A stretch of 64,000 bases of DNA, from contig WHVD01000051.1 in assembly GCA_015178975.1 (NCBI GenBank), positions 496,001 through 560,000 on the forward strand, read 5' to 3'. The position numbers and the translations under genes were made by a program. Below the pieces are notes generated by a model. It worked only from the letters and a program-made list of their open reading frames with translations. It had not been told where the DNA came from and did no database searches. This stretch comes from Hysterangium stoloniferum (lineage: Eukaryota > Basidiomycota > Agaricomycetes > Hysterangiales > Hysterangiaceae). Shown in pieces: positions 1 to 64,000 of this stretch; positions within the stretch are counted from its first letter, which is position 1, and the number at the start of each line of letters is the position of its first letter.

Positions 1-3000
1 TGATGTTTGCTTCGAAGCGGTGTTGAGGGTTAATTAAGAATTCAGTCGTTTCACTGATCGTTGCCGACTGGTGTACAAGTCAGTTGTCAGTTGCCAGAAG
101 GAATCACGTAGTAAGGACACAATTACACATTAATGTTGAGGACGCATGCCAATTAGACTTAAATCTCAGCCTAATTACACATTCAGACTTAGCGGTGCGT
201 ACCTCCTGAAGCCGCACGTCGACATCATGTCGAAGTGGATAAGCTATCATACATTTACGTAGCCTTCTAGAAAATAAAAGTCTATTTGGTGGTCACGCCT
301 TACACGAGAACTCTCGAGTCAATTTGGAGGGGTGGGGTGAATACAAAAGTTCTTCCATTTGAAATATGTGCCCTCGGCTCCAGTGCTGGTATTGCACCTT
401 ACGCGAAACGATATGTACTTACCAAACTTGCATTCCTAACCACACGGCAAGGCACTCAGCCAAGCTCTTAAAGCCACAAATATTTAGATTTGCGAGCATC
501 CCGGAATTAATTGGACATATTTTTTATATATCTAACGTGACTGAGGCTTCCAGCTAAATATGGTGCTCATTTCGCCTGTCTACCCATGTTGAAAAACAGA
601 GGAGTGCTTGTGTTCGATACGATGCCTAACCAATTTACATCCACCGGGCCATCGTCACGTCGGACCGGCGTGTCGCCTCCCTTGTTTAGAAGTATCAGTC
701 GAGGACATCGATGACTTTTCTTTTCTCGAAGTCAAGCTGCCAAATAAAGAACGTTTATATTTGTTCTGAGATATTTATCCTAGGTACTGCCCCCTGTGCG
801 AGAATTTGTGGTACCCTCTGGTTGTGCAGTTCTCAATCACCCGCAGACGGTGCAAGGGGCAAGAAAGGTAACTCTTCTCCGATCAAATCGCTTCGCCGCT
901 AAGTTCTCGTCACCGATAATCCCAAATCATCTTATACACTCTGGCTAGGCTAGACCCAACCCCTCGACCATTCTTTCTTTTTCATGCATCCCAAAAGTAT
1001 CTTGACCACATGAGCGCTCCAGGTTTAATAGAATAACAGCACTCGAGTCACGACGGGCCGGATGTTTGTCCGCGAAATAATACAACGGATTATCCTTAAT
1101 CCGGTTTCTATACTTTGCTTTGATGGCTCCAACCATGATGTATCGTCTGAAGTTGCTATCTTCACACCTTTCAAATTTGCTCATCAGCCTTCCCAATGTA
1201 CCACAGGCGGCACATCTGAGTTCTCCCGAGATTGTCGCTCCTCTGGTCATCTGCGTGTCTGCATGTATATTTACATTAAACATTTATACTTAGTAGTCGT
1301 TGTGCGCTGGGTGATACGCCTTAGCACACATCCAATACGCGCGCGCGCGTTGCGGTCCTGTTTTCAAGCATAACAATCTAGGGTTTAATTAATCAATTAA
1401 TCAGCCAGATAAAGTGCAAGTACACGGAACGTTCCCACTTAAAGTAGAGACCCAGGAGGGGTTTACTTCCCAAATTTTGAATAAATCTAAATGAGGATGA
1501 TCAAGTGATCAAGCGTTAGCTACGGCCAGGCTCCAGCGTTGCTCACAGATGGGGTTAGATTAACACTGTGAAACGGTGTCTCGTACTTCTTCTAAAAACA
1601 TAGGTAACTTAAAAACACCACTGATCAAGTGATACTGCTCCAGGGACTGAATTCAGTTTGACGCACATGTGTCTTCATGGAGTAAATGTTTTTGCTTGAC
1701 ATGGAGACTCGCCTAAATTTGTACACTCGATCAGAGCACACGGCTCACAATGTTGCTAGCGTTGGGGGTTCGGGCATACATTATGCGTGTAAAGCCAGAG
1801 AAGCGCTGGAGTGGAGAGGTATGCGTTGCAATACTGCCAATCAAAAACCATAGATTTGCCCTTAATTGCAAATGATTCACAGCCTGCACCTGTCACGGTG
1901 TTGAGAAGAGAGCCAAGGATAGTTCGCGTTGCCCCATTTGTTCAACAGAATGCAGCCCAATGCGATGCATTGCATCCGTTGTCACAAACTGTCAACGCAA
2001 CCATTTAAAATGGTGGCGCCTCCCCTCGGCGATAAGATCCACTAATGCACAGTGCTGATCGTTGTTCACGCCCATTATGCACCGCATGTATGCCGATATA
2101 TATACGCACTGTAAACTAGTATAACGCAGATCATGGTCATGGGTCGCACAATCCTGGTGCAGGAAATTTCCTAGATTAATAGCCAGTGCCCACCCTCAGG
2201 TCTCCCCTGATCTGCACACTTTGCATATAGCCTTAGAAAGACTTGAACGGCTTTTAAGGGTATTTTGACGCCACACATTCATACTGACATCCGAACTATG
2301 TAGGAGGGAGCCTGCCGGTAGCAATTAACGTTGACGCCGCACATCCCTTTCCAGGCGGTATATTGAGCACGAGCATTCACCCGATTGAGTTTTTGTATTG
2401 CCTTCCCTCTTTGCTCGAGTTATTACATTATGAGAATTTTGCACTAGCCATGCCGAACATGACAGCATCGATGCGATCGTCTGTGCTTGTAATTGGTAGG
2501 AATAATGCGTCATGACCCGACAACCCTGACTGGGGGGGTTACTGAGGTCACGAGGATCGAGTTCAAGTGTCGAAGTACTCACCAAATGCTATTAACCTAT
2601 TATATTATACGCATCGAGCCACTGCTACGACATTAAACAACGCTTTCGCGAACCATGGCCAGCGACTTCCAACGTGATCAGCTTCTTGATTCTCCTATGT
2701 TCAAGCCCACGCTTGGCGAGCTTTGGGCTTTTATCACTACATCTGGAAAGTACGGTTGATCATGGATGTCTGATCTACCACTGATCTTAGCAACACCACG
2801 ATATACATGGCCTCTCGCTGGAAAAAAGTCTTTCGAAATCCGATCATGGCTTACACTATATTTAATACGTACACTTCTCAAGGAGAACTGTCACTGTGCC
2901 TTCGATGCAGGCTTCCTTCTGTAGACCTCAGAGCCAATAAGGTTATTCTCCGAGCCGGTCATAACAGGGTCCATCTTTGACAAGTCCTGATATATAAGTA

Positions 3001-3201
3001 GTGGGGAGGAGGAAGTCTTGTAGGAGGCGCAATATTGACAGCTCGCAGTTCTGCGTTGTTATTAAATTTAGGAAATCTCTTCTGTGTTTTTGTTCTCTCA
3101 ATTCCACCATTCAATGCATTTTTGGTTCGGTAAAATACCGGTGCTATCACTTGCTCAAATCCAACTTCCAAATCCTCTTAAATGGGCCCAAAGCGAACCA
3201 A
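1..3201. other. No supported gene
   Basis: Several short open frames (the largest about 112 codons on the minus strand at 945-1283) show no recognisable domain, no convincing splice pattern and no consistent coding bias. I see no RNA gene. Nothing in the stretch can be assigned beyond intergenic DNA; part may be 3' flank of the SDR gene that ends at 3,202. Confidence 0.5.
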
Positions 3202-4398
3202 TCAGCGGCCCATCCAACCCTTTTAGGTATAAGCAGCGCGAAAAAAGGGAGAAGGAACAGTGCATGCACGGGCAATTTAGCGGGGGTGTGAATAAGGTGT
3301 AGCAATTTGCTCGTGTGAGCACATCCGAAATGGCCGTAATAACCATTACGTATATCGCAAAGGTACAACGTGCATGTGAGTCGTGAAATGACGTGTAATA
3401 ATGGATCACGCGTTTTTCGGGGTAGGAAGCGACACCGAGAAGCAAGGAACACAAATGGGAAGACAGGGCGGGAGAAATTTAGTAACAAAATTGCACGAAA
3501 GAGAAGAAGCATCCTTACGCCGTCAACCACCAAGACTTCTCCATTAACGTACTGGCTCGCGGCACTGGCAAGGAACACGACGGGCCCTGCAAAGTCAGCA
3601 GGGGTACCCCACCTGCCTGCCGGTATACGCTCGGTAATTTGACGGAATCGGGCGGGTGCTTTGATAAGTGCGGTATTCCTACAAATAATTGCCGTCAAGT
3701 GACCTCGGCATATGAAAGCAAATGGCGTGACTGACATGTCCGTGTCGATGTACCCCGGGGCAATCGCATTGACATGCACATTATGCATGCTCCACTCATT
3801 GCTGAGAGCCTTTGTGAGCTGGCCGACGGCACCCTTCGCGGCCGCATACGCTGGCACGGTAAGTCCGCCTTGGAAAGTGAGCAAAGAGGCGAAGTTGATT
3901 ATGTGGCCACGGCGCAGGGGAAGCATATGGCGGCCAGCGGATTGACAAAGGAGAAAGACAGATTTGAGGTTAATGTTGATTACCTGTTGGGCGCATTATA
4001 GTCATGGTTAATGCGGGAGATACAACGAGACGCGGCGACGCGGTACACACATCGTCCCAATCCGCCTCTGTAAAGTCAACACTCGGTGCACGTCTCTGGA
4101 TCCCTGCACAATTTACGAGAATATGTATTTCTCCCCCCATGACAATCCTTGCTTCTTCAAACACGTTCTTCGCTGCGTCGATGTCTGACAAGTCGCACAC
4201 GACATGCTTATGGCTGTCCCCCGGAAACGGCAATGGTGGGTTCGGTGTTCGGGATACGATACAGATGGAGGCTCCCGCTTCTGCCAATGCCTGAGCACAT
4301 GCGTGACCAATACCTCGCGTTGCACCAGTGATGAGGGCATTCTTCCCAGTGAGGTCGAAGAGAGCGGGAGCGGGAACTGTGGGGGTAAACGAGGACAT
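3202..4398 (-). CDS. Short-chain dehydrogenase/reductase (KduD / gluconate-dehydrogenase-like)
   Basis: A classical SDR oxidoreductase, NAD(P)-dependent, probably cytosolic and acting on a sugar, polyol or sugar acid. Visible motifs: the cofactor loop TGATRGIG near residue 20, the NCAG strand motif, an active-site Ser in NFASLL, YAAAK (Tyr-x-x-x-Lys), and a C-terminal [15 protein letters not shown]. My exons are 4398-4051, 3983-3736, 3678-3519 and 3219-3202. They sum to 774 nt, an exact 257-residue protein and normal for the family. The last exon is only 18 nt (GWMGR and stop) behind a 299-nt intron, far longer than the 57-67 nt introns elsewhere in the gene. The family terminus DGGW-x-GR is what picks this exon. 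It is divergent from the polyol dehydrogenase at 4789, which suggests joint control. The exact substrate cannot be read from sequence. Confidence 0.88.
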
Positions 4399-4788
4399 GT
4401 TTGAGATCTGTGGAAGTGGAAGTGAAGTTGTGACGATATATGCGAGACAACGCTTGATTAATTTTGATTGGTTGTTTCATTCGTTTGCCATGAATTCTTT
4501 ATTGTTGGATTCTTTAGCCTTTCTTAAATTCGATTTCCTAATACGGAATACAGCTCCGGTACCCCGGTCCGTAAAATGTCTCGGAACCAGCTACGTGGCG
4601 GGTTGTCCCCCCCAAGGCGGACCGAGATCCGGTGTGGGACAGCTTTCGATTTTTGGCAGTTGATTTCTTAGAACTTATAATAAATAATTATGGCTAAACA
4701 AATAAATACTTAATACCATTAAAAACATTTATCCTATTTAAAACAGTCAACCTCGTCCTCTCAATTCACAACCCTCCCTTCTTCTACA
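4399..4788. promoter_or_regulatory. Bidirectional promoter between SDR and polyol dehydrogenase
   Basis: About 390 bp separate two divergent start codons. The side near the + gene ends in a long CT-rich tract just before its ATG, typical of fungal core promoters. No single operator is certain. The shared region implies that the two oxidoreductases are expressed together, which is inference from layout. Confidence 0.55.
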
Positions 4789-6106
4789 ATGTCTCCCGTC
4801 GCTCTCCCAGTCTCCACAGCCGCCGTCCTGCACGGTCCCAATGATCTCCGGATCGAACAGCGTACAGCATGGCCTCCTCGTCAAGGTGAAGCTCAAGTGG
4901 CAATATTGACCACTGGTCTATGTGGCTCGGATCGTATGTTTCGTTAATGATATGGTGAATGTCTTGTTCACCTCATGCACCGATAGTCCACTACTTCAAC
5001 CATGGAAGAAACGGCGACTTCGCATTGCGAGAACCGCTAGTATTAGGTCACGAGTCCTCCGGAGTCATCACAGCACTTGGAGAAGGCGTATCCCACCTCC
5101 GTGTTGGCCAGCATGTCGCAATCGAAGCGGGCGTCATGTGCCGAGCCTGCACACACTGTCTCGGAGGCAGGTACAACCTATGTCCCCGTCTTCGCTTCGC
5201 GAGTTCCGCAAAAACATTCCCTCACCTTGACGGTACTCTTCAAACGCGCATGAACCACCCTGCACATCTCCTGCACCCGTATGTCCCATTTCACGACTGC
5301 CCATTCTAAAATTAAAATGCGTGTGCGCCATATAGTCTGCCAGAACACTGTTCGCCGACCCGTGCGTCGCTCGCGGAACCTTTAAGTGTCGTTCTCCACG
5401 CTCTTCGCCGTGCCGCTCTCCAACCAGGCCATTCAGTTCTAGTGCTCGGCACCGGCTCAATCGGGATTCTCGCCTGCGGGCTCGCCAAAGCACTGGGTGC
5501 TTCCCGTGTCGCCGCCGCAGACATTAATAGTGCCCGGCTTGACTGGACACAAGGCCACGGCTTCGCAGATGACATTTATCACATCCAATTACCTCCTCGT
5601 GAGCTTATCCCTGCGAAGAACACCAGTCCCGCGGAAGAATCCATCCGGAGGAGTAGGGAGAACGCCGGAGAAGCCCTGAGGGCGTATGGCGCTCCTGAAG
5701 GATTTGATATTGTCATGGAGTGCACGGGTGCAGAGTCCTCGGCACAAATGGGCATTTTCGTACGCATATATGCCACTTTTGAATATATTATTGGCTCATT
5801 TCGTGTCAGTGCGCCCGAACAGGAGGTAAATTAATGCTGGTGGGCATGGGCACCTCCACAATGTCCCTCCCCATCTCCTATGCTGCCACGCGTGAAGTCG
5901 ACATCCTTGGTACATTCCGATATGCCAATACGTACCCTTCTGCGCTCGCTTTGCTCGGCTCGGGCGTGTTGAGGGGGGTAGATGACATTGTGACGCATCG
6001 TTTTCCCATTGGGAGGACAGAGCAGGCCTTTAATCTGATGAGAAAAGGTGTCGATGAGGCGGGGTGCGTCGTATTGAAGGTTGTTGTGGATGGAGACGGC
6101 GTGTAA
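4789..6106 (+). CDS. Zinc-dependent medium-chain dehydrogenase (sorbitol/xylitol/arabinitol type)
   Basis: A zinc MDR enzyme that would oxidise a polyol or secondary alcohol to a ketose or ketone with NAD(P). The catalytic-zinc motif is GLCGSD then HYFNHG and GHESSG. A structural-zinc cluster CRACTHCLGGRYNLC follows, with four spaced cysteines near residue 105-120. The nucleotide fold shows VLVLGTGSIGIL. Exons read as 4789-4933, 4987-5278, 5336-5759 and 5810-6106; all phases agree and give 385 residues, normal for sorbitol/xylitol dehydrogenases. The C terminus runs through a dimer-type region (LPISYAATREVDILGTFRYA) to VVDGDGV. It is paired head to head with the SDR gene, so a two-step sugar or polyol redox conversion is plausible but not shown. 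Which polyol it uses is open. Confidence 0.9.
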
Positions 6107-9020
6107 CATTTATTCTCGTCCTCACCCCCCTGGCCTGGACTGGACCATTCTGGTTCTTGGTTTTTGCATATTTCCTTTTCTCCGCATTCCATCTGTTTCT
6201 TTGAAAAAACCTCATTATTGGATACTTTACAGCACCAGCATGCCAGCACATAATTCTACTCCATACCCTCACATTTTCTCGCTTCATTCTTTTTCTTTAC
6301 TGTTTGGCCATCAAGTGGACATAATTGTTTTTGTAATACGATACAACAGCGCGGAAGGAGACGAAGAAAATGTAAAAATGGTTTTTTTTGGCTGAAACTT
6401 CTTTATGCGTCCGTTGTTCCAATGTATTGCTTCCGCATGACGTGCTGTATATCTCTATTTCCCTGCTTCAAGACGCGGTCATATGACCCCTAATTAGCAC
6501 TTAATCCCGACCCTGCAAGCTTAACACCAACGCCGACGGTAATTAATGCCTTGTATTTCAGCATGTAAATCTGAGCGTTCCTGAAGGTTAAATAACCGAG
6601 CACTTTTTATATAAGGTTCTATTCAAGTCCGGCTTGGGTGGTTGTCTTATCTTCTCCCCTGGATCCTGCCTTCTGGTTAATGCTATCTAAGGGTTGCCAG
6701 ACCCTGGGCCTATATTTCGTTGATTCCGACGGCATATCGATGCATTAGCATTTTGAAATTCCGTTCACACCAGCTCAAGACGGTACCGATATCCAAATCT
6801 CCCTGACTTGGGGGGGGACGAATCGTACTACACACGCTGACTATTGCTATTGCATGTACAGAATCATCAATTATCCTGATTTAAGGCATATTTAAGGCAT
6901 ATAACTACCGAGTCCTGGCAAGTGTCTAAATAATTATGATATTATGTAAAGCCACCCGAGATCTTCCACGGCTCATGCTTGTTTTTTTTTCTCGCTTCAG
7001 GGAGGGAATCGTCTCGTGCCCATTCAAGTCATTGATGCTACATCTCGATCTAATCCAATGATGCGACGAGTTTTCTTCTTTGTGTACTTATCCGCGGACC
7101 GTGTCCGCTTTCTACCTTAACTGGCGATGTATGCTTCAGAATATCTCTCCTCTCGCGTCCTCGTGTCAGTGCCTTCCCTGATTATGCCTCATGCATCATT
7201 ATGCATCATTCATAATCCCAGACCGTACATCCGTATAACCGTCAATCGAACTCGAAGCAAGCCCACAGAAATTGAGCCTCTCTGATCCGCTAGCTTCTCT
7301 GTGCTTAAGAATAGACGGTATTTACCCGCACGAAAATAGGCACTGCTGGGCTTGTCCTTGCATAGAGTGCTACAAATTTTGAGTTGATTCCAGTTCCAGG
7401 TAAAATTTTCAAGCAGGTAGGGTCTGCAGACTCTTGGGAAACAGCTGGCTGTCATCCTTCACTATTGTCATATATCATGCGTTGAGATGAGATGGACAAT
7501 TACCAACATGATATATTAATGGAACGGCCTCCACTCGCGGGACAATGAACATCGGCATCGCATTTTCACACGGAATTTTATTATCCACTCGGATTGAGCT
7601 TCGATATTGGCGTGCATATGGCGCATCTGAGCATGCATAGGTATGGTTCGATGCCCACACACCAAGGTTAGCGGTTCACGCACTACGGACACGTTCATAG
7701 AGAGACGGTAAACGCGTCAGTGTTCCGTTCTGACATGTTGGCACGCTCTTCTTCGCGTAAATAGGCATTAGGTAATGTCTCTTTTCGAATAGACAATTGA
7801 TTGAATATTAACGTAAATACGACCCCTACAAATTCAATATTTCTTTGACGCGCATTAGACCCGAGTAGACAGGAGTCGCTCTATCAGTGCGCTGTGCCTG
7901 CTGGCGCTGATGATTTACATTACAAGTTGCCTCGATACCCTCAAACCTCTCCCCAAAGCGGTTCATTTTGAACAATAGGGTTCGCTACGCATACTGAATG
8001 GTTGCGCTGTCGGGTAAAAGTGTACCTTACTGGGCAAAAGATTGTATTACACCTCTACGCATTTGTACTCTTTTTTTTTAGTATTTGGAGAAGGACATAG
8101 CCTCCGCTTTAGACGATTTGAGCTCCTGTTGAAGACGGAATACGGTCTAACGCGTGGTGCTCTACTAGTATAGGCTACTCGTCCCCACAGACATGTGTAC
8201 GCTGGTGTACTGACACGTTGTTTGCGCCCCCGCTTCCAATCCCTTGCAATCTAATCGCTTTCCGCAATGCTATTACTATACGCTATTTTTTCATACTCAC
8301 ATACCCCCCGTCAGACAGCGTCACCTCCATTCCTCCATTTGGCGGCTGGCCGTCGCAATCCAGGCCAGGTCCCGATCATAGACGTTAACTTGCTTCCGAA
8401 TTCTTCCTCGAGATATCCACCTCATCAAGTCGTGCCTAAAGCGCGTGCATGTGTTCATATTACTAGTACCCGTGGTGTAAGATGCCACGGGCCATCGACA
8501 GACCTAGGCCACAGTCGTTCGAACCCATTAATATCGGAGAGAAAAATGCTCGCGTATACCAGCCAACGCAACAGATAACTACGATTTTGAAGATGTACTA
8601 TTCGCTAAACCGTGGTGCGGCGCGAGCTACGTACGTCCCACACGGAAGTCGCGTGACCGATCGCATAAGGCGGCACACTATAAATATAATATCCTTTTCT
8701 GGCTTGATCGATCTGATCACCTGAAGGCTCCAGACCGGAGGGTTGTATGAGCTAGTTTAGCCATGGTGGTTATTGGGGCTGTTGACTTAATCACCGATGC
8801 TTGAGAATCGAAAGGATAACAGTTTTTTTATTAATAAACGAAGACACTGCGGTGTTTTTTCATAGTGGGCTCCTGTCATTCTTTTTTCATGCTTGATTCC
8901 TTCTCTATACATATACATTCGTGACATGACATGTCCAATATTGACCCCATCACCCTCTTTTTACATTCCTATCCCCGTTTTCATCGCCCCCCATCAAACA
9001 TTAGACGGAGTAACGGCCCG
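6107..9020. other. Intergenic, no supported gene
   Basis: The 2.9 kb between the polyol dehydrogenase and the 3' end of the S41 peptidase gene holds only short frames without family features. I found no repeats or RNA genes. Confidence 0.5.
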
Positions 9021-12009
9021 TCACGAGAACACACCCTTAGCCACGGCATTCCAGATAGCAAGAGGGTTGTTTACCCTGCAAGTTAGGATAAGTAACCTGA
9101 ACCCATTAATCATTGAGGGCGTGAGAAGGTGCAACTCACGTATCAGCTGAAACAGGGAAGTTGACCGTCGCAAAGTGGTCCTGCCATTCTGAACAAATCA
9201 AGACAAACGAGTTAGCTCGTCTCCAAATGCAAACAAAGCATGAGGCAGAGAAATGGAAGAAAACTGTGAACGCATTCAGAAACGGAGACTAACCTTCCGG
9301 CTGTGTCGGGTCGAATATTCCGAATCCGAGACGCCAGGTGATACCTTGGAAGCTATTTGTCATGCTATCCCCATTTGGGCAAATCAGAGAGTGCACCAAC
9401 GGTGTCATCGTAAGCAACTTACAAGTCGGGTGGCGCGAGTGGATTGCTTTTCAGGCCCGCAGTCTATATAGTTTACAGGGTCGCATCAGGTCAACCCGAA
9501 TCGCAATTACGTATGCAGAAACAGAGTGTGAATGTATACCTTGACTTCACTGTCCATCGTCGAGAAGTCGGAAGACTGCCCTCCGACCGTCCCGGTGTAC
9601 TGTTGTGTTGTGCCTTCTTTGCCACCGACAACAACAGTTGTGACGTTGTAGTGTTTGCTCAGGGCAATCTGCGTGTGATGTGGCGTGGTGAGATGAAGAG
9701 GGCAATTAGCGACTATGTACCGCAAACGTACCGAGAAGAGTGCACAAGAGCTTGCACAGCTGGAGGGACCTATCAGATAACAAAGAATATTAAAGTATCT
9801 TGATATGTACTTACAGCCCATTGTTCACAATCGCGATATCCTTGGTATCAAAGAGTGGCGCATCCGGCGGAGTCATATCAAACGGTTGACATTCTTGTCC
9901 CAATCTCATAAACGCAACGAAAACAAAAAAAATCTGAGTTATTTGTGACTCGCGGCAAGAGGGCAGCATACCTTTGGCTAAACATATCCGGGTGCCCATT
10001 GATTGTCAGTTTTACAGGGGGTTGGAGCCAGTCTGACAGCGGCGGGAACGGGATATTACTGGCATTGCTCCAATTTATAGGATTGTACAACGTCTGGTTG
10101 TCTGGATCCGATCCTTGATCTATAGCTGCGACAATGAGTTGCGCAATTTCTTGATCGCGCGCCTTGGTGTCGAGTCCGGCTTGAGGGACAGAGTTCGCGT
10201 TGGGCCCCACGATCTGACGAGAGATAAGAAGAGACATTGCCATTTGTAACGCGACCTTACAATGCGATGAAGCCACTAGTAATTGTGGATTAGTCTGAAG
10301 TAGTTATTATTTGTAAAAGCGGACGAACATGAGCAATGCAGATAAACCCTATCCGTCGGAAAAACTGAGAACAGAATATCTTGTGAACGTGAACGACTTA
10401 CCTCCCCCATTGTTATTCTGCCATGCAGGATAAATAAAGAGTAAAAGTCTTTGTTTAAAAGGAAGAAAATTTTACCAAATCGACGATCAGTCTTGTCATT
10501 CCGTCAGCCTTCAGTTTTTGCAAGCCTGAGAATAATTGCGACTCCATTCCATCAAATGTGCCACTAGAAAAGCTTCCCAGCGCAAGCACTCCCGTTTTAG
10601 CATCAGCGAGCTCAAAGAACTGTATCGCGCCTGATCCGGAAATTGGGGTCGGTGCTAACCCGGGAGGTAATGCAATATCACTAATCGGTTCCTCGTTGAC
10701 AATGGCGTTACGGGCACGCCTAAGATCGCTCGGCGCAATTGGTGGAGCAAAACGCCCGCCCGGGTTAGGGGCCCGGGTCTTGGCAGCGGGTACCACTTTA
10801 GATTCTGGCAGGGCGATGCCGTTGGTCCCGTCTATAGCAACACAATTTCCGGCGCGGAAAGAAGGGCCGTCAGAGAACGGCACGGATCCAGTACTAGCCC
10901 CAAAACGTGAACGGTATGGTACCTGGGAAAGGTGTTAGACATACCACCCAATGAAAATATGAAAAAAAAGGGGGGGATAGGGTCTTGAGGCATGCCAATG
11001 TACACTCACATTAATTGTCTCTGAGTGTGATGATCCTACAGTCTGAACGGTGAGCTTCACACTATCTGTCAGAGGAAGCGATTGTTGTGCAAAATCGCCC
11101 ATTCGGTATGACCAACCGGTAGGAGACGCGGCCGCGATATAGCTGGAGAAGAATCTTGGTAAAATTTTTTAGAGAAGTTAACTTAAATATATGAGGATCA
11201 TTGTACTTATTCTGCCGAGTGGTGAGAGCCTGGAAGCTGCCTGTAATTGCCGCGTTGGCGTTAATCGCGTTCCACGGATCTTCCTCATTTATGGCTAAAA
11301 TGGCAGCTCCTGAAAACTAATTTGCAAAAAAAAAAAATTCAAGAGTGTATTTAGGCGAGCAACCAAAATCACGTACTTTCGCAAGATCAAGATGAGCCTT
11401 CTTCTCCCAGAAACTGATTTCATCCGCTAATTCCACCGAAGAGACATTGAAGGCTTCGGGCGCAATGTGCAACTGCTGTTTCCCGTTTTCTGTGAGCAGC
11501 ACCACGGGGAACGGCACGAAAGTCGTGTAAGTTGAATCGTAGCAGAAATCAAGGTACACGGTATGTCCATCTTGTAGCCGTTTGACGGTACGAGAAAGGT
11601 CAAGATGGAAGTCAAACTCTGACGCATAATGCTGCGCGCGAATACGCGCGAGCTCAGCGGCGATGTCGACATGCACATCCTGCGCGAAAGGAGCGGGAGC
11701 CTGGATCTGATAGTTGATAGATGTTTGGAAATTGAAGGTCAAGTTGACCACATCTAGGACATTGTTCTTAAGTGTATTGTTCAGCGGGAACGACCTGTGA
11801 TGAAAAGGACAGGCTGGGGTTAGACCTGGAGAAGCCGAATGACAGAACCCCAACACGTACTGAAAACAAGCCCGAACGTCTGCTGGCGCAACCCATGTTT
11901 GATTTGCAATGGCCTTGCATGGATCTTTAGCAGCGGCAGCGCCGTCGACAATCCCAGACGACAGTGATATCGTTGCTGCTAACTTGAAAAGCCCCAGCAA
12001 CGAAAACAT
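9021..12009 (-). CDS. Secreted S41-family (tail-specific/CPAF-like) serine peptidase
   Basis: A predicted extracellular serine protease of the fungal S41 group. The start MFSLLGLFKLAATISLS is a clear signal peptide, followed by an N-terminal domain with Cys and several N-glycosylation sequons (NQT, NNT, NLT, NVS). The S41 core shows LIVDLV joined by splicing to NNNGGG, then KDIAIVNNGLCASSCALFS with the likely nucleophile Ser between two cysteines, and a late HYNVTTVVVGG segment. I traced the last exons to FDPTQPEG, EWQDHFATVNFPVSADT and a final VNNPLAIWNAVAKGVFS ending in TGA at 9,021. About ten exons, all with GT-AG introns. No frame breaks were seen. Typical members are about 600-700 residues, consistent with this span. 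It has no obvious partners. A structural, non-proteolytic role cannot be excluded. Confidence 0.85.
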
Positions 12010-14669
12010 CTTTCACTTTACAGTTGGCTTACAGTTGGCTGGTTTATGAAGGCTCATCTCAAGCTTTTATAATTTCTCGCGTAATGAGGTACAATAGATT
12101 ATCATTGTAGGAGAGGTCAGCGTGGATTAAGGAACCCTTTTGAGCGAATTCCTTCCGTTCCGTGTGAGTTTCATCTCGTGGGATGGTGTCTCGGTCAACG
12201 ACCAAGCCATCACATGACAGATTTTGAGCATTTTCGTGTGCATAGATAAAAGCGATATCTTCTAGCTGCAAGTTTGTCTAAACTAAGGCCTAGAAATGAG
12301 AGAGAGCACAAGGTACTTGGATTGTATCAATTGCATCCGTCTCACGCGCCAAGGACGTTTGCCTCCGCGGCTCCAATATTTATTAAAATACAAGGAGGTC
12401 CATCTTTTGTATAGACACCAGACCGTCGCTAATCATCAGTAGGCACTTATCTTCTAGTGAATGTAAATTAATCTGTTTCAGAAGCGTGTTAAGGCAAAAT
12501 TATTTATATGTGTTTTATACTCCAGTACTCCTCCCAAGTTTGTCTAATTCCGTGTTTGGGTGAACCGTAGGTTTTTTTACGATATTCCACAAACACTTGA
12601 AAAATTAATGATCTTCTTTATCCCACACGCAATATCGAACTACCAATAGATACTCAACGATATCGCTGTGGTTGAGTCGCAACTGGGTGTATTTTTATCT
12701 TCGTATGGGGCATATGATGTGCCACTCGTGTTATCGCCCAATAACCGGCGAAGTCGTGTCCTCAGCTCTGGGTCAAATGATCATCAACGTTCTACAGCCT
12801 GAGAACCGGCCTCAGCATATGGCAGTTTCCAGTCGACACCGAATGCTAGTTCTATTACTTAAATGGACCCACTGCATGGGAGAACCCGATTCAAATTTTT
12901 TTCCCTGTTTTTCCGGATCTATCAGCGCCTCCATCGCAAATAGACTACAACCCCTTGATGCGGTCCGAAAAATACCGCGCAATTTTCTGTCCCCTGCGGT
13001 ATTTTTTTACTCGTCGTTGGCGGCCGTTCCAGTCCGTGTTCACCATGATTTTCGGTTTTTGGATCATTTCTTTGCGCCGATTGCTGGACTGTCTGGGGAG
13101 ATATATCATCAGTATGGCGAATGTAGCGATGCCTCGCCACGTCCACGTGGACCGGAGAGGCGTATAGGATCTCTCCTGTTACAAAGGTCAGACCATCATT
13201 CAGGGCAGCGCGTATTCCGATTGCCAAGTAGATATGGTGCGTGGTTGTGCCGACCGGTCATCTTAATACGTGCCTTTCGGCCAATTTGCGCAGGATGGAA
13301 CGAATTGAGAGCGTTCGTTTATGAGGATGGCCATCTAGTCTGCTTGATGCAGCATTTATGTAGTGACTCACACTGTCCTGCTTCTTGGCAGACATGGTAG
13401 GTGGGTTGGACCAGAGAAATATGGCACGCCGCACAGAGGCGTCCAGGGCGGCCAGGTTCGTACATCAGATATTCGTACCACCCTTTGTCAAACAGAAGAA
13501 ACGTGTGTCCAGTGAACTAGGCAGGCCTTGACCTCTCACCAGTCGATCCACCGGAAATGGATCTTCGCCTTGCTTGACCTCCTTCTCGGCTTTATGGATG
13601 GATCACCAGCCAATAGAAAGAAAAAAATTAACCCAGAGACGTTCCTGGTGAGTCTTACACGAATGCCTTGAGGTGTCTGGGGGCATACATTCGTCCGGGT
13701 GCTCCTCCATTGCGGCCATCCACAATGCCAACGCTGTGAGCTCTTAAGGAATGTGGTATATATGGCTTTGAAATGCCGGCAAAACCCAGGAATCCGGTAA
13801 GACTGAACATTGTGAACTTGTTTTGGGATACTTTCCCTTGGCGTGATTTTATGACTGTACCCTGACATTCGATTTAACACATGCCGTTCCCAACTCCTCT
13901 CATTAAACTTCATCTCTCCAACCTTTTAACGAATATGCTGGCTAAATATTCAATTTTTTACGAAACAATAACCATCGTTTTGTTTTCAACACGTTTAATA
14001 CTGGAGTACCAGTGGTATCATTGAAGTCATTCAAATATTTGGTCTAGTTATATGATTCTTTTGGAAACTCGACATGTATGAGAGCTCAGGCTATTACTAA
14101 GCATAAAAAAAGTTAAATTCTGCCAAAATTTGTTCATTTTCTATTCTGTTGTTTTTAATTAAAGCAAGCGGTGTGGATCCTCTGGTTAGGCTGTAACTTC
14201 AATTAATGCCATTGTTTACCTGTGAGTCGTGTGAGACGAATGTGAGACAATTCATAATCACTTGTCCCAGTAATTCTGATAGAGGATAAGGAAAGTAAAT
14301 GTTACGCAGCTGAGGTTCATTAACTGCATATTTTAGAGGGGTGCCTGGAGCGAGCCCGGAGACCTTAATTTCAACTATGCTGCCACTTTGCCTATCCATG
14401 GTCTTACTCGACGTACGAGACGCGTGTGGAATAATGGAGGATGACCTTGATTTTCTGATTATGAAATGACAGGTAGGCGATATCCTTAACATATCCATAT
14501 CCCGTCCAGTTTGGCAGACCGAGGGCATGGACGCGTCAAGGGAAGTTCATGATATACTGGTAGCCTAAACGCACATGATGGAGGGATACCTAAACTTTTA
14601 TTCATATATACAATTGCGATGACAGGAACCTACGATAACAGGCATCAAAAGTACGTGGGAGTAGTAGCA
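12010..14669. other. Intergenic with possible minus-strand gene remnants
   Basis: On the minus strand between about 12,900 and 13,930, stretches look coding: a segment with ALWMAAMEEHPDEC near 13,720, one with VRRAIFLWSNPPTMSAKKQD near 13,420 followed by a GTGAGT donor, and GIRAALNDGLTFVTGEILYA near 13,200. They lie in different frames and I could not join them into one model or name a family. A + strand frame of about 240 codons over 12,672-13,400 has no ATG start and is probably a shadow. A 109-codon minus ORF at 14,199-14,528 is also unassigned. Confidence 0.3.
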
Positions 14670-15519
14670 TTAATTATTTTCTCCGGTCGCTTTGTCCACC
14701 GAAGCGCGTATCCACTCTTCGAATATATCCTGGTCCAAGACGCCATCTTCGTCGAAAAAGGCGTTGTAACCCCGTACGTCATTCACTTTCCCCTTATGTA
14801 ACAAGGATTTTCCGCTGTTTGATGATCGCACATACGAAAGAGATATTTCGTATTTGGGAGGTGATGTCGGAGTTGACGGGCGCGTTCGGGACTCGACGGT
14901 AATACGCTCCGTTTCGATCTGAGCGCACCATATCAGCATGGCAATGTAAGACAGTTCATCGCACTCCAAGAACCTACTCTTTTAGCGAATGTTTTTCTTT
15001 TACCAACGTAGACAATACTCCCCTCAATAAAATAGGCGTACAGTGTTTGCACGGACGTCAGGATAATATACCTGAGTGTCACGTGAGCGGAATACATGAA
15101 CAAGTCTTCGACATTAGGAGACTTACAGCACCACGCCAAACCATACAATAGGCTTGGACTTCTCAAACTCAGTCTTGTAACCATATAGTGCTGTCCCAGA
15201 GGCGACGAACACGCCCGCCCATCCCAGTGCTAAACGGACGTCCGTATGTTGATGGATAGTTTTGAATTGATCGGGACGGCCGAGAATCTGCAACAGACCG
15301 GTGCCATCGGATTAACTGCTGGAGACATCTAGATGCGCACAGCAAACCCACCCTCTTTAGAGCGTCATCGAGGGCATGTTTGAGCTCTGTGAGATTCGCG
15401 TTATTCACTTTAATAACCTCGCGCGGTTCCGTTCTCGCGCCCGCGGTTTTGGGAACCTCGTCGGCAGCACTATCTGCAGGTGCAGCAGCGCCGTTTTCAG
15501 AGGCTTTACGGCGTGCCAT
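14670..15519 (-). CDS. SPC2: Signal peptidase complex subunit 2
   Basis: A non-catalytic subunit of the ER signal peptidase complex, which removes signal peptides at the translocon. The start MARRKASENGAAAP (15,519) is chosen because the SPCS2-like region EVIKVNNANLTELKHALDD follows. The next exons give FKTIHQHTDVRLALGWAGVF, the first membrane segment (VFVASGTALYGY), FEKSKPIVWFGVV, the second membrane segment around ILLTSVQTLYAYFIEGS, then KRKTFAKR. The cytosolic tail contains YEISLSYVRSSNSGKSLLHK and a final YNAFFDEDGVLDQDIFEEWI. Length, two adjacent membrane segments and tail match the family. An upstream in-frame ATG at 15,639 would add about 40 low-complexity residues and is less likely. 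It should be essential housekeeping and looks intact. Confidence 0.88.
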
Positions 15520-16566
15520 CGAGGTGTGTTGGTGGAGAGCGGTATGTTGTGAACGTGGTCGGACGTGGTCTTGGGGTGTCAGTTCTGGCTCCGACGCGAT
15601 GTGACGACCCGTGTCACAGGACACCGCGGCCAATTGCAATTTGCCCCTGCCCCTGTGTCTGACGATTATTTACGGCTCCAAGTTTGTTTGTTTATGTCTA
15701 CTACGTAACGAGAGTTTATTTCGTATCTCGATTCTGCCACACCTGTGCGTTTTCAGTGTGTAATTGGCTGCGTGAAAGCAGACTGCTAAACGGACGAGGC
15801 AGTGCACACCTGCCATCCATGTCATGCAGCTCATTACAGTGCTGGTGAAAATAGCACATCGATCAAACTGGACCACGTGTCATTTTCAAAAACTTGCGAG
15901 GAGGTTGACTGTCGAGCGCGAATCCCCCAAAGCAAAAGGACTGGTCGTCCATTCCATGTCTATAGGTGCTGCATCAAGACCTGCATCAAATCTGGAAGAT
16001 GGTTTGAGTGGCAAGGCTCAAGAAATATTTTTCGAGGACTTTGCAATGTCTCTATAGTCACTTCAGATCGCTCGGGATTCAATATAAGGTGGATTCTGGT
16101 AAAGACATAAAAATACATTCAGGAGCCACAGATACAGGGATAATAAGCCTGTCAAAGCAGGTATGGCAAGACAGCAAATCGTAAGTGGAAACACGATAAT
16201 GGATGAGAGAGCATTGATAACGAGGCAGCGAGAAAACAGAGGGGTCTGGCGGCGACAACAGGGAAAAAGGACAGAGGGGCAACAACATTGAAAAAATAAG
16301 TGTAGAATATCCTGCGGGGAAATAATGAAGATCCAAATGTTCGAGATGTTCGAAGCCCAAGATAGATGTAGAGATGGAGAGAGGAGTGAATACATGCCAT
16401 ATGGGTTGTCACGCCATGGACGTGCAGGTAACTCTTGAAATACAGCTAGGTTCCGGAACGTGGTATGATGGAGTGGTGCCAGTCTTTACGGAGAGGGAAA
16501 AAAAAAATGTATCCGAGGTATCGCTCTAAGCCAGCCTCCCAAGTATGAGTCGTTTTTTGTCATCAT
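15520..16566. other. Intergenic between SPC2 and the HMG-box gene
   Basis: The SPC2 promoter and the 3' flank of the HMG-box gene share this kilobase. Overlapping minus ORFs at 16,063-16,412 have no domain and probably reflect 3' untranslated sequence. No other feature was found. Confidence 0.45.
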
Positions 16567-18072
16567 TCAGTACGTTTCAACGATTAACTCGTTGAAATGA
16601 AGGGTGTGAGGTGCCGTGGTCTCCTGGTGAGCGGCATGATTAACCTCGAATCCGGCGTTCATATTATCGGCATTCTCCCATGCCCCCACATCAGGCGTCA
16701 TCAGCCCAAGCACGTTGTCAAATCCGAGGTCTCCTCCCTGCAAGGCACTGGCAAAGCCTTCAAGCTCGGACATCTGGAGTTGGAAAGCCGAGACATCAAA
16801 CTTGGCAATGGGCGCCGGCTGGATGATGTGTGGCAATGGCGCCGGGATGGGAGATGCGCTCGCCATAGATGGGACGGCACTGGAGAGATCAGAAGGACTG
16901 GGGCTGTGGGACATGGACGGCACAGGGATGGCGACATTGAGAGGGAAAGTTTGCTGCTGTCCAGCGCTCTCAGTAGACCACGAGAACGCGGAGAAGACCG
17001 AGCTAAAGTCAGGGTGAATGGGAGTGAGCAGATTCGCTTCCGGTGCGACTCCACTAGAGCCGGGGTGGTGGACATATGGAGTGCCCACGAATTCCCCAAG
17101 CCCCGGTGCAGACAAGGAGCGACGATGACCAATACGCCACTCGGTCGAGGCCTCCCCCATGCTGTACTGCTCGTTGCCGCCTTGCAACGGGAAGAACGAG
17201 TTGGGTCCCGCAGAAGCGTAGTCCATACTGGTGGATGGGCGTTTGCTGAGGCGACGGGCGAGTTGGGCGTTGTATGTCGCAGGGAAACCTGGATAGGTCA
17301 TTTGCCCAAATTCTGACCCGAAGAATGCGCTGTCTGGCATTGGGAGTGGGACTGACGAAGAACGGCGTAGGAGAGATATATTTAAGGGAGGTGGGGTAGA
17401 GGGGGGCGAGATGGGAGGCGAGGGATCGGAAGGATATTCGTTGGTCCCTTGGTCACCTGCGTAAGACCACTGAGAAGAGCTCGAAAGATCTTCAATAATC
17501 TCGCCGCGATGGGCGTCCTTCTTTACACGGGGCTTGTTGGGTTTGCGGGGTTTGCGAATGCAATTGCCAAACTCGTCGCGAGGGTGGATCGGCTTGAACT
17601 TGTAAGTGGGGTACTTGCGCTTATGTTCCTCCTTCGCTATTTCAGCCCTTGTTACCCAAGGCTCTTTCTCTTCGTCAGACATTCCCTTCCACATGTCGCC
17701 AAGCCGTTTGGATACCTCAGGAGTAGACTTTTGGGTTTCCGTTGCACGTATGTATTCACTGAAAGACGTTAGTACTTCAATATGGGAGTATGTTGTGGCT
17801 ATGACTCACGTCCTGAAGATAATGAATGCATTCGGGGGTCTGGGGATGTGACCAGCTGGGCGGGCCCTACCGTGGGACCGTTTCTTCTTTGACGATGGAG
17901 GGGCATCGGATCCCAAGGCTGTTGCGAGTTGGGATGGCAAAGTGTCATTGTAAGAAAAGGGGGAGGTGGCCTCCACTGCGTAGACGAGGATTATAAGTAT
18001 GGGATGGTGGTAATGGATTTGGAAGCAATTACCTGGGGAGGATTCTTGGAAGGTCGTGAGAGTAGCAGTCAT
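16567..18072 (-). CDS. HMG-box transcription factor (MATA_HMG/STE11-like)
   Basis: A sequence-specific nuclear DNA-binding regulator. Exon 1 codes MTATLTTFQESSP and joins VEATSPFSYNDTLPSQLATA across a ~57-nt intron. The HMG box follows: basic KKKRSHGRARPAGHIPRPPNAFIIFR, then an intron, then SEYIRATETQKSTPEVSKRL, GDMWKGMSDEEKEPW and HKRKYPTYKFKP. PRPPNAFIIFR with W in GDMW is the diagnostic core. The remaining ~330 residues are Ser/Pro-rich low complexity, with PPISPPSTPPP and many SP sites, probably an activation region. The frame is open to the TGA at 16,567. In basidiomycetes such single-box proteins control mating and fruiting as well as other responses; the exact role cannot be told. No homeodomain or pheromone genes are adjacent, so this is not a recognisable mating-type locus. 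Confidence 0.88.
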
Positions 18073-18242
18073 AATTAGAGAAGAGCTGACTCGTCGCAGA
18101 GAGTAGCTAAGAGAAAGTAACAGAAAAGGAGGACAATGAGGGAGGGGAGAAGGTTCAGTGGTGAAAGGGAGCTATTGTACCTTTCCTTATATTCCCTCTG
18201 TGGTCCCGTAAGCGCAATCAACCGTTCCGCGCTTATCGGGGC

Positions 18243-18273
18243 CACGTGGGCCCCCCTTGTTCAATGGCACGTG
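18243..18273. promoter_or_regulatory. Paired CACGTG (E-box) sites upstream of the HMG-box gene
   Basis: Two CACGTG hexamers, at 18,243-18,248 and 18,268-18,273, lie about 170-200 bp upstream of the HMG-box start codon. The first sits in a GC-rich near-palindrome (GGGGCCACGTGGGCCCC). CACGTG is the established target of bHLH factors such as Pho4/Cbf1 types. A third copy lies near 18,821. Function is inference from spacing. Confidence 0.45.
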
Positions 18274-18899
18274 TAATAGAAGAAATTGGAGGCCAGGTAA
18301 GAGGCGAGGCCAACCCGTCGGTCGCACCGGCTTCTTACCAATTTCCGGGATGATTTTGGGCTTGACTAAGGCCACTTTAAATCTGGCACGCAAATATTCC
18401 CTGATTATCTGCAATCGGTCGGTCTGATATTTCTGATACTACATTCGTGATAGCCAGTGCCACATGAGATGAGCCGGCGACCTCCATTAGGAAGGACTAG
18501 CAAACGAGAACCACCGAGCCATCCGGAAGGCCGTTGGACCCCCATTTTGTCGCTGAATGATTGGGTAGGACGTGGAACACAACCAAGATTCCCAGCACAG
18601 TGGGCGTTGATTGTGAAGTCAAATACCTGTCTAGTAATATATATCAAATGCTCGTGGAGTAGTATATAATACATACCACACTTCCGGTGAGCGAATTTTG
18701 GGGCTTGTGTTGGCGTTTATAGATCAGATGCAAATCATGCCCATCAGTAGGCGGCGGCTGTAGACGGATATCTCCCTTTGTTTCAATACAACGGTTGCAA
18801 TATTACGTCATCTTCCATCTCCACGTGGCTCTCACGCGAGTGTGGCGGTGTTCCCGATCTCTGTATGAGCCCCTTGGTCTTCAAGTTCCCATAATAGAC

Positions 18900-19808
18900 C
18901 CTGAACGAATCCCGTGGTCCCACCCCATTGACTGAAGGCGGTTGTTTCCTGAGCAACAGAGCCTATACCTCGTTTCAGTCCAACTCATGATCACGACGCT
19001 CATATCATCAACGCACAAGTGTTCGATATTCAATATGACTTTGATTGCCATATTCGTTGGCAGCGTGCTTGACTCCCGGTATGCCTCCTGTCCTCCTCAC
19101 CCACAACAGTCCCATAGCGATCACTCCAGTCGCCGCTTCATATTACCTCAAAGAAGCTGAATTTTGTAGCACTTCCCAAAGAGGCTTCTACTTCAAATAG
19201 TAAAACATGTTTCCAGAGCGTCCGTTAGCAATGATTTGGTTTGGGCCCATCGGTACAGAGGCGACCGCCGACCGGTACAGGAGGTGAGCGGCTAGCTCCC
19301 TCCTCTCTCACTATCGATCAAGCCTTATCCCGAAATAGTCCATCAATTGAGCTTCCCACTTCGAATGCGTACCCCAAGTTACAACGGAAAAGACAACATC
19401 TTTCGCCTGTGGAAGATACAGATTCCTTCTCCGCCAACCATGCTACATCAACCTACGCTTAATTACCACACTGATCTTGTCCCTTGAGTTGCGACCAGAT
19501 AAGGAAGAATGCTCGGAGTAATTAACCGAGATCCGATAGAACACTCGATCTTCCACCATTTGTCGTGATCTATACTATTTGGGAATCACCCTCCTTCCAC
19601 TACAGTTCCCATGTATCGAATTATCTTATATTTATCTAACATTCCTATCTAGACAACATTTTCTGAGCCGCATGTCGATGGCTATACATATCCACGTCGC
19701 AATTACTCCTCTAATGCCACCAAATCGACTCCAAGCTCTGGTGTGGCGGTGACGAGCTCTGTTAGCGTTACCGCCAAGTCCACTGGATCTAGTGTTATGC
19801 AACTTTAA
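18900..19808 (+). CDS. Possible Ser/Thr-rich short gene or gene remnant
   Basis: Three plus-strand pieces look coding although I cannot build a full model. One near 19,080-19,200 reads VLLTHNSPIAITPVAASYYL. One near 19,270-19,460 contains SRNSPSIELPTSNAYPKLQ. A final one from an acceptor at about 19,653 reads TTFSEPHVDGYTYPRRNY and continues Ser/Thr/Val-rich to GSSVMQL and a stop at 19,808. No domain is recognised. It could be a real three-exon gene or a decayed one. Confidence 0.3.
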
Positions 19809-20550
19809 AGCTGAAAAAGTAACCAAAATGATAATATAACCGCATAGGCACCTGATAGGACTTGGCGGGAGGTGGAAATCTAAACACCTTCGCTAAAAAA
19901 GAGGACCTCCTGATAATTGTTCCAAACTGTCCCGTCGGTTTTATATAGAGGGATGAGAAGCAGTTCTTGCCATTCGCTGTTTATATATAAGTGTGAGATA
20001 CAAGACTTACTTTCTAGCCGGGACCTGTGGCCATGCATATACCAGAAGGAGACGGTCTGAAAATCAAAGGAAGCTCCATTACAGAAACTTTAGTTATTCG
20101 GGGAGTTGCAAACTGTATTGCCATCTACCTGAATAAAATATATAATAGTGGACAAATGAGTGACAGTAGCTAAGATGAGATTATGCGGGCTTACATGTCA
20201 GTTACGCGGGGGGTAGCAAACTGAAGTGTAATCAAAAAAAATTACTACATTACTATGTAAGTCAGAGGGGCGGAGGAAAGCGAAATGAGCGTGATATCGG
20301 GGCTGCCCTAACTTGTCAACGCTCCTCCCCAAAAAAAATGAGTATGATATCGGAGTTGGCAGTAAAGGGATTAGCAACAATCGAGATACTGGGCCAGAGT
20401 TATTGGTCATGAAGACTGGTTAGTTTGACTGCCGTTCAGGATGCGAACAGCGCTGATCCAGCTCCCATGCTCGGCGCATATGATTCACGTGATGCACAAG
20501 CTCCGTATGTACAACAGCAACCTAAATTATTCTTTCCGTCACTAGACACG

Positions 20551-23500
20551 ATGAAAACCCTCATTATTTCGCAAAGACGTGTCAAATCCCTATTTCGCAA
20601 TATTTATGCCAGGTTGTATCACGATGAGTCGTTTGGATATCGTCAATCCCGACCCTTTGAACTTCCCGATTGTACGTGATAATCATAAATTATCATTGCT
20701 TTATTTGTATAAGCCCGACTGAAATATGAGCACAGATACTCCCTCTCAAATAGCTAACAGGATAAATAATGCGCCTTTGATGCGTTTTGTCGATTCGGTT
20801 CGTATACACGGCCACCGCGCTGCGAAAGTTGATCCGTTGGATCTCTTGCAAAGGGATGAAGTTGCTGCCCTCAACCCCGAACGATACGGCTTAAACGACC
20901 CCGATGCTATGTACTCCATTGATGGCATTATCTGGCACAAACCCCCTGAGGAATCACGCCGTGACCCCCCTTCCGAGAAATGGAGTTTGCGCCAAATCAC
21001 AGAGCACTTGCGTTCTGTTTATCTGGGGAGGATAGCTTATGAATACATGCATTCCCCATCTAAGACAGAACGGCTGTGGTTCTCGCATCTCTTGGAGTCG
21101 ACTACTGAGGCGCCTGCGACAGGGAAGACACCTATCCAGCGCAGGCGTATATGGGAGCTCCTGACAAGAAGTGAGGTTTTCGACCAATTCCTACAAATAA
21201 GGTTCCCAAATCTAAAACGGTACGGGCTGGAGGGTGGGGAATCTATGATACCCGCTCTGGATAGTTTATTCCACACTGCATCCCAAGGTTTGCGCCTCTT
21301 CTCTTCCTTATTTCGTTTGATTTGTGGAAATTTAGCGGAATGTGGTAATACCCAGCTGGAATTGAGCACATAATACTTGCAATGCCCCATCGTGGCCGTC
21401 TGAATTTGCTTACCGAGCCCACTCTTTTAAAGTACTCGCCCACTGCCCTCTTTCATAAAATCAAGGGGGAAAGTGACATTCCTGAAGAGCTTGGCGCCTC
21501 CGGAGACGTTATCAGTCACTTAAGTGAGCATTTATTCGCTCATTCTGAAGTGTCGCTTATGCGTACCTCCCACAACTTGACCAGCCGCTAACCCCACTTT
21601 AGCATACGACGGTGCCTCACTACCCTTGAAGGTCAACCTTCTACCGAACCCCTCGCATCTGGGTTGGTTGTTTTTGTTCGTTTTAAATTTTGTCGTCCCA
21701 ATACTATCTTCCAGAGGCGGCAAACCCCGTTGCATTGGGTCTTGCACGAGCAAAGCAATATACGCTCCTAAAATCCCCCGAATACGCAGCCAACTCCGAC
21801 TGCAGTTTGGGCGATAAGGTGATGTCTGTGCAAATTCACGGAGATGCTAGTTTCGCTGGGCAAGGCATCGTGATGGAGAGTCTTGGTCTTAGTAAGTTTG
21901 ATGCATCGGTGAATACGCCTGCGTGATTTGGAACGTCTGTTCAGGCAATCTACCGCATTTTACTAGTGGTGGGAGCGTTCATCTTATCGTTAAGTGTGTT
22001 CGTTTGTCAGCCTAGGAAACCATAGCCATTAACAAGTATCGATCCTCCCTTTCCAGCAACAGGTGTGGTTTGATCTGGTATGGATCCAGGGTATTACTTC
22101 TATTAATTCTTTAATAGCATCGGATATACGACACCTGCTGCCAATGCACGATCTTCAACGTATTGTTCTGACATAGCGAAAATGATCAGCGCACCTATAT
22201 TGCATGTCAACGGGGACTATCCTGAAGGCAAGTCACCGTATTTTGACTTCATGCACTTATTTGCTTACTATTCCTTTGACCCGTTCAGACGTAGCCCGGG
22301 CCATGGAGATTGCATTCAAATATCGCAATTACTTCAGAAAAGTGTGTATGGCATATTAATAATTAACATACTTAGCAGGGAATTAACTGCACTGGGTAGG
22401 ATATCGTAGTGGACCTCATGGTTTATCGGAGATGGTAACAGTTTATATGTCAATCACAATCCTTCACGATTAAATTTTATGATAGGGGTCACAACGAATT
22501 GGACGAGCCTGCTTTTACCCAACCAATGATGTATCGGAAGATTAGGTCTCGCAAATCAGTGCCGACCTTGTATGAAGAGCATCTGTTGGCGAGTATTATG
22601 TGCCCCGATTGATGAGCCTACTAGACTCATATAGTTCAGGACTTGGAAATTTTGTCTCCTCCTGAGATTCAGGATTTTCGGGAAGACTATAAATCTCATC
22701 TCGAGTCGCAGCTCGCTGCCCAGACGTCGTATACGCCATCAGTCGATATGCTGGGTGGCAAATGGACTGGTCTAGTGTGGCCGGGACCGCCCACCGCAGC
22801 CTCAACTGTGAACCGCAATCCTGACACCGGTGTCGATCTGAATTCTCTACGAAAAATCGGCCTAAACAGTGTTCAGGTTCCAAACGGATTCGTGAGAATA
22901 CTCTTGTTTGCTGATTGGGCTTGACTCAATACGAAAAAATGCATGTCCGAAAGGGAATCCACCCACGGCTGCAGCGGCACGTCAAGCACCGCCTCGAAAG
23001 TCTCGAGAAAGGTACTGGTATTGACTGGGCGACCGCGGAAGCTTTCGCGTGGGGCTCCCTCATGCTCGAAGGGCACGACGTGAGAATATCGGGACAGGAT
23101 GTAGGACGTGGCACTTTCAGCCATAGGTAGGGGTTCTCGACTTCTGCAAGTCATTCTGACAATCGAAACATGTCGCTCAGGCATGCCATGCTTGTAAACC
23201 AGAATACTGAAGCTGTGGCTGTACCTTTAAATACCGCGTTGCCCCCTGAGCATGGCCGTTTGGAGCTCGCAAACAGTGCGTCTGAGGAATTCGCCTTGGT
23301 TCGCCAACTTATCCAGATTCCTATACTTTATCGCGGTTTTCTCTTTCCAGGCTCTCTCAGCGAGTTGGCCGTGCTTGGAGTACGTCCTCCATTCCAAGGG
23401 TTTATCATCAGAACATTGACTGTTGCACAGTTTGAATACGGTCTTTCCTGGGAAAGACCAACGATACTCCCGATATGGGAAGCGCAAGTCCGTAACTATT

Positions 23501-24592
23501 GTATTGGATTGAAGAATAAGATGCAAACTAAATTTATCGCAGTTTGGCGATTTCTTCAATGGCGCACAAGTGAGTTCCGCGTTGATTTTTGCGACCGATT
23601 CGCTAAATTGTCCCACCCCCAGGTCATCATCGACACATTTATATCCTCGGGGGAAGGTTCGTAATTCACTATCTCTTATCTATCAGCTGTGGTCACCATA
23701 CGCCTCTATTTTCACATAATTGACATTACATTTTCCTGGATCAGCGAAATGGCTCAAACAATCTGGAATCGTCATGCTTTTACCCCACGGGCTGGATGGA
23801 GCTGGACCAGAGCATTCCAGTATGCGTCTCGAGCGTTTCCTTCAGGTTAACTGTCCCACGTATTCTATAACGAGTTTTCTGGAATTAATTTACTTTTCAA
23901 AGTTGACAAATGACTCTTTGGAGCCCGATGATACACTAAATATTAATATGCATATCGCAAATCCTTCGACACCGGCGCAGTACTTCCACATTCTGCGGAG
24001 ACAGCAACATCGTAATTACAGGAAACCACTTATCATCGCCTCTCCCAAGAGTCTATTGAGATCACCGGTGTGGAGTATTTTAAAACATCAAAATGCATTT
24101 CCATAACCTTGCTCCTCATAGGCTGCTGCTTCTAATCTAAACGAATTCGAACCTGGGAGAACATTCCAACCCGTGTTATTAGACCCCGCACACTCGAAAT
24201 TGGATAGGAAGAACCAGGTAGAACGTGTCATCTTTTGTAGTGGCAAGATTTATTACGACCTGGTTGCTCGACGGGAAAAGGGGCAGTTAGGTGACAAGAT
24301 GGCTATTGTCAGAGTTGAAGAACTAGCACCGTTTCCTTGGAAGGCTATCGACGACGCCCTCGATATGTATATGTCCCAAGCTGGGAAAACGGAAGTTGTA
24401 TGGGTTCAGGAGGAGCCGGAGAACCAAGGGCCGTGGCCCCATATGAAGGACCGGTTGAACAATTTGCTAGCAAAGAGGGGCGATATGGTCAAGTTTATTG
24501 GTAGGAAGGTGTCTGCGGTTCCGGCTGTTGGAGTTGGGAAAGTTGCACAACGGGAGAAGAAGGAGTTCATGGATAAAGCTATTAATATATGA
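20551..24592 (+). CDS. 2-oxoadipate/2-oxoglutarate dehydrogenase E1, DHTKD1-type, mitochondrial
   Basis: A thiamine-diphosphate E1 subunit that decarboxylates 2-oxoadipate (lysine and tryptophan breakdown) or 2-oxoglutarate in the mitochondrial matrix. The start at 20,551 gives an Arg-rich presequence, [20 protein letters not shown], before [19 protein letters not shown]. Family blocks in order: [71 protein letters not shown] (ThDP/Mg region), a [11 protein letters not shown] block, [20 protein letters not shown], then [60 protein letters not shown] and [20 protein letters not shown] to the end. All junctions I checked keep frame over more than 15 introns. One intron is GC-AG (22,228-22,288) and one exon is only 6 nt (22,057-22,062). 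DHTKD1 is favoured over true OGDH because no long N-terminal lipoyl-E2/E3-binding region is seen. Confidence 0.9.
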
Positions 24593-25175
24593 CAGCATAG
24601 TTACCTGTATCAAACCGTGTATAGTTCGAGTGCTTTCATGCCGATCAAAACATACTACTTGTACGCAGATCTGTCGAACTATAAAACGCAGGACTTGAAA
24701 TGAAGCTTCTTCTGATGGAAACCTATTTATAGCTTTGTCTGCAGCTGAAATTGAAATTGATTTTCAGTCCGTTGCGAGGGTTTGTATAATTATCACCAGC
24801 GGTTTCCTCAAGTCTGAATCATGAACATATGGTCGAATGAATGATGTATACATGTATGGAATAAGCACGGGAGAAACGTCCGAGTGTAGCAGCTTTACAT
24901 CTTTCAACGCGATAAAATGCCTAATTTGCAAATAACTAAGGTCTACATCGGAGGTGGTTCCCGGCCGTCATGCATCGATTCAATGCGGTGTATCCAGAGT
25001 GTGTGAGATGCCACAATAGTCCAATTGCTGCTATGCTAGGCTTGTAAATGGCACGAAGATACAAGAGTATCTGCTCCATTTAGCAGAGATGGTCGGCACA
25101 TAACACTCGAGAACATTGCTATATCAGCATTCTAATACTAGCTTGATAAATAAGCGGAAATACACACCTTTAGAC
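24593..25175. other. Convergent 3' flank
   Basis: AT-rich spacer between the convergent ends of the DHTKD1-type gene and the RRG9-like gene; no gene or repeat seen. Confidence 0.45.
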
Positions 25176-25712
25176 TCATGTCAACTCCAGCTTATTTCTA
25201 TCCTTTCCGTCCTTATAAGTTAGTATTCCCTTCTCAACGCCCTCTGCCCACTCCTTGTTTACGCGTTGCCGCTTCCTCTCAGCCCAACGGGCCTTTTCTT
25301 TCATTCGCATCTCAACATTCCTCTCCTTAGACGGAGTCCATTTACTCCTGAGGATTCTGCGAACAGCTTCCGGACTGATCTTAAAACGATCTGCAAGAGC
25401 TGGTGTTGTAAAAGTATCCGGGGAATGGCTATGAAGCATTCGGAGATTCTCCATAGCTTCGCGACTGATCTTTCGAGGTGGAGACCATCCCTCTGGGAAG
25501 TGTTCCTTCAACGTACGACGGTGTTTCGCATACACATCGGGTGTAGAACCACGAGGCGGGGAGGGGGGTAGAACTGTTTTTGCTTTTGCTGGGTGTGCTG
25601 TTGGCAAAGGTGCCATTAGTGGCCTAGGAGTATCTAGTTTGGATAGCCTCCAATTCTTTGGAAGCGGTACTTTGGTCGACATGGCCCGCAAAAAATTCAC
25701 TGAGATTGACAT
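25176..25712 (-). CDS. RRG9: RRG9/neugrin-like mitochondrial protein
   Basis: A 178-residue single-exon frame. The N terminus is basic and Pro-rich, consistent with mitochondrial import. The conserved centre reads FPEGWSPPRKISREAMENLR, then FTTPALADRFKISPEAVRRI followed by LRSKWTP, the signature of the RRG9 (required for respiratory growth 9)/neugrin family. A charged helical tail follows (RMKEKARWAERKRQRVNKEW). In yeast the family supports mitochondrial genome maintenance and respiratory growth; neugrin binds 16S rRNA in animals. It shares a 127-bp divergent promoter with the coactosin-like gene. It looks intact. Confidence 0.82.
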   Translation of the reverse strand: MSISVNFLRAMSTKVPLPKNWRLSKLDTPRPLMAPLPTAHPAKAKTVLPPSPPRGSTPDVYAKHRRTLKEHFPEGWSPPRKISREAMENLRMLHSHSPDTFTTPALADRFKISPEAVRRILRSKWTPSKERNVEMRMKEKARWAERKRQRVNKEWAEGVEKGILTYKDGKDRNKLELT

Positions 25713-25839
25713 CGCCGTAACTGAAGAAATTTAGGGCGCTTGTTTATTTGAAATCTCTCCCTTGGCCTGTCACTACTCCCACATATCAGAGTCTCTTTAC
25801 CTTTCTTTTCTTATTTTTCTTTAATACAGAAGCAGTATT
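25713..25839. promoter_or_regulatory. Compact bidirectional promoter RRG9 / coactosin-like
   Basis: Only 127 bp lie between the two divergent start codons, with T-rich tracts (TTTCTTTTCTTATTTTTC) close to the + start. Confidence 0.5.
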
Positions 25840-26510
25840 ATGGCAGATGTTTCAGCTCCAGAAATTGCAGAAGGTACACCGGCTTATTTTTAGATAATAG
25901 ACATCATATAAACCAATCTGGACTGTCCAGCATACCAGGACGTGCGATCAGCCTCTGATACCGATTGGCTTCTGCTTGATTACGAGGTCCGATCTATTCC
26001 ACGTCTCATTCATTCAGTTAATAAAGTATATCTCTATATATCTCTAGAGCGATAGGTCAGACCGTTTGGTCTTAACGGCCACTGGCACAGGCGGTATTTC
26101 CGAGCTTCAGAATGCTCTCGACGACACCCGCGCCTCTTTTGCGTACGTGCGGCTTCAATACGCTAATGACAAGGAGTCAAAACGTGAAAAGTTCATTCTG
26201 GTCATCTGGATTGGCAAGTCTGTGAAAGTCATGCGAAAGGCAAAGGTATGTTTCAATTTCTGGATCATGATATTCGTTTTCCTCAAGCAGCGAAAAGGTC
26301 TCCATTCACGCTGCTAATGTGAAGCAGGTTCTTCCCGCGTACTCCTTAGATGTACCCGCAAGTAGTGGTGATGGCCTAAACGAGGAGGCGATCGTGATTA
26401 AATTAAGGAAGGTACGAACCTTGCTCTATCTTCCTCGTGCGGCGTTTCCTTAAAAATAATAATCACAAATGATTGTGCAGGCTGGAGGGGCGAGCTATGA
26501 TGGAGTCTAA
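25840..26510 (+). CDS. Coactosin-like ADF-homology actin-binding protein
   Basis: A small cytosolic F-actin-binding protein with one ADF-H/cofilin-like domain. Exon 1 is MADVSAPEIAE. Later exons give AYQDVRSASDTDWLLLDYE, SDRSDRLVLTATGTGGISEL, FAYVRLQYANDKESKREKFI with LVIWIGKSVKVMRKAK, then VKQVLPAYSLDVPASSGDGL and a final EAIVIKLRKAGGASYDGV. The K-S-K-R-x-K-F and W-I-G motifs and the terminal LRKAGGASYDG are coactosin hallmarks. The predicted length, about 140-150 residues, is normal. Four to five short introns. Appears intact. Confidence 0.85.
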
Positions 26511-27895
26511 CAACACAAATCAGTGTTAATTCCAGTAACTAAATGTTAATCAACATATTTACATTTTGCCCCGGTTGTTACTCCTGTAATTGGCTGCCTT
26601 CCACCCATTGTGAATTTCTTCCCTGGCGTGATGCATCCTTTCCCCCCCAATATACACACATTATTGCTCCTTGGTCAATATCTATCTTTAATGCTATGTC
26701 CTTTGCCTTCAGTTGTTCTCCGCTAAGCCTACATGCCAACCACCTCGTTTGCATATTTATGTTGCCATCTTTTTTTAGTATCTCCTATTTTGTTTTAGTT
26801 GAGTTTTTTTGTCAGTTGAGCTTTGAGCGACAAAACACTAACCTTTGTATTGCTACACATAAATGACCTGGACTCATCTCGAGTCGGGGCGAGCTGAATC
26901 GATAGTAAGACGTTAAGACTAGGCAATTGTACTGATATGTCAAGGGGAAGGGGCCAAATTTTTGAGAAAGGTTATTCTGAAATACCCCACGTAGCCCTGA
27001 AAGTACAGCATCCTAGCAGATCTCGGAAGCGAATGCCGTCTTCCGCTGATACGCACCTTGTCATTGGGTCACCTGCCAAAAGGACTAGGCTCAAATAGTA
27101 CATCATCGGAGCTCGAGATTGACTGCAAGCTAGAACACGTGCTCAAGAGCTGATCGTTTAAAGCTAAACCAGCCCCAGCGGAATTAAGGGCGTGATCCGA
27201 GAGTCTATGTAGACTAGGTCTTCGGATTTATAGACTTTTAAATGACTTTATGACATCACCAGAAAGAAGTACGTGAATGGCTGCAACGAGTATGCCACAC
27301 GCACGAAAACCTCATTAACATTGCTCCCCCGAGTTGCTTTTAGATTGTTAACCCAAGGTATGGTGTGATGCTCAAGCTCGTTTCGCGCAATCAAACGCTA
27401 ATGTGGCATCATGGTGCAGTTCGCACGAGACCATGTGCAGCAGGTTTTACTGCACAGCCTGAAAGTGATTACCAGCCGATGTACTTGGTGAATATAGTTG
27501 ATATCAGTCACTGTGGTGCCTCTGGCAATCACTCAAAGCGAACTTCAAAATAAGGTGAATATAGTTGACATCGGTCACTAGTGCCTCTGGCAATCACTCA
27601 AAGCAAACTTCAAAACAAGCGATCCATATATTCACATACATATCTTTATAACAAAATGTCATTACTATCCATCGTAATCTCCTACCGTCCTCCTCCTCGA
27701 ACATATCGGTGTACAATTTGGCGGAAGGTTAATAAGTGTGACCGCTCCCTCACTTCGATATTCCGGATGCCCGCGGATGAGGAATCTCTTGCCAAAGACT
27801 TTGGCTCAAAGCATCGTAAGTTGTCTGAGTATATGGGGGATAGCGAATAGACAACAGCGGCTCCGCCCTGAAAGGGAAACGTAAGTTTTCAAAAT
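26511..27895. other. Intergenic with a short tandem duplication
   Basis: No gene is supported. A two-unit tandem repeat (listed separately) lies at 27,488-27,619. Short frames around it have no family features. Confidence 0.45.
27488..27619. repeat. Two-unit tandem duplication (~66 bp)
   Basis: Unit 1 (27,488-27,554) and unit 2 (27,555-27,619) both run from GTGAATATAGTTGA through GCCTCTGGCAATCACTCAAA to CTTCAAAA, with about 6 differences and small indels. It lies in intergenic DNA about 280 bp from the aldehyde dehydrogenase stop. Confidence 0.85.
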
Positions 27896-29722
27896 TTAGG
27901 ATAACTGACACTCGACGTACTCGGCAGGGACATCCATTGAGGCCCTGTAATGAATAAAGTTGTCGAAGGCATATTTACCACCCGAATAGCCGTCTGAGAA
28001 TGTAAGAAGCCGGCGATAATTACCCAAGAAAGAACTACGTACAACCGGAGGCACCGATGCCGCCTACTGGTAATTGCGAGACTGGGCACAAGGTCAGAGA
28101 TAGTCAATATTAGAGAGTCTGACGAAAACCCACTTGCGAGCTGATAGAAAGTGTCATTGACAAAAAATCCTCCACTGAGCGTATTCTCCTTAACTTCACG
28201 AATTTTGAGGAGAAATGTTCATGTGGGAGTATTAGTACCTACTTACCACGTCTCTTTATGGCTTCATCAGAAGAGAATAGATATACCGCCAAAGGATCTG
28301 GTCGGTCAGCAATGAATTCTAGAGCATCGTCCAAGTTCTGAAGGTAACTGTCGTCAGTCGTATCCCTAAGCCCAAGAGAGACAATCCTACATCAACCGGA
28401 ACAATTGCAAGAATCGGTCCAAAAATCTCGTCTTCGAGTAGTGAATCGCCTTCTTTCACATCACGCACGATGGTGACGTCGAATTTGCGGCGAGAGGGGT
28501 CGCTCTGGCCACCGATCACAATCTGGCCTTGTGTACGGTTCAACATATCCTGTACTCTGTGGAAATGCCTGTCGTTGATGATCCCGCCTGTATCCTTTGA
28601 GTTAAGCGCCCCTTCAGGGAAGAATTCGTGCCACCTGGGTTGTCAATAAGGATTCCCGGTGTACAAATAAATATGTAAATAAAGAACCGCTCACGCTTTC
28701 TTCAAACTGGCGACGAATTTATCCTGATGGTGGCGGGGGACGAGTACGTAGTCCGGTGAAATACAAACTTGGCCAGCGTTGATCTGTTTTCCCCATAAGA
28801 CACGGCGAGCCGCAATATCCACATCGTAGTTTTCGTCAATTACAACCGGACATTTACCTCCCAACTGCATGAAACAAATTATCAGACAGGTTTGTAACCT
28901 GATTGGGGATCACTCACTTCAAGGACAACAGGTGTCATGTGCTTTGCAGCTGCTGTCGCAACAATTCTTCCCACATTCATACCGCCCGTGTAACAGACTG
29001 AAAGGAACATACAGAAATTTTAGAAAACGACGTAAAAATAACAAGGAAATAAGCAGTTACTTGAAGCCCACTTCAGTTCCAAAAGTTGAGTTGCTTGCTC
29101 GACACCACCTAGCACAACTTTGTAGCAGTCGGGATCCAAATACTTGTGAACGAGTTGCGAAATGAGATTGGAACAGTGAACCGCTAAATCTGACGGTTTC
29201 ACGAGAGCCGGGCATCCGGCTGCTATTGCTCCCATGAGTGGCTGAAGTGTCAAAAGAAATGGAGCGTTAAACGGGCTAGAAGAGAAAAATTTCCACCGTC
29301 AGTTGTCGATATAAACATGGCCCGTTGTTTAATAGAACTAACCCAATAATGAGTACCGGCCCACGAGACTGCTTGATGAGAGCTGGCTTTAATGGGGCAA
29401 ACATGGGGTGTCCATCCTTGCTCAAATCGACCGTTTGGTTCCATTCTTCCAAATTGTTCATGGCATCCAGTGTACGCTCGAAGATGGAGACAAGTTCCCC
29501 AGCATTTGCTTCGACGCGGTGCTTGCCAAAGTCTAACGAGAGGGCTTCCTGAAACAGGAGTGCGTTGTCTTGAATGAGGTATGCCAGCTGGGCAAGCTGA
29601 GCACGCCGGAAGGACAAGTCACGCAACTTCCCTGCCCTAAAAGTTCGCTGCAAGGTCTTGTGGATTTCGGAAATGTCGCTGATGGGTGTGTCGGGGACGA
29701 TTGTAGCGGAGGTGGGTTGCAT
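27896..29722 (-). CDS. Aldehyde dehydrogenase, class 3/fatty aldehyde type
   Basis: NAD(P)-dependent oxidation of aldehydes, probably aliphatic or fatty. The start MQPTSATIVPD leads to a dimer helix region (LRDLSFRRAQLAQLAYLIQD). Next come VLIIGPFNAPFLLTLQPLMG and ALVKPSDLA (cofactor site), YTGGMNVGRIV, VVLELGGKCPVVIDENYDV with the general-base Glu, and NAGQVCISPDYVL with the nucleophile Cys. After these, LLEDEIFGPILAIVPVD and a C-terminal GGKYAFDNFIHYRASMDVP ending ECQLS at 27,896. ELGGK, QVC and EIFGPI in that order identify the superfamily; the PFN and short N terminus favour class 3. There is no C-terminal membrane anchor, unlike ER fatty-aldehyde enzymes, so a soluble enzyme is likely. 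About seven short introns; no lesions seen. Confidence 0.87.
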
Positions 29723-32700
29723 GGTGAAAAATCACACGAAGCGAAGGGAGTGTGTGTGGTGGGTCAGCCTGTTTTCGGGGTAATTCGATGGTGGCTTTGC
29801 TTGTTTATAACTAGTAGAGAAGCGCCGTTATAGAGAGTGCCGATCACCTCCAGAGATCTTGGGGTCTCTTTGGGAGGTTTAAGAATTAGTTTTGTCGTAA
29901 GAGGTAAGACGTCCCCACGACGACTGAGACATATTAATCCGTTCTAGCTTCTCCTTGGATTATGATTTTCGAAGAAGCGATAAAACTTAACAGAGGCAAT
30001 TGTGATAGCCGGATCCCGCAGATCAAGGTGGACTTTCGGAATTCCCGCGTTGGATCCAATATAGCGGATCGGGAGGATGTCCATTATTCTTATTGGTGGA
30101 GTGAACTAAGGCCCATGAACACATTCATTTGCAGTCATCTGCAATACCAACTGAGAGATTCTTCCGTGCCATCAGGAGATCAGGTGGTACCGCGTCCTGA
30201 AATGAGAATCTCAGTTTTGATGGAACGGTCGTGAGAAACTTTTAAGATTTTGTTGTCCCTTGACGGCTCCAACTTCCAATAAGTTTTAAGCAACCATGTC
30301 CACATGTAACATTTTTCATGGATGTCCTTGGTGGACCAACAAACTTATCGCTACTGCACAGCTATGCCGTTGCTGTGTCACTAGAGCGTTGTATTGACTC
30401 CCGGTCAAAATGAAGACAATATAGCCTGCTATCAAGATCTACATCTAGTTCCGCAAAACATCTGTCAAATACATCTCCTTTCCGCCATCCCTAACTAGCT
30501 ATGCACCATAGGTTGCTCACTGTGTTCTGTGGCGAGGCTATTAGACAACATAAAACCAAATCTATTGGTGGGGTGAGATTAATGTTTTGGACCAGAAGCT
30601 AGGAAAGTAAAGCCGTCTTTTGATACTTAATTTAGCTATGAATGCAATAGCACAGCCAACATGGCGATTTATTTGGTGGCTAGCGGCACCCACTTTCTTC
30701 AAACGCGCGTCAAATGGCATAGCACGGTTTAAACGTGTTGCTTCCTGATACATACCTGAGGCTATGGGGCATTTTTGATAGCAATGTGTCTACGAGCCTG
30801 TCACATGATAGAATGATAAATGGACCAATTCTACTGCGAGCCAAACGTACAACCATCTCAATGTGCCTCATATTCAATGCCTGGTGAGAGTTTTACCATT
30901 CTACTGCTAGCCACTCCTAACTGGTTTATAGAAAGCATGTGATGGTGGTGGACACGGGCCCTCGCTCAAGAGTATGCTATTTCACAAATCGCGGGTCTTT
31001 TCTAAGCGAGCACCGTGCGGAGATAAAGGATGTATTATCGCTTGCGTAGCTGCTGCAGTGTTATTGTATAAACTGGTGACTACGCATTTCGGCATAAAAT
31101 TCAATTCGCATTGCTTTATTCCAATCAAACCGTATCTCCGATGGATTGTGATGAATCTTTGTAAACAAAGCAGTGTTTACACAAATACTTTCCCCAGGTT
31201 TTTAATAATCTTCTCAATGTGCCTTTTCCCGTAACGTGGTATAGCGTTCTGTAATTTTGTTCGAAACCGACGTGTCAAGTCTCGCTGCATAGTATTGAAA
31301 TGTTCCCGACCCCATAGGATCTAACACTCTCAAGGAATGAATTATGAAGACTGTCTTGCCTGAATTGTAGCAAGCGCTTCCATTGAAAACACCATTGTTG
31401 GACATCTATTGAGACAATCCGCAGTACATTTCACACCCTATCAAGACGGGATTTGATTGATTCCCATACTTGAGGCATACTCAGCTTAATAACATTGTAC
31501 ATCCACATGTATATACCTCTTCTATGCCTGGTTGGGGTTTAAACCGCAGACCGGGAGATAATGTAGTCCAGTGTACATGTGTGTAAGAGTCCGAAAAACT
31601 GCGGGATCTAGATTTTTTGAAAACCATGAATGACTTCATACTTGTAAATCGCGATCACGCCAGCTCTTGTTTTTGGCTAGTGATTGTTAATAGTACCTAG
31701 AAGTAATAGTAGTAAATACCAACCTGATAATTAAATATCTGTTCATTGCCATGTTCGCACATACATACGTATAAAGTGATATCAGAAAAGACAGACTGTG
31801 GAGGAGGGGAGGAGAGGGTGAGAGCAAAATGTGGCAGTAAAGAGGTCGGATGTCGTAAATATCTTATAAAAAACTGGAGTCAAATTGGACGAAATCATAA
31901 TCTCGGGCTAAAAGTTGTGGTTTTACTAAACAGGGGAACTGTTGATAGGCTGAGAGAGCGATCTCAGATTTAGTCGACGCAAGTTTAGAGTTTTTGGTTA
32001 TTATTGACTCTAAATCTATTGGCTTGCATCATATTAAAGGAACTGTTATCGATCTAAAGCGGCAATTGCCGCTAGTTTTCCGACCGATAGCGGCCATGTT
32101 TGTTGACAAGTCATGCAAGTTTTCATTAGAGAATATTTAGGAAAAATTCTCTGGTGATCAAAGTTGAGTCGAAATGCATCAGGGGATTCCTAAGTTCATA
32201 TAACATGTGTTAAGATTTCCTTTCGACTGAGGTTAAGATTTTCCTTCGGCTGAGATTGTAATGCGGAGTCACCGTTATCAAGTGTCGTTTCCCTATATAT
32301 TCTATCATATATTCTACACCGCCCACGCCTCTTAGGTGTTCAGTTGTATTATAGCATTAGCAATTTAAGCCAACACTTAGAACAGGGTGGTATGAATGTT
32401 TCGATAAAGGTTTCATCCGTTTTCGGATGTCGTCGGATTTTCATTTGCATAGAGGTGCCCTACATACTAGACTCTACAGTAGCTTTGTACTAGAAACCAA
32501 CGCTAAACATTACATTAAAATCAAATAAATTTAATGCTGTCCGGCATCTTGGCAGAGCTCATGCACTCGTATTAAGATCCCTTCATTCAGCCACATCGAA
32601 ACGGCTAAACGTGATCTATCTGTCGAGTTGCTAGCACTTCGCTTGATAGCAATTATATACCCTTGGCGCCTAGCAGGTAATTGACATATTGGGAACTTGC

Positions 32701-34452
32701 GCAGACCACAATAGATATTAGAATATATAACTTGGCCATTACACGAGTGAACTACTGTCTACAGGAAAGAATATTCTGGGAAGGAGAATTCAAGTATTAA
32801 GCTAAATATGATTAACCTGTGCAAGGTATGTTCCATAATATTCTGCACTAGTATATATTCTAGGGATATCAGGTTGATTACCAACATGATAACTAGACGT
32901 AGTATTCTTGGGCTCCTACTTATTTAACTCAACGTATGAATCCTTACCAAAGATTTATCTTGCTTCTCAAGTATCATTTAGTTTTCCAAACATCATATTG
33001 AGCTCTGGGTTAACCATGTTATTTCTTGATTTGAACAAGTTAATCACTGGAGTTATTGCTGAGGGAAGCCCTAAATGTACAGATGCTTTAAAGCATCAAA
33101 GTAATCATGATATGCTCCCGGCATGTAGTCTGACCATCGCATCAGCATTTACATTAAGTTGACTTTATCATGTTGGTGGATTGTCTTTAGATCCACCAGT
33201 TTATTTTCTTCCTACTTACACCGATGGATCACACCAGATCAAGGTCACTAGTCATGTATGTGCAGCAGAAGAGCTGGCGACTTCATTGGCGTGCACTATA
33301 CAACTGTCCAACGCGGTGACACCTTTTAGACATTTAGATATGAAGAGCAAATAGGACAAAGCTAACTTACTCACACCCATAGGAAATATACCGCGCGTAA
33401 CTAAAGACTTCATTCAGTTCGAGTGCGTTGCTATCAACTGAAGTCGTAACCACTATAAACTTTGATGCATCAAGGAAAAGAGGATACAACTCTCGAAAGA
33501 AAACAATCCAAATAAATGACCAAAGACGAATTCAAAGTTGAATTCTCGGACCGTCTGCTCCGGATCAGGGTGAAATTCCAATAACACCTGCATGCCTCTA
33601 GACTTTCTCTTTAAACCTTTGTTTTAGCTTAAGCCATCAGGTTGGGTACTTGTGACGCATCCTCGTTTCTAACCTGGCTCATCTCTTTACTAATATTTTG
33701 CAGACCCAAATGTCGTTCCCCACACACCAGTTCTCTTGCCCTCACACGACCCATACAGCATATCTAGAGACGTCTCGAAATCCTCCTGTCCGGATTCACT
33801 CGAAGATAGCCGTCCATGATCTACCTGGACAGGATCCTTAGAGGATGTACGTTGCATAACTACAGGAATTTGCAATATGATGCGTCCTTGGCACCGGGTC
33901 TCTAGCAACCTCACATGCCCCCAAGTATGATAGTGAGTTTTACTCCAGGCACTTTCTTCACAAAGATCTTCATAATCATCCGGTGTGATCACTTTAATGA
34001 AATTTCAAATATCGACGTTTATGTAATAATTCACGTGAAAGGTGACAATTTTTCCATTAAACCAACACCGGTTTATGGCAGGGGGGGAGAGTAGGAGTCT
34101 GGGGGTTCGATTTTAGTCTTCTTGGTTTTCATAAAGGCGCGAAATATCTTAGAACGCCTTGATTTCCGCGGAGAGAAAAAAAAAAACGAGTTGCTGTCGA
34201 CAACAACACATCTAGACAAGACACCGCACTATGTACGAATTTTGAACGAGTAGATACACCATATTGGAGTATCGAAAGCCCCAAATTTACTCGAATATCA
34301 AAGAAAATGTTAATAGAACAAATAACGGTTGATCAACCAGGTACACATCTAACCTCGGCTTCCAGGGAGAGCGAGGCATAAATTGCTCATGTCACTTGAA
34401 AGGAAAAAAGGGCAAATAGTGTTTTGTCCTTGAAACACTGGGGTATAATGTC
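29723..34452. other. 4.7-kb gene-poor stretch
   Basis: Only short unconvincing frames on both strands, AT-rich after about 30.3 kb. One fossil LTR-like segment (32,208-32,375) is listed separately. The first ~200 bp are the aldehyde dehydrogenase promoter. Confidence 0.5.
32208..32375. mobile_element. Possible fossil solo LTR
   Basis: A 168-bp segment begins TGTTAAGATTTCC and ends AGCCAACA, the TG...CA ends expected of long terminal repeats. It carries a near-duplicate of TTAAGATTTCCTTTCG...CTGAG at its 5' side and a TATA-like centre. No target-site duplication is visible and no internal region is next to it. The family is unclear (Ty1/copia-like at best); if real it is old. Confidence 0.25.
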
Positions 34453-35357
34453 TCATGAAAGGATGGCCAGTCCGACGGCACCCATAACACCGGCAGCAAA
34501 GATGGGGACCAAAGTACCGATATCGCCATTTGAGTCACTGATTCCAGTGGCCAACGGGGAGTTCTGTGTTGGGGCCCCCGTGAAGGTAGCGGCGATGGTG
34601 CTAGCGGCTTTAGCAGTGCCGTTCAGTCGCATGGCATTCCTCTATGTATGACCATCAGGAAATCGCGAGAAACGCTGCGGTTACTCCAAGATACGTACGA
34701 TAAATGCGGGGAGGTTTTCTTGAGAGGTCTCGTTGCTGTTAATCACACCAACGGCTCCAGCCCCACAAGTCCCATTGACTGAGTCAAAGAACCACATTGC
34801 GGTGGCGTTGTTGCTCCCGTCGATCGTCACGCTCAACTCAGTCGATATTGCCGTCGGGGGTCGCAGACCCGAGTTGAATCCGTTTATGGAAGAATTCGTC
34901 TGAGAGATGGGGATACATGGCGAGGCGAAGTCCGACTGGCCGACGGAAATAATTAATTCAAGGCGCGAGGCACAGTATGACGCAGACAGATGCATACCTG
35001 AACCACAGAATTTGTGCCATTGATGAACTGGGGATCATCATGAGCTTAAAGGAGACGACCGTGAGGTTTGGGAGTCTCACCCTAAACACAACTACGTCCC
35101 CTGAAAACGCATCGACTCTCTGTTATGGGAAGTTCATTCTGGGCGAGAACTGCATATAGTGAGCCTCAAACCTGGGGATCGAACACCCCCGTCCCATTCG
35201 TAGCATTTGCTCCTACGTTGATTGTGATGACTTTACCCAGTACCGATAGTGCCATCTGAATACACGAAAGTTCATCAATTCTAAAACTTGACTTTGAAAA
35301 GCATAATTCGTGTGACAGGCTTACGCTGACGATGACCAAGATACAGACGACTAACAT
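34453..35357 (-). CDS. Cupredoxin-like GPI-anchored cell-surface protein
   Basis: A fungal extracellular cupredoxin-fold protein. A hydrophobic start (MLVVCILVIVS) joins MALSVLGKVITINVGANATN and GVFDPQ, then VDAFSGDVVVFR, FINGTNSVVQSDFASPC, SINGFNSGL, STELSVTIDGSNNATAMWFF, NGTCGAGAVGVINSN. The tail is LVPIFAAGVMGAVGLAILS, a hydrophobic end preceded by SNGD, suggesting a GPI signal. N-glycosylation sites are frequent. The order (FDPQ, GD-x-V-x-F, N-x-V-x-Q-S-x-F, GFNSG, W-F, C-x-x-G-x-V) matches fungal cupredoxin surface proteins. All four usual copper ligand positions carry other residues, so it is probably not a blue-copper protein. Introns are ~50-55 nt. It is divergent from permease copy A with about 300 bp between. 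Confidence 0.8.
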
Positions 35358-35654
35358 GGGTGGTAATTGGGGGGGTGTGATGGAAACAAGAGAAATTCGG
35401 CTGAAATTTTTGAAATGAAAATATCATGGCTTATATAGGTGAAAATCGAAGCCAAAGTAATGTTCTTTGGCGATCGTCGCTTACGTACTACGGAAGCAGA
35501 GTTATAACACCAGCAGTGTGCCGCGCATTGACAGGCAGGCACTCTACAGCACGCGGCAGCCAACCAGCACCAAGGCTTACTTAAGTCGATGATTCATTAT
35601 GTCGTCTCTATACTTAACTTGGTTGCCCTTATCACCTACTGAGTCGTGGCTTCC

Positions 35655-37856
35655 ATGCCTCAGTACTACGAGCCTCTGCCCCTGGCATCGAGCTCCGCGC
35701 CTTTAATTTCGGATGGCGGGGTGCCGGAATGCGCTGGTTCCTCGATTGAAAGACAGAGTAAGCGAATTATTATGCTGGTGTTAAATAGTACAACTTTTTG
35801 ATTATTGATTATTGATTTTTGTGGTAGGACCGCCGTCTGGAGAAGGATTCGATGATGTTCCTGCAGACAAGCGGCAATTAGGCGAGGGAGAGTCTTCACG
35901 AACATTAATACAATTGTCTCATAATAACCTATAGGTGTCATGAGTGTTGTATCCCTTATCGTTAATCGGATGATTGGCACCGGGTAAATTACAGTTTGCA
36001 TAATGAGGCCTCAGTTATTAACTTCCTGATAGTATATATTCCACACCCAGCATGATCCTCAAAGCCTCGGGTAGTGTCGGCTTGTTTATGGTTTTATGGA
36101 TTATCGGTGCAATAATCTCGTCAGTGGGTATGGCCGTATATGTTGAATTTGGAACCGTAAATATCATAATATTGTATCCCATTGTGACGATTGACCAACT
36201 TTCAGGGGCTCCCTCGTAGTGGTGGAGAGAAGAACTATCTAGAATATATTTATAAGAAACCCAAACTGCTCGTAACATGTTCTTATGCAATATTTTGCTG
36301 TCTTATTGTACGTTTCTTTCTTAAGTCAGGTAGTTTACCTTCCGATCCCGTTTTAGGGTTGGTCTGTAGCGAATGCTATTGCTTTTGGCGAATGTCGGTT
36401 ACCTTACCAATATTTACTCATGGCTTATTATATCATGTCTGCTAGATATGGTCCATGCTTTCGGGGGGACCATCACTCAATGGAATACTCGAATGGTTGG
36501 ATTTGCTTGCTTGGCGAGCGTTACCCTCCTCCACACCTTCCACCTAAACTGGGGGTTGCGCCTCCAAAATACTTTAGCCCTCGTAAAGCTCGGTATCATG
36601 CTTTTTCTTATTATATGCGGCCTTCTGGCATTTGTCGGTTGGATACCTTTGAATGACAGACCTCATAATTTTGATGAACTCTGGAAAGGGACAACTCACG
36701 ATCCCAACGCATTTGTGACTGGTCTGTACAATATTATCTCGTAGGTGCCTGCATAGATACTCGTTTGACTCATTTATTCAATCCGTTTTACAAAATGCCT
36801 ATCAGGTCCTTCAATGGATATTCGACCGCACACTATGCGTTGTCAGAAACAAGAGATCCTGTAAAGACTATCAAACGAGCCGCACCTCTTGCGATGATAT
36901 TAATAACAACCCTGTACCTTCTTGTCAACGCCTCGTATTTAATCGTCGTATCTAAGGGGGATATTATAGGCAGCGGTCGCGTTGTGGCGTGAGTATGATG
37001 TATATAACCTTTCTCATACTTGTCAGTAATCTGTGACTTTCTGCAGTGCCTTGTTCTTTAGAAATATATTTGGCAAAATTGCAGAACGGGTACGTGATAT
37101 TAAGCGCTATATTTTGACTATGCACCAAACCACTATTCAGGTGTTCTCCTTCGTAATTTGCATATCGACTCTAGGAAACATTCTCGCTGTCTGTTTTGCC
37201 AAAAGCCGAGGTTTGGAAAAGTGAGCAGATGTCTAGTCTTTTTATTGATATTTCCGCCAGTTATCCAGGAACTCGGTCGAGAAGGCGTGCTCCCCTACTC
37301 GAGCCTGCTAGCAAGAAACTCCTCGTTTAAGACACCATACGTTGCTCTCATCCTTGAATGGGTCATATGCACTTTTTGGATGTTCATCCCTCCTCCGGGA
37401 GATGCGTACAGTTTCATCCTGAACCTCCAAATCTACCCGTATGGGTGGATAAATGTCGCGATCGCGAGCGGATTAATCTGGCTCTACCTCTCTCCATCTG
37501 AGAAGTCACATTGGAACCCGCCTTACCGTGCTGGCCTACCGGCTGTGACTCTTTTCCTGCTGTCTAACGTCTTTTTGTCGGTTGCGCCCTTGATCCCTCC
37601 GAGCCCTAACTTCCGATTGTACGAGTTCCTACCATATTGGGTCAGTACTCTCTGACAGTGCGAATTAATTACTCAAAATGACCTTGCCTAGATACATGCT
37701 GCAGCAACTGCGGGAGTTTTTTTCGTAGGAGTAGTTTACTGGTATGTGTGGACCCGGCTTCTACCTCGCATTGGGGGGTATGAACTTAGTAGAGAGGTTG
37801 CCATTCAAAATGATGGGGTCTCTAGAACTGTACTAAAGAAAATCCCCAAGTCGTAG
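35655..37856 (+). CDS. MUP1/LAT-type amino-acid permease, copy A
   Basis: A 12-helix APC-superfamily permease of the high-affinity methionine permease type, at the plasma membrane. The start MPQYYEPLPLASSSAPLISD is hydrophilic. Conserved blocks: VMSVVSLIVNRMIGTG, ASGSVGLFMVLWIIGAIISS, GLPRSGGEKNYLEYIYKKPK, GEY joined to MVHAFGGTITQWN, LHTFHLNWGLRLQNTLALVK, ETRDPVKTIKRAAPLAMILI, VIQELGREGVLPYSSLLARN, SHWNPPYRAGLPAVTLFLLS, end SRTVLKKIPKS. GLPRSGGEKNYLEYI is the MUP1-family hallmark after helix 2. About eleven exons stay in frame. One donor, at 35,882, is GC where copies C and D have GT. Closely related to C and D; substrate inferred from family. Confidence 0.85.
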
Positions 37857-38650
37857 GCGTTCTGCGAGTGTTTTTTACACGCTAGGCGTTTGTTGTAGAG
37901 ATGACTAAGTCAAAGGAAACTCACCGGAGCTATATTTTCTGGCGACCATGACCTGCCCTCTTTCGTACTACGGTAGTAGAGTTCCATTAATGTCGCTCTT
38001 GGTCTCTATAAGGTCCCATCACCCATTACACACCCCGTGTCTCATCTACGGACACCCCTCTCCAGTTGGTTCCGCAGAGCTCTATTCGCACTGGGACCTT
38101 GATTAATCAATAGGGCTTGGAGAAAGGGATAGGTTGGCATAATTTTTCATGCGATTATATCACATGTTCCAAATAAGACCGAACTTCAAATCGCTCCAGA
38201 GTCGAAGAACGGTATACCTTCAATATATCTCGGTTATGGAAGTTACATAACAAACATTGCTTGAGTAAATAGCCATTAAGAGATATTCAGGTTTTGTACT
38301 GCCGACTCGAATTTCATCAGTCTGCAGCTAGTGAATATGATCCCAATAAATTTTCGAAAGTGCTGGCGTTACATGTGTGCACACATGTTTACAGAAATTC
38401 CAACCACCATCCCTGAATCGTGTATGTAAAAAACTTAGCAGACTTTGTAGGTAGACATATAAACCTGACTGGCGCTGGTCCAGACTTGATAAACAGTTTT
38501 ATACAGTTATGAAATCACCGATTTATAGCCCTAAATCTTATCAATACCACCTTCAATTGCATTTTTTAACCCAAATCATTTGACAGCTGTTCCTGGAAAC
38601 TGCGGAGCAAACTATAAGCGAGAATGTGAGAAGTCCCCACTCCTGACCAT
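37857..38650. repeat. Segment shared in inverted form with 45,660-46,338
   Basis: The 3' flank of copy A from about 38,040 to 38,295 matches the reverse complement of about 45,895-46,140, the 3' flank of copy C. Shared runs include GACCGAA, CTCCAGAGTCGAAG, TTGGCATAAT and AATAAATAGC/AGTAAATAGC. Similarity fades after about 38,295. Together with the genes this marks an inverted duplication. No gene lies here. Confidence 0.75.
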
Positions 38651-39640
38651 ACCTCTGTAATACGAGTCCCCGCTTCTGGCATCGAGCTCCACTCCGCTAA
38701 TTTAAAATGACAAGGCACTGGAATACACAAGTTCCTCGGCTGACAGACAGAGTGAGCCGATTATTATGCCGGTGCTTAATTGTACGACTTTTTGACTTTT
38801 GAATTTGCGTTGATAAGGAGTGTATGGTGAAGGATTTGATAATGTTCCTGCAGAGAAGCGGCAGCTAGGTGATGCCTTCGCCACATTACTGCGTGGTTTC
38901 ATAATAATTAATAGGTGTCATGAGTGCTGTATCCCTTATCGTTAATCGGGTGATCGGTACCGGGTAAATTACAGGTTTGTATAATGAGACCTCAGTTATT
39001 GACTTCGTGATAGTATATATTCCACACCCAGACTCAAAGCTTCGGGTAGTGTCGGCTTGCTTATGGTTGTATGGATTATCGGTGCAATAGTCGCTCAGTG
39101 AGTATTGCCATATATGTTAAATTTGGAACCGTAGATGTTTTAAAAATGTGTCAACTTGCGACGACTCACCCAATTTTCAGGGGCTCCCTCGTAGTGGAGG
39201 AGAGAAGAGCTATTTAGAATATATTTATAAGGAACCCAAATTGCTTGTAACATGTTGTTATGCAATATTTTGTTGTCTTCTTGTACACTTCTCTCTTAAG
39301 TCAGGCAGTTTATCTTCTAATCGCGTTTTAGGGTTGGTCTGTTTCAAATGCTATCGCTTTTGGCGAATGTGGGTTATATATACACATGGCTTACTGCATC
39401 ATGTCTGTTAGATATGGTCCATGCTTTCGGGGACCAAAACTCAATGGAATACCCGAGATTGGATTTGCTTGCTTGACGAGTGTTATCCTCCTCCACACCT
39501 TCCGCCTAAACTGGGGATTGCGTCTCTAAATACCTTAGCCCTCGTAAAGCTCGGTATCACAACTTTTATAATTACATGTGGACTTTTGGCATTTGTCGGT
39601 TGGATACAGTTGGATCACAGACCTCATTTTCATAAACTAT
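38650..39640 (+). pseudogene. MUP1/LAT-type permease, copy B, 5'-half pseudogene
   Basis: Clear nucleotide similarity to copy A from the start-codon region to the helix-5/6 area (GWIQLDHRPHF, versus GWIPLNDRPHNF in A). The initiator ATG has been lost; the equivalent position reads CTCTGTAATACG, with an in-frame TAA. A few internal frames are disturbed, and the second-exon segment is shortened around 38,800-38,900. The match stops at about 39,640; the 3' half is absent and replaced by the repeat island. It cannot make a transporter. Older than or more relaxed than copies A, C and D, judging by its divergence. Confidence 0.85.
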
Positions 39641-40028
39641 TTTGGTTTCTATTTACCTCATATCTTCACCATTTCTATTACTTGTTTTTCCATTTGCTCT
39701 CCTGTTACTATTCATAATCCTGTTTTCAGACCTCTATCTCTTCCGTATCATTCCACATTTTCCATCTCCAGTTAGTATAAAATATTTTCCTTGTACTTGA
39801 CTGTTCTTCAGTTTGAATATTGACTTAGGATTCCCCCTTCTAGTATTAACACTAACCCTACTCACACACCTTAATCTTCAGTCAGTCTGAGACTTAGAAC
39901 ATCCTCAGCTTTAGACCCAGCCCCCTAGATATCAGCTCCCTGGATATCAGCTAAGTGTCAATTACTTTTGTTTTTGAGATGTATTTCTTATTTGCTCCAA
40001 AATACTGGAGAGCCCAGACAGTTTGTGT

Positions 40029-42173
40029 GAGGGCACAACACATAAGTTGAAGCCATGCTCCACTTGTCTTAGGAACCAGACCCCCCAGTCAAGTACATAC
40101 AGACCCTTCAGTCTCCCAACATCTTAACACATACTTCCTTGATTGGTTCTTGATATGTCAACTTATTTGTCATAAACAGAAGCATTCTTGGTTGATGAAT
40201 TGAACTCTGAACTATGGTTTATGTAGCTGTTTACTTTGGGGTAGGGTTATCCATGGTATCTGTAAAGAAAGAGAGGTGGGTCCAATAGGGTAGGATATGT
40301 ACTGGTCTACCCTCAGGAGGGTGTGTGGAGAAGAAAACTAGCTACAAAAGTGTCCTTGGTCTGACTAATGTAACTATTGTAAACTAAAAAAAAAGGACTA
40401 CTGAACACCCAGTTGTTAGCACTCTGGCTTATTTCCAGAATCACAGGGATGACTACCTGGATATTTTCTGAAGAACTAAAGACTACCTTGTACAAGGATC
40501 AGCCCCAACATTTGGTGTTCCTATTTACCAAGGTCACACACACTATAAGGGAGATTTGTTGACAGTACACAGAGCCTGAGAGGTTGATAGGATGGAGGAA
40601 GGGGAATTGGGTGTGAGGAGTTATTGAGAGAGGGAGAGAGAGAGATAGATGGTAAGTTGTTAAGAGAGTTTCAATCTTTTGTTGGAGCAACACTAACAAG
40701 ACTACCAAAACACAAAGAAGGAAAGAGAGATAAGACAAGGATAAGGAGTAGAGGGATAGTGTTAGGATCCCCATCATTTCGGACCCCTGCAATCTGTTTT
40801 GCACTCAATACCCTTCATCATCTCACTGTCAGGGCCCCTGCCCATGGTATCACCACCTGTGGTGCCCCCAACACTTGTTTTCATTATAGTTTTGACCCTT
40901 TTTAGCCTTCCATTCCACCTCTATCCCATTCACTCCCCTGTCACCATCACTAGATGATGGGACATCTATCCCAAAGAGGGGAGTAATGACTATGCCATGG
41001 TAAACCTGCACAATTTGAAACCTATATTCATGAATTCACAACTTACCGACTCTAATGTTTACTGTATTATAGTGGGCTGATTACCCTTTAATAAACCTGG
41101 CACTTATGCCAAATCCACTCCATCTCAAGCGACTTTGCTTTGTAACAAGTCGCTGGGTCCTTTTGTCATCAGTTGAAAAGAAAAACCTGCGGCACTTCGA
41201 TAGCATGGCATTACACATTTGTCCCTTCAATAGGATGTCAAGTCTCTGCACTGAAAGGCTGTTGATAGTACAGCCTCACTCGGTCTGTAACAGACAGGAT
41301 AAATGAATCTTCTATTGATATTGGTCACAAGAGTAGTCAGCAATTTTAAGGTCCAGATCCAAAAAAGTTCTCATAAATGTTCAGATTCAAAAATGATCAA
41401 GGAGATCGCAATGACTGCTGCATAGCCTACCTATTTACTCTCACCATCCACCTTGGCATTGTCCTCAACTTTACTCTCTGCTAGACTGAGGGCACAATAC
41501 ATAAGTTGAAGCCAAGCTCCACTACATTTATAGAGTCACACCTCCCGACTAGTATGATCTCTATTGTCAGCCCCCCAATTAGCTCATTTCATATCATTGG
41601 CCCCCTGACTTAGAGTCCTCATCCTCCATTTTTGCTTAGATCTTAACAGATAGAAGTTCTAATGACTTGAGAATATCACACTTATTATACTTAGTGGAAA
41701 TCCTAAGAGATTGAAACTGGGATCTAGTTATGTACATCTTGAAGTATTTATACTAAAGAATAATTAAATAAAGTTTTAACAACTAAACTTTAATAGAAAC
41801 TAGTTGAAGGTTTGAACTCTATATTTTGACACATGTACTGTATATCATGTGTATATCGTGTGATTGTCAATGCACAGCTGTGAATGGTCTTTTGAGCTGT
41901 CCATGGCTTGCATGACCATGCATGTTGTTACACATGATGTGCAGCTGTGAATGGTCCTTTGAGCCATTCGTGGCTCATGTGACTGCACATATTGTTATGT
42001 GTGATGCATGACAGACAAAATAAAACAATAAATACTCTTTCTGTACACTTGATATTCAGAACTCTTTGGAACTCTGAATATCTATAAGTTCTCTGACACT
42101 TATCAGTCCTCTGAAATTAAGGACATCTGAGCATTTGTGTAGTGGTGCAGCACATAAGCTGAAGCCAAGTCCT
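40029..42173 (+). repeat. Dispersed ~35-bp motif, three direct copies
   Basis: GAGGGCACAACACATAAGTT followed by GAAGCCA occurs at 40,029-40,063, again with small changes at 41,488-41,523, and as GTGCAGCACATAAGCTGAAG at about 42,146-42,173. All three point the same way, and in each case an AT-rich or LTR-like sequence precedes it. They may mark the same junction in three related old elements. Confidence 0.6.
41871..42006. repeat. 68-bp tandem pair
   Basis: Units 41,871-41,939 and 41,940-42,006 share CAGCTGTGAATGGTC, TTTGAGC, TGGCT and CATGTTGTTA/CATATTGTTA, TGATG blocks with about 75-80% identity. It sits in the repeat island just upstream of an AATAAA-rich stretch. Confidence 0.75.
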
Positions 42174-43516
42174 GACCCTACCCAGAAGTATCTGAGTTCC
42201 CAGTTATTTCCCAATAGTTCCAGAATCAGTTCCAACACAGAAATTAACACATATACCAAAGAATACATCCTATCCCAAAGATTAAGTCATAACTCAAATA
42301 ATATTGTTTGACTATGACATTTGTACATATATATATTAAAAGTCACACAAATACCAGAGTGTGAAGAGTTGTAGAAGTTCTGACTGCTCAATATATGAAG
42401 AATATTGACCATCTAGGTACAATATATGTAAGTAAGAAAGGAGAATAATCATCATAAGCAACTGTAAGGGAGCTGGAGGTGATTATGATAATAAATGGGA
42501 ATTGACCCTTGCAGTGCAATTCTAATGGAACAAGTCCAGTGGAATGGAGATAAGTAAAAGTAGTTTGCAAGAAAGAGATAGGAAAGTGCAAAGAGGTGTA
42601 AGCAGCAATGAGCAAGTTTGAGTAGATACATAGTTCTGGGCTTCAATGGTAAGTATGAGGCTCAGAGCAAAGAGTTGTGACTTGTAGCCATTAAAGACAG
42701 CTGAGATGATACCCCAATCACAGCTTGCAGGACACTTCAAATGGTGTCTTGGGCAAGTCGTAGTTATAGAGTAAAAAGTGTCTGAGTTCTTTGTTATCTT
42801 ACTAGTGTACATACATAAGACAAAAGTAAGTATGTGCCCACAAGAGTCTATGTACCCACAGGTGTACATGGATCTTCAAACTAATATAAATGCATGTAAA
42901 TGGAGATTTTACTTAGTTGAAGAATAGTAGAAAATAAGGAAAAAAGATGGGAAATATAATACAATGAAATGGTTATATTCCCAGAGAGGAATACCCCTCA
43001 CACAGAGAATACATCCTATCTGTTAGGACTGGGAAACTGTTAGGACCGGAAAACCTGCTGGGACCCAGACCCACCCTATATGCACCCAACTCTCTATATT
43101 GTATCCAAGGTACAGTTACAACTGGAGTACCTGCTGGGACCCACACATCACTTGTTAAGGATGCGTACATGGAGGGTTTCCAGAGAAACCTGCAGGAAAT
43201 CCGGTAGGACTTGGCTTCAGCTTATTGGCTGCGCCCTTGCCAGATTGTGTTGTCCAATTTCAAACAGGTGGACAGGAAACCTGGGGAGTCCGGGTGGAGT
43301 TTGTGGGTTGAGGGGTCATAGGTCAGAGGTCATGGGTCGAGAGGTCAGGGAGTCAAGATAAATAAGTCGGAGGTTAAGAGATAGATGCGTTGGAGCCTGT
43401 GCTCCGACTAGCAAGAGCAGTGTAATTCAGAGAGGAGTTTAGAGCAGAAAATGTACTAGATTACTGGGGAGAATCTAAGCTGATTTTCTGACTGGATTGT
43501 GTGTACAACATCTGCC

Positions 43517-44477
43517 AGACTATATAGACTGTGGAATGAATAACATACCAAATCCAGTAATAATGAAATGAAACTAGCAAAACATAAAATGGGATAAGTA
43601 AACACCAAATTTGGTGTTAGGAACAGGATGGAACGGAGTGGAGTCCGAATCGTGACAAATCATAAACCCTGATGGGAAATGGAGCAGGAGCGGAGTCTGA
43701 ATCATGACAGGTCATTTGACTAAAATGGGAATGGGGCTCAGTTAGAGGGATGACGGGTTTTCTGAGCGGGGTCTGGTGACTGATGTGTGGGTTGAGGTTA
43801 GACATAGACAGGGATGGAGTCCAATGGGTATTCTGGCGACTGATACACAATGTAACAAAGTTGAACATAGACAAGTCTGACGTACGGAGTCTGGTGGGAA
43901 TTCCAGTAAACTGACAATTGGTGGGTATAGGGTGTGGGTGCATATAAGTTAGTGCCTGGAGTCTGGTGGGAATTCCAGTCATAACATCACCCTACATATA
44001 TGCACCAGTCGTTGGACTCCACCAGACCCACAGGTCAACCTGTTTATACCCAACTCTCTGTGCCCATCACCAGACTCTTAATGGACTCCTAGAACCCCTC
44101 TAATAGAGCATAGAACCCCACTGTTAGGACCAGAAAACCCACTGGGCTCCAGACCCCATCCTACATGCACCTGACTCCCTATACCCACCAGGTTACAGTT
44201 AACTGGAAAATCCACCAGCATCTGGACCCCACCTTATATGCACCTGCACATGTCAAACCTGTCTATATCTGACTAGACTCCTGGAACTCCTCTAACAGAG
44301 CATAGAACCCCACTCCCATTATGGTCAAATGACCTGTTATGTTTTGGACCCTGCTCCCATTGTGTTCCATCCCTAACACCTAGTTTGGTGGTTACTTGTC
44401 TCATTTTATGTTTACTTGTTTTGCACCTCATTATTACCATATTTGGTATTGCATATATTTCAAAGTTTATATAGTCT
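43517..44477. repeat. ~0.96-kb foldback palindrome
   Basis: The left arm (about 43,517-43,980) and right arm (about 43,990-44,477) are reverse complements with moderate divergence. Both begin AGACTATATA, followed by a shared CATACCAAAT / TAATAATGA block, then ACATAAAATG, TAAACACCAAA and GTGTTAGG. A related fragment in right-arm orientation lies at about 43,025-43,150. No coding sequence. Probably a foldback or MITE-like relic; no clear target duplication. Confidence 0.65.
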
Positions 44478-46338
44478 CCCATACTCATGTACTTACAATC
44501 AATGAGATGACAAAGGTTTACTAGTAAGAAACAAGTTGTGGAGGTCTGAAACAATGGGATCGTACAGTAACACATTTGCTATCAGTATCTCCAACCACAA
44601 TGTCACTGCCTGTGGTATCCCAACACATGTTTCTCTGTAGATTACTGTTGCTATCAGTACCCCTGACCACAGTGCCCTGACACTTGGTTCACCATAGTTT
44701 TCCCTTTTTTGTCATCCTGTCCTGTCTCCATTCTGATGCTCTCCTATCACCTGTTCTACATGTAAATGTTATTTGCCACCTCATACCCTCTAGAATACCT
44801 TTGTTACATTGTATTTAGTTCTAGTCTGATCCCTACCCCTTCCCATGCTTCCTTTGACCTGTCACTATTTCTTGCTTCCTTGATTGGACCTCTGCTCATC
44901 TGTTACACCTTTGTATAAAGTTTAGTCATCTTAGTTGTCTTACAGGTACTAAAGTTGACTAAGACTAATTTACTTTAGGCCATAACCCAAATAATATTGT
45001 TTAACCATGATATTTGTGCATATTTTAAAATGGCACACAAGTCTTAAAGATAAAATTTTAGGGGTAATGGAATATAAACTCATAAAATATACATATAGTC
45101 ATAGCCAGAAGGAATAGTTTCATTTGAAAATATGAGGATTGGATCTATGCACTCCTCTCTTCTCATGTGGATAGCTTATGTTGGTACTTTAAGAGGAACA
45201 AATTAGAGAAAAGTGAAAATCCTACTCCAAGACATGGATATGACTGCCAATGTAGTATCTAAGGATATTATTATTGACCCAGGGAGTAAGTATTCAGACC
45301 ATGTTGCAAAGAGAGACAGACTTATATCCTTTAGGTTCAATGAATTCAAAAATTATATAAATGTATAGAATTATAAATAATTAATAAAATCTGATCATTT
45401 TAAAATAAGTTTCTCAGTTAGATCACATAAATACTTAGAATTTGTTGGATTACCATGCATGGAATAGTCCACAATAACCGGGTATAGCTACATACATATA
45501 TGGCTACACAGTTGTACAGCCATATGCCCATGCAAAGACACCCTTGTTTCACTATTATATGTTTGTAAGACATTTTTAGTGTGTTCTATACATATTTCTC
45601 TTGGCTTCTACATAGCTTAAATACAAGTAACTCTAGTTAGTATCACCTCAGCTATTTGGCATACTGCACGCAAATACGGAGTCATCATTATCGTATCTAG
45701 TATCTAGCACGAATTCTCACAGAGTTGTTGAGCGCAAGGTTGTGGGGTATGTGGGGGGCCAGTCTTAAATCATGAAAAACTGAGGCCGCCTCTTGATTAT
45801 GTACGCAAAAGCATTATGTAAGTCTGAGTTAGAAAATTTGCCTCAGTTCTCGTTTACATGAGACTGAGTATTACTGTTATAGCTTCGTATCTCAACAGGA
45901 TATTGCCTAATAGCTATTTATTCAAACAAAGTTTGTTAACTACCATAACCAAGCTATAAGGGACAAGTACCACCCTTCGACTCTGGAGTGATTTAAAATT
46001 CGGTCTTACTCGGTGAAAATTGGAAAATATGACGCAATCACATAGAAGATTATGCCAACTTACTTTTTTTCTCAAGCCTCATTGATTGATCCAGGGCCCA
46101 GTGCTAATAGAGTTTTGCGGAACTAGCTGGAGAGGGGTTTCCGTAGGTGAAGGGACGTGGCGCGTGCGATGGGTGGTGGGGCCTTGCGGGGGCCGGGGCC
46201 ATATTGACGGAGCACTACTGTCGCAGTACGAAAGCGAATATGTCACAGTCGCCAGAAAGTATAGCTTCAATCAGTCCCCTTTCACTCAGTGATCTCTACA
46301 ACAAATGCCTGGTGTGTAAAAAAGTTGTCGCAGAACGT

Positions 46339-48531
46339 CTACGACTTGGGAATTTTGTTTAGTACAGTTCTAGAGATCCCATCATTTTGAATGACAACTT
46401 CCCGACTAATCTCATACCCCCCAATGCCAGGTAGAAGCCGGGCCCACACATACCAGTAAATTACTCCTACGAAAAAAACTCCCGCAGATGCAGCAACGTG
46501 TATCTAAGCAACGGTATGTTAAGCAATGAATTCATCAAACTGCTAGAGAGTACTGACCCAGTATGGCAGGAAATCGTACAACCGGAAGTCAGGGCTAGGA
46601 GGGATCAAAGGCACAACCGTCAAAAAGAGGTTAGACAGCAGAAAAAGAGTGACAGCCAGTACGCCAGCACGATACGGCGGGTTCCAATGCAACTTCCCAG
46701 ATGGAGAGAGGTAAAGCCAGAGTAATCCGCCTGAGATCGCGGTATTTATGCATGCGTATGGGTAATTGTCGAGATTCATGACGAAGTTGTACGCATCCCC
46801 TGGGGGAGGTGTGAACATCCAAAAAGTGCACAAGGCCCATTCAAGGATAAGAGCAGCGTATGGTGTCTTAAACGAGGAATTTTTTGCTAGCAGGCTCGAG
46901 TAGGGGAGCACGCCTTCTCGACCGAGTTCCTGGATAACTGGTGAAAATATCAATAGAGATTCGACAGCTGGTGATTTCCAAACCTCGGCTTTTGGCGAAA
47001 CAAGTAGCAAGCATGTTTGCCAGAGCCGAAATAGAAATCGTAAATGAGAGCACCTGAATAATAGATTGGTACATAGTCAAATCCAACGCTTAACATCACA
47101 TACCCGTTCTGCAATGCTACCAAATAAATTTCTGAAGAATAATGCACTGTATAAGGTAACAGATAAATAACAAGCATGAGAAATGATGTACATGTTAAAC
47201 TCACGCTACAATGCGGCCGCTGCCTAGAATATCCTCTTTAGATACGACGATTAAATATGAAGCGTTGACAAAAAGATAAAGGACTGTTATTAACGTCATC
47301 GCGAGAGGGGCAGCTCGTTTGATGGTCTTTACAGGATCTTTAGTCTCCGATAATACATAATGTGCGTTCGTATATCCAATGAAGGTCCTGAGAGGCGATT
47401 GGTAAACGGAGTGAATAAAAGTGTCAAACCAACGTTTATACATGGACCTACCAGATAACGCTGCACAAACCAGACACGAATGCGTTGGGATCATGAGTTG
47501 TTCCCTTCCAGAGGTCATCAAAATTATGAGGTCTATCATCTGAAGGTATCCAGCCAAGAAATGCCAGAAATCCACACATAATTAGAAAGAGCATAATACC
47601 AAGTTGTACGAGGGCTAAGGTATTTTGGAGACGCAATCCCCAGTTAAGATGGAAGGTATGGAGGAGGGTAACACTCGTCAAACAAGCAAATCCAATCAGT
47701 CGGGTATTCCATTGACTGATAGTCCCCCCGAAAGCATGAACCATATCTAACAAGCATGATATGGTAAGCCATGTGTAATTATTGGCAAAATAACCGACAT
47801 TCGCCGAAAAAAATGGAGCTCGTAGTAGACCCGCCCTGAAACGTGTTCAGAAGGTAAACCGCTCGAGTTAAGAGAGAAACATACAAGAAGACAGTAATAC
47901 ATTGCATAAGAACATGTCACGAGAAATTTGGGTTTTTTATAAATGTATTCTAGATAGTTCTTCTCTCCTCCGCTACGGGGGAGCGCCTGAAAATTGGGTA
48001 AGTCGTCGCAAGTAGGCACATCTTTATAACATTTACGGTTCCAAATTCAACATACACGGCCATACCCACTGAGGTGACTATTGCACCGATGATCCATGAA
48101 ACCAGAAACAAACCGACACTACCCGAGGCTCTGAGGACCACGCTGGGTGTAGAATATATACTACCAGGAGGTCAGTAACTGAGGCCCCCATGACGCAAGC
48201 CCGTGATTTACCCGGTACCAATCATCCGATTAATGATAAGGGAAACGACGCTCATGACACCTGTAGATTATTATGAGACAATGCAGTAATGTCGTGAAGG
48301 CTCCCTCACCTAGCTGCCGCTTCTCTGCGGGAACATCATCGAATCCTTCTCCATGCGCTCCTATCAACGAAAATCAAAAATCAAAAAAGTTGTACTACTG
48401 AACACCGGCATAATAATCGACTCACTTTGTCTTTCAGCTGAGGAACCTGTGTATAGCGGTACCCTGTCATCTGAAATTAGTGGGGTGGAACTCGATGCCA
48501 GAGGCGGGGATTCATAGGAGTACTGAGGCAT
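46339..48531 (-). CDS. MUP1/LAT-type amino-acid permease, copy C
   Basis: Reverse-strand relative of copy A. The start MPQYSYESPPLASSSTPLIS (48,531) aligns with A. Blocks seen: VMSVVSLIINRMIGTG, GEKNYLEYIYKKPKFLVTCS, a GRSTTSSIFFGEY junction to MVHAFGGTISQWNTR, LQNTLALVQLGIMLFLIMCG, ETKDPVKTIKRAAPLAMTLI, VIQELGREGVLPYSSLLAKN, LHWNPPYRAGVLAVTLFLLS and a terminal SRTVLNKIPKS. All splice junctions checked use GT-AG and stay in frame, so it looks functional. Its 3' flank is shared with copy A in inverted orientation. It faces away from copy D across an ~0.9-kb divergent promoter. Substrate probably methionine or another neutral amino acid, from family only. Confidence 0.86.
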
Positions 48532-49427
48532 GCTCGCGAGGGTCAATTTCCCATGGTTCCAACAGTTTGCTTCCGTAGTTTCCGGTTCTTAGCCAGACAG
48601 CCGCCAAATGATTTGGGTGGGAAAATTGAGAGTATTTGCAACTAATGCAATCGAAGGTGGTATTTAATAATATTTAAGTTATAAATTGGCCTAAATTGAC
48701 CAGCGTTCCATAACTGTATTGTTATTATTGCAATTGTGAAGGTATAGTGAAACAGGATTGAAAGATGCGGGAGTCCACCCCAAGTCGGGATTTGCCGGAC
48801 GGTCATAAATGAATGATTCATGTATGTGGAGGTTGTGGACCATAATGGACCAAACAGACACGTGACGCAGACACCTCGCGTTATGTTCCGTCGAAAATCA
48901 GATATGAATACTCTTGTACGAGTTTACCATACCATGCGTCCCCCGATCCTGATATTGGCCTGGCTGGAGACACTGTTTGTTGTTGTTTGTCAGTCGTAAC
49001 ACTCACTCTGTGTGACTGCGATTACTCAAAGCATGTATCAGTATCTTTGTGTTTTTCTTTAGTTACTGTGAATACAGTCGTAACATTCATTCTGTGCGAC
49101 CGAGTATCTTTCTTTAGATTTTGTTACCAAGGTAATTTTTATATGTCCAATATATTAGAAATGCTAAAAATAATAATTCAAAATAATCGAATTTTCTGTA
49201 AACATGGGTACATTCATGTAGGGCCAGCGCTTTGAAAAAATTATCGGTCTCACATTCACCAGCAGACCGACAAAACCGAGCGAGATTCCACACCCTTTAT
49301 TTACCCCTATACGTTGTAAGTAACGCCCGGGTGTGAACTATTATTAATAGAATAAATAGTAATTAGGCTTCAACCATACAACGTTTTGGGCACGTTCCAA
49401 CAGGAGCAAAGGAAAGCGACCCGCGAC
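48532..49427. promoter_or_regulatory. Divergent promoter between permease copies C and D
   Basis: About 0.9 kb between two divergent permease start codons. It carries a partial tandem duplication: CAGTCGTAACACTCACTCTG at 48,991 and CAGTCGTAACATTCATTCTG at 49,075, each followed by a GTATCTTT...TTTCTTTAG block (units about 84 bp and 50 bp). Such duplicated blocks could alter regulatory site number; this is inference. Confidence 0.5.
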
Positions 49428-51627
49428 ATGGCTCCGTACTACGAGCCTTCGTCTCTGGCATCGAGCACAACCCCACTAATTTCAGACGACGAGGTACCAG
49501 AATACACAGGTTCCCCCACTGAAAGACAGAGTGAGCCGATTATTATGCCGGGGTTGAATAGTACAACTTTTTGACTTTTGTTTTTCATTGATAGGAACGT
49601 ATGGAGAAAGATTCGATCATGTTCCTGTAGAGAAGCGGCAGCTAGGTGATAGAGTCTTCGCGCGACATTACCGTATTGTCTCATAATAATTTCCAGGTGT
49701 CATGAGCATCGTTTCCCTTATCGTTAATCGTATGATTGGTACTGGGTAAATCATAGGTTTGCTCCACGAAGCCTTAGTTAATGACTGCCTGAAAGTATAT
49801 ATGCCACACCCAGCACAATCCTTAGAGCCTCGGGTAGTGTCGGGTTATCCCTGGTTTCATGGGTTGTCGGTGCAATAATCACGGCAGTGGGTATGGCTGT
49901 ATATGTTGAATTTGGAACCGTAAATATTACAATAGTGTGTCCACTTGCGAGGACTAACCAACGTTCAGGGGATCCCCCGTAGCGGAGGAGAGAAGAACTA
50001 TCTTGAATATATTTTTAAAAAGCCCAAATTTCTCGTGACATGTCTTTTTGCAACGTATTGCTGTCTCCTTGTACGTTTCTCTCTCTTTTTTTTTTAAGTC
50101 AGGCAGTTTACCTTCTGATCACGTCTTAGGGTTGGTCTACTGCGATCTGCGTTTTTTTTGGCGAATGTCGGTTATCATGCCAATAATTATACATGACTTA
50201 TCATATCCTGTCTCTTAGATATGGTCCATGCTTTCGGAGGGACCATCACTCAATGGAATTCCCGACTGGTTGGATTTGCTTGCTTGACGGGCGTTACCCT
50301 CCTTCATACCTTCCACCTCAACTGGGGATTACGTCTCCAAAATACCTTGGCCCTCGTACAGCTTGGTACCATGCTATTTCTAATTGCGTGTGGACTTCTG
50401 GTATTTCTTGGTTGGATACCTTTAGATGATAGACCTCATAATTTTGATGACCTCTGGAAAGGAACAATATACGATCCCAACGCATTCGTGTCTAGTCTGT
50501 ACAACGTTATCTGGTAGGTGCCTGTATAAATATTCAGTTGACTTGTCTATTCAACCTGTCTATAAAACACCTGCCAGGTCCTTCATTGGATATGCAAACG
50601 CGCACTATGTGTTATCGGAGACTAAAGATCCTGTGAAGACTATCAAACGAGCCGCCCCTCTCGCGATGGTGTTAATAACAGTCCTTTATCTTCTTGTCAA
50701 CGTTTCATACTTAATCGTCGTATCTAAGGAAGATATTCTAGGCAGTGGTCGCGTTGTGGCGTGAGTATAATCTATATATCCTTTCTAATGCCTTTTAGTT
50801 ATCTGTGACTTTATGCAGTGCTTTGTTCTTTAGAAACCTATTTGGTAGCATTGCAGAACGGGTACGCGATATTAAGCACTGGATTTGACTATGCACCAAA
50901 CCACTATTCAGGTACTCTCCTTCGTAATTTGTATATCGGCTCTAGCAAACATCCTTGCCACTTGTTTCGCCAAAAGCCGAGGTTTGCAAAATTGACCGAA
51001 TGTCTAGTCCTTTTATTGATATTTCCAACAGTTATCCAAGAGCTCGCTCGAGAAGGCGTGCTCCCCTACTCGAGCCTGTTCGCAAGAAACTCTTCGTTTA
51101 AGACGCCATACGCCTCTCTTATCCTTGAATGGGCCATATGCACTTTTTGGATGTTCACGCCTCCCCCAGGGGATGCATACAATTTCATCCTGAATCTCTA
51201 CAGCTATCCATATGGGTGCATAAATACTGCGATCTCAGGCGGATTACTCTGGCTCTATCTCTCTCCATTTGGGAAATCGCATTGGAACCCGCCGTATCGT
51301 GCCGGTGTACCAGCCGTCACTCTTTTTCTGCTGTCTAACGTCTTTTTGTTGGTTGCGCCTTTGATCCCTCCAAACCCTAACTTCCGATTGTACGAGTTCT
51401 TGCCATACTGGGTCAGTACCTTCTGGCAGTTTGATGAATTCGTTACTTAACGTGACTTTGACTAGATACACGTTGCGGCGACTGTGGGGGTTCTATTAGC
51501 AGGACTGAGTTACTGGTATGTGTGGGCCCGGCTTCTACCTCACATTGGAGGGTATAGGCTTAGTTGGGAAGTTGTGATTCAAGATGATGGGGTCTCTAGA
51601 ACTGTACTGAAGAAAGTCCCCGAGTAG
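49428..51627 (+). CDS. MUP1/LAT-type amino-acid permease, copy D
   Basis: Start MAPYYEPSSLASSTTPLISD, chosen by alignment with copies A and C. Membrane core: VMSIVSLIVNRMIGTG, ASGSVGLSLVSWVVGAIITA, IPRSGGEKNYLEYIFKKPKF (PRSGGEKNYLEYI family motif), GWSTAICVFFGEY joined to MVHAFGGTITQWNSR, LQNTLALVQLGTMLFLIACG, ETKDPVKTIKRAAPLAMVLI, VIQELAREGVLPYSSLFARN, FRLYEFLPYW, a last helix around AATVGVLLAGLSYWYVWARL, and an end at LKKVPE. The introns match those of A and C in place and phase. One intron is lengthened by a T run near 50,085. The frame is intact throughout. Nearest relatives in the window are C and A. Confidence 0.86.
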
Positions 51628-53447
51628 TAAATGTTCTGGGATTGTGTTATAACATCTCAGGTGTTTGTTGCGGAGACGACATGAAACATATGTTGCTACG
51701 GAGTCCCTTTTATGCGCGCTCCATGTCCTTGTCATGACTATTCATTATCAGGCTATCATAAGTAGAATTCGATTTGGTTGACTCGTAGATTTCCTGATCG
51801 ACCAAACGGGTGCCTGCGTGGGGGCTACTGACGATGGAACTATCCAAATGAAGTATAGTAAGCCCTCTGATCTATTCAGCCTAAGCTGCAATTGCTTCAG
51901 AAATTGTCAAGTCTGTGGCAGTCTCGACGGCAGTGATATTCGATTTGATATACACAGCTGGGATCTGCCTAAAAAGGCGAATAAATCATCGTCCTTGGAT
52001 AATGGGCTCGTGGAGCCGCTATGATCCTGATACTCCGTGATTATATGAGGGGTGTTTCTTTTCCGCCTGTTTTTGGAAGTTCGTCTTCGTAAGTTGCAGT
52101 ACGTTTGCAACGAAGGTGAGTATCTTCGAGTTTTCTGATATTCTCGGGTTGCAGCTTAGATCGTACCTCTGCAACGAAGGGGATCTTATCCGTATCGATC
52201 GGATGAGGATGTGTCAGACACGACACCTTTTCAGCACGCAAACACCTTCAAATAAACAAATATCAAACCATACGAATTTGTGGCACCAGCATCACTTACA
52301 TCGGTATCCTGTTGAAGGTTGTCTAAATTAGATTCGATCAGAGCTAGTACTCCTTCGACAGGGAGACCCTGGAATCAGCGCCTTTTGGAGACAATGGCAT
52401 TCAAAGCCGAAATGATTTTAGGTTGGAGGCCTTGAAGACTGGCAGACGACCATCCGTCTGCCTTTTTTTTTTTTGGAACAATTATATGGAAAGGATCAAG
52501 TAGCCATGCATGCCGCGCATCCTGATCCGCTTAAATGTCAACTGGCTTGTGCCAGGACCTGTCCTAAGGAGGAAACACATTTATGTACACGTCGCGGTAG
52601 CCTTGTATTCGCATTCACAATCAGATTTCTCTCTTTCAAAGTTTCAAAGTAAAGAAACGTCCCTTGAAGTTATCTTAACATCTGTTGTCTCTGAAATTAT
52701 TGAAGGTGTAATTGAAACCAATAACGTAATATCGTCAGAAACCAAGGTCTTATTCAAGACAGGTGCTGACTACTCGTTATGAATCATCTATTGCAGCAGA
52801 ATACGGTGAATTAAGCACAAATAAAAACGCACTACCAATGCCTGAAACAGAGTTGGATTACCCGTTGCAAAGCTTTGTCGAGTGTGGCCCATTGGACCGG
52901 AAACCCAGTATCGGAGAAGCGCTTCAGAAGTGGACACCTGCAGCAACATTAATTCTCACAGAACTACCAATGTTACACTGCGTTGTTCTAAAAAAACGGC
53001 TAAAGTAGCAAAGGTACAAGTTGCTACTATGACAGTGAGCGACCTGAAGAAGAGAAACATTGACATGGTAAGTTCTGTGTTTCAGTACTATAGGAGTCAG
53101 ATGAAACACATTTTGTGTGTCTGGGGCATCTGGTTAGTTATATACAACGGCCAAAGTTATCATAAAGGTTATAAGTATCTCAAAAAGGCAATTGGGCCAG
53201 ATTCAATTCAGAAACTGAGAAAATTCACTTACAAACATTCTCAAAAATACAATGAAGAGGATAAAGGCAAACATTTGCTATTTAGAAGAACACATATGTG
53301 CGAACTAACCCAGAGCCAAGCATATCCCCAAGTGTATGCATATGGTCACGCCGCAATTTGGTCAACTAAGCTAATGGATCACAGGGCTAACATGATGTTA
53401 ACGGTGTCAATATGATACATATTATGCACGCGGAATATTAATTATTA
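51628..53447. other. Unassigned ORFs, possible two-exon gene or remnant
   Basis: On the plus strand, a frame from ATG 52,510 (HIYVHVAVALYSHSQSDFSL) reaches SSETK, where a 23-bp jump in the same phase (GTCTTA...CAG) would join LTTRYESSIAAEYGELS and TLILTE near 52,970. A second frame (52,882-53,415) holds a Lys/Tyr-rich segment, LKKRNIDMVSSVFQYYRSQ and YKYLKKAIGPDSIQKLRK. 23 nt is too short for an intron, so this may be one decayed gene. I recognise no family. A T10-12 tract lies near 52,465. Confidence 0.3.
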
Positions 53448-55990
53448 TCAGTCATATGGTTTCTCCCATTCCACCAGTCGCAAGACGGTATTTATGAGGG
53501 TTTGAGTCTCCTTCCTGTTCGCAATTTTCGCTTCCGCCGCAAACATGGATAATCGATTTAATATCATTATAATCCCGGTGGATAGGATATATGCACCATG
53601 TGTATGATATAGCCTATAACACGTCGCTTCAAGACTGAATAGAACGCCCCAATGTGATATAATCCCAGTCTTCCAAGTGGTGCCCCTTGTGCGGTTTCCC
53701 ACAAAATACACGGTTGATGGCACATAAATCGTTAGAATGAAAAAAAAGTCTTCTACTTCTGAACAAGGTGCCTTTGAGACCGACTGGAAAAGAGAGGAGA
53801 CTGTCCAGAACGCTGGGAAGTCCCTAGTGTTGCAGAGGTATTCGAGCAATCATTGAAGCATTTCGGAGCCAGCTATTAATCGCGCTTGGTCCGATGCCCT
53901 ACATCGTGCCTGGATAACTTGCAAATGTGGGTACCTATTGTTGTGTCCCAAGGCCTCTCGAAGGATTGGACAACGCGAGCAGTGTCCTGGGGGGGTGTCA
54001 GCCAAGGGCCTATAAGGTGTAAGCAGCGGAATGGATGATCGGAACTCCATGCATTTCCTTGTACTGGCGCTCCTTTCAGGAAGAGACTAAGGACCAGACC
54101 CAACGCGGTTTTATCGTCCGAAAGAAGTGTGTTGCAGTCTATCAGCACATAATGTAAAAGTTTCCAGTATCGGAAATCTGACGAGGTTCCCGGATCCCGT
54201 AAATCCTCTTTGTTTGAGAGAGTTACCAGGCTTCTCAAGAATAATATCCATATCTCCTTCCGTTGGCCATGCTTTGATTACGCGTCCCTCAAATCGGAAG
54301 AAGGGGTGACCCCAGTGAATACCTGTAAAGTACTGCAGAGCGAGAGCAGATATGGCCTTGGTGACTGTTCCAAGATATCTTGCTTCCTCGTCCATATTTG
54401 AAGAGTTTCGAAAGATGACTCGAATATCTGGCTCTGGACAGAAGATTTTTCGCTGTACAGTATATATATTGTCAAAATTGACTGTAAAATAAGGTCAATG
54501 ACAATTTGAAAGCAATGGGGAGGTCACAATTGAAAGTGCCTGGCTTAATTCAGAAACCGCCTGAGTTACACAATCGTCAGGCAATGCGGACGCCCCTTTT
54601 CTCCGCCCAACAAGTACCAATGTAGGGCATTACAAATGAGCTGTGTCTTCTGCACATTCATCCAAGGTGATGGCTCGGAAAGAAGTGTTATCAAGTATGC
54701 CTGTGCGTAATCGGAGAGTTCGTAGTGATACGAAGAACCACTAGTAGGACTACTATACGCTTCTACAAGAAGCCAAGCAGGCCAATAGCTCCCTTTGAAG
54801 GAATCACTGTTGAATTGAAATGCTGCTGTTTCACAGCTTAGGCTAGCAATAGCCTGGATGACAAACTTTTCGGTATGATGGTCATGGATTCTCGATAACC
54901 AAATGAGACCCTGCGCATGAAGATCAGACCGGCGAGTCATAATCGCTTCTTGCTCTGCCTCCGACAATCTCATGACGCGGAGCTTCTGATTTAACAAAAG
55001 TTCTGAATTGTGAAGAGAAATCGACAGGATCTGACCGGCTCTTTGAGCCCAATGATGAGAGGCTTCTAAAAGGGGTGTCCATAACAGCGCGAGCACAGCG
55101 AGAATAATGCGAATAATAAATCGATGGAGTCGAGTGAGATAGTATGACGCGATCTGAACTGTTCGATCTAAGAATTGTGAGGCGGGGGAGCGAAAGGGAC
55201 AACTAGGATCAAACACAGGAAGCACAGTCATGACATAGGTCATTCCGGCGAACGAGATAATCACCAAGCAAACCTCATAAATGACGATGTCTAGCGATGA
55301 GAGTAAGATGAGAAGACCTGTAAAAAATAATACCACTGCCAAATACATCACGGATGGCAATGTGTTAATAATGGCAGACATCCCCCATTTCTCAATTCTA
55401 TTATAACGAAATTGATGCGTGTATACGTCCTAGGCAGGCGAGTGATATGCGTAAATCCATTGCTTGACTAAAATTACCATGGGGGACACTGATGAACTTA
55501 AGACTAAACTACTAACCCACAAGGTGTTGATCCACCGAAAAATGACTGGAGCCTGGAATGCGACGCTGCTCGGCGGCAGCGTTGGGGGAGTGCTACACAC
55601 ACTACTATTTGCGATATATTCCAACGTCGCGGAGATTGTCGAAAGGAGAGCGAGGGATAATTCTCGTTATCTGGTTGTAAGAATTCGATGATAAAAGCCG
55701 TTAATATCGCTGAAAACAGCGCTCCCTGCCAGTGCTAAATCTAAGGAACGTTTGGCCTTCTCACAAAAACAAGTAGCACGTCCATGTCACTGTTTCAACC
55801 TTCCGTCATTATTTCATTATGGACGCGGGCTTTTTCGCTGTACTTCTCTCAGATGGCCGCGTTTTCGCCAAGTTCCTGACTAATGTCGACTTCTCCAGGA
55901 AGAGCATCCCTCCCCCAGAATCTCGAAGGATGCTTCCGTGGCTGAACAGGGATATCCTCCCTTTTTACGAGGTCATTTAGACTGATATTG
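53448..55990 (-). pseudogene. DUF6535 membrane-protein gene, broken
   Basis: The N-terminal half is a DUF6535 protein, a basidiomycete family of unknown function with four helices: DMDVLLVF joined to GALFSAILTAFIIEFLQPD, FRWINTLWVSSLVLSSSVSP, MVILVKQWIYAY, FRYNRIEKWGMSAIINTLPS, FFTGLLILLSSLDIVIYEV, VLPVFDPSCPFRSP. A long soluble part follows (FRYWKLLHYVLIDCN, LRLVEWEKPYD). In-frame stops interrupt it: TGA at 55,849-55,851, 55,795-55,797 and 53,850-53,852, and TAG at 55,430-55,432. At all three TGA sites the family context suggests Trp (TGG). At least two frame changes occur further on (near 54,590 and about 53,930). Coding texture is otherwise well kept, so decay is recent. The 5' end is not resolved. 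Confidence 0.72.
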
Positions 55991-56967
55991 AACTCTGTTG
56001 ATACTCGTTAAGGGCGAGCATTAACTTCTGGAGGAGTTTGAGAGTGAAGGCCTTAATTGATAAATGGTGAACTATTCGTCGTAGTTCTAATAAACACGGG
56101 GGTTGGTGCTCGCATACAAATGTAGGAAATAAGCTACAATGAAATTTGTGAAGGTAGACAGATGTCGATGCAATAATATCCCGAGAACAGAAACTACGTT
56201 CGCAACTGAGTCATATTTGTTTCTATCAGTTAGGCGCACAGATCATTTTTATGAGGGTGATTATTCCAATGTACTTTATGGGGGGCACCGCCTAAAGTAT
56301 TCAGATCACCAGTTGGGCTGCCTTTGGCGATCATCTACAAGAGATCACAGCTCTTCATCATCATGTAGGTCACTGTTCCATCCAAGAAGAGCTATATAGT
56401 TGATGACGCGCAAGCCCGCTATTTGTCAAATCAAAAATGACCCGCCATCATCAATGTCGTGTGACGGTCGCTTCAAGTTTTGATGGCTAATGGTGCGATG
56501 TTCAATCCCGTGAGAAGTCCGAACAGGATTATAGCACTTATTTATTGAGTTGTTTCGCAAAGCACTGCATGTCGGCAAGCTACCTAGAGTCGAGGATATC
56601 CGTTTGTAATGTAGAAATGGCCATGGGTAGGGTATTGTCAACTTGACATCAAGTGTAAACAACTCAGATATTTGTGAAACCTACATAGCATCAACTTAGA
56701 ATCAAAAGGAAAACCCGTTGCTGGTCTCTGATGGAAACTATAGAGCCATACCGCAGGTTAATGTAGATAGCTGCCATAGCATAGTGGTTGCCTAATCAAA
56801 TCCACGATTTGCCTACATACGTTTCACTTTGAATAAATTATCCAGAGTTGTAGTTAACTATAGATTTGATATCTTAGATCACAGCAATTCGCGACCTATA
56901 GTTTTACCATAACAAAGAAGAAAGGAAAAATGCACGAGGTGATCTGGTTTGAATCAAACCTATGTCA
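55991..56967. other. Intergenic
   Basis: Between the DUF6535 pseudogene and the 3' end of the HsbA-like gene. Short frames only; no repeat or gene is supported. Confidence 0.4.
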
Positions 56968-57852
56968 TTAAGACGGGTATGCTGCAAGGGCACTGGCAAA
57001 AGCCGCGTCTATAGTTGACTTGATTTTAGTGGCATTGGCTTTGAGATCAGTCTGTAAATAACAGTAGCTGTTAGTAAACGGCTCAGGTCGTATTAATTGA
57101 AACATATACCGGCGCTGCACTTATGGCTGCAGTCTCGAACGCCTTCGCACGTAGGGATGAGGTCAAAATTTTGATAAAAATGTTATTCACTCACCGAAGC
57201 GGACTTACTGAGATTCAGAATGTCACCGTGAACAAGTGTCAAAGCGCCAGGGAGTTGATTATTAAGAATAACGAATGCGGGGTGCTTGGCCACAATATTC
57301 TTTAAAGCTGTGACTATTGTGGGCTGAATGCCTCCAACAGCATTAATAATTAATTTGCCATCTGCCTCAGAAACGGGTTGCGGGGTGGTGCCCTGATATA
57401 TTCATGTTAAAATCCATTGATCGGTGCAAAATGAAAGACCCAACGGTGACGTCCTTAGTAGCCTAAAGCAGTATCAGAAATGTATTTTACTCGTAGTTAA
57501 TACTTATAGCTGACATTATTGATGGCAGTGACCAAGGTCCCTGCAGCAGAGTGGATCGCCTGACTCCCAAACAAATCAGAGTAAGAAACAATGTTACATC
57601 AATACTCACCAATGCCGTGGCCAAGGAGGGGTTTGTGTTGGATAGGCTAGAAACCAAGGAATTCAAAGAGCTCTAATATTTGACAATGCTATTAATTAAT
57701 TAGCTTTTAAAGTGACGGATGCTTACCACTTGAGAACTGATGTTCGAGATGTCGGCCTGCACGCCTGCGACACCAGTGGCGCGCTGCTCAAGCGGAGAAG
57801 CATAGACGCCAAAAAACAACGCAATAGTAACAAATGCAGAGAAATGAACCAT
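56968..57852 (-). CDS. HsbA-like secreted surface-binding protein
   Basis: A hydrophobic surface-binding protein A / galactomannoprotein-like family member, extracellular or wall-associated. Signal peptide MVHFSAFVTIALFFGVYASP, then VAGVQADISNISSQV with LNSLVSSLSNTNPSLATAL, AIHSAAGTLVTAIN, GTTPQPVSEADGKLIINAV, IVTALKNIVAKHPAFVILNN, LVHGDILNLSKSAS, and final FETAAISAAP joined to TDLKANATKIKSTIDAAFAS, ending AAYPS. The repeated helical VxxDI-x-x-I-S-x-x-V pattern and AAxxxL spacing are characteristic. About six exons with GT-AG introns; mature length about 190 residues, normal. No cysteines in the mature part that I can see. Often linked to hydrophobin-coated surfaces and polymer degradation in moulds; role here unknown. 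Confidence 0.82.
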
Positions 57853-59533
57853 CTTAAGAGAAATGTTTGCTGGTAGCTTGAGCTAAATTGGAAAACTGAG
57901 GTTTGACGTTGACTCTGCTTAAATGCAGTCCGCTTTTATAGCCCACCTTGACTTAATAAAAACCCGCATCGTATGGGGCCTTGGCAGTGTGTTCCAGATG
58001 AATGTGGAAACGTGTAAATCTATTCTATCTGCTCAAATTTCGGAAACCCGCCGACCCGTCTGGTTGACGCCACACCAATTGAAAGGGCCAATTCATAAGA
58101 ATTCTCATGCAAATGACACCTGTAACCCTAATAGTTATGCTTATATATAACTTGAATGGCAAGAATCTGCAGCTGAGCATCACGGCTGACTACTTGTATA
58201 ATTTGCGTGGGCATGGGTGTACGAGAATCTATCCGGGCGGGACATTCTATGCACGCGTCTAAGCAAAGCAGGATGAGGATAAATGTTCACCACCTGGTGA
58301 AGTTGAGGTGAACATCAATCAGTAAATGGTTTTAAGCGCTAGGACCTTCTCTCAGGGGCTTCAGCCTTTCGGCCTTCCAGAGACTCCTAGAAGGGGACGT
58401 CTGTGAGAGCAGCACCGAGCAACAAATTTACTGATGAGAGGTTAGCATAATTTAATCATGCTTAATGCTTCTGCTTACAATGCCGTTGCCAGTTCCGTTC
58501 ATCTAAAATACTAATTAATTGGTGTTTAAATTTGGTACAAGTCAGATCTCATTGGAAAGAGTCAAGCCAGGCTCCACCGAAGCTCGTGAACTGCGAAGCA
58601 ATTCAACACGGCAAAAATCGACACTGAGTATGCATGGTCCGTCACGGCGGGTCGGATGTAATCCTTAACGGAAGTAGCGGAGTGCACTGGCAGTCAACTT
58701 TCCTTTCATATATATCTCTCCTTTTTGGGGCTCCGAGTAGAATTACAAGTACAAGATTGTAATTTGACTATAATGATACAGTGCAAAAGCTAGGGACGAA
58801 AAGTTAACCACCCGGAACATAACAGACACGCCAAAGGCTGTGTCATTGAGTGTCTATTTCAGGAACCGATATACCTCGTGGGAGTCAATAATAGGTCGTG
58901 TGTTAACAGTCCGGATATTCAGTTTATCGCGCATTTTATTTGAATAAAACCACATATCATCTGTATCAAAAAGATAGTATGAAAGGTTGACCAATAGTAT
59001 TTGCTTGGTCTAATGCCTTTCAAGTGAATAAAATTAGAATAAAATGGACATTTGAATTTGGCACCAATTACAAACACCGTGTGGTGTGGCACGATCGGGA
59101 ACGTGCAACTATCAGAGTATATACTCGACAGAAACAGGAATAATCCCACCATGTCAAGAAAATTTGCTACTTAGAAGAGCTGTTAGGTAGCGTCGACCCT
59201 GGGAGGGTGCCTCACCCAGTGATGGATGGCCGGAGTACTATATAGCTCAGTCACGAAAGTTTCATCGCCTTAGTTGCTCACCTAACGGTTCCAACTAAGG
59301 TTTATATCATATAGTTATATCATATAGTCTTTCGCCCTATTATCCCTATGGGGGCGACTTAAACGATGGAGGATAGAAATAGAAGCTTGGAAGTCTTTAC
59401 ACCAGCTGTCGTCGCATAGCCAATAATCTTAAATGTGAATGAAAACACTATAGTTAGTATTCATATCATCAGATGTCATGAAGATTGAGAGCCTAAGGTG
59501 GGCTTCGCTGTAGCATTCGGGCGTACACAGTTA
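57853..59533. other. Intergenic
   Basis: HsbA promoter (TATATA-like run near 58,140-58,148) and about 1.6 kb up to the Harbinger element. No gene is supported. A GC-rich hairpin-like stretch around 58,350-58,405 has no assigned role. Confidence 0.4.
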
Positions 59534-59757
59534 CAGTGGATGACTCTCCGTAGCACTAAAACTCTAAGTTTCTAATTCAAAGTGACAGCTGTGACAGGTG
59601 ACAGGGTTTAGAACTTGCTGTTAAAACCGTAGAGCCAATTTCCATAAAATAGAAGATTAGATATATATGATTGGACCGTCATATCCCATTGTTGTGACCT
59701 TCTAATGTCACCACTCATGTCACAGCGCCATATATACCTTTAATACATTCAGCGTTC

Positions 59758-61163
59758 ATGGATGTATACAAAATAATGAATGACGAGTCAGAAGATGAGC
59801 AGGAGGATCAAGAACATGCATATGGGCTTATATGTATGTTTTAATGCATTTTTAGATAGCCCAAATACAATGGCTGAGATATCACAACCATGTAGGCATG
59901 ACTCTAGCCGGTGAATTGGAAAAATGTAGAGAACGTGCTGAACACCGAAACCCCGTACGCCTTTACCTTACACGTCCAGATTTGCCTCCTCCACAAGGTG
60001 ACACGGCCTGGCAGCATATGTGGACTGCTCAAAATGACCGTGCATTCATAACAACGATGGGTTTTGATGTGAAAACATTCAATCATATTCTCGAATCTGG
60101 GTTTGAGATACACTGGAATACCATACCTGTGGAACGATCAGATATTAGTCAGTATGCTGCTCCCCGCCCCAAAAGGTGGTCCTTGAATGCTGCTGGAGGA
60201 CTAGGACTGGTATTGCATTACATTCATTCTTGCATGGTTCAAACAAGCTTGCAACAAATTTTTGGATTGATCCCATCAACAGTCGACTGGTATCTGAAAT
60301 TTTCACTAAATATACTTGAGACGACACTCAATGATATGTCTGAGGCACTCGTTGTCTGGCCAAATCCTGCAAAAATGCAGTCATTTCAAAATATGATTGT
60401 TGCTCGTCACACCCTGCTTGTGGGAGCATTTGGAAGTATTGATAGATTGAAATTACCAGTTGAAGTCCCAGATGATCCATTGATGGAAAATGCAACCTAC
60501 TGTGGCTGGACTCATAATCATTATTCTAATCAAGTCTTTGTCTTTGGACCAGATGGTAGGTTAAAGGCTTGATCTTTCTAAAAGTATTCCATTTACATAT
60601 ATTCTAATTATTTAGGTACCATTCTCGAAGCAGTGCTCAATGTGTCTGGTAGCTGGCATGATTCGCGTGTTGCTCGTCCAATTTATGAGCAATTGCGGAA
60701 TAACACACCAGATGAATTTTATTTGGTTGCAGATACTGCTTTTCCCCGAGGTGCTCAAAGCATTCAGAACAAGATCAAAGCTCCACTGAAGTCTGGTGAT
60801 CGATTGCCACAATCTCACTTGGGACGCTTTGTACAACTAGCAGTTGATAGGGAACTACTTTCATATCGGCAGACAGCTGAGTGGGGTATGCGAGCATTAC
60901 AAGGCGGATTTGGTCGACTTCACGTGCCTTTGCTTGTGGATCCTTCTCAATGTTTACAATTAATTCGTGTTATCACTCGAGCATTCAATCTTCGGGTACG
61001 TTGTGTTGGTATCAACCAGATTCGTGCAGTGTATTGTGATATCTGGCAAGAGGCTGAGGGAGATGATGTTTATTCAAAATTTTCATCAATGCTCATGAGC
61101 GATATTCGCAAGAATGATCGTGTAGCACGCTTCCATACAATGGCTGTTGAGATACAGCAATAG
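59758..61163 (+). CDS. Harbinger DDE transposase (HARBI1/DDE_4-like)
   Basis: Catalyses cut-and-paste transposition. Main exon ATG at 59,898 (MTLAGELEKCRERAEHRNPV); an upstream exon from ATG 59,758 (MDVYKIMNDESEDEQEDQEH) may be spliced on through an intron of about 62 nt, so the start is uncertain. The DDE fold: GAFGSIDRLKLP with the first Asp, an intron at about 60,555-60,615 (GFGPDG-type junction), NVSGSWHDSRVARPIYEQ with WHDSR, VADTAFPRG with the second Asp, and RQTAEWGMRALQGGFGRL with the Glu. No stop or frameshift in about 400 codons. A Harbinger signature is SWHDSR plus DTAFP. It works with the Myb-like protein encoded convergently. Confidence 0.85.
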
Positions 61164-61288
61164 TTTTAGATCAGTAAACATTTTCTTGGGTCTAGTATAG
61201 ACAATTAAAAACATGTTATAGAGTAGTATTTAGTGGTACACAAGAAATAGAGTGCGGTTATCAAGAAATAGAAGCTATTTATCTCTAA

Positions 61289-62741
61289 TCAAAATGGCTT
61301 GTTGTCATGAATGGCAATGTCAGGGGTGACAGATCGGGTATGGAGAACAGGAGAAAGGGAGTGACGAGGATAATGATGCAGTGGGGAGCGGATCATTGGA
61401 ACATGGGCATTGGTCATATTGAACTGAGGGTGTGAGGGTTGTGGATAGTGGGGCTGGTTACGCAACATCTCAAACATCCGTAAATCCCTCTCTGCCATAT
61501 CTGCACGTCTAGTCTCACGATCCACATCCCGCTGTAACTGCCTAATTTGGCCCTCTGCCTCACAAAGTTGAGTTGTTAGAGAATGTAGTTGAAAATTTTC
61601 AAATCTACGAGCCTGACGGTTGTCTTCTCGTGTTGCCTGAACCTCTGGATCAAAGACACGTGCTATGTTGGCCAATGTACCACAAAGCTGTGAGGATGTT
61701 GTGTGTAATCCACATCCCTCTGATTGTGGTTCATGTTTGAGTTGACGGGCAATGTAGCTCTTTGTTTTGTGTTTAATTGGTGAACATGCAGGTGAATGGT
61801 CAGATGAGATGACAATCACATCCTCTTCCATCTCTTCATCACGTACAACATCAGATGCGACTCGGTTGTTGATGTAATGCTCAATCTGATGAGCACGCTC
61901 TATCTCCCATGGACATTCTGAATTTCCAGTTGGTTTCGTTACACGTACCAACTAGAAGTTGTATGATATTAGGTGTGGTTGTGGGAGTTTGTTAATAACA
62001 TACCTTTTTAAAATGTTTCTCCACCGCATCAGCCCCTCTAATTGGCCATCCATTCGAAACAGCCCAAGTCTCAAACCTTTTATAAACTAATGCCCACTCC
62101 TTAGGTCCAGCTGGCAAGATCTCTTCTGTGAATTCCATCAGTGCCTTGAGATCAGCCTGACTCCACTTTTTTGCCCCCAGTGCTCTACCCCACCTTAGAG
62201 ATAAACCTTCATCCCCCACATCATCCTCATAGTCATCATCAAAAGTATCCCGCTTTCTCTTTGATACAGGCACATTTCCATGTCCTCCACGTCCTCTATG
62301 ACCTGCAGGGGCAGTACACTTCCTTGGTCTGGTAGTCACGTTGCGTTTTGCTCTCATAGAGATAGCTGCAATTGTTGGGTCAGGCAGGTCATTCTCGTCA
62401 GATGCACCTTGTGGAAAAATGAATGATTTGTTGGTGGGGCGGGGCTTAGGCTTTGTTGGTATTGTATGATCAATGTGTGTGGACGAGAAGTTGGAAGGAG
62501 AGAGGGGGAGAGATGGACGATGTTCTTGCTGATTCAGGGAGGGCTGATCAGTAGGATGGATGGAACTTGTGTAAGAGAATGATGTTGGCTCCGATCTTTG
62601 CTGGCTCCAAGCGGGGGGAGTAGGAAATAACGAATTGAGAGGGGGAAGTCGAGTAGTGTACATTTCAGTAGGGGCATCCAGCTTGGTGGAAGGAAAGGAT
62701 ACAGAGCGTGTTGGACATGGTTCAAAGGTGCTGTCAGACAT
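61289..62741 (-). CDS. Myb/SANT-like second protein of the Harbinger element
   Basis: The accessory DNA-binding protein that recruits Harbinger transposase to the element ends and the nucleus. Two exons: 62,741 to about 62,000, then about 61,951-61,289. The first is Ser/Pro-rich, followed by basic SKRKRDTFDDDYEDD (a nuclear signal plus acidic patch), then a Trp-rich trihelix/Myb-like domain, RWGRALGAKKWSQADLKALM, PAGPKEWALVYKRFETWAVS and PIRGADAVEKHFKK. The second exon has acidic EEMEEDVIVISSDHSP (resembling a SUMO-interaction motif) and a coiled-coil stretch, LCEAEGQIRQLQRDVDRETR and RADMAERDLRMFEMLR. Frame open. Convergent with the transposase. Confidence 0.78.
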
Positions 62742-62889
62742 TTAAAAGGAATAGCAAAGCAGAGACGTTACCACCATTGAAAGCTTGACTCATATTTCAA
62801 TCTACAGCCCCTATATGTTTGTAACCTTTGTATTTATTTGTGTAAATTGTTTGACGCATTTCACTGAATGTTAAATAATGTTTTGCTCA

Positions 62890-63160
62890 CCAGTAAACCT
62901 TAAAGGACTTTCCAGACAAAAAGGGTATAGCAATGAACGAAGCAGGAGTCGCAGCTGCAGACTGATACATAGAGGGCGGCCAGGTGGCAGCAGCGGAAGC
63001 AAATGACTGAAAAGGATATATAGATTAATATATGACACATTGAGAATTAGGTACTCACAAAAATTATGAACGAGGGTCCTGATCCTCGTTCATAATTTTT
63101 CGTTTAGGACGAATCATCCACCTTCGAAAGGTGACGTGACAGCTTCCCTGTCGTCGCTTA
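62890..63160 (-). other. Possible small spliced ORF in the element's right arm
   Basis: On the minus strand a donor GTGAGTACC after the hairpin would join an exon ending GSGPSFIIF to one reading SFASAAATWPPSMYQSAAAT and ending KSFKVYW with TGA at about 62,890. This may be a leader exon of the Myb-like gene or captured host sequence. No family recognised. Confidence 0.25.
63059..63100. repeat. Perfect 17-bp-stem hairpin inside the Harbinger right end
   Basis: AAAAATTATGAACGAGG (63,059-63,075) is followed after 8 nt by its exact reverse complement (63,084-63,100). It lies about 130 bp inside the right terminal repeat. It could be a transposase or Myb-protein binding structure or a transcript hairpin. 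Confidence 0.8.
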
Positions 63161-63231
63161 ACGATCGGCATACCGGCAATATCACTTAGAACTGAGAATT
63201 TAGGATTCTAGGGCTACGGAGAGTCATCCAG

Positions 63232-63687
63232 TAATTCCGCGCCCTTGCGCCTATGACCGTTCTTTGTTTGTCCCTACTCGGCACCTATTCCGAGCACACA
63301 TAAGTAGTGCAATCGTCTTGTACTTACACCATCTGTCTCCCTCTTACGAGATCGCTGGGGTCAAACGGAAATTATATTAGATGTTCTCGATATGTTCTCA
63401 GAATTTGATTTCAACAAATATTTATTTATTGATGTCCCTAAAGCGTACGTATATTATAGCGTGGTAACTACAGAAGTATACAAATTAGATATCAAAAGTA
63501 AACACCACAACCAACACAAGATTGGACATGGCAAGGACATGGTCTTTATCGATCCTGCACTCGCCGTTCTCCCGGCTCTGGTGGTCGGCAATTACAGGGA
63601 GCCTGAAGTTTCTGAACACGTGTCCCAAAATTACCTCATCTTTGTGCATTATCATCTTAATACAGCCAATAGCAGCGGAAAGTCATT
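63232..63687. other. Intergenic, promoter of the edge gene
   Basis: 456 bp between the Harbinger end and the start of the truncated gene. A + frame at 63,392-63,736 has no domain. Confidence 0.4.
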
Positions 63688-64000
63688 ATGGAGTACGCAC
63701 AAATGTCGCGCACCTCATCCGGTGCCTTGTCGTTAGTTGCGCGGCTTCGTCAAAATCCTGGCGATACCTCGTTGCTGAATTCCTTGACGAATTTGGCCTC
63801 TGATCCTGAAAGTTGGAGTCAACTTAGAAATGCGGAACTTTCGACTTTATTTGTTGACCTAATTAGCGCTCCCTATACAAAAGAGCGTACAGGCGTAAGT
63901 GATGTATCATCAGTATTGGAGTAAGCTAATTGATTACCTTTATCATTGGTAAAAACACGCCTAGAATTTCCCTTTTTGGGTATTGCCATTACAAGGGTGT
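63688..64000 (+). CDS. Unidentified gene, 5' end only (cut by window edge)
   Basis: ATG 63,688 opens MEYAQMSRTSSGALSLVARL, then LASDPESWSQLRNAELSTLF and VDLISAPYTKERTG, followed by a good donor GTAAGTG at about 63,896 and an acceptor CGCCTAG near 63,962 leading into NFPFLGIAITRV-like sequence at the window edge. The frame has the Ser/Leu-rich helical look of a coding exon. The family is not recognised; the rest lies outside the window. Confidence 0.5.

Follow-up and report, generated by a model that had tools for sequence, protein, structure and literature searches.

The analysed window, a stretch of 64 kb (G000:C453:496001-560000) from a genome of 111 Mb in 554 contigs, raises the question of which kind of transposon lies at 59534-63231. 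A complete-looking PIF/Harbinger transposon with terminal inverted repeats (TIRs) and two genes had been proposed there in an earlier note. Its general layout was recovered as that of the PIF/Harbinger-like PHIS superfamily, namely TIRs enclosing a DDE transposase gene on the forward strand and a convergent second gene on the reverse strand. On the basis of target, termini and coding features, compared with Pangu by its published description, the element very probably belongs to the Pangu group (Harbinger2 of Repbase) within that superfamily, as a cut-and-paste DNA transposon that is structurally complete.

The transposase gene starts from the first ATG of its open frame, and exon 1 (59898..60555, +) holds the acidic residue D182. 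A 60-bp GT..AG intron is predicted at 60556..60615 from the frame and the splice dinucleotides, and exon 2 with the stop codon (60616..61163, +) holds D259 and E308. An upstream exon from the ATG at 59758 is possible. The predicted splicing gives a protein of 401 aa without internal stops, which matches DDE_Tnp_4 (PF13359) in a Pfam profile search with 49.8 bits (cut-off 24.8) and thus possesses the type of catalytic domain by which the PHIS superfamily is recognized. D182 and D259 align with acidic residues of another local DDE_Tnp_4 family (L093). E308 is proposed, by its motif, as the third acidic catalytic residue; the glutamate of other families aligns opposite a different residue, and pairwise realignment gave no clear match to E308. 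A comparison of the transposase with solved structures detected no relative (best E 0.19, an unrelated protein), and an NCBIfam search with three proteins, the two transposase exons being entered separately, returned nothing useful.

The second gene runs in the opposite direction, with exon 1 at 62004..62741 (-) encoding the start of the product, a 52-bp GT..AG intron predicted in the same way at 61952..62003 (-), and exon 2 with the stop codon at 61289..61951 (-). Its predicted spliced product has 466 aa and no internal stops. All frames had been described as open, which holds for both genes after removal of one predicted intron each and not for the unspliced frames. The convergent gene had also been called Myb-like; the gene and its orientation stand, and its protein is assigned by Pfam to DUF6818 (PF20681; 35.7 bits, cut-off 27), with no Myb/SANT model matched at E values up to 1. 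The DUF6818 stretch showed no relative among solved structures (best E 0.21, an unrelated protein). A six-frame search of the genome for DUF6818 gave no match, presumably since the intron splits the domain; the controls gave none either, so that this search carries no information.

The repeat search and the comparison of copies place the whole transposon at 59538..63229, with a length of 3692 bp; the span first given located the element correctly and took in target bases at its ends. The left TIR (59538..59585, +) starts with GGATGACTCTCCGTAG, and the right TIR (63182..63229, -) was located by inverted-repeat search. With one adjoining target base included, the inverted termini (59537-59585 and 63182-63230) are 49 nt long, imperfect and 80% complementary, which agrees with the TIRs of about 50 bp noticed before; the TIR proper is 48 bp, likewise imperfect. 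Their exact matches extend to 18 nt without a break, one duplication base included; when the two 140-bp end regions were shuffled 300 times by mononucleotides, the longest such run was 11 nt. Comparison of the ends of fetched copies shows that the constant part of the element opens with GGATGACTC. Three GTGACAG motifs (at 59582, 59591 and 59598; 59582..59604, +) lie at the inner border of the left TIR and directly inward of it. Further ones were found at 61326 and at 63136, the latter some 90 bp short of the right end. As judged from their sequence, they are possible protein binding sites. Near the right end is also a 42-bp palindrome with 20-nt arms (63059..63100; element positions 3526-3567), which has inverted matches in 19 other places.

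The TTA and TAA beside the two ends had been read as a slightly degraded or palindromic target duplication. They proved to be chance flanking sequence, and the actual duplication is AGT on the left (59535..59537) and AGT on the right (63230..63232), of the form ANT. Both sides were read from the comparison of two-ended copies, and the ANT form is backed by empty sites of other copies. A total of 49 genome-wide matches were found for the exact terminal 16-mer GGATGACTCTCCGTAG, compared with 0 for the reversed control, and 48 of these 49, which are not all independent since eight have an identical left flank, are directly preceded by ANT; the exception is C9:286676 (TAT). The eight loci combining the left flank cacgagagaaat with the terminal 16-mer (L015, L024, L026, L034, L038, L044, L045 and L046) lie on eight contigs and are probably one insertion that spread through duplication of a larger repeat. 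Other copies with both TIRs had been suggested as the thing to look for, and the element is indeed not a single copy with unmatched ends: besides that in the window, 17 further copies have both ends. Identical ANT stands on both sides in 15 of these 18, and the flanks are unequal in L013 (TAT/AAT), L030 (AAT/AGT) and L052 (AGT/AAT).

Empty sites were searched by comparing the joined flanks of 17 copies with the genome. Among the best 40 of 1492 candidates, which were scored, at least 12 empty sites were found, giving 13 pairings with eight filled copies at seven distinct host sites (L019 and L060 at one site, L028, L030, L036, L043, L050 and L051). A single ANT lies exactly at the joint in every empty site, and the empty sequences display 1-3 differences per about 62 positions from the filled ones. 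As AGT stands in the empty site of L030, the left AAT of this copy looks like a later change. For the window copy, a 600-bp query revealed no empty site or second allele among the best 40 of 78 candidates; apart from the copy itself, the matches there were short repeats, all within query positions 1-82 and 366-449.

Could the element nevertheless be a canonical PIF/Harbinger transposon with slightly degraded TWA duplications? It has the DDE_Tnp_4 family and the two-gene layout in common with that group, and TTA and TAA do occur near its ends, but ANT precedes 48 of the 49 exact terminal 16-mers and stands at the joint of the empty sites, which makes this reading extremely improbable. TWA duplications had been expected at further copies, where, as at the empty sites, ANT was found instead, and a TWA target is ruled out by the two-ended copies and the empty sites together. 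The C|TNA|G target of NuwaII was likewise not observed in either. A duplication of only one base within an ANT target, the element then having the termini T...A, was also considered. The same filled and empty sites are expected from it, and L013 (TAT/AAT) fits it without any mutation; the three-base ANT reading was adopted after Han 2015 (PMC4482050), where, in the sections used here, ANT has the same kind of evidence. We note that TTA or TAA can stand next to a Harbinger-like end by chance, and that the reading of target duplications needs copies and empty sites.

With ANT as the three-base target, the element can be compared with the groups of the superfamily. In the parts of Han 2015 (PMC4482050) on which we draw, the targets are given as TWA for PIF/Harbinger, AT for ISL2EU, none for Spy, ANT for Pangu, CWG for NuwaI and C|TNA|G for NuwaII, and Pangu is the sister group of canonical PIF/Harbinger. 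Pangu is equated with Harbinger2 of Repbase in the corresponding part of Kojima 2025 (PMC12730594). Since its target is ANT and not TWA, the element very probably belongs with Pangu rather than with canonical PIF/Harbinger, as Han 2015 defines the groups. The autonomous Pangu candidates described there have a mean length of about 3487 bp and mostly two ORFs, and their TIRs of 11-40 bp usually start with AG or GG. The element conforms to this in its ANT target with empty sites, its TIR start (GGATGACTC, GG), its DDE transposase without other Pfam domains, its second ORF, and its length of 3692 bp. It differs in its longer, imperfect TIR of 48 bp and in the DUF6818 of its second protein, no known motif having been found by Han 2015 in the second ORF of Pangu, although the discussion of that paper mentions Myb/SANT. 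The same source places Pangu next to bacterial IS5, for which an ANT target is also given, and the element resembles IS5 in this respect (Han 2015, PMC4482050). Canonical PIF/Harbinger elements share with it the DDE_Tnp_4-type transposase, the second gene and the TIRs, and differ in their TWA duplication. IS5 elements are bacterial and shorter than the element, and their ANT target probably refers to the ISL2 subgroup; unlike the element, IS5 is not known to have a second gene or introns.

Full autonomous copies had been thought uncommon in basidiomycetes. This expectation is not supported, as Pangu is reported from 15 genomes, three of them basidiomycete, in the portion of Han 2015 (PMC4482050) used here, which counts 34 families with two potentially active. 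Moreover, the source genome contains 60 DDE_Tnp_4 matches, which are pieces of several families. The element very probably represents an ordinary, well-preserved additional Pangu family of an already described type. In other DDE_Tnp_4 families, for each of which one end was seen in two copies, AAT and ATT stand before GGAGGGTG, and ACT and ATT before AGAGAG. Genome-wide, ANT precedes 30 of 382 end matches of the first of these families, near the chance level of 1 in 16 (about 24). A DDE_Tnp_4 family other than that of the element, represented by L091 (G000:C113:789400-793600) and L092 (C441:106300-110300), has a 458-aa open frame with a C-terminal chromodomain (PF00385; 33.6 bits, cut-off 25.1), a transposase-chromodomain fusion; its 19-bp end, seen in both copies, has 382 matches in the genome. 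Elsewhere in the window, the frame 54569-55429 (-) matches DUF6535 (PF20153) with 41.5 bits. The DUF6535 family is found mainly in mushroom-forming basidiomycetes, and the frame is consistent with a basidiomycete origin.

Long copies beyond that in the window were found on contigs C35, C68, C398, C211, C5, C84, C325 and C522, together with many pieces, and several of the long copies are broken up by other insertions or deletions. C398 and C211 have both flanks in common and C376 shares their right flank; C325 and C86 likewise have both flanks in common and C291 shares the one flank seen. Such sharing suggests contigs that are duplicated or redundant, and not separate insertions. Seven long copies span both genes fully. 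Both frames are open in the window copy alone, and the six others all carry stops or frameshifts; this comparison took the window copy as its reference and is thereby biased towards it, and C398 and C211 do not count as independent copies. Each gene compared shows more nonsynonymous than synonymous differences (e.g., 28 to 5 in the C35 transposase), as expected of copies decaying after insertion.

The age of the copies was approached through private changes, defined as positions at which one of eight long copies differs while at least six others share another state (3209 sites). C68 has 7 such changes and the window copy 12, followed by C35 with 22, C84 with 25, C398 and C522 with 26 each, C5 with 52 and C325 with 61. 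The two youngest of the eight therefore diverge privately by 0.22% and 0.37%, and the window copy is, by this sequence measure, among the younger copies. C>T and G>A together make up more than half of the private changes in seven of the eight (8/12 in the window copy, 14/22 in C35, 6/7 in C68, 15/26 in C398, 30/52 in C5, 15/25 in C84 and 33/61 in C325), and exactly half in C522 (13/26). The low private divergence and the open frames of the window copy make it plausible that the family moved recently. The element had been described as possibly active or recently active; for the family, recent movement stays plausible, whereas activity of the window copy itself is not borne out. Loss of mobility in the family, with the open frames of the window copy as a chance survival, falls not far short of an even chance. 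It would account for the stops or frameshifts in all six other full-span copies, two of which (C398 and C211) share flanks, and for the 12 private changes of the window copy, eight of which are C>T or G>A. That the two youngest copies have diverged little by private changes speaks against it, as do the 1-3 differences per about 62 positions between filled and empty sites, by which the insertions are younger than the split of the host repeats.

Among 48 loci compared there are short deletion derivatives, in which roughly 223 bp remain at the left end and 453 bp at the right. The right breakpoint at 3240 occurs in ten loci, the left one at 223 in nine and both in eight; the spacer is 51 bp in six of the latter, 27 bp in L036 and 368 bp in L051. 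The simplest account of the common breakpoints would be a single deletion followed by spread through trans-acting proteins. L019 and L060 occupy two copies of one host site. At L060 (G000:C35:1142846-1147192), a long copy without its last 64 bp adjoins a short derivative in the opposite orientation, so that the left end is that of the long copy and the right end that of the derivative, which deviates in its outermost bases. AGT is common to the two outer ends, and the matching host site at L019 holds a short derivative alone. L060 looks like an insertion into, or a recombination with, a resident derivative.

What might the second gene contribute? We infer that the DUF6818 protein is a putative DNA-binding partner of the transposase. 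The gene could instead be a passenger or regulator, not a helper of transposition, and what the second ORF does is called unclear in the part of Han 2015 (PMC4482050) used here; however, most PHIS groups have two ORFs as a rule according to the same text, and the second gene is covered fully in 10 of 11 other long copies or fragments, albeit broken in most, while L069 ends before it. A passenger or regulator is thus unlikely. With the second gene as a helper, and by analogy with other PHIS elements, the DDE transposase, probably aided by the DUF6818 protein, would bind the terminal and subterminal repeats and excise the element. Its DDE centre would then cut and join the element to the target with a three-base stagger at A-N-T, and repair would fill the stagger and leave each insertion flanked by ANT. 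The same proteins would very probably mobilise the short deletion derivatives in trans.

The element ties DUF6818 to a transposon. This domain is not named in the literature searched, and the link is the one mildly new point. The thinly described Pangu group gains a structurally complete multi-copy family with empty sites in hand. We further propose, tentatively and at somewhat below an even chance, that this is a Pangu family still or very recently mobile in a basidiomycete, with DUF6818 as a dedicated DNA-binding partner. If true, DUF6818, a domain that Pfam lists without a function, would gain one, and the eukaryotic ANT-targeting group would become open to experiment.
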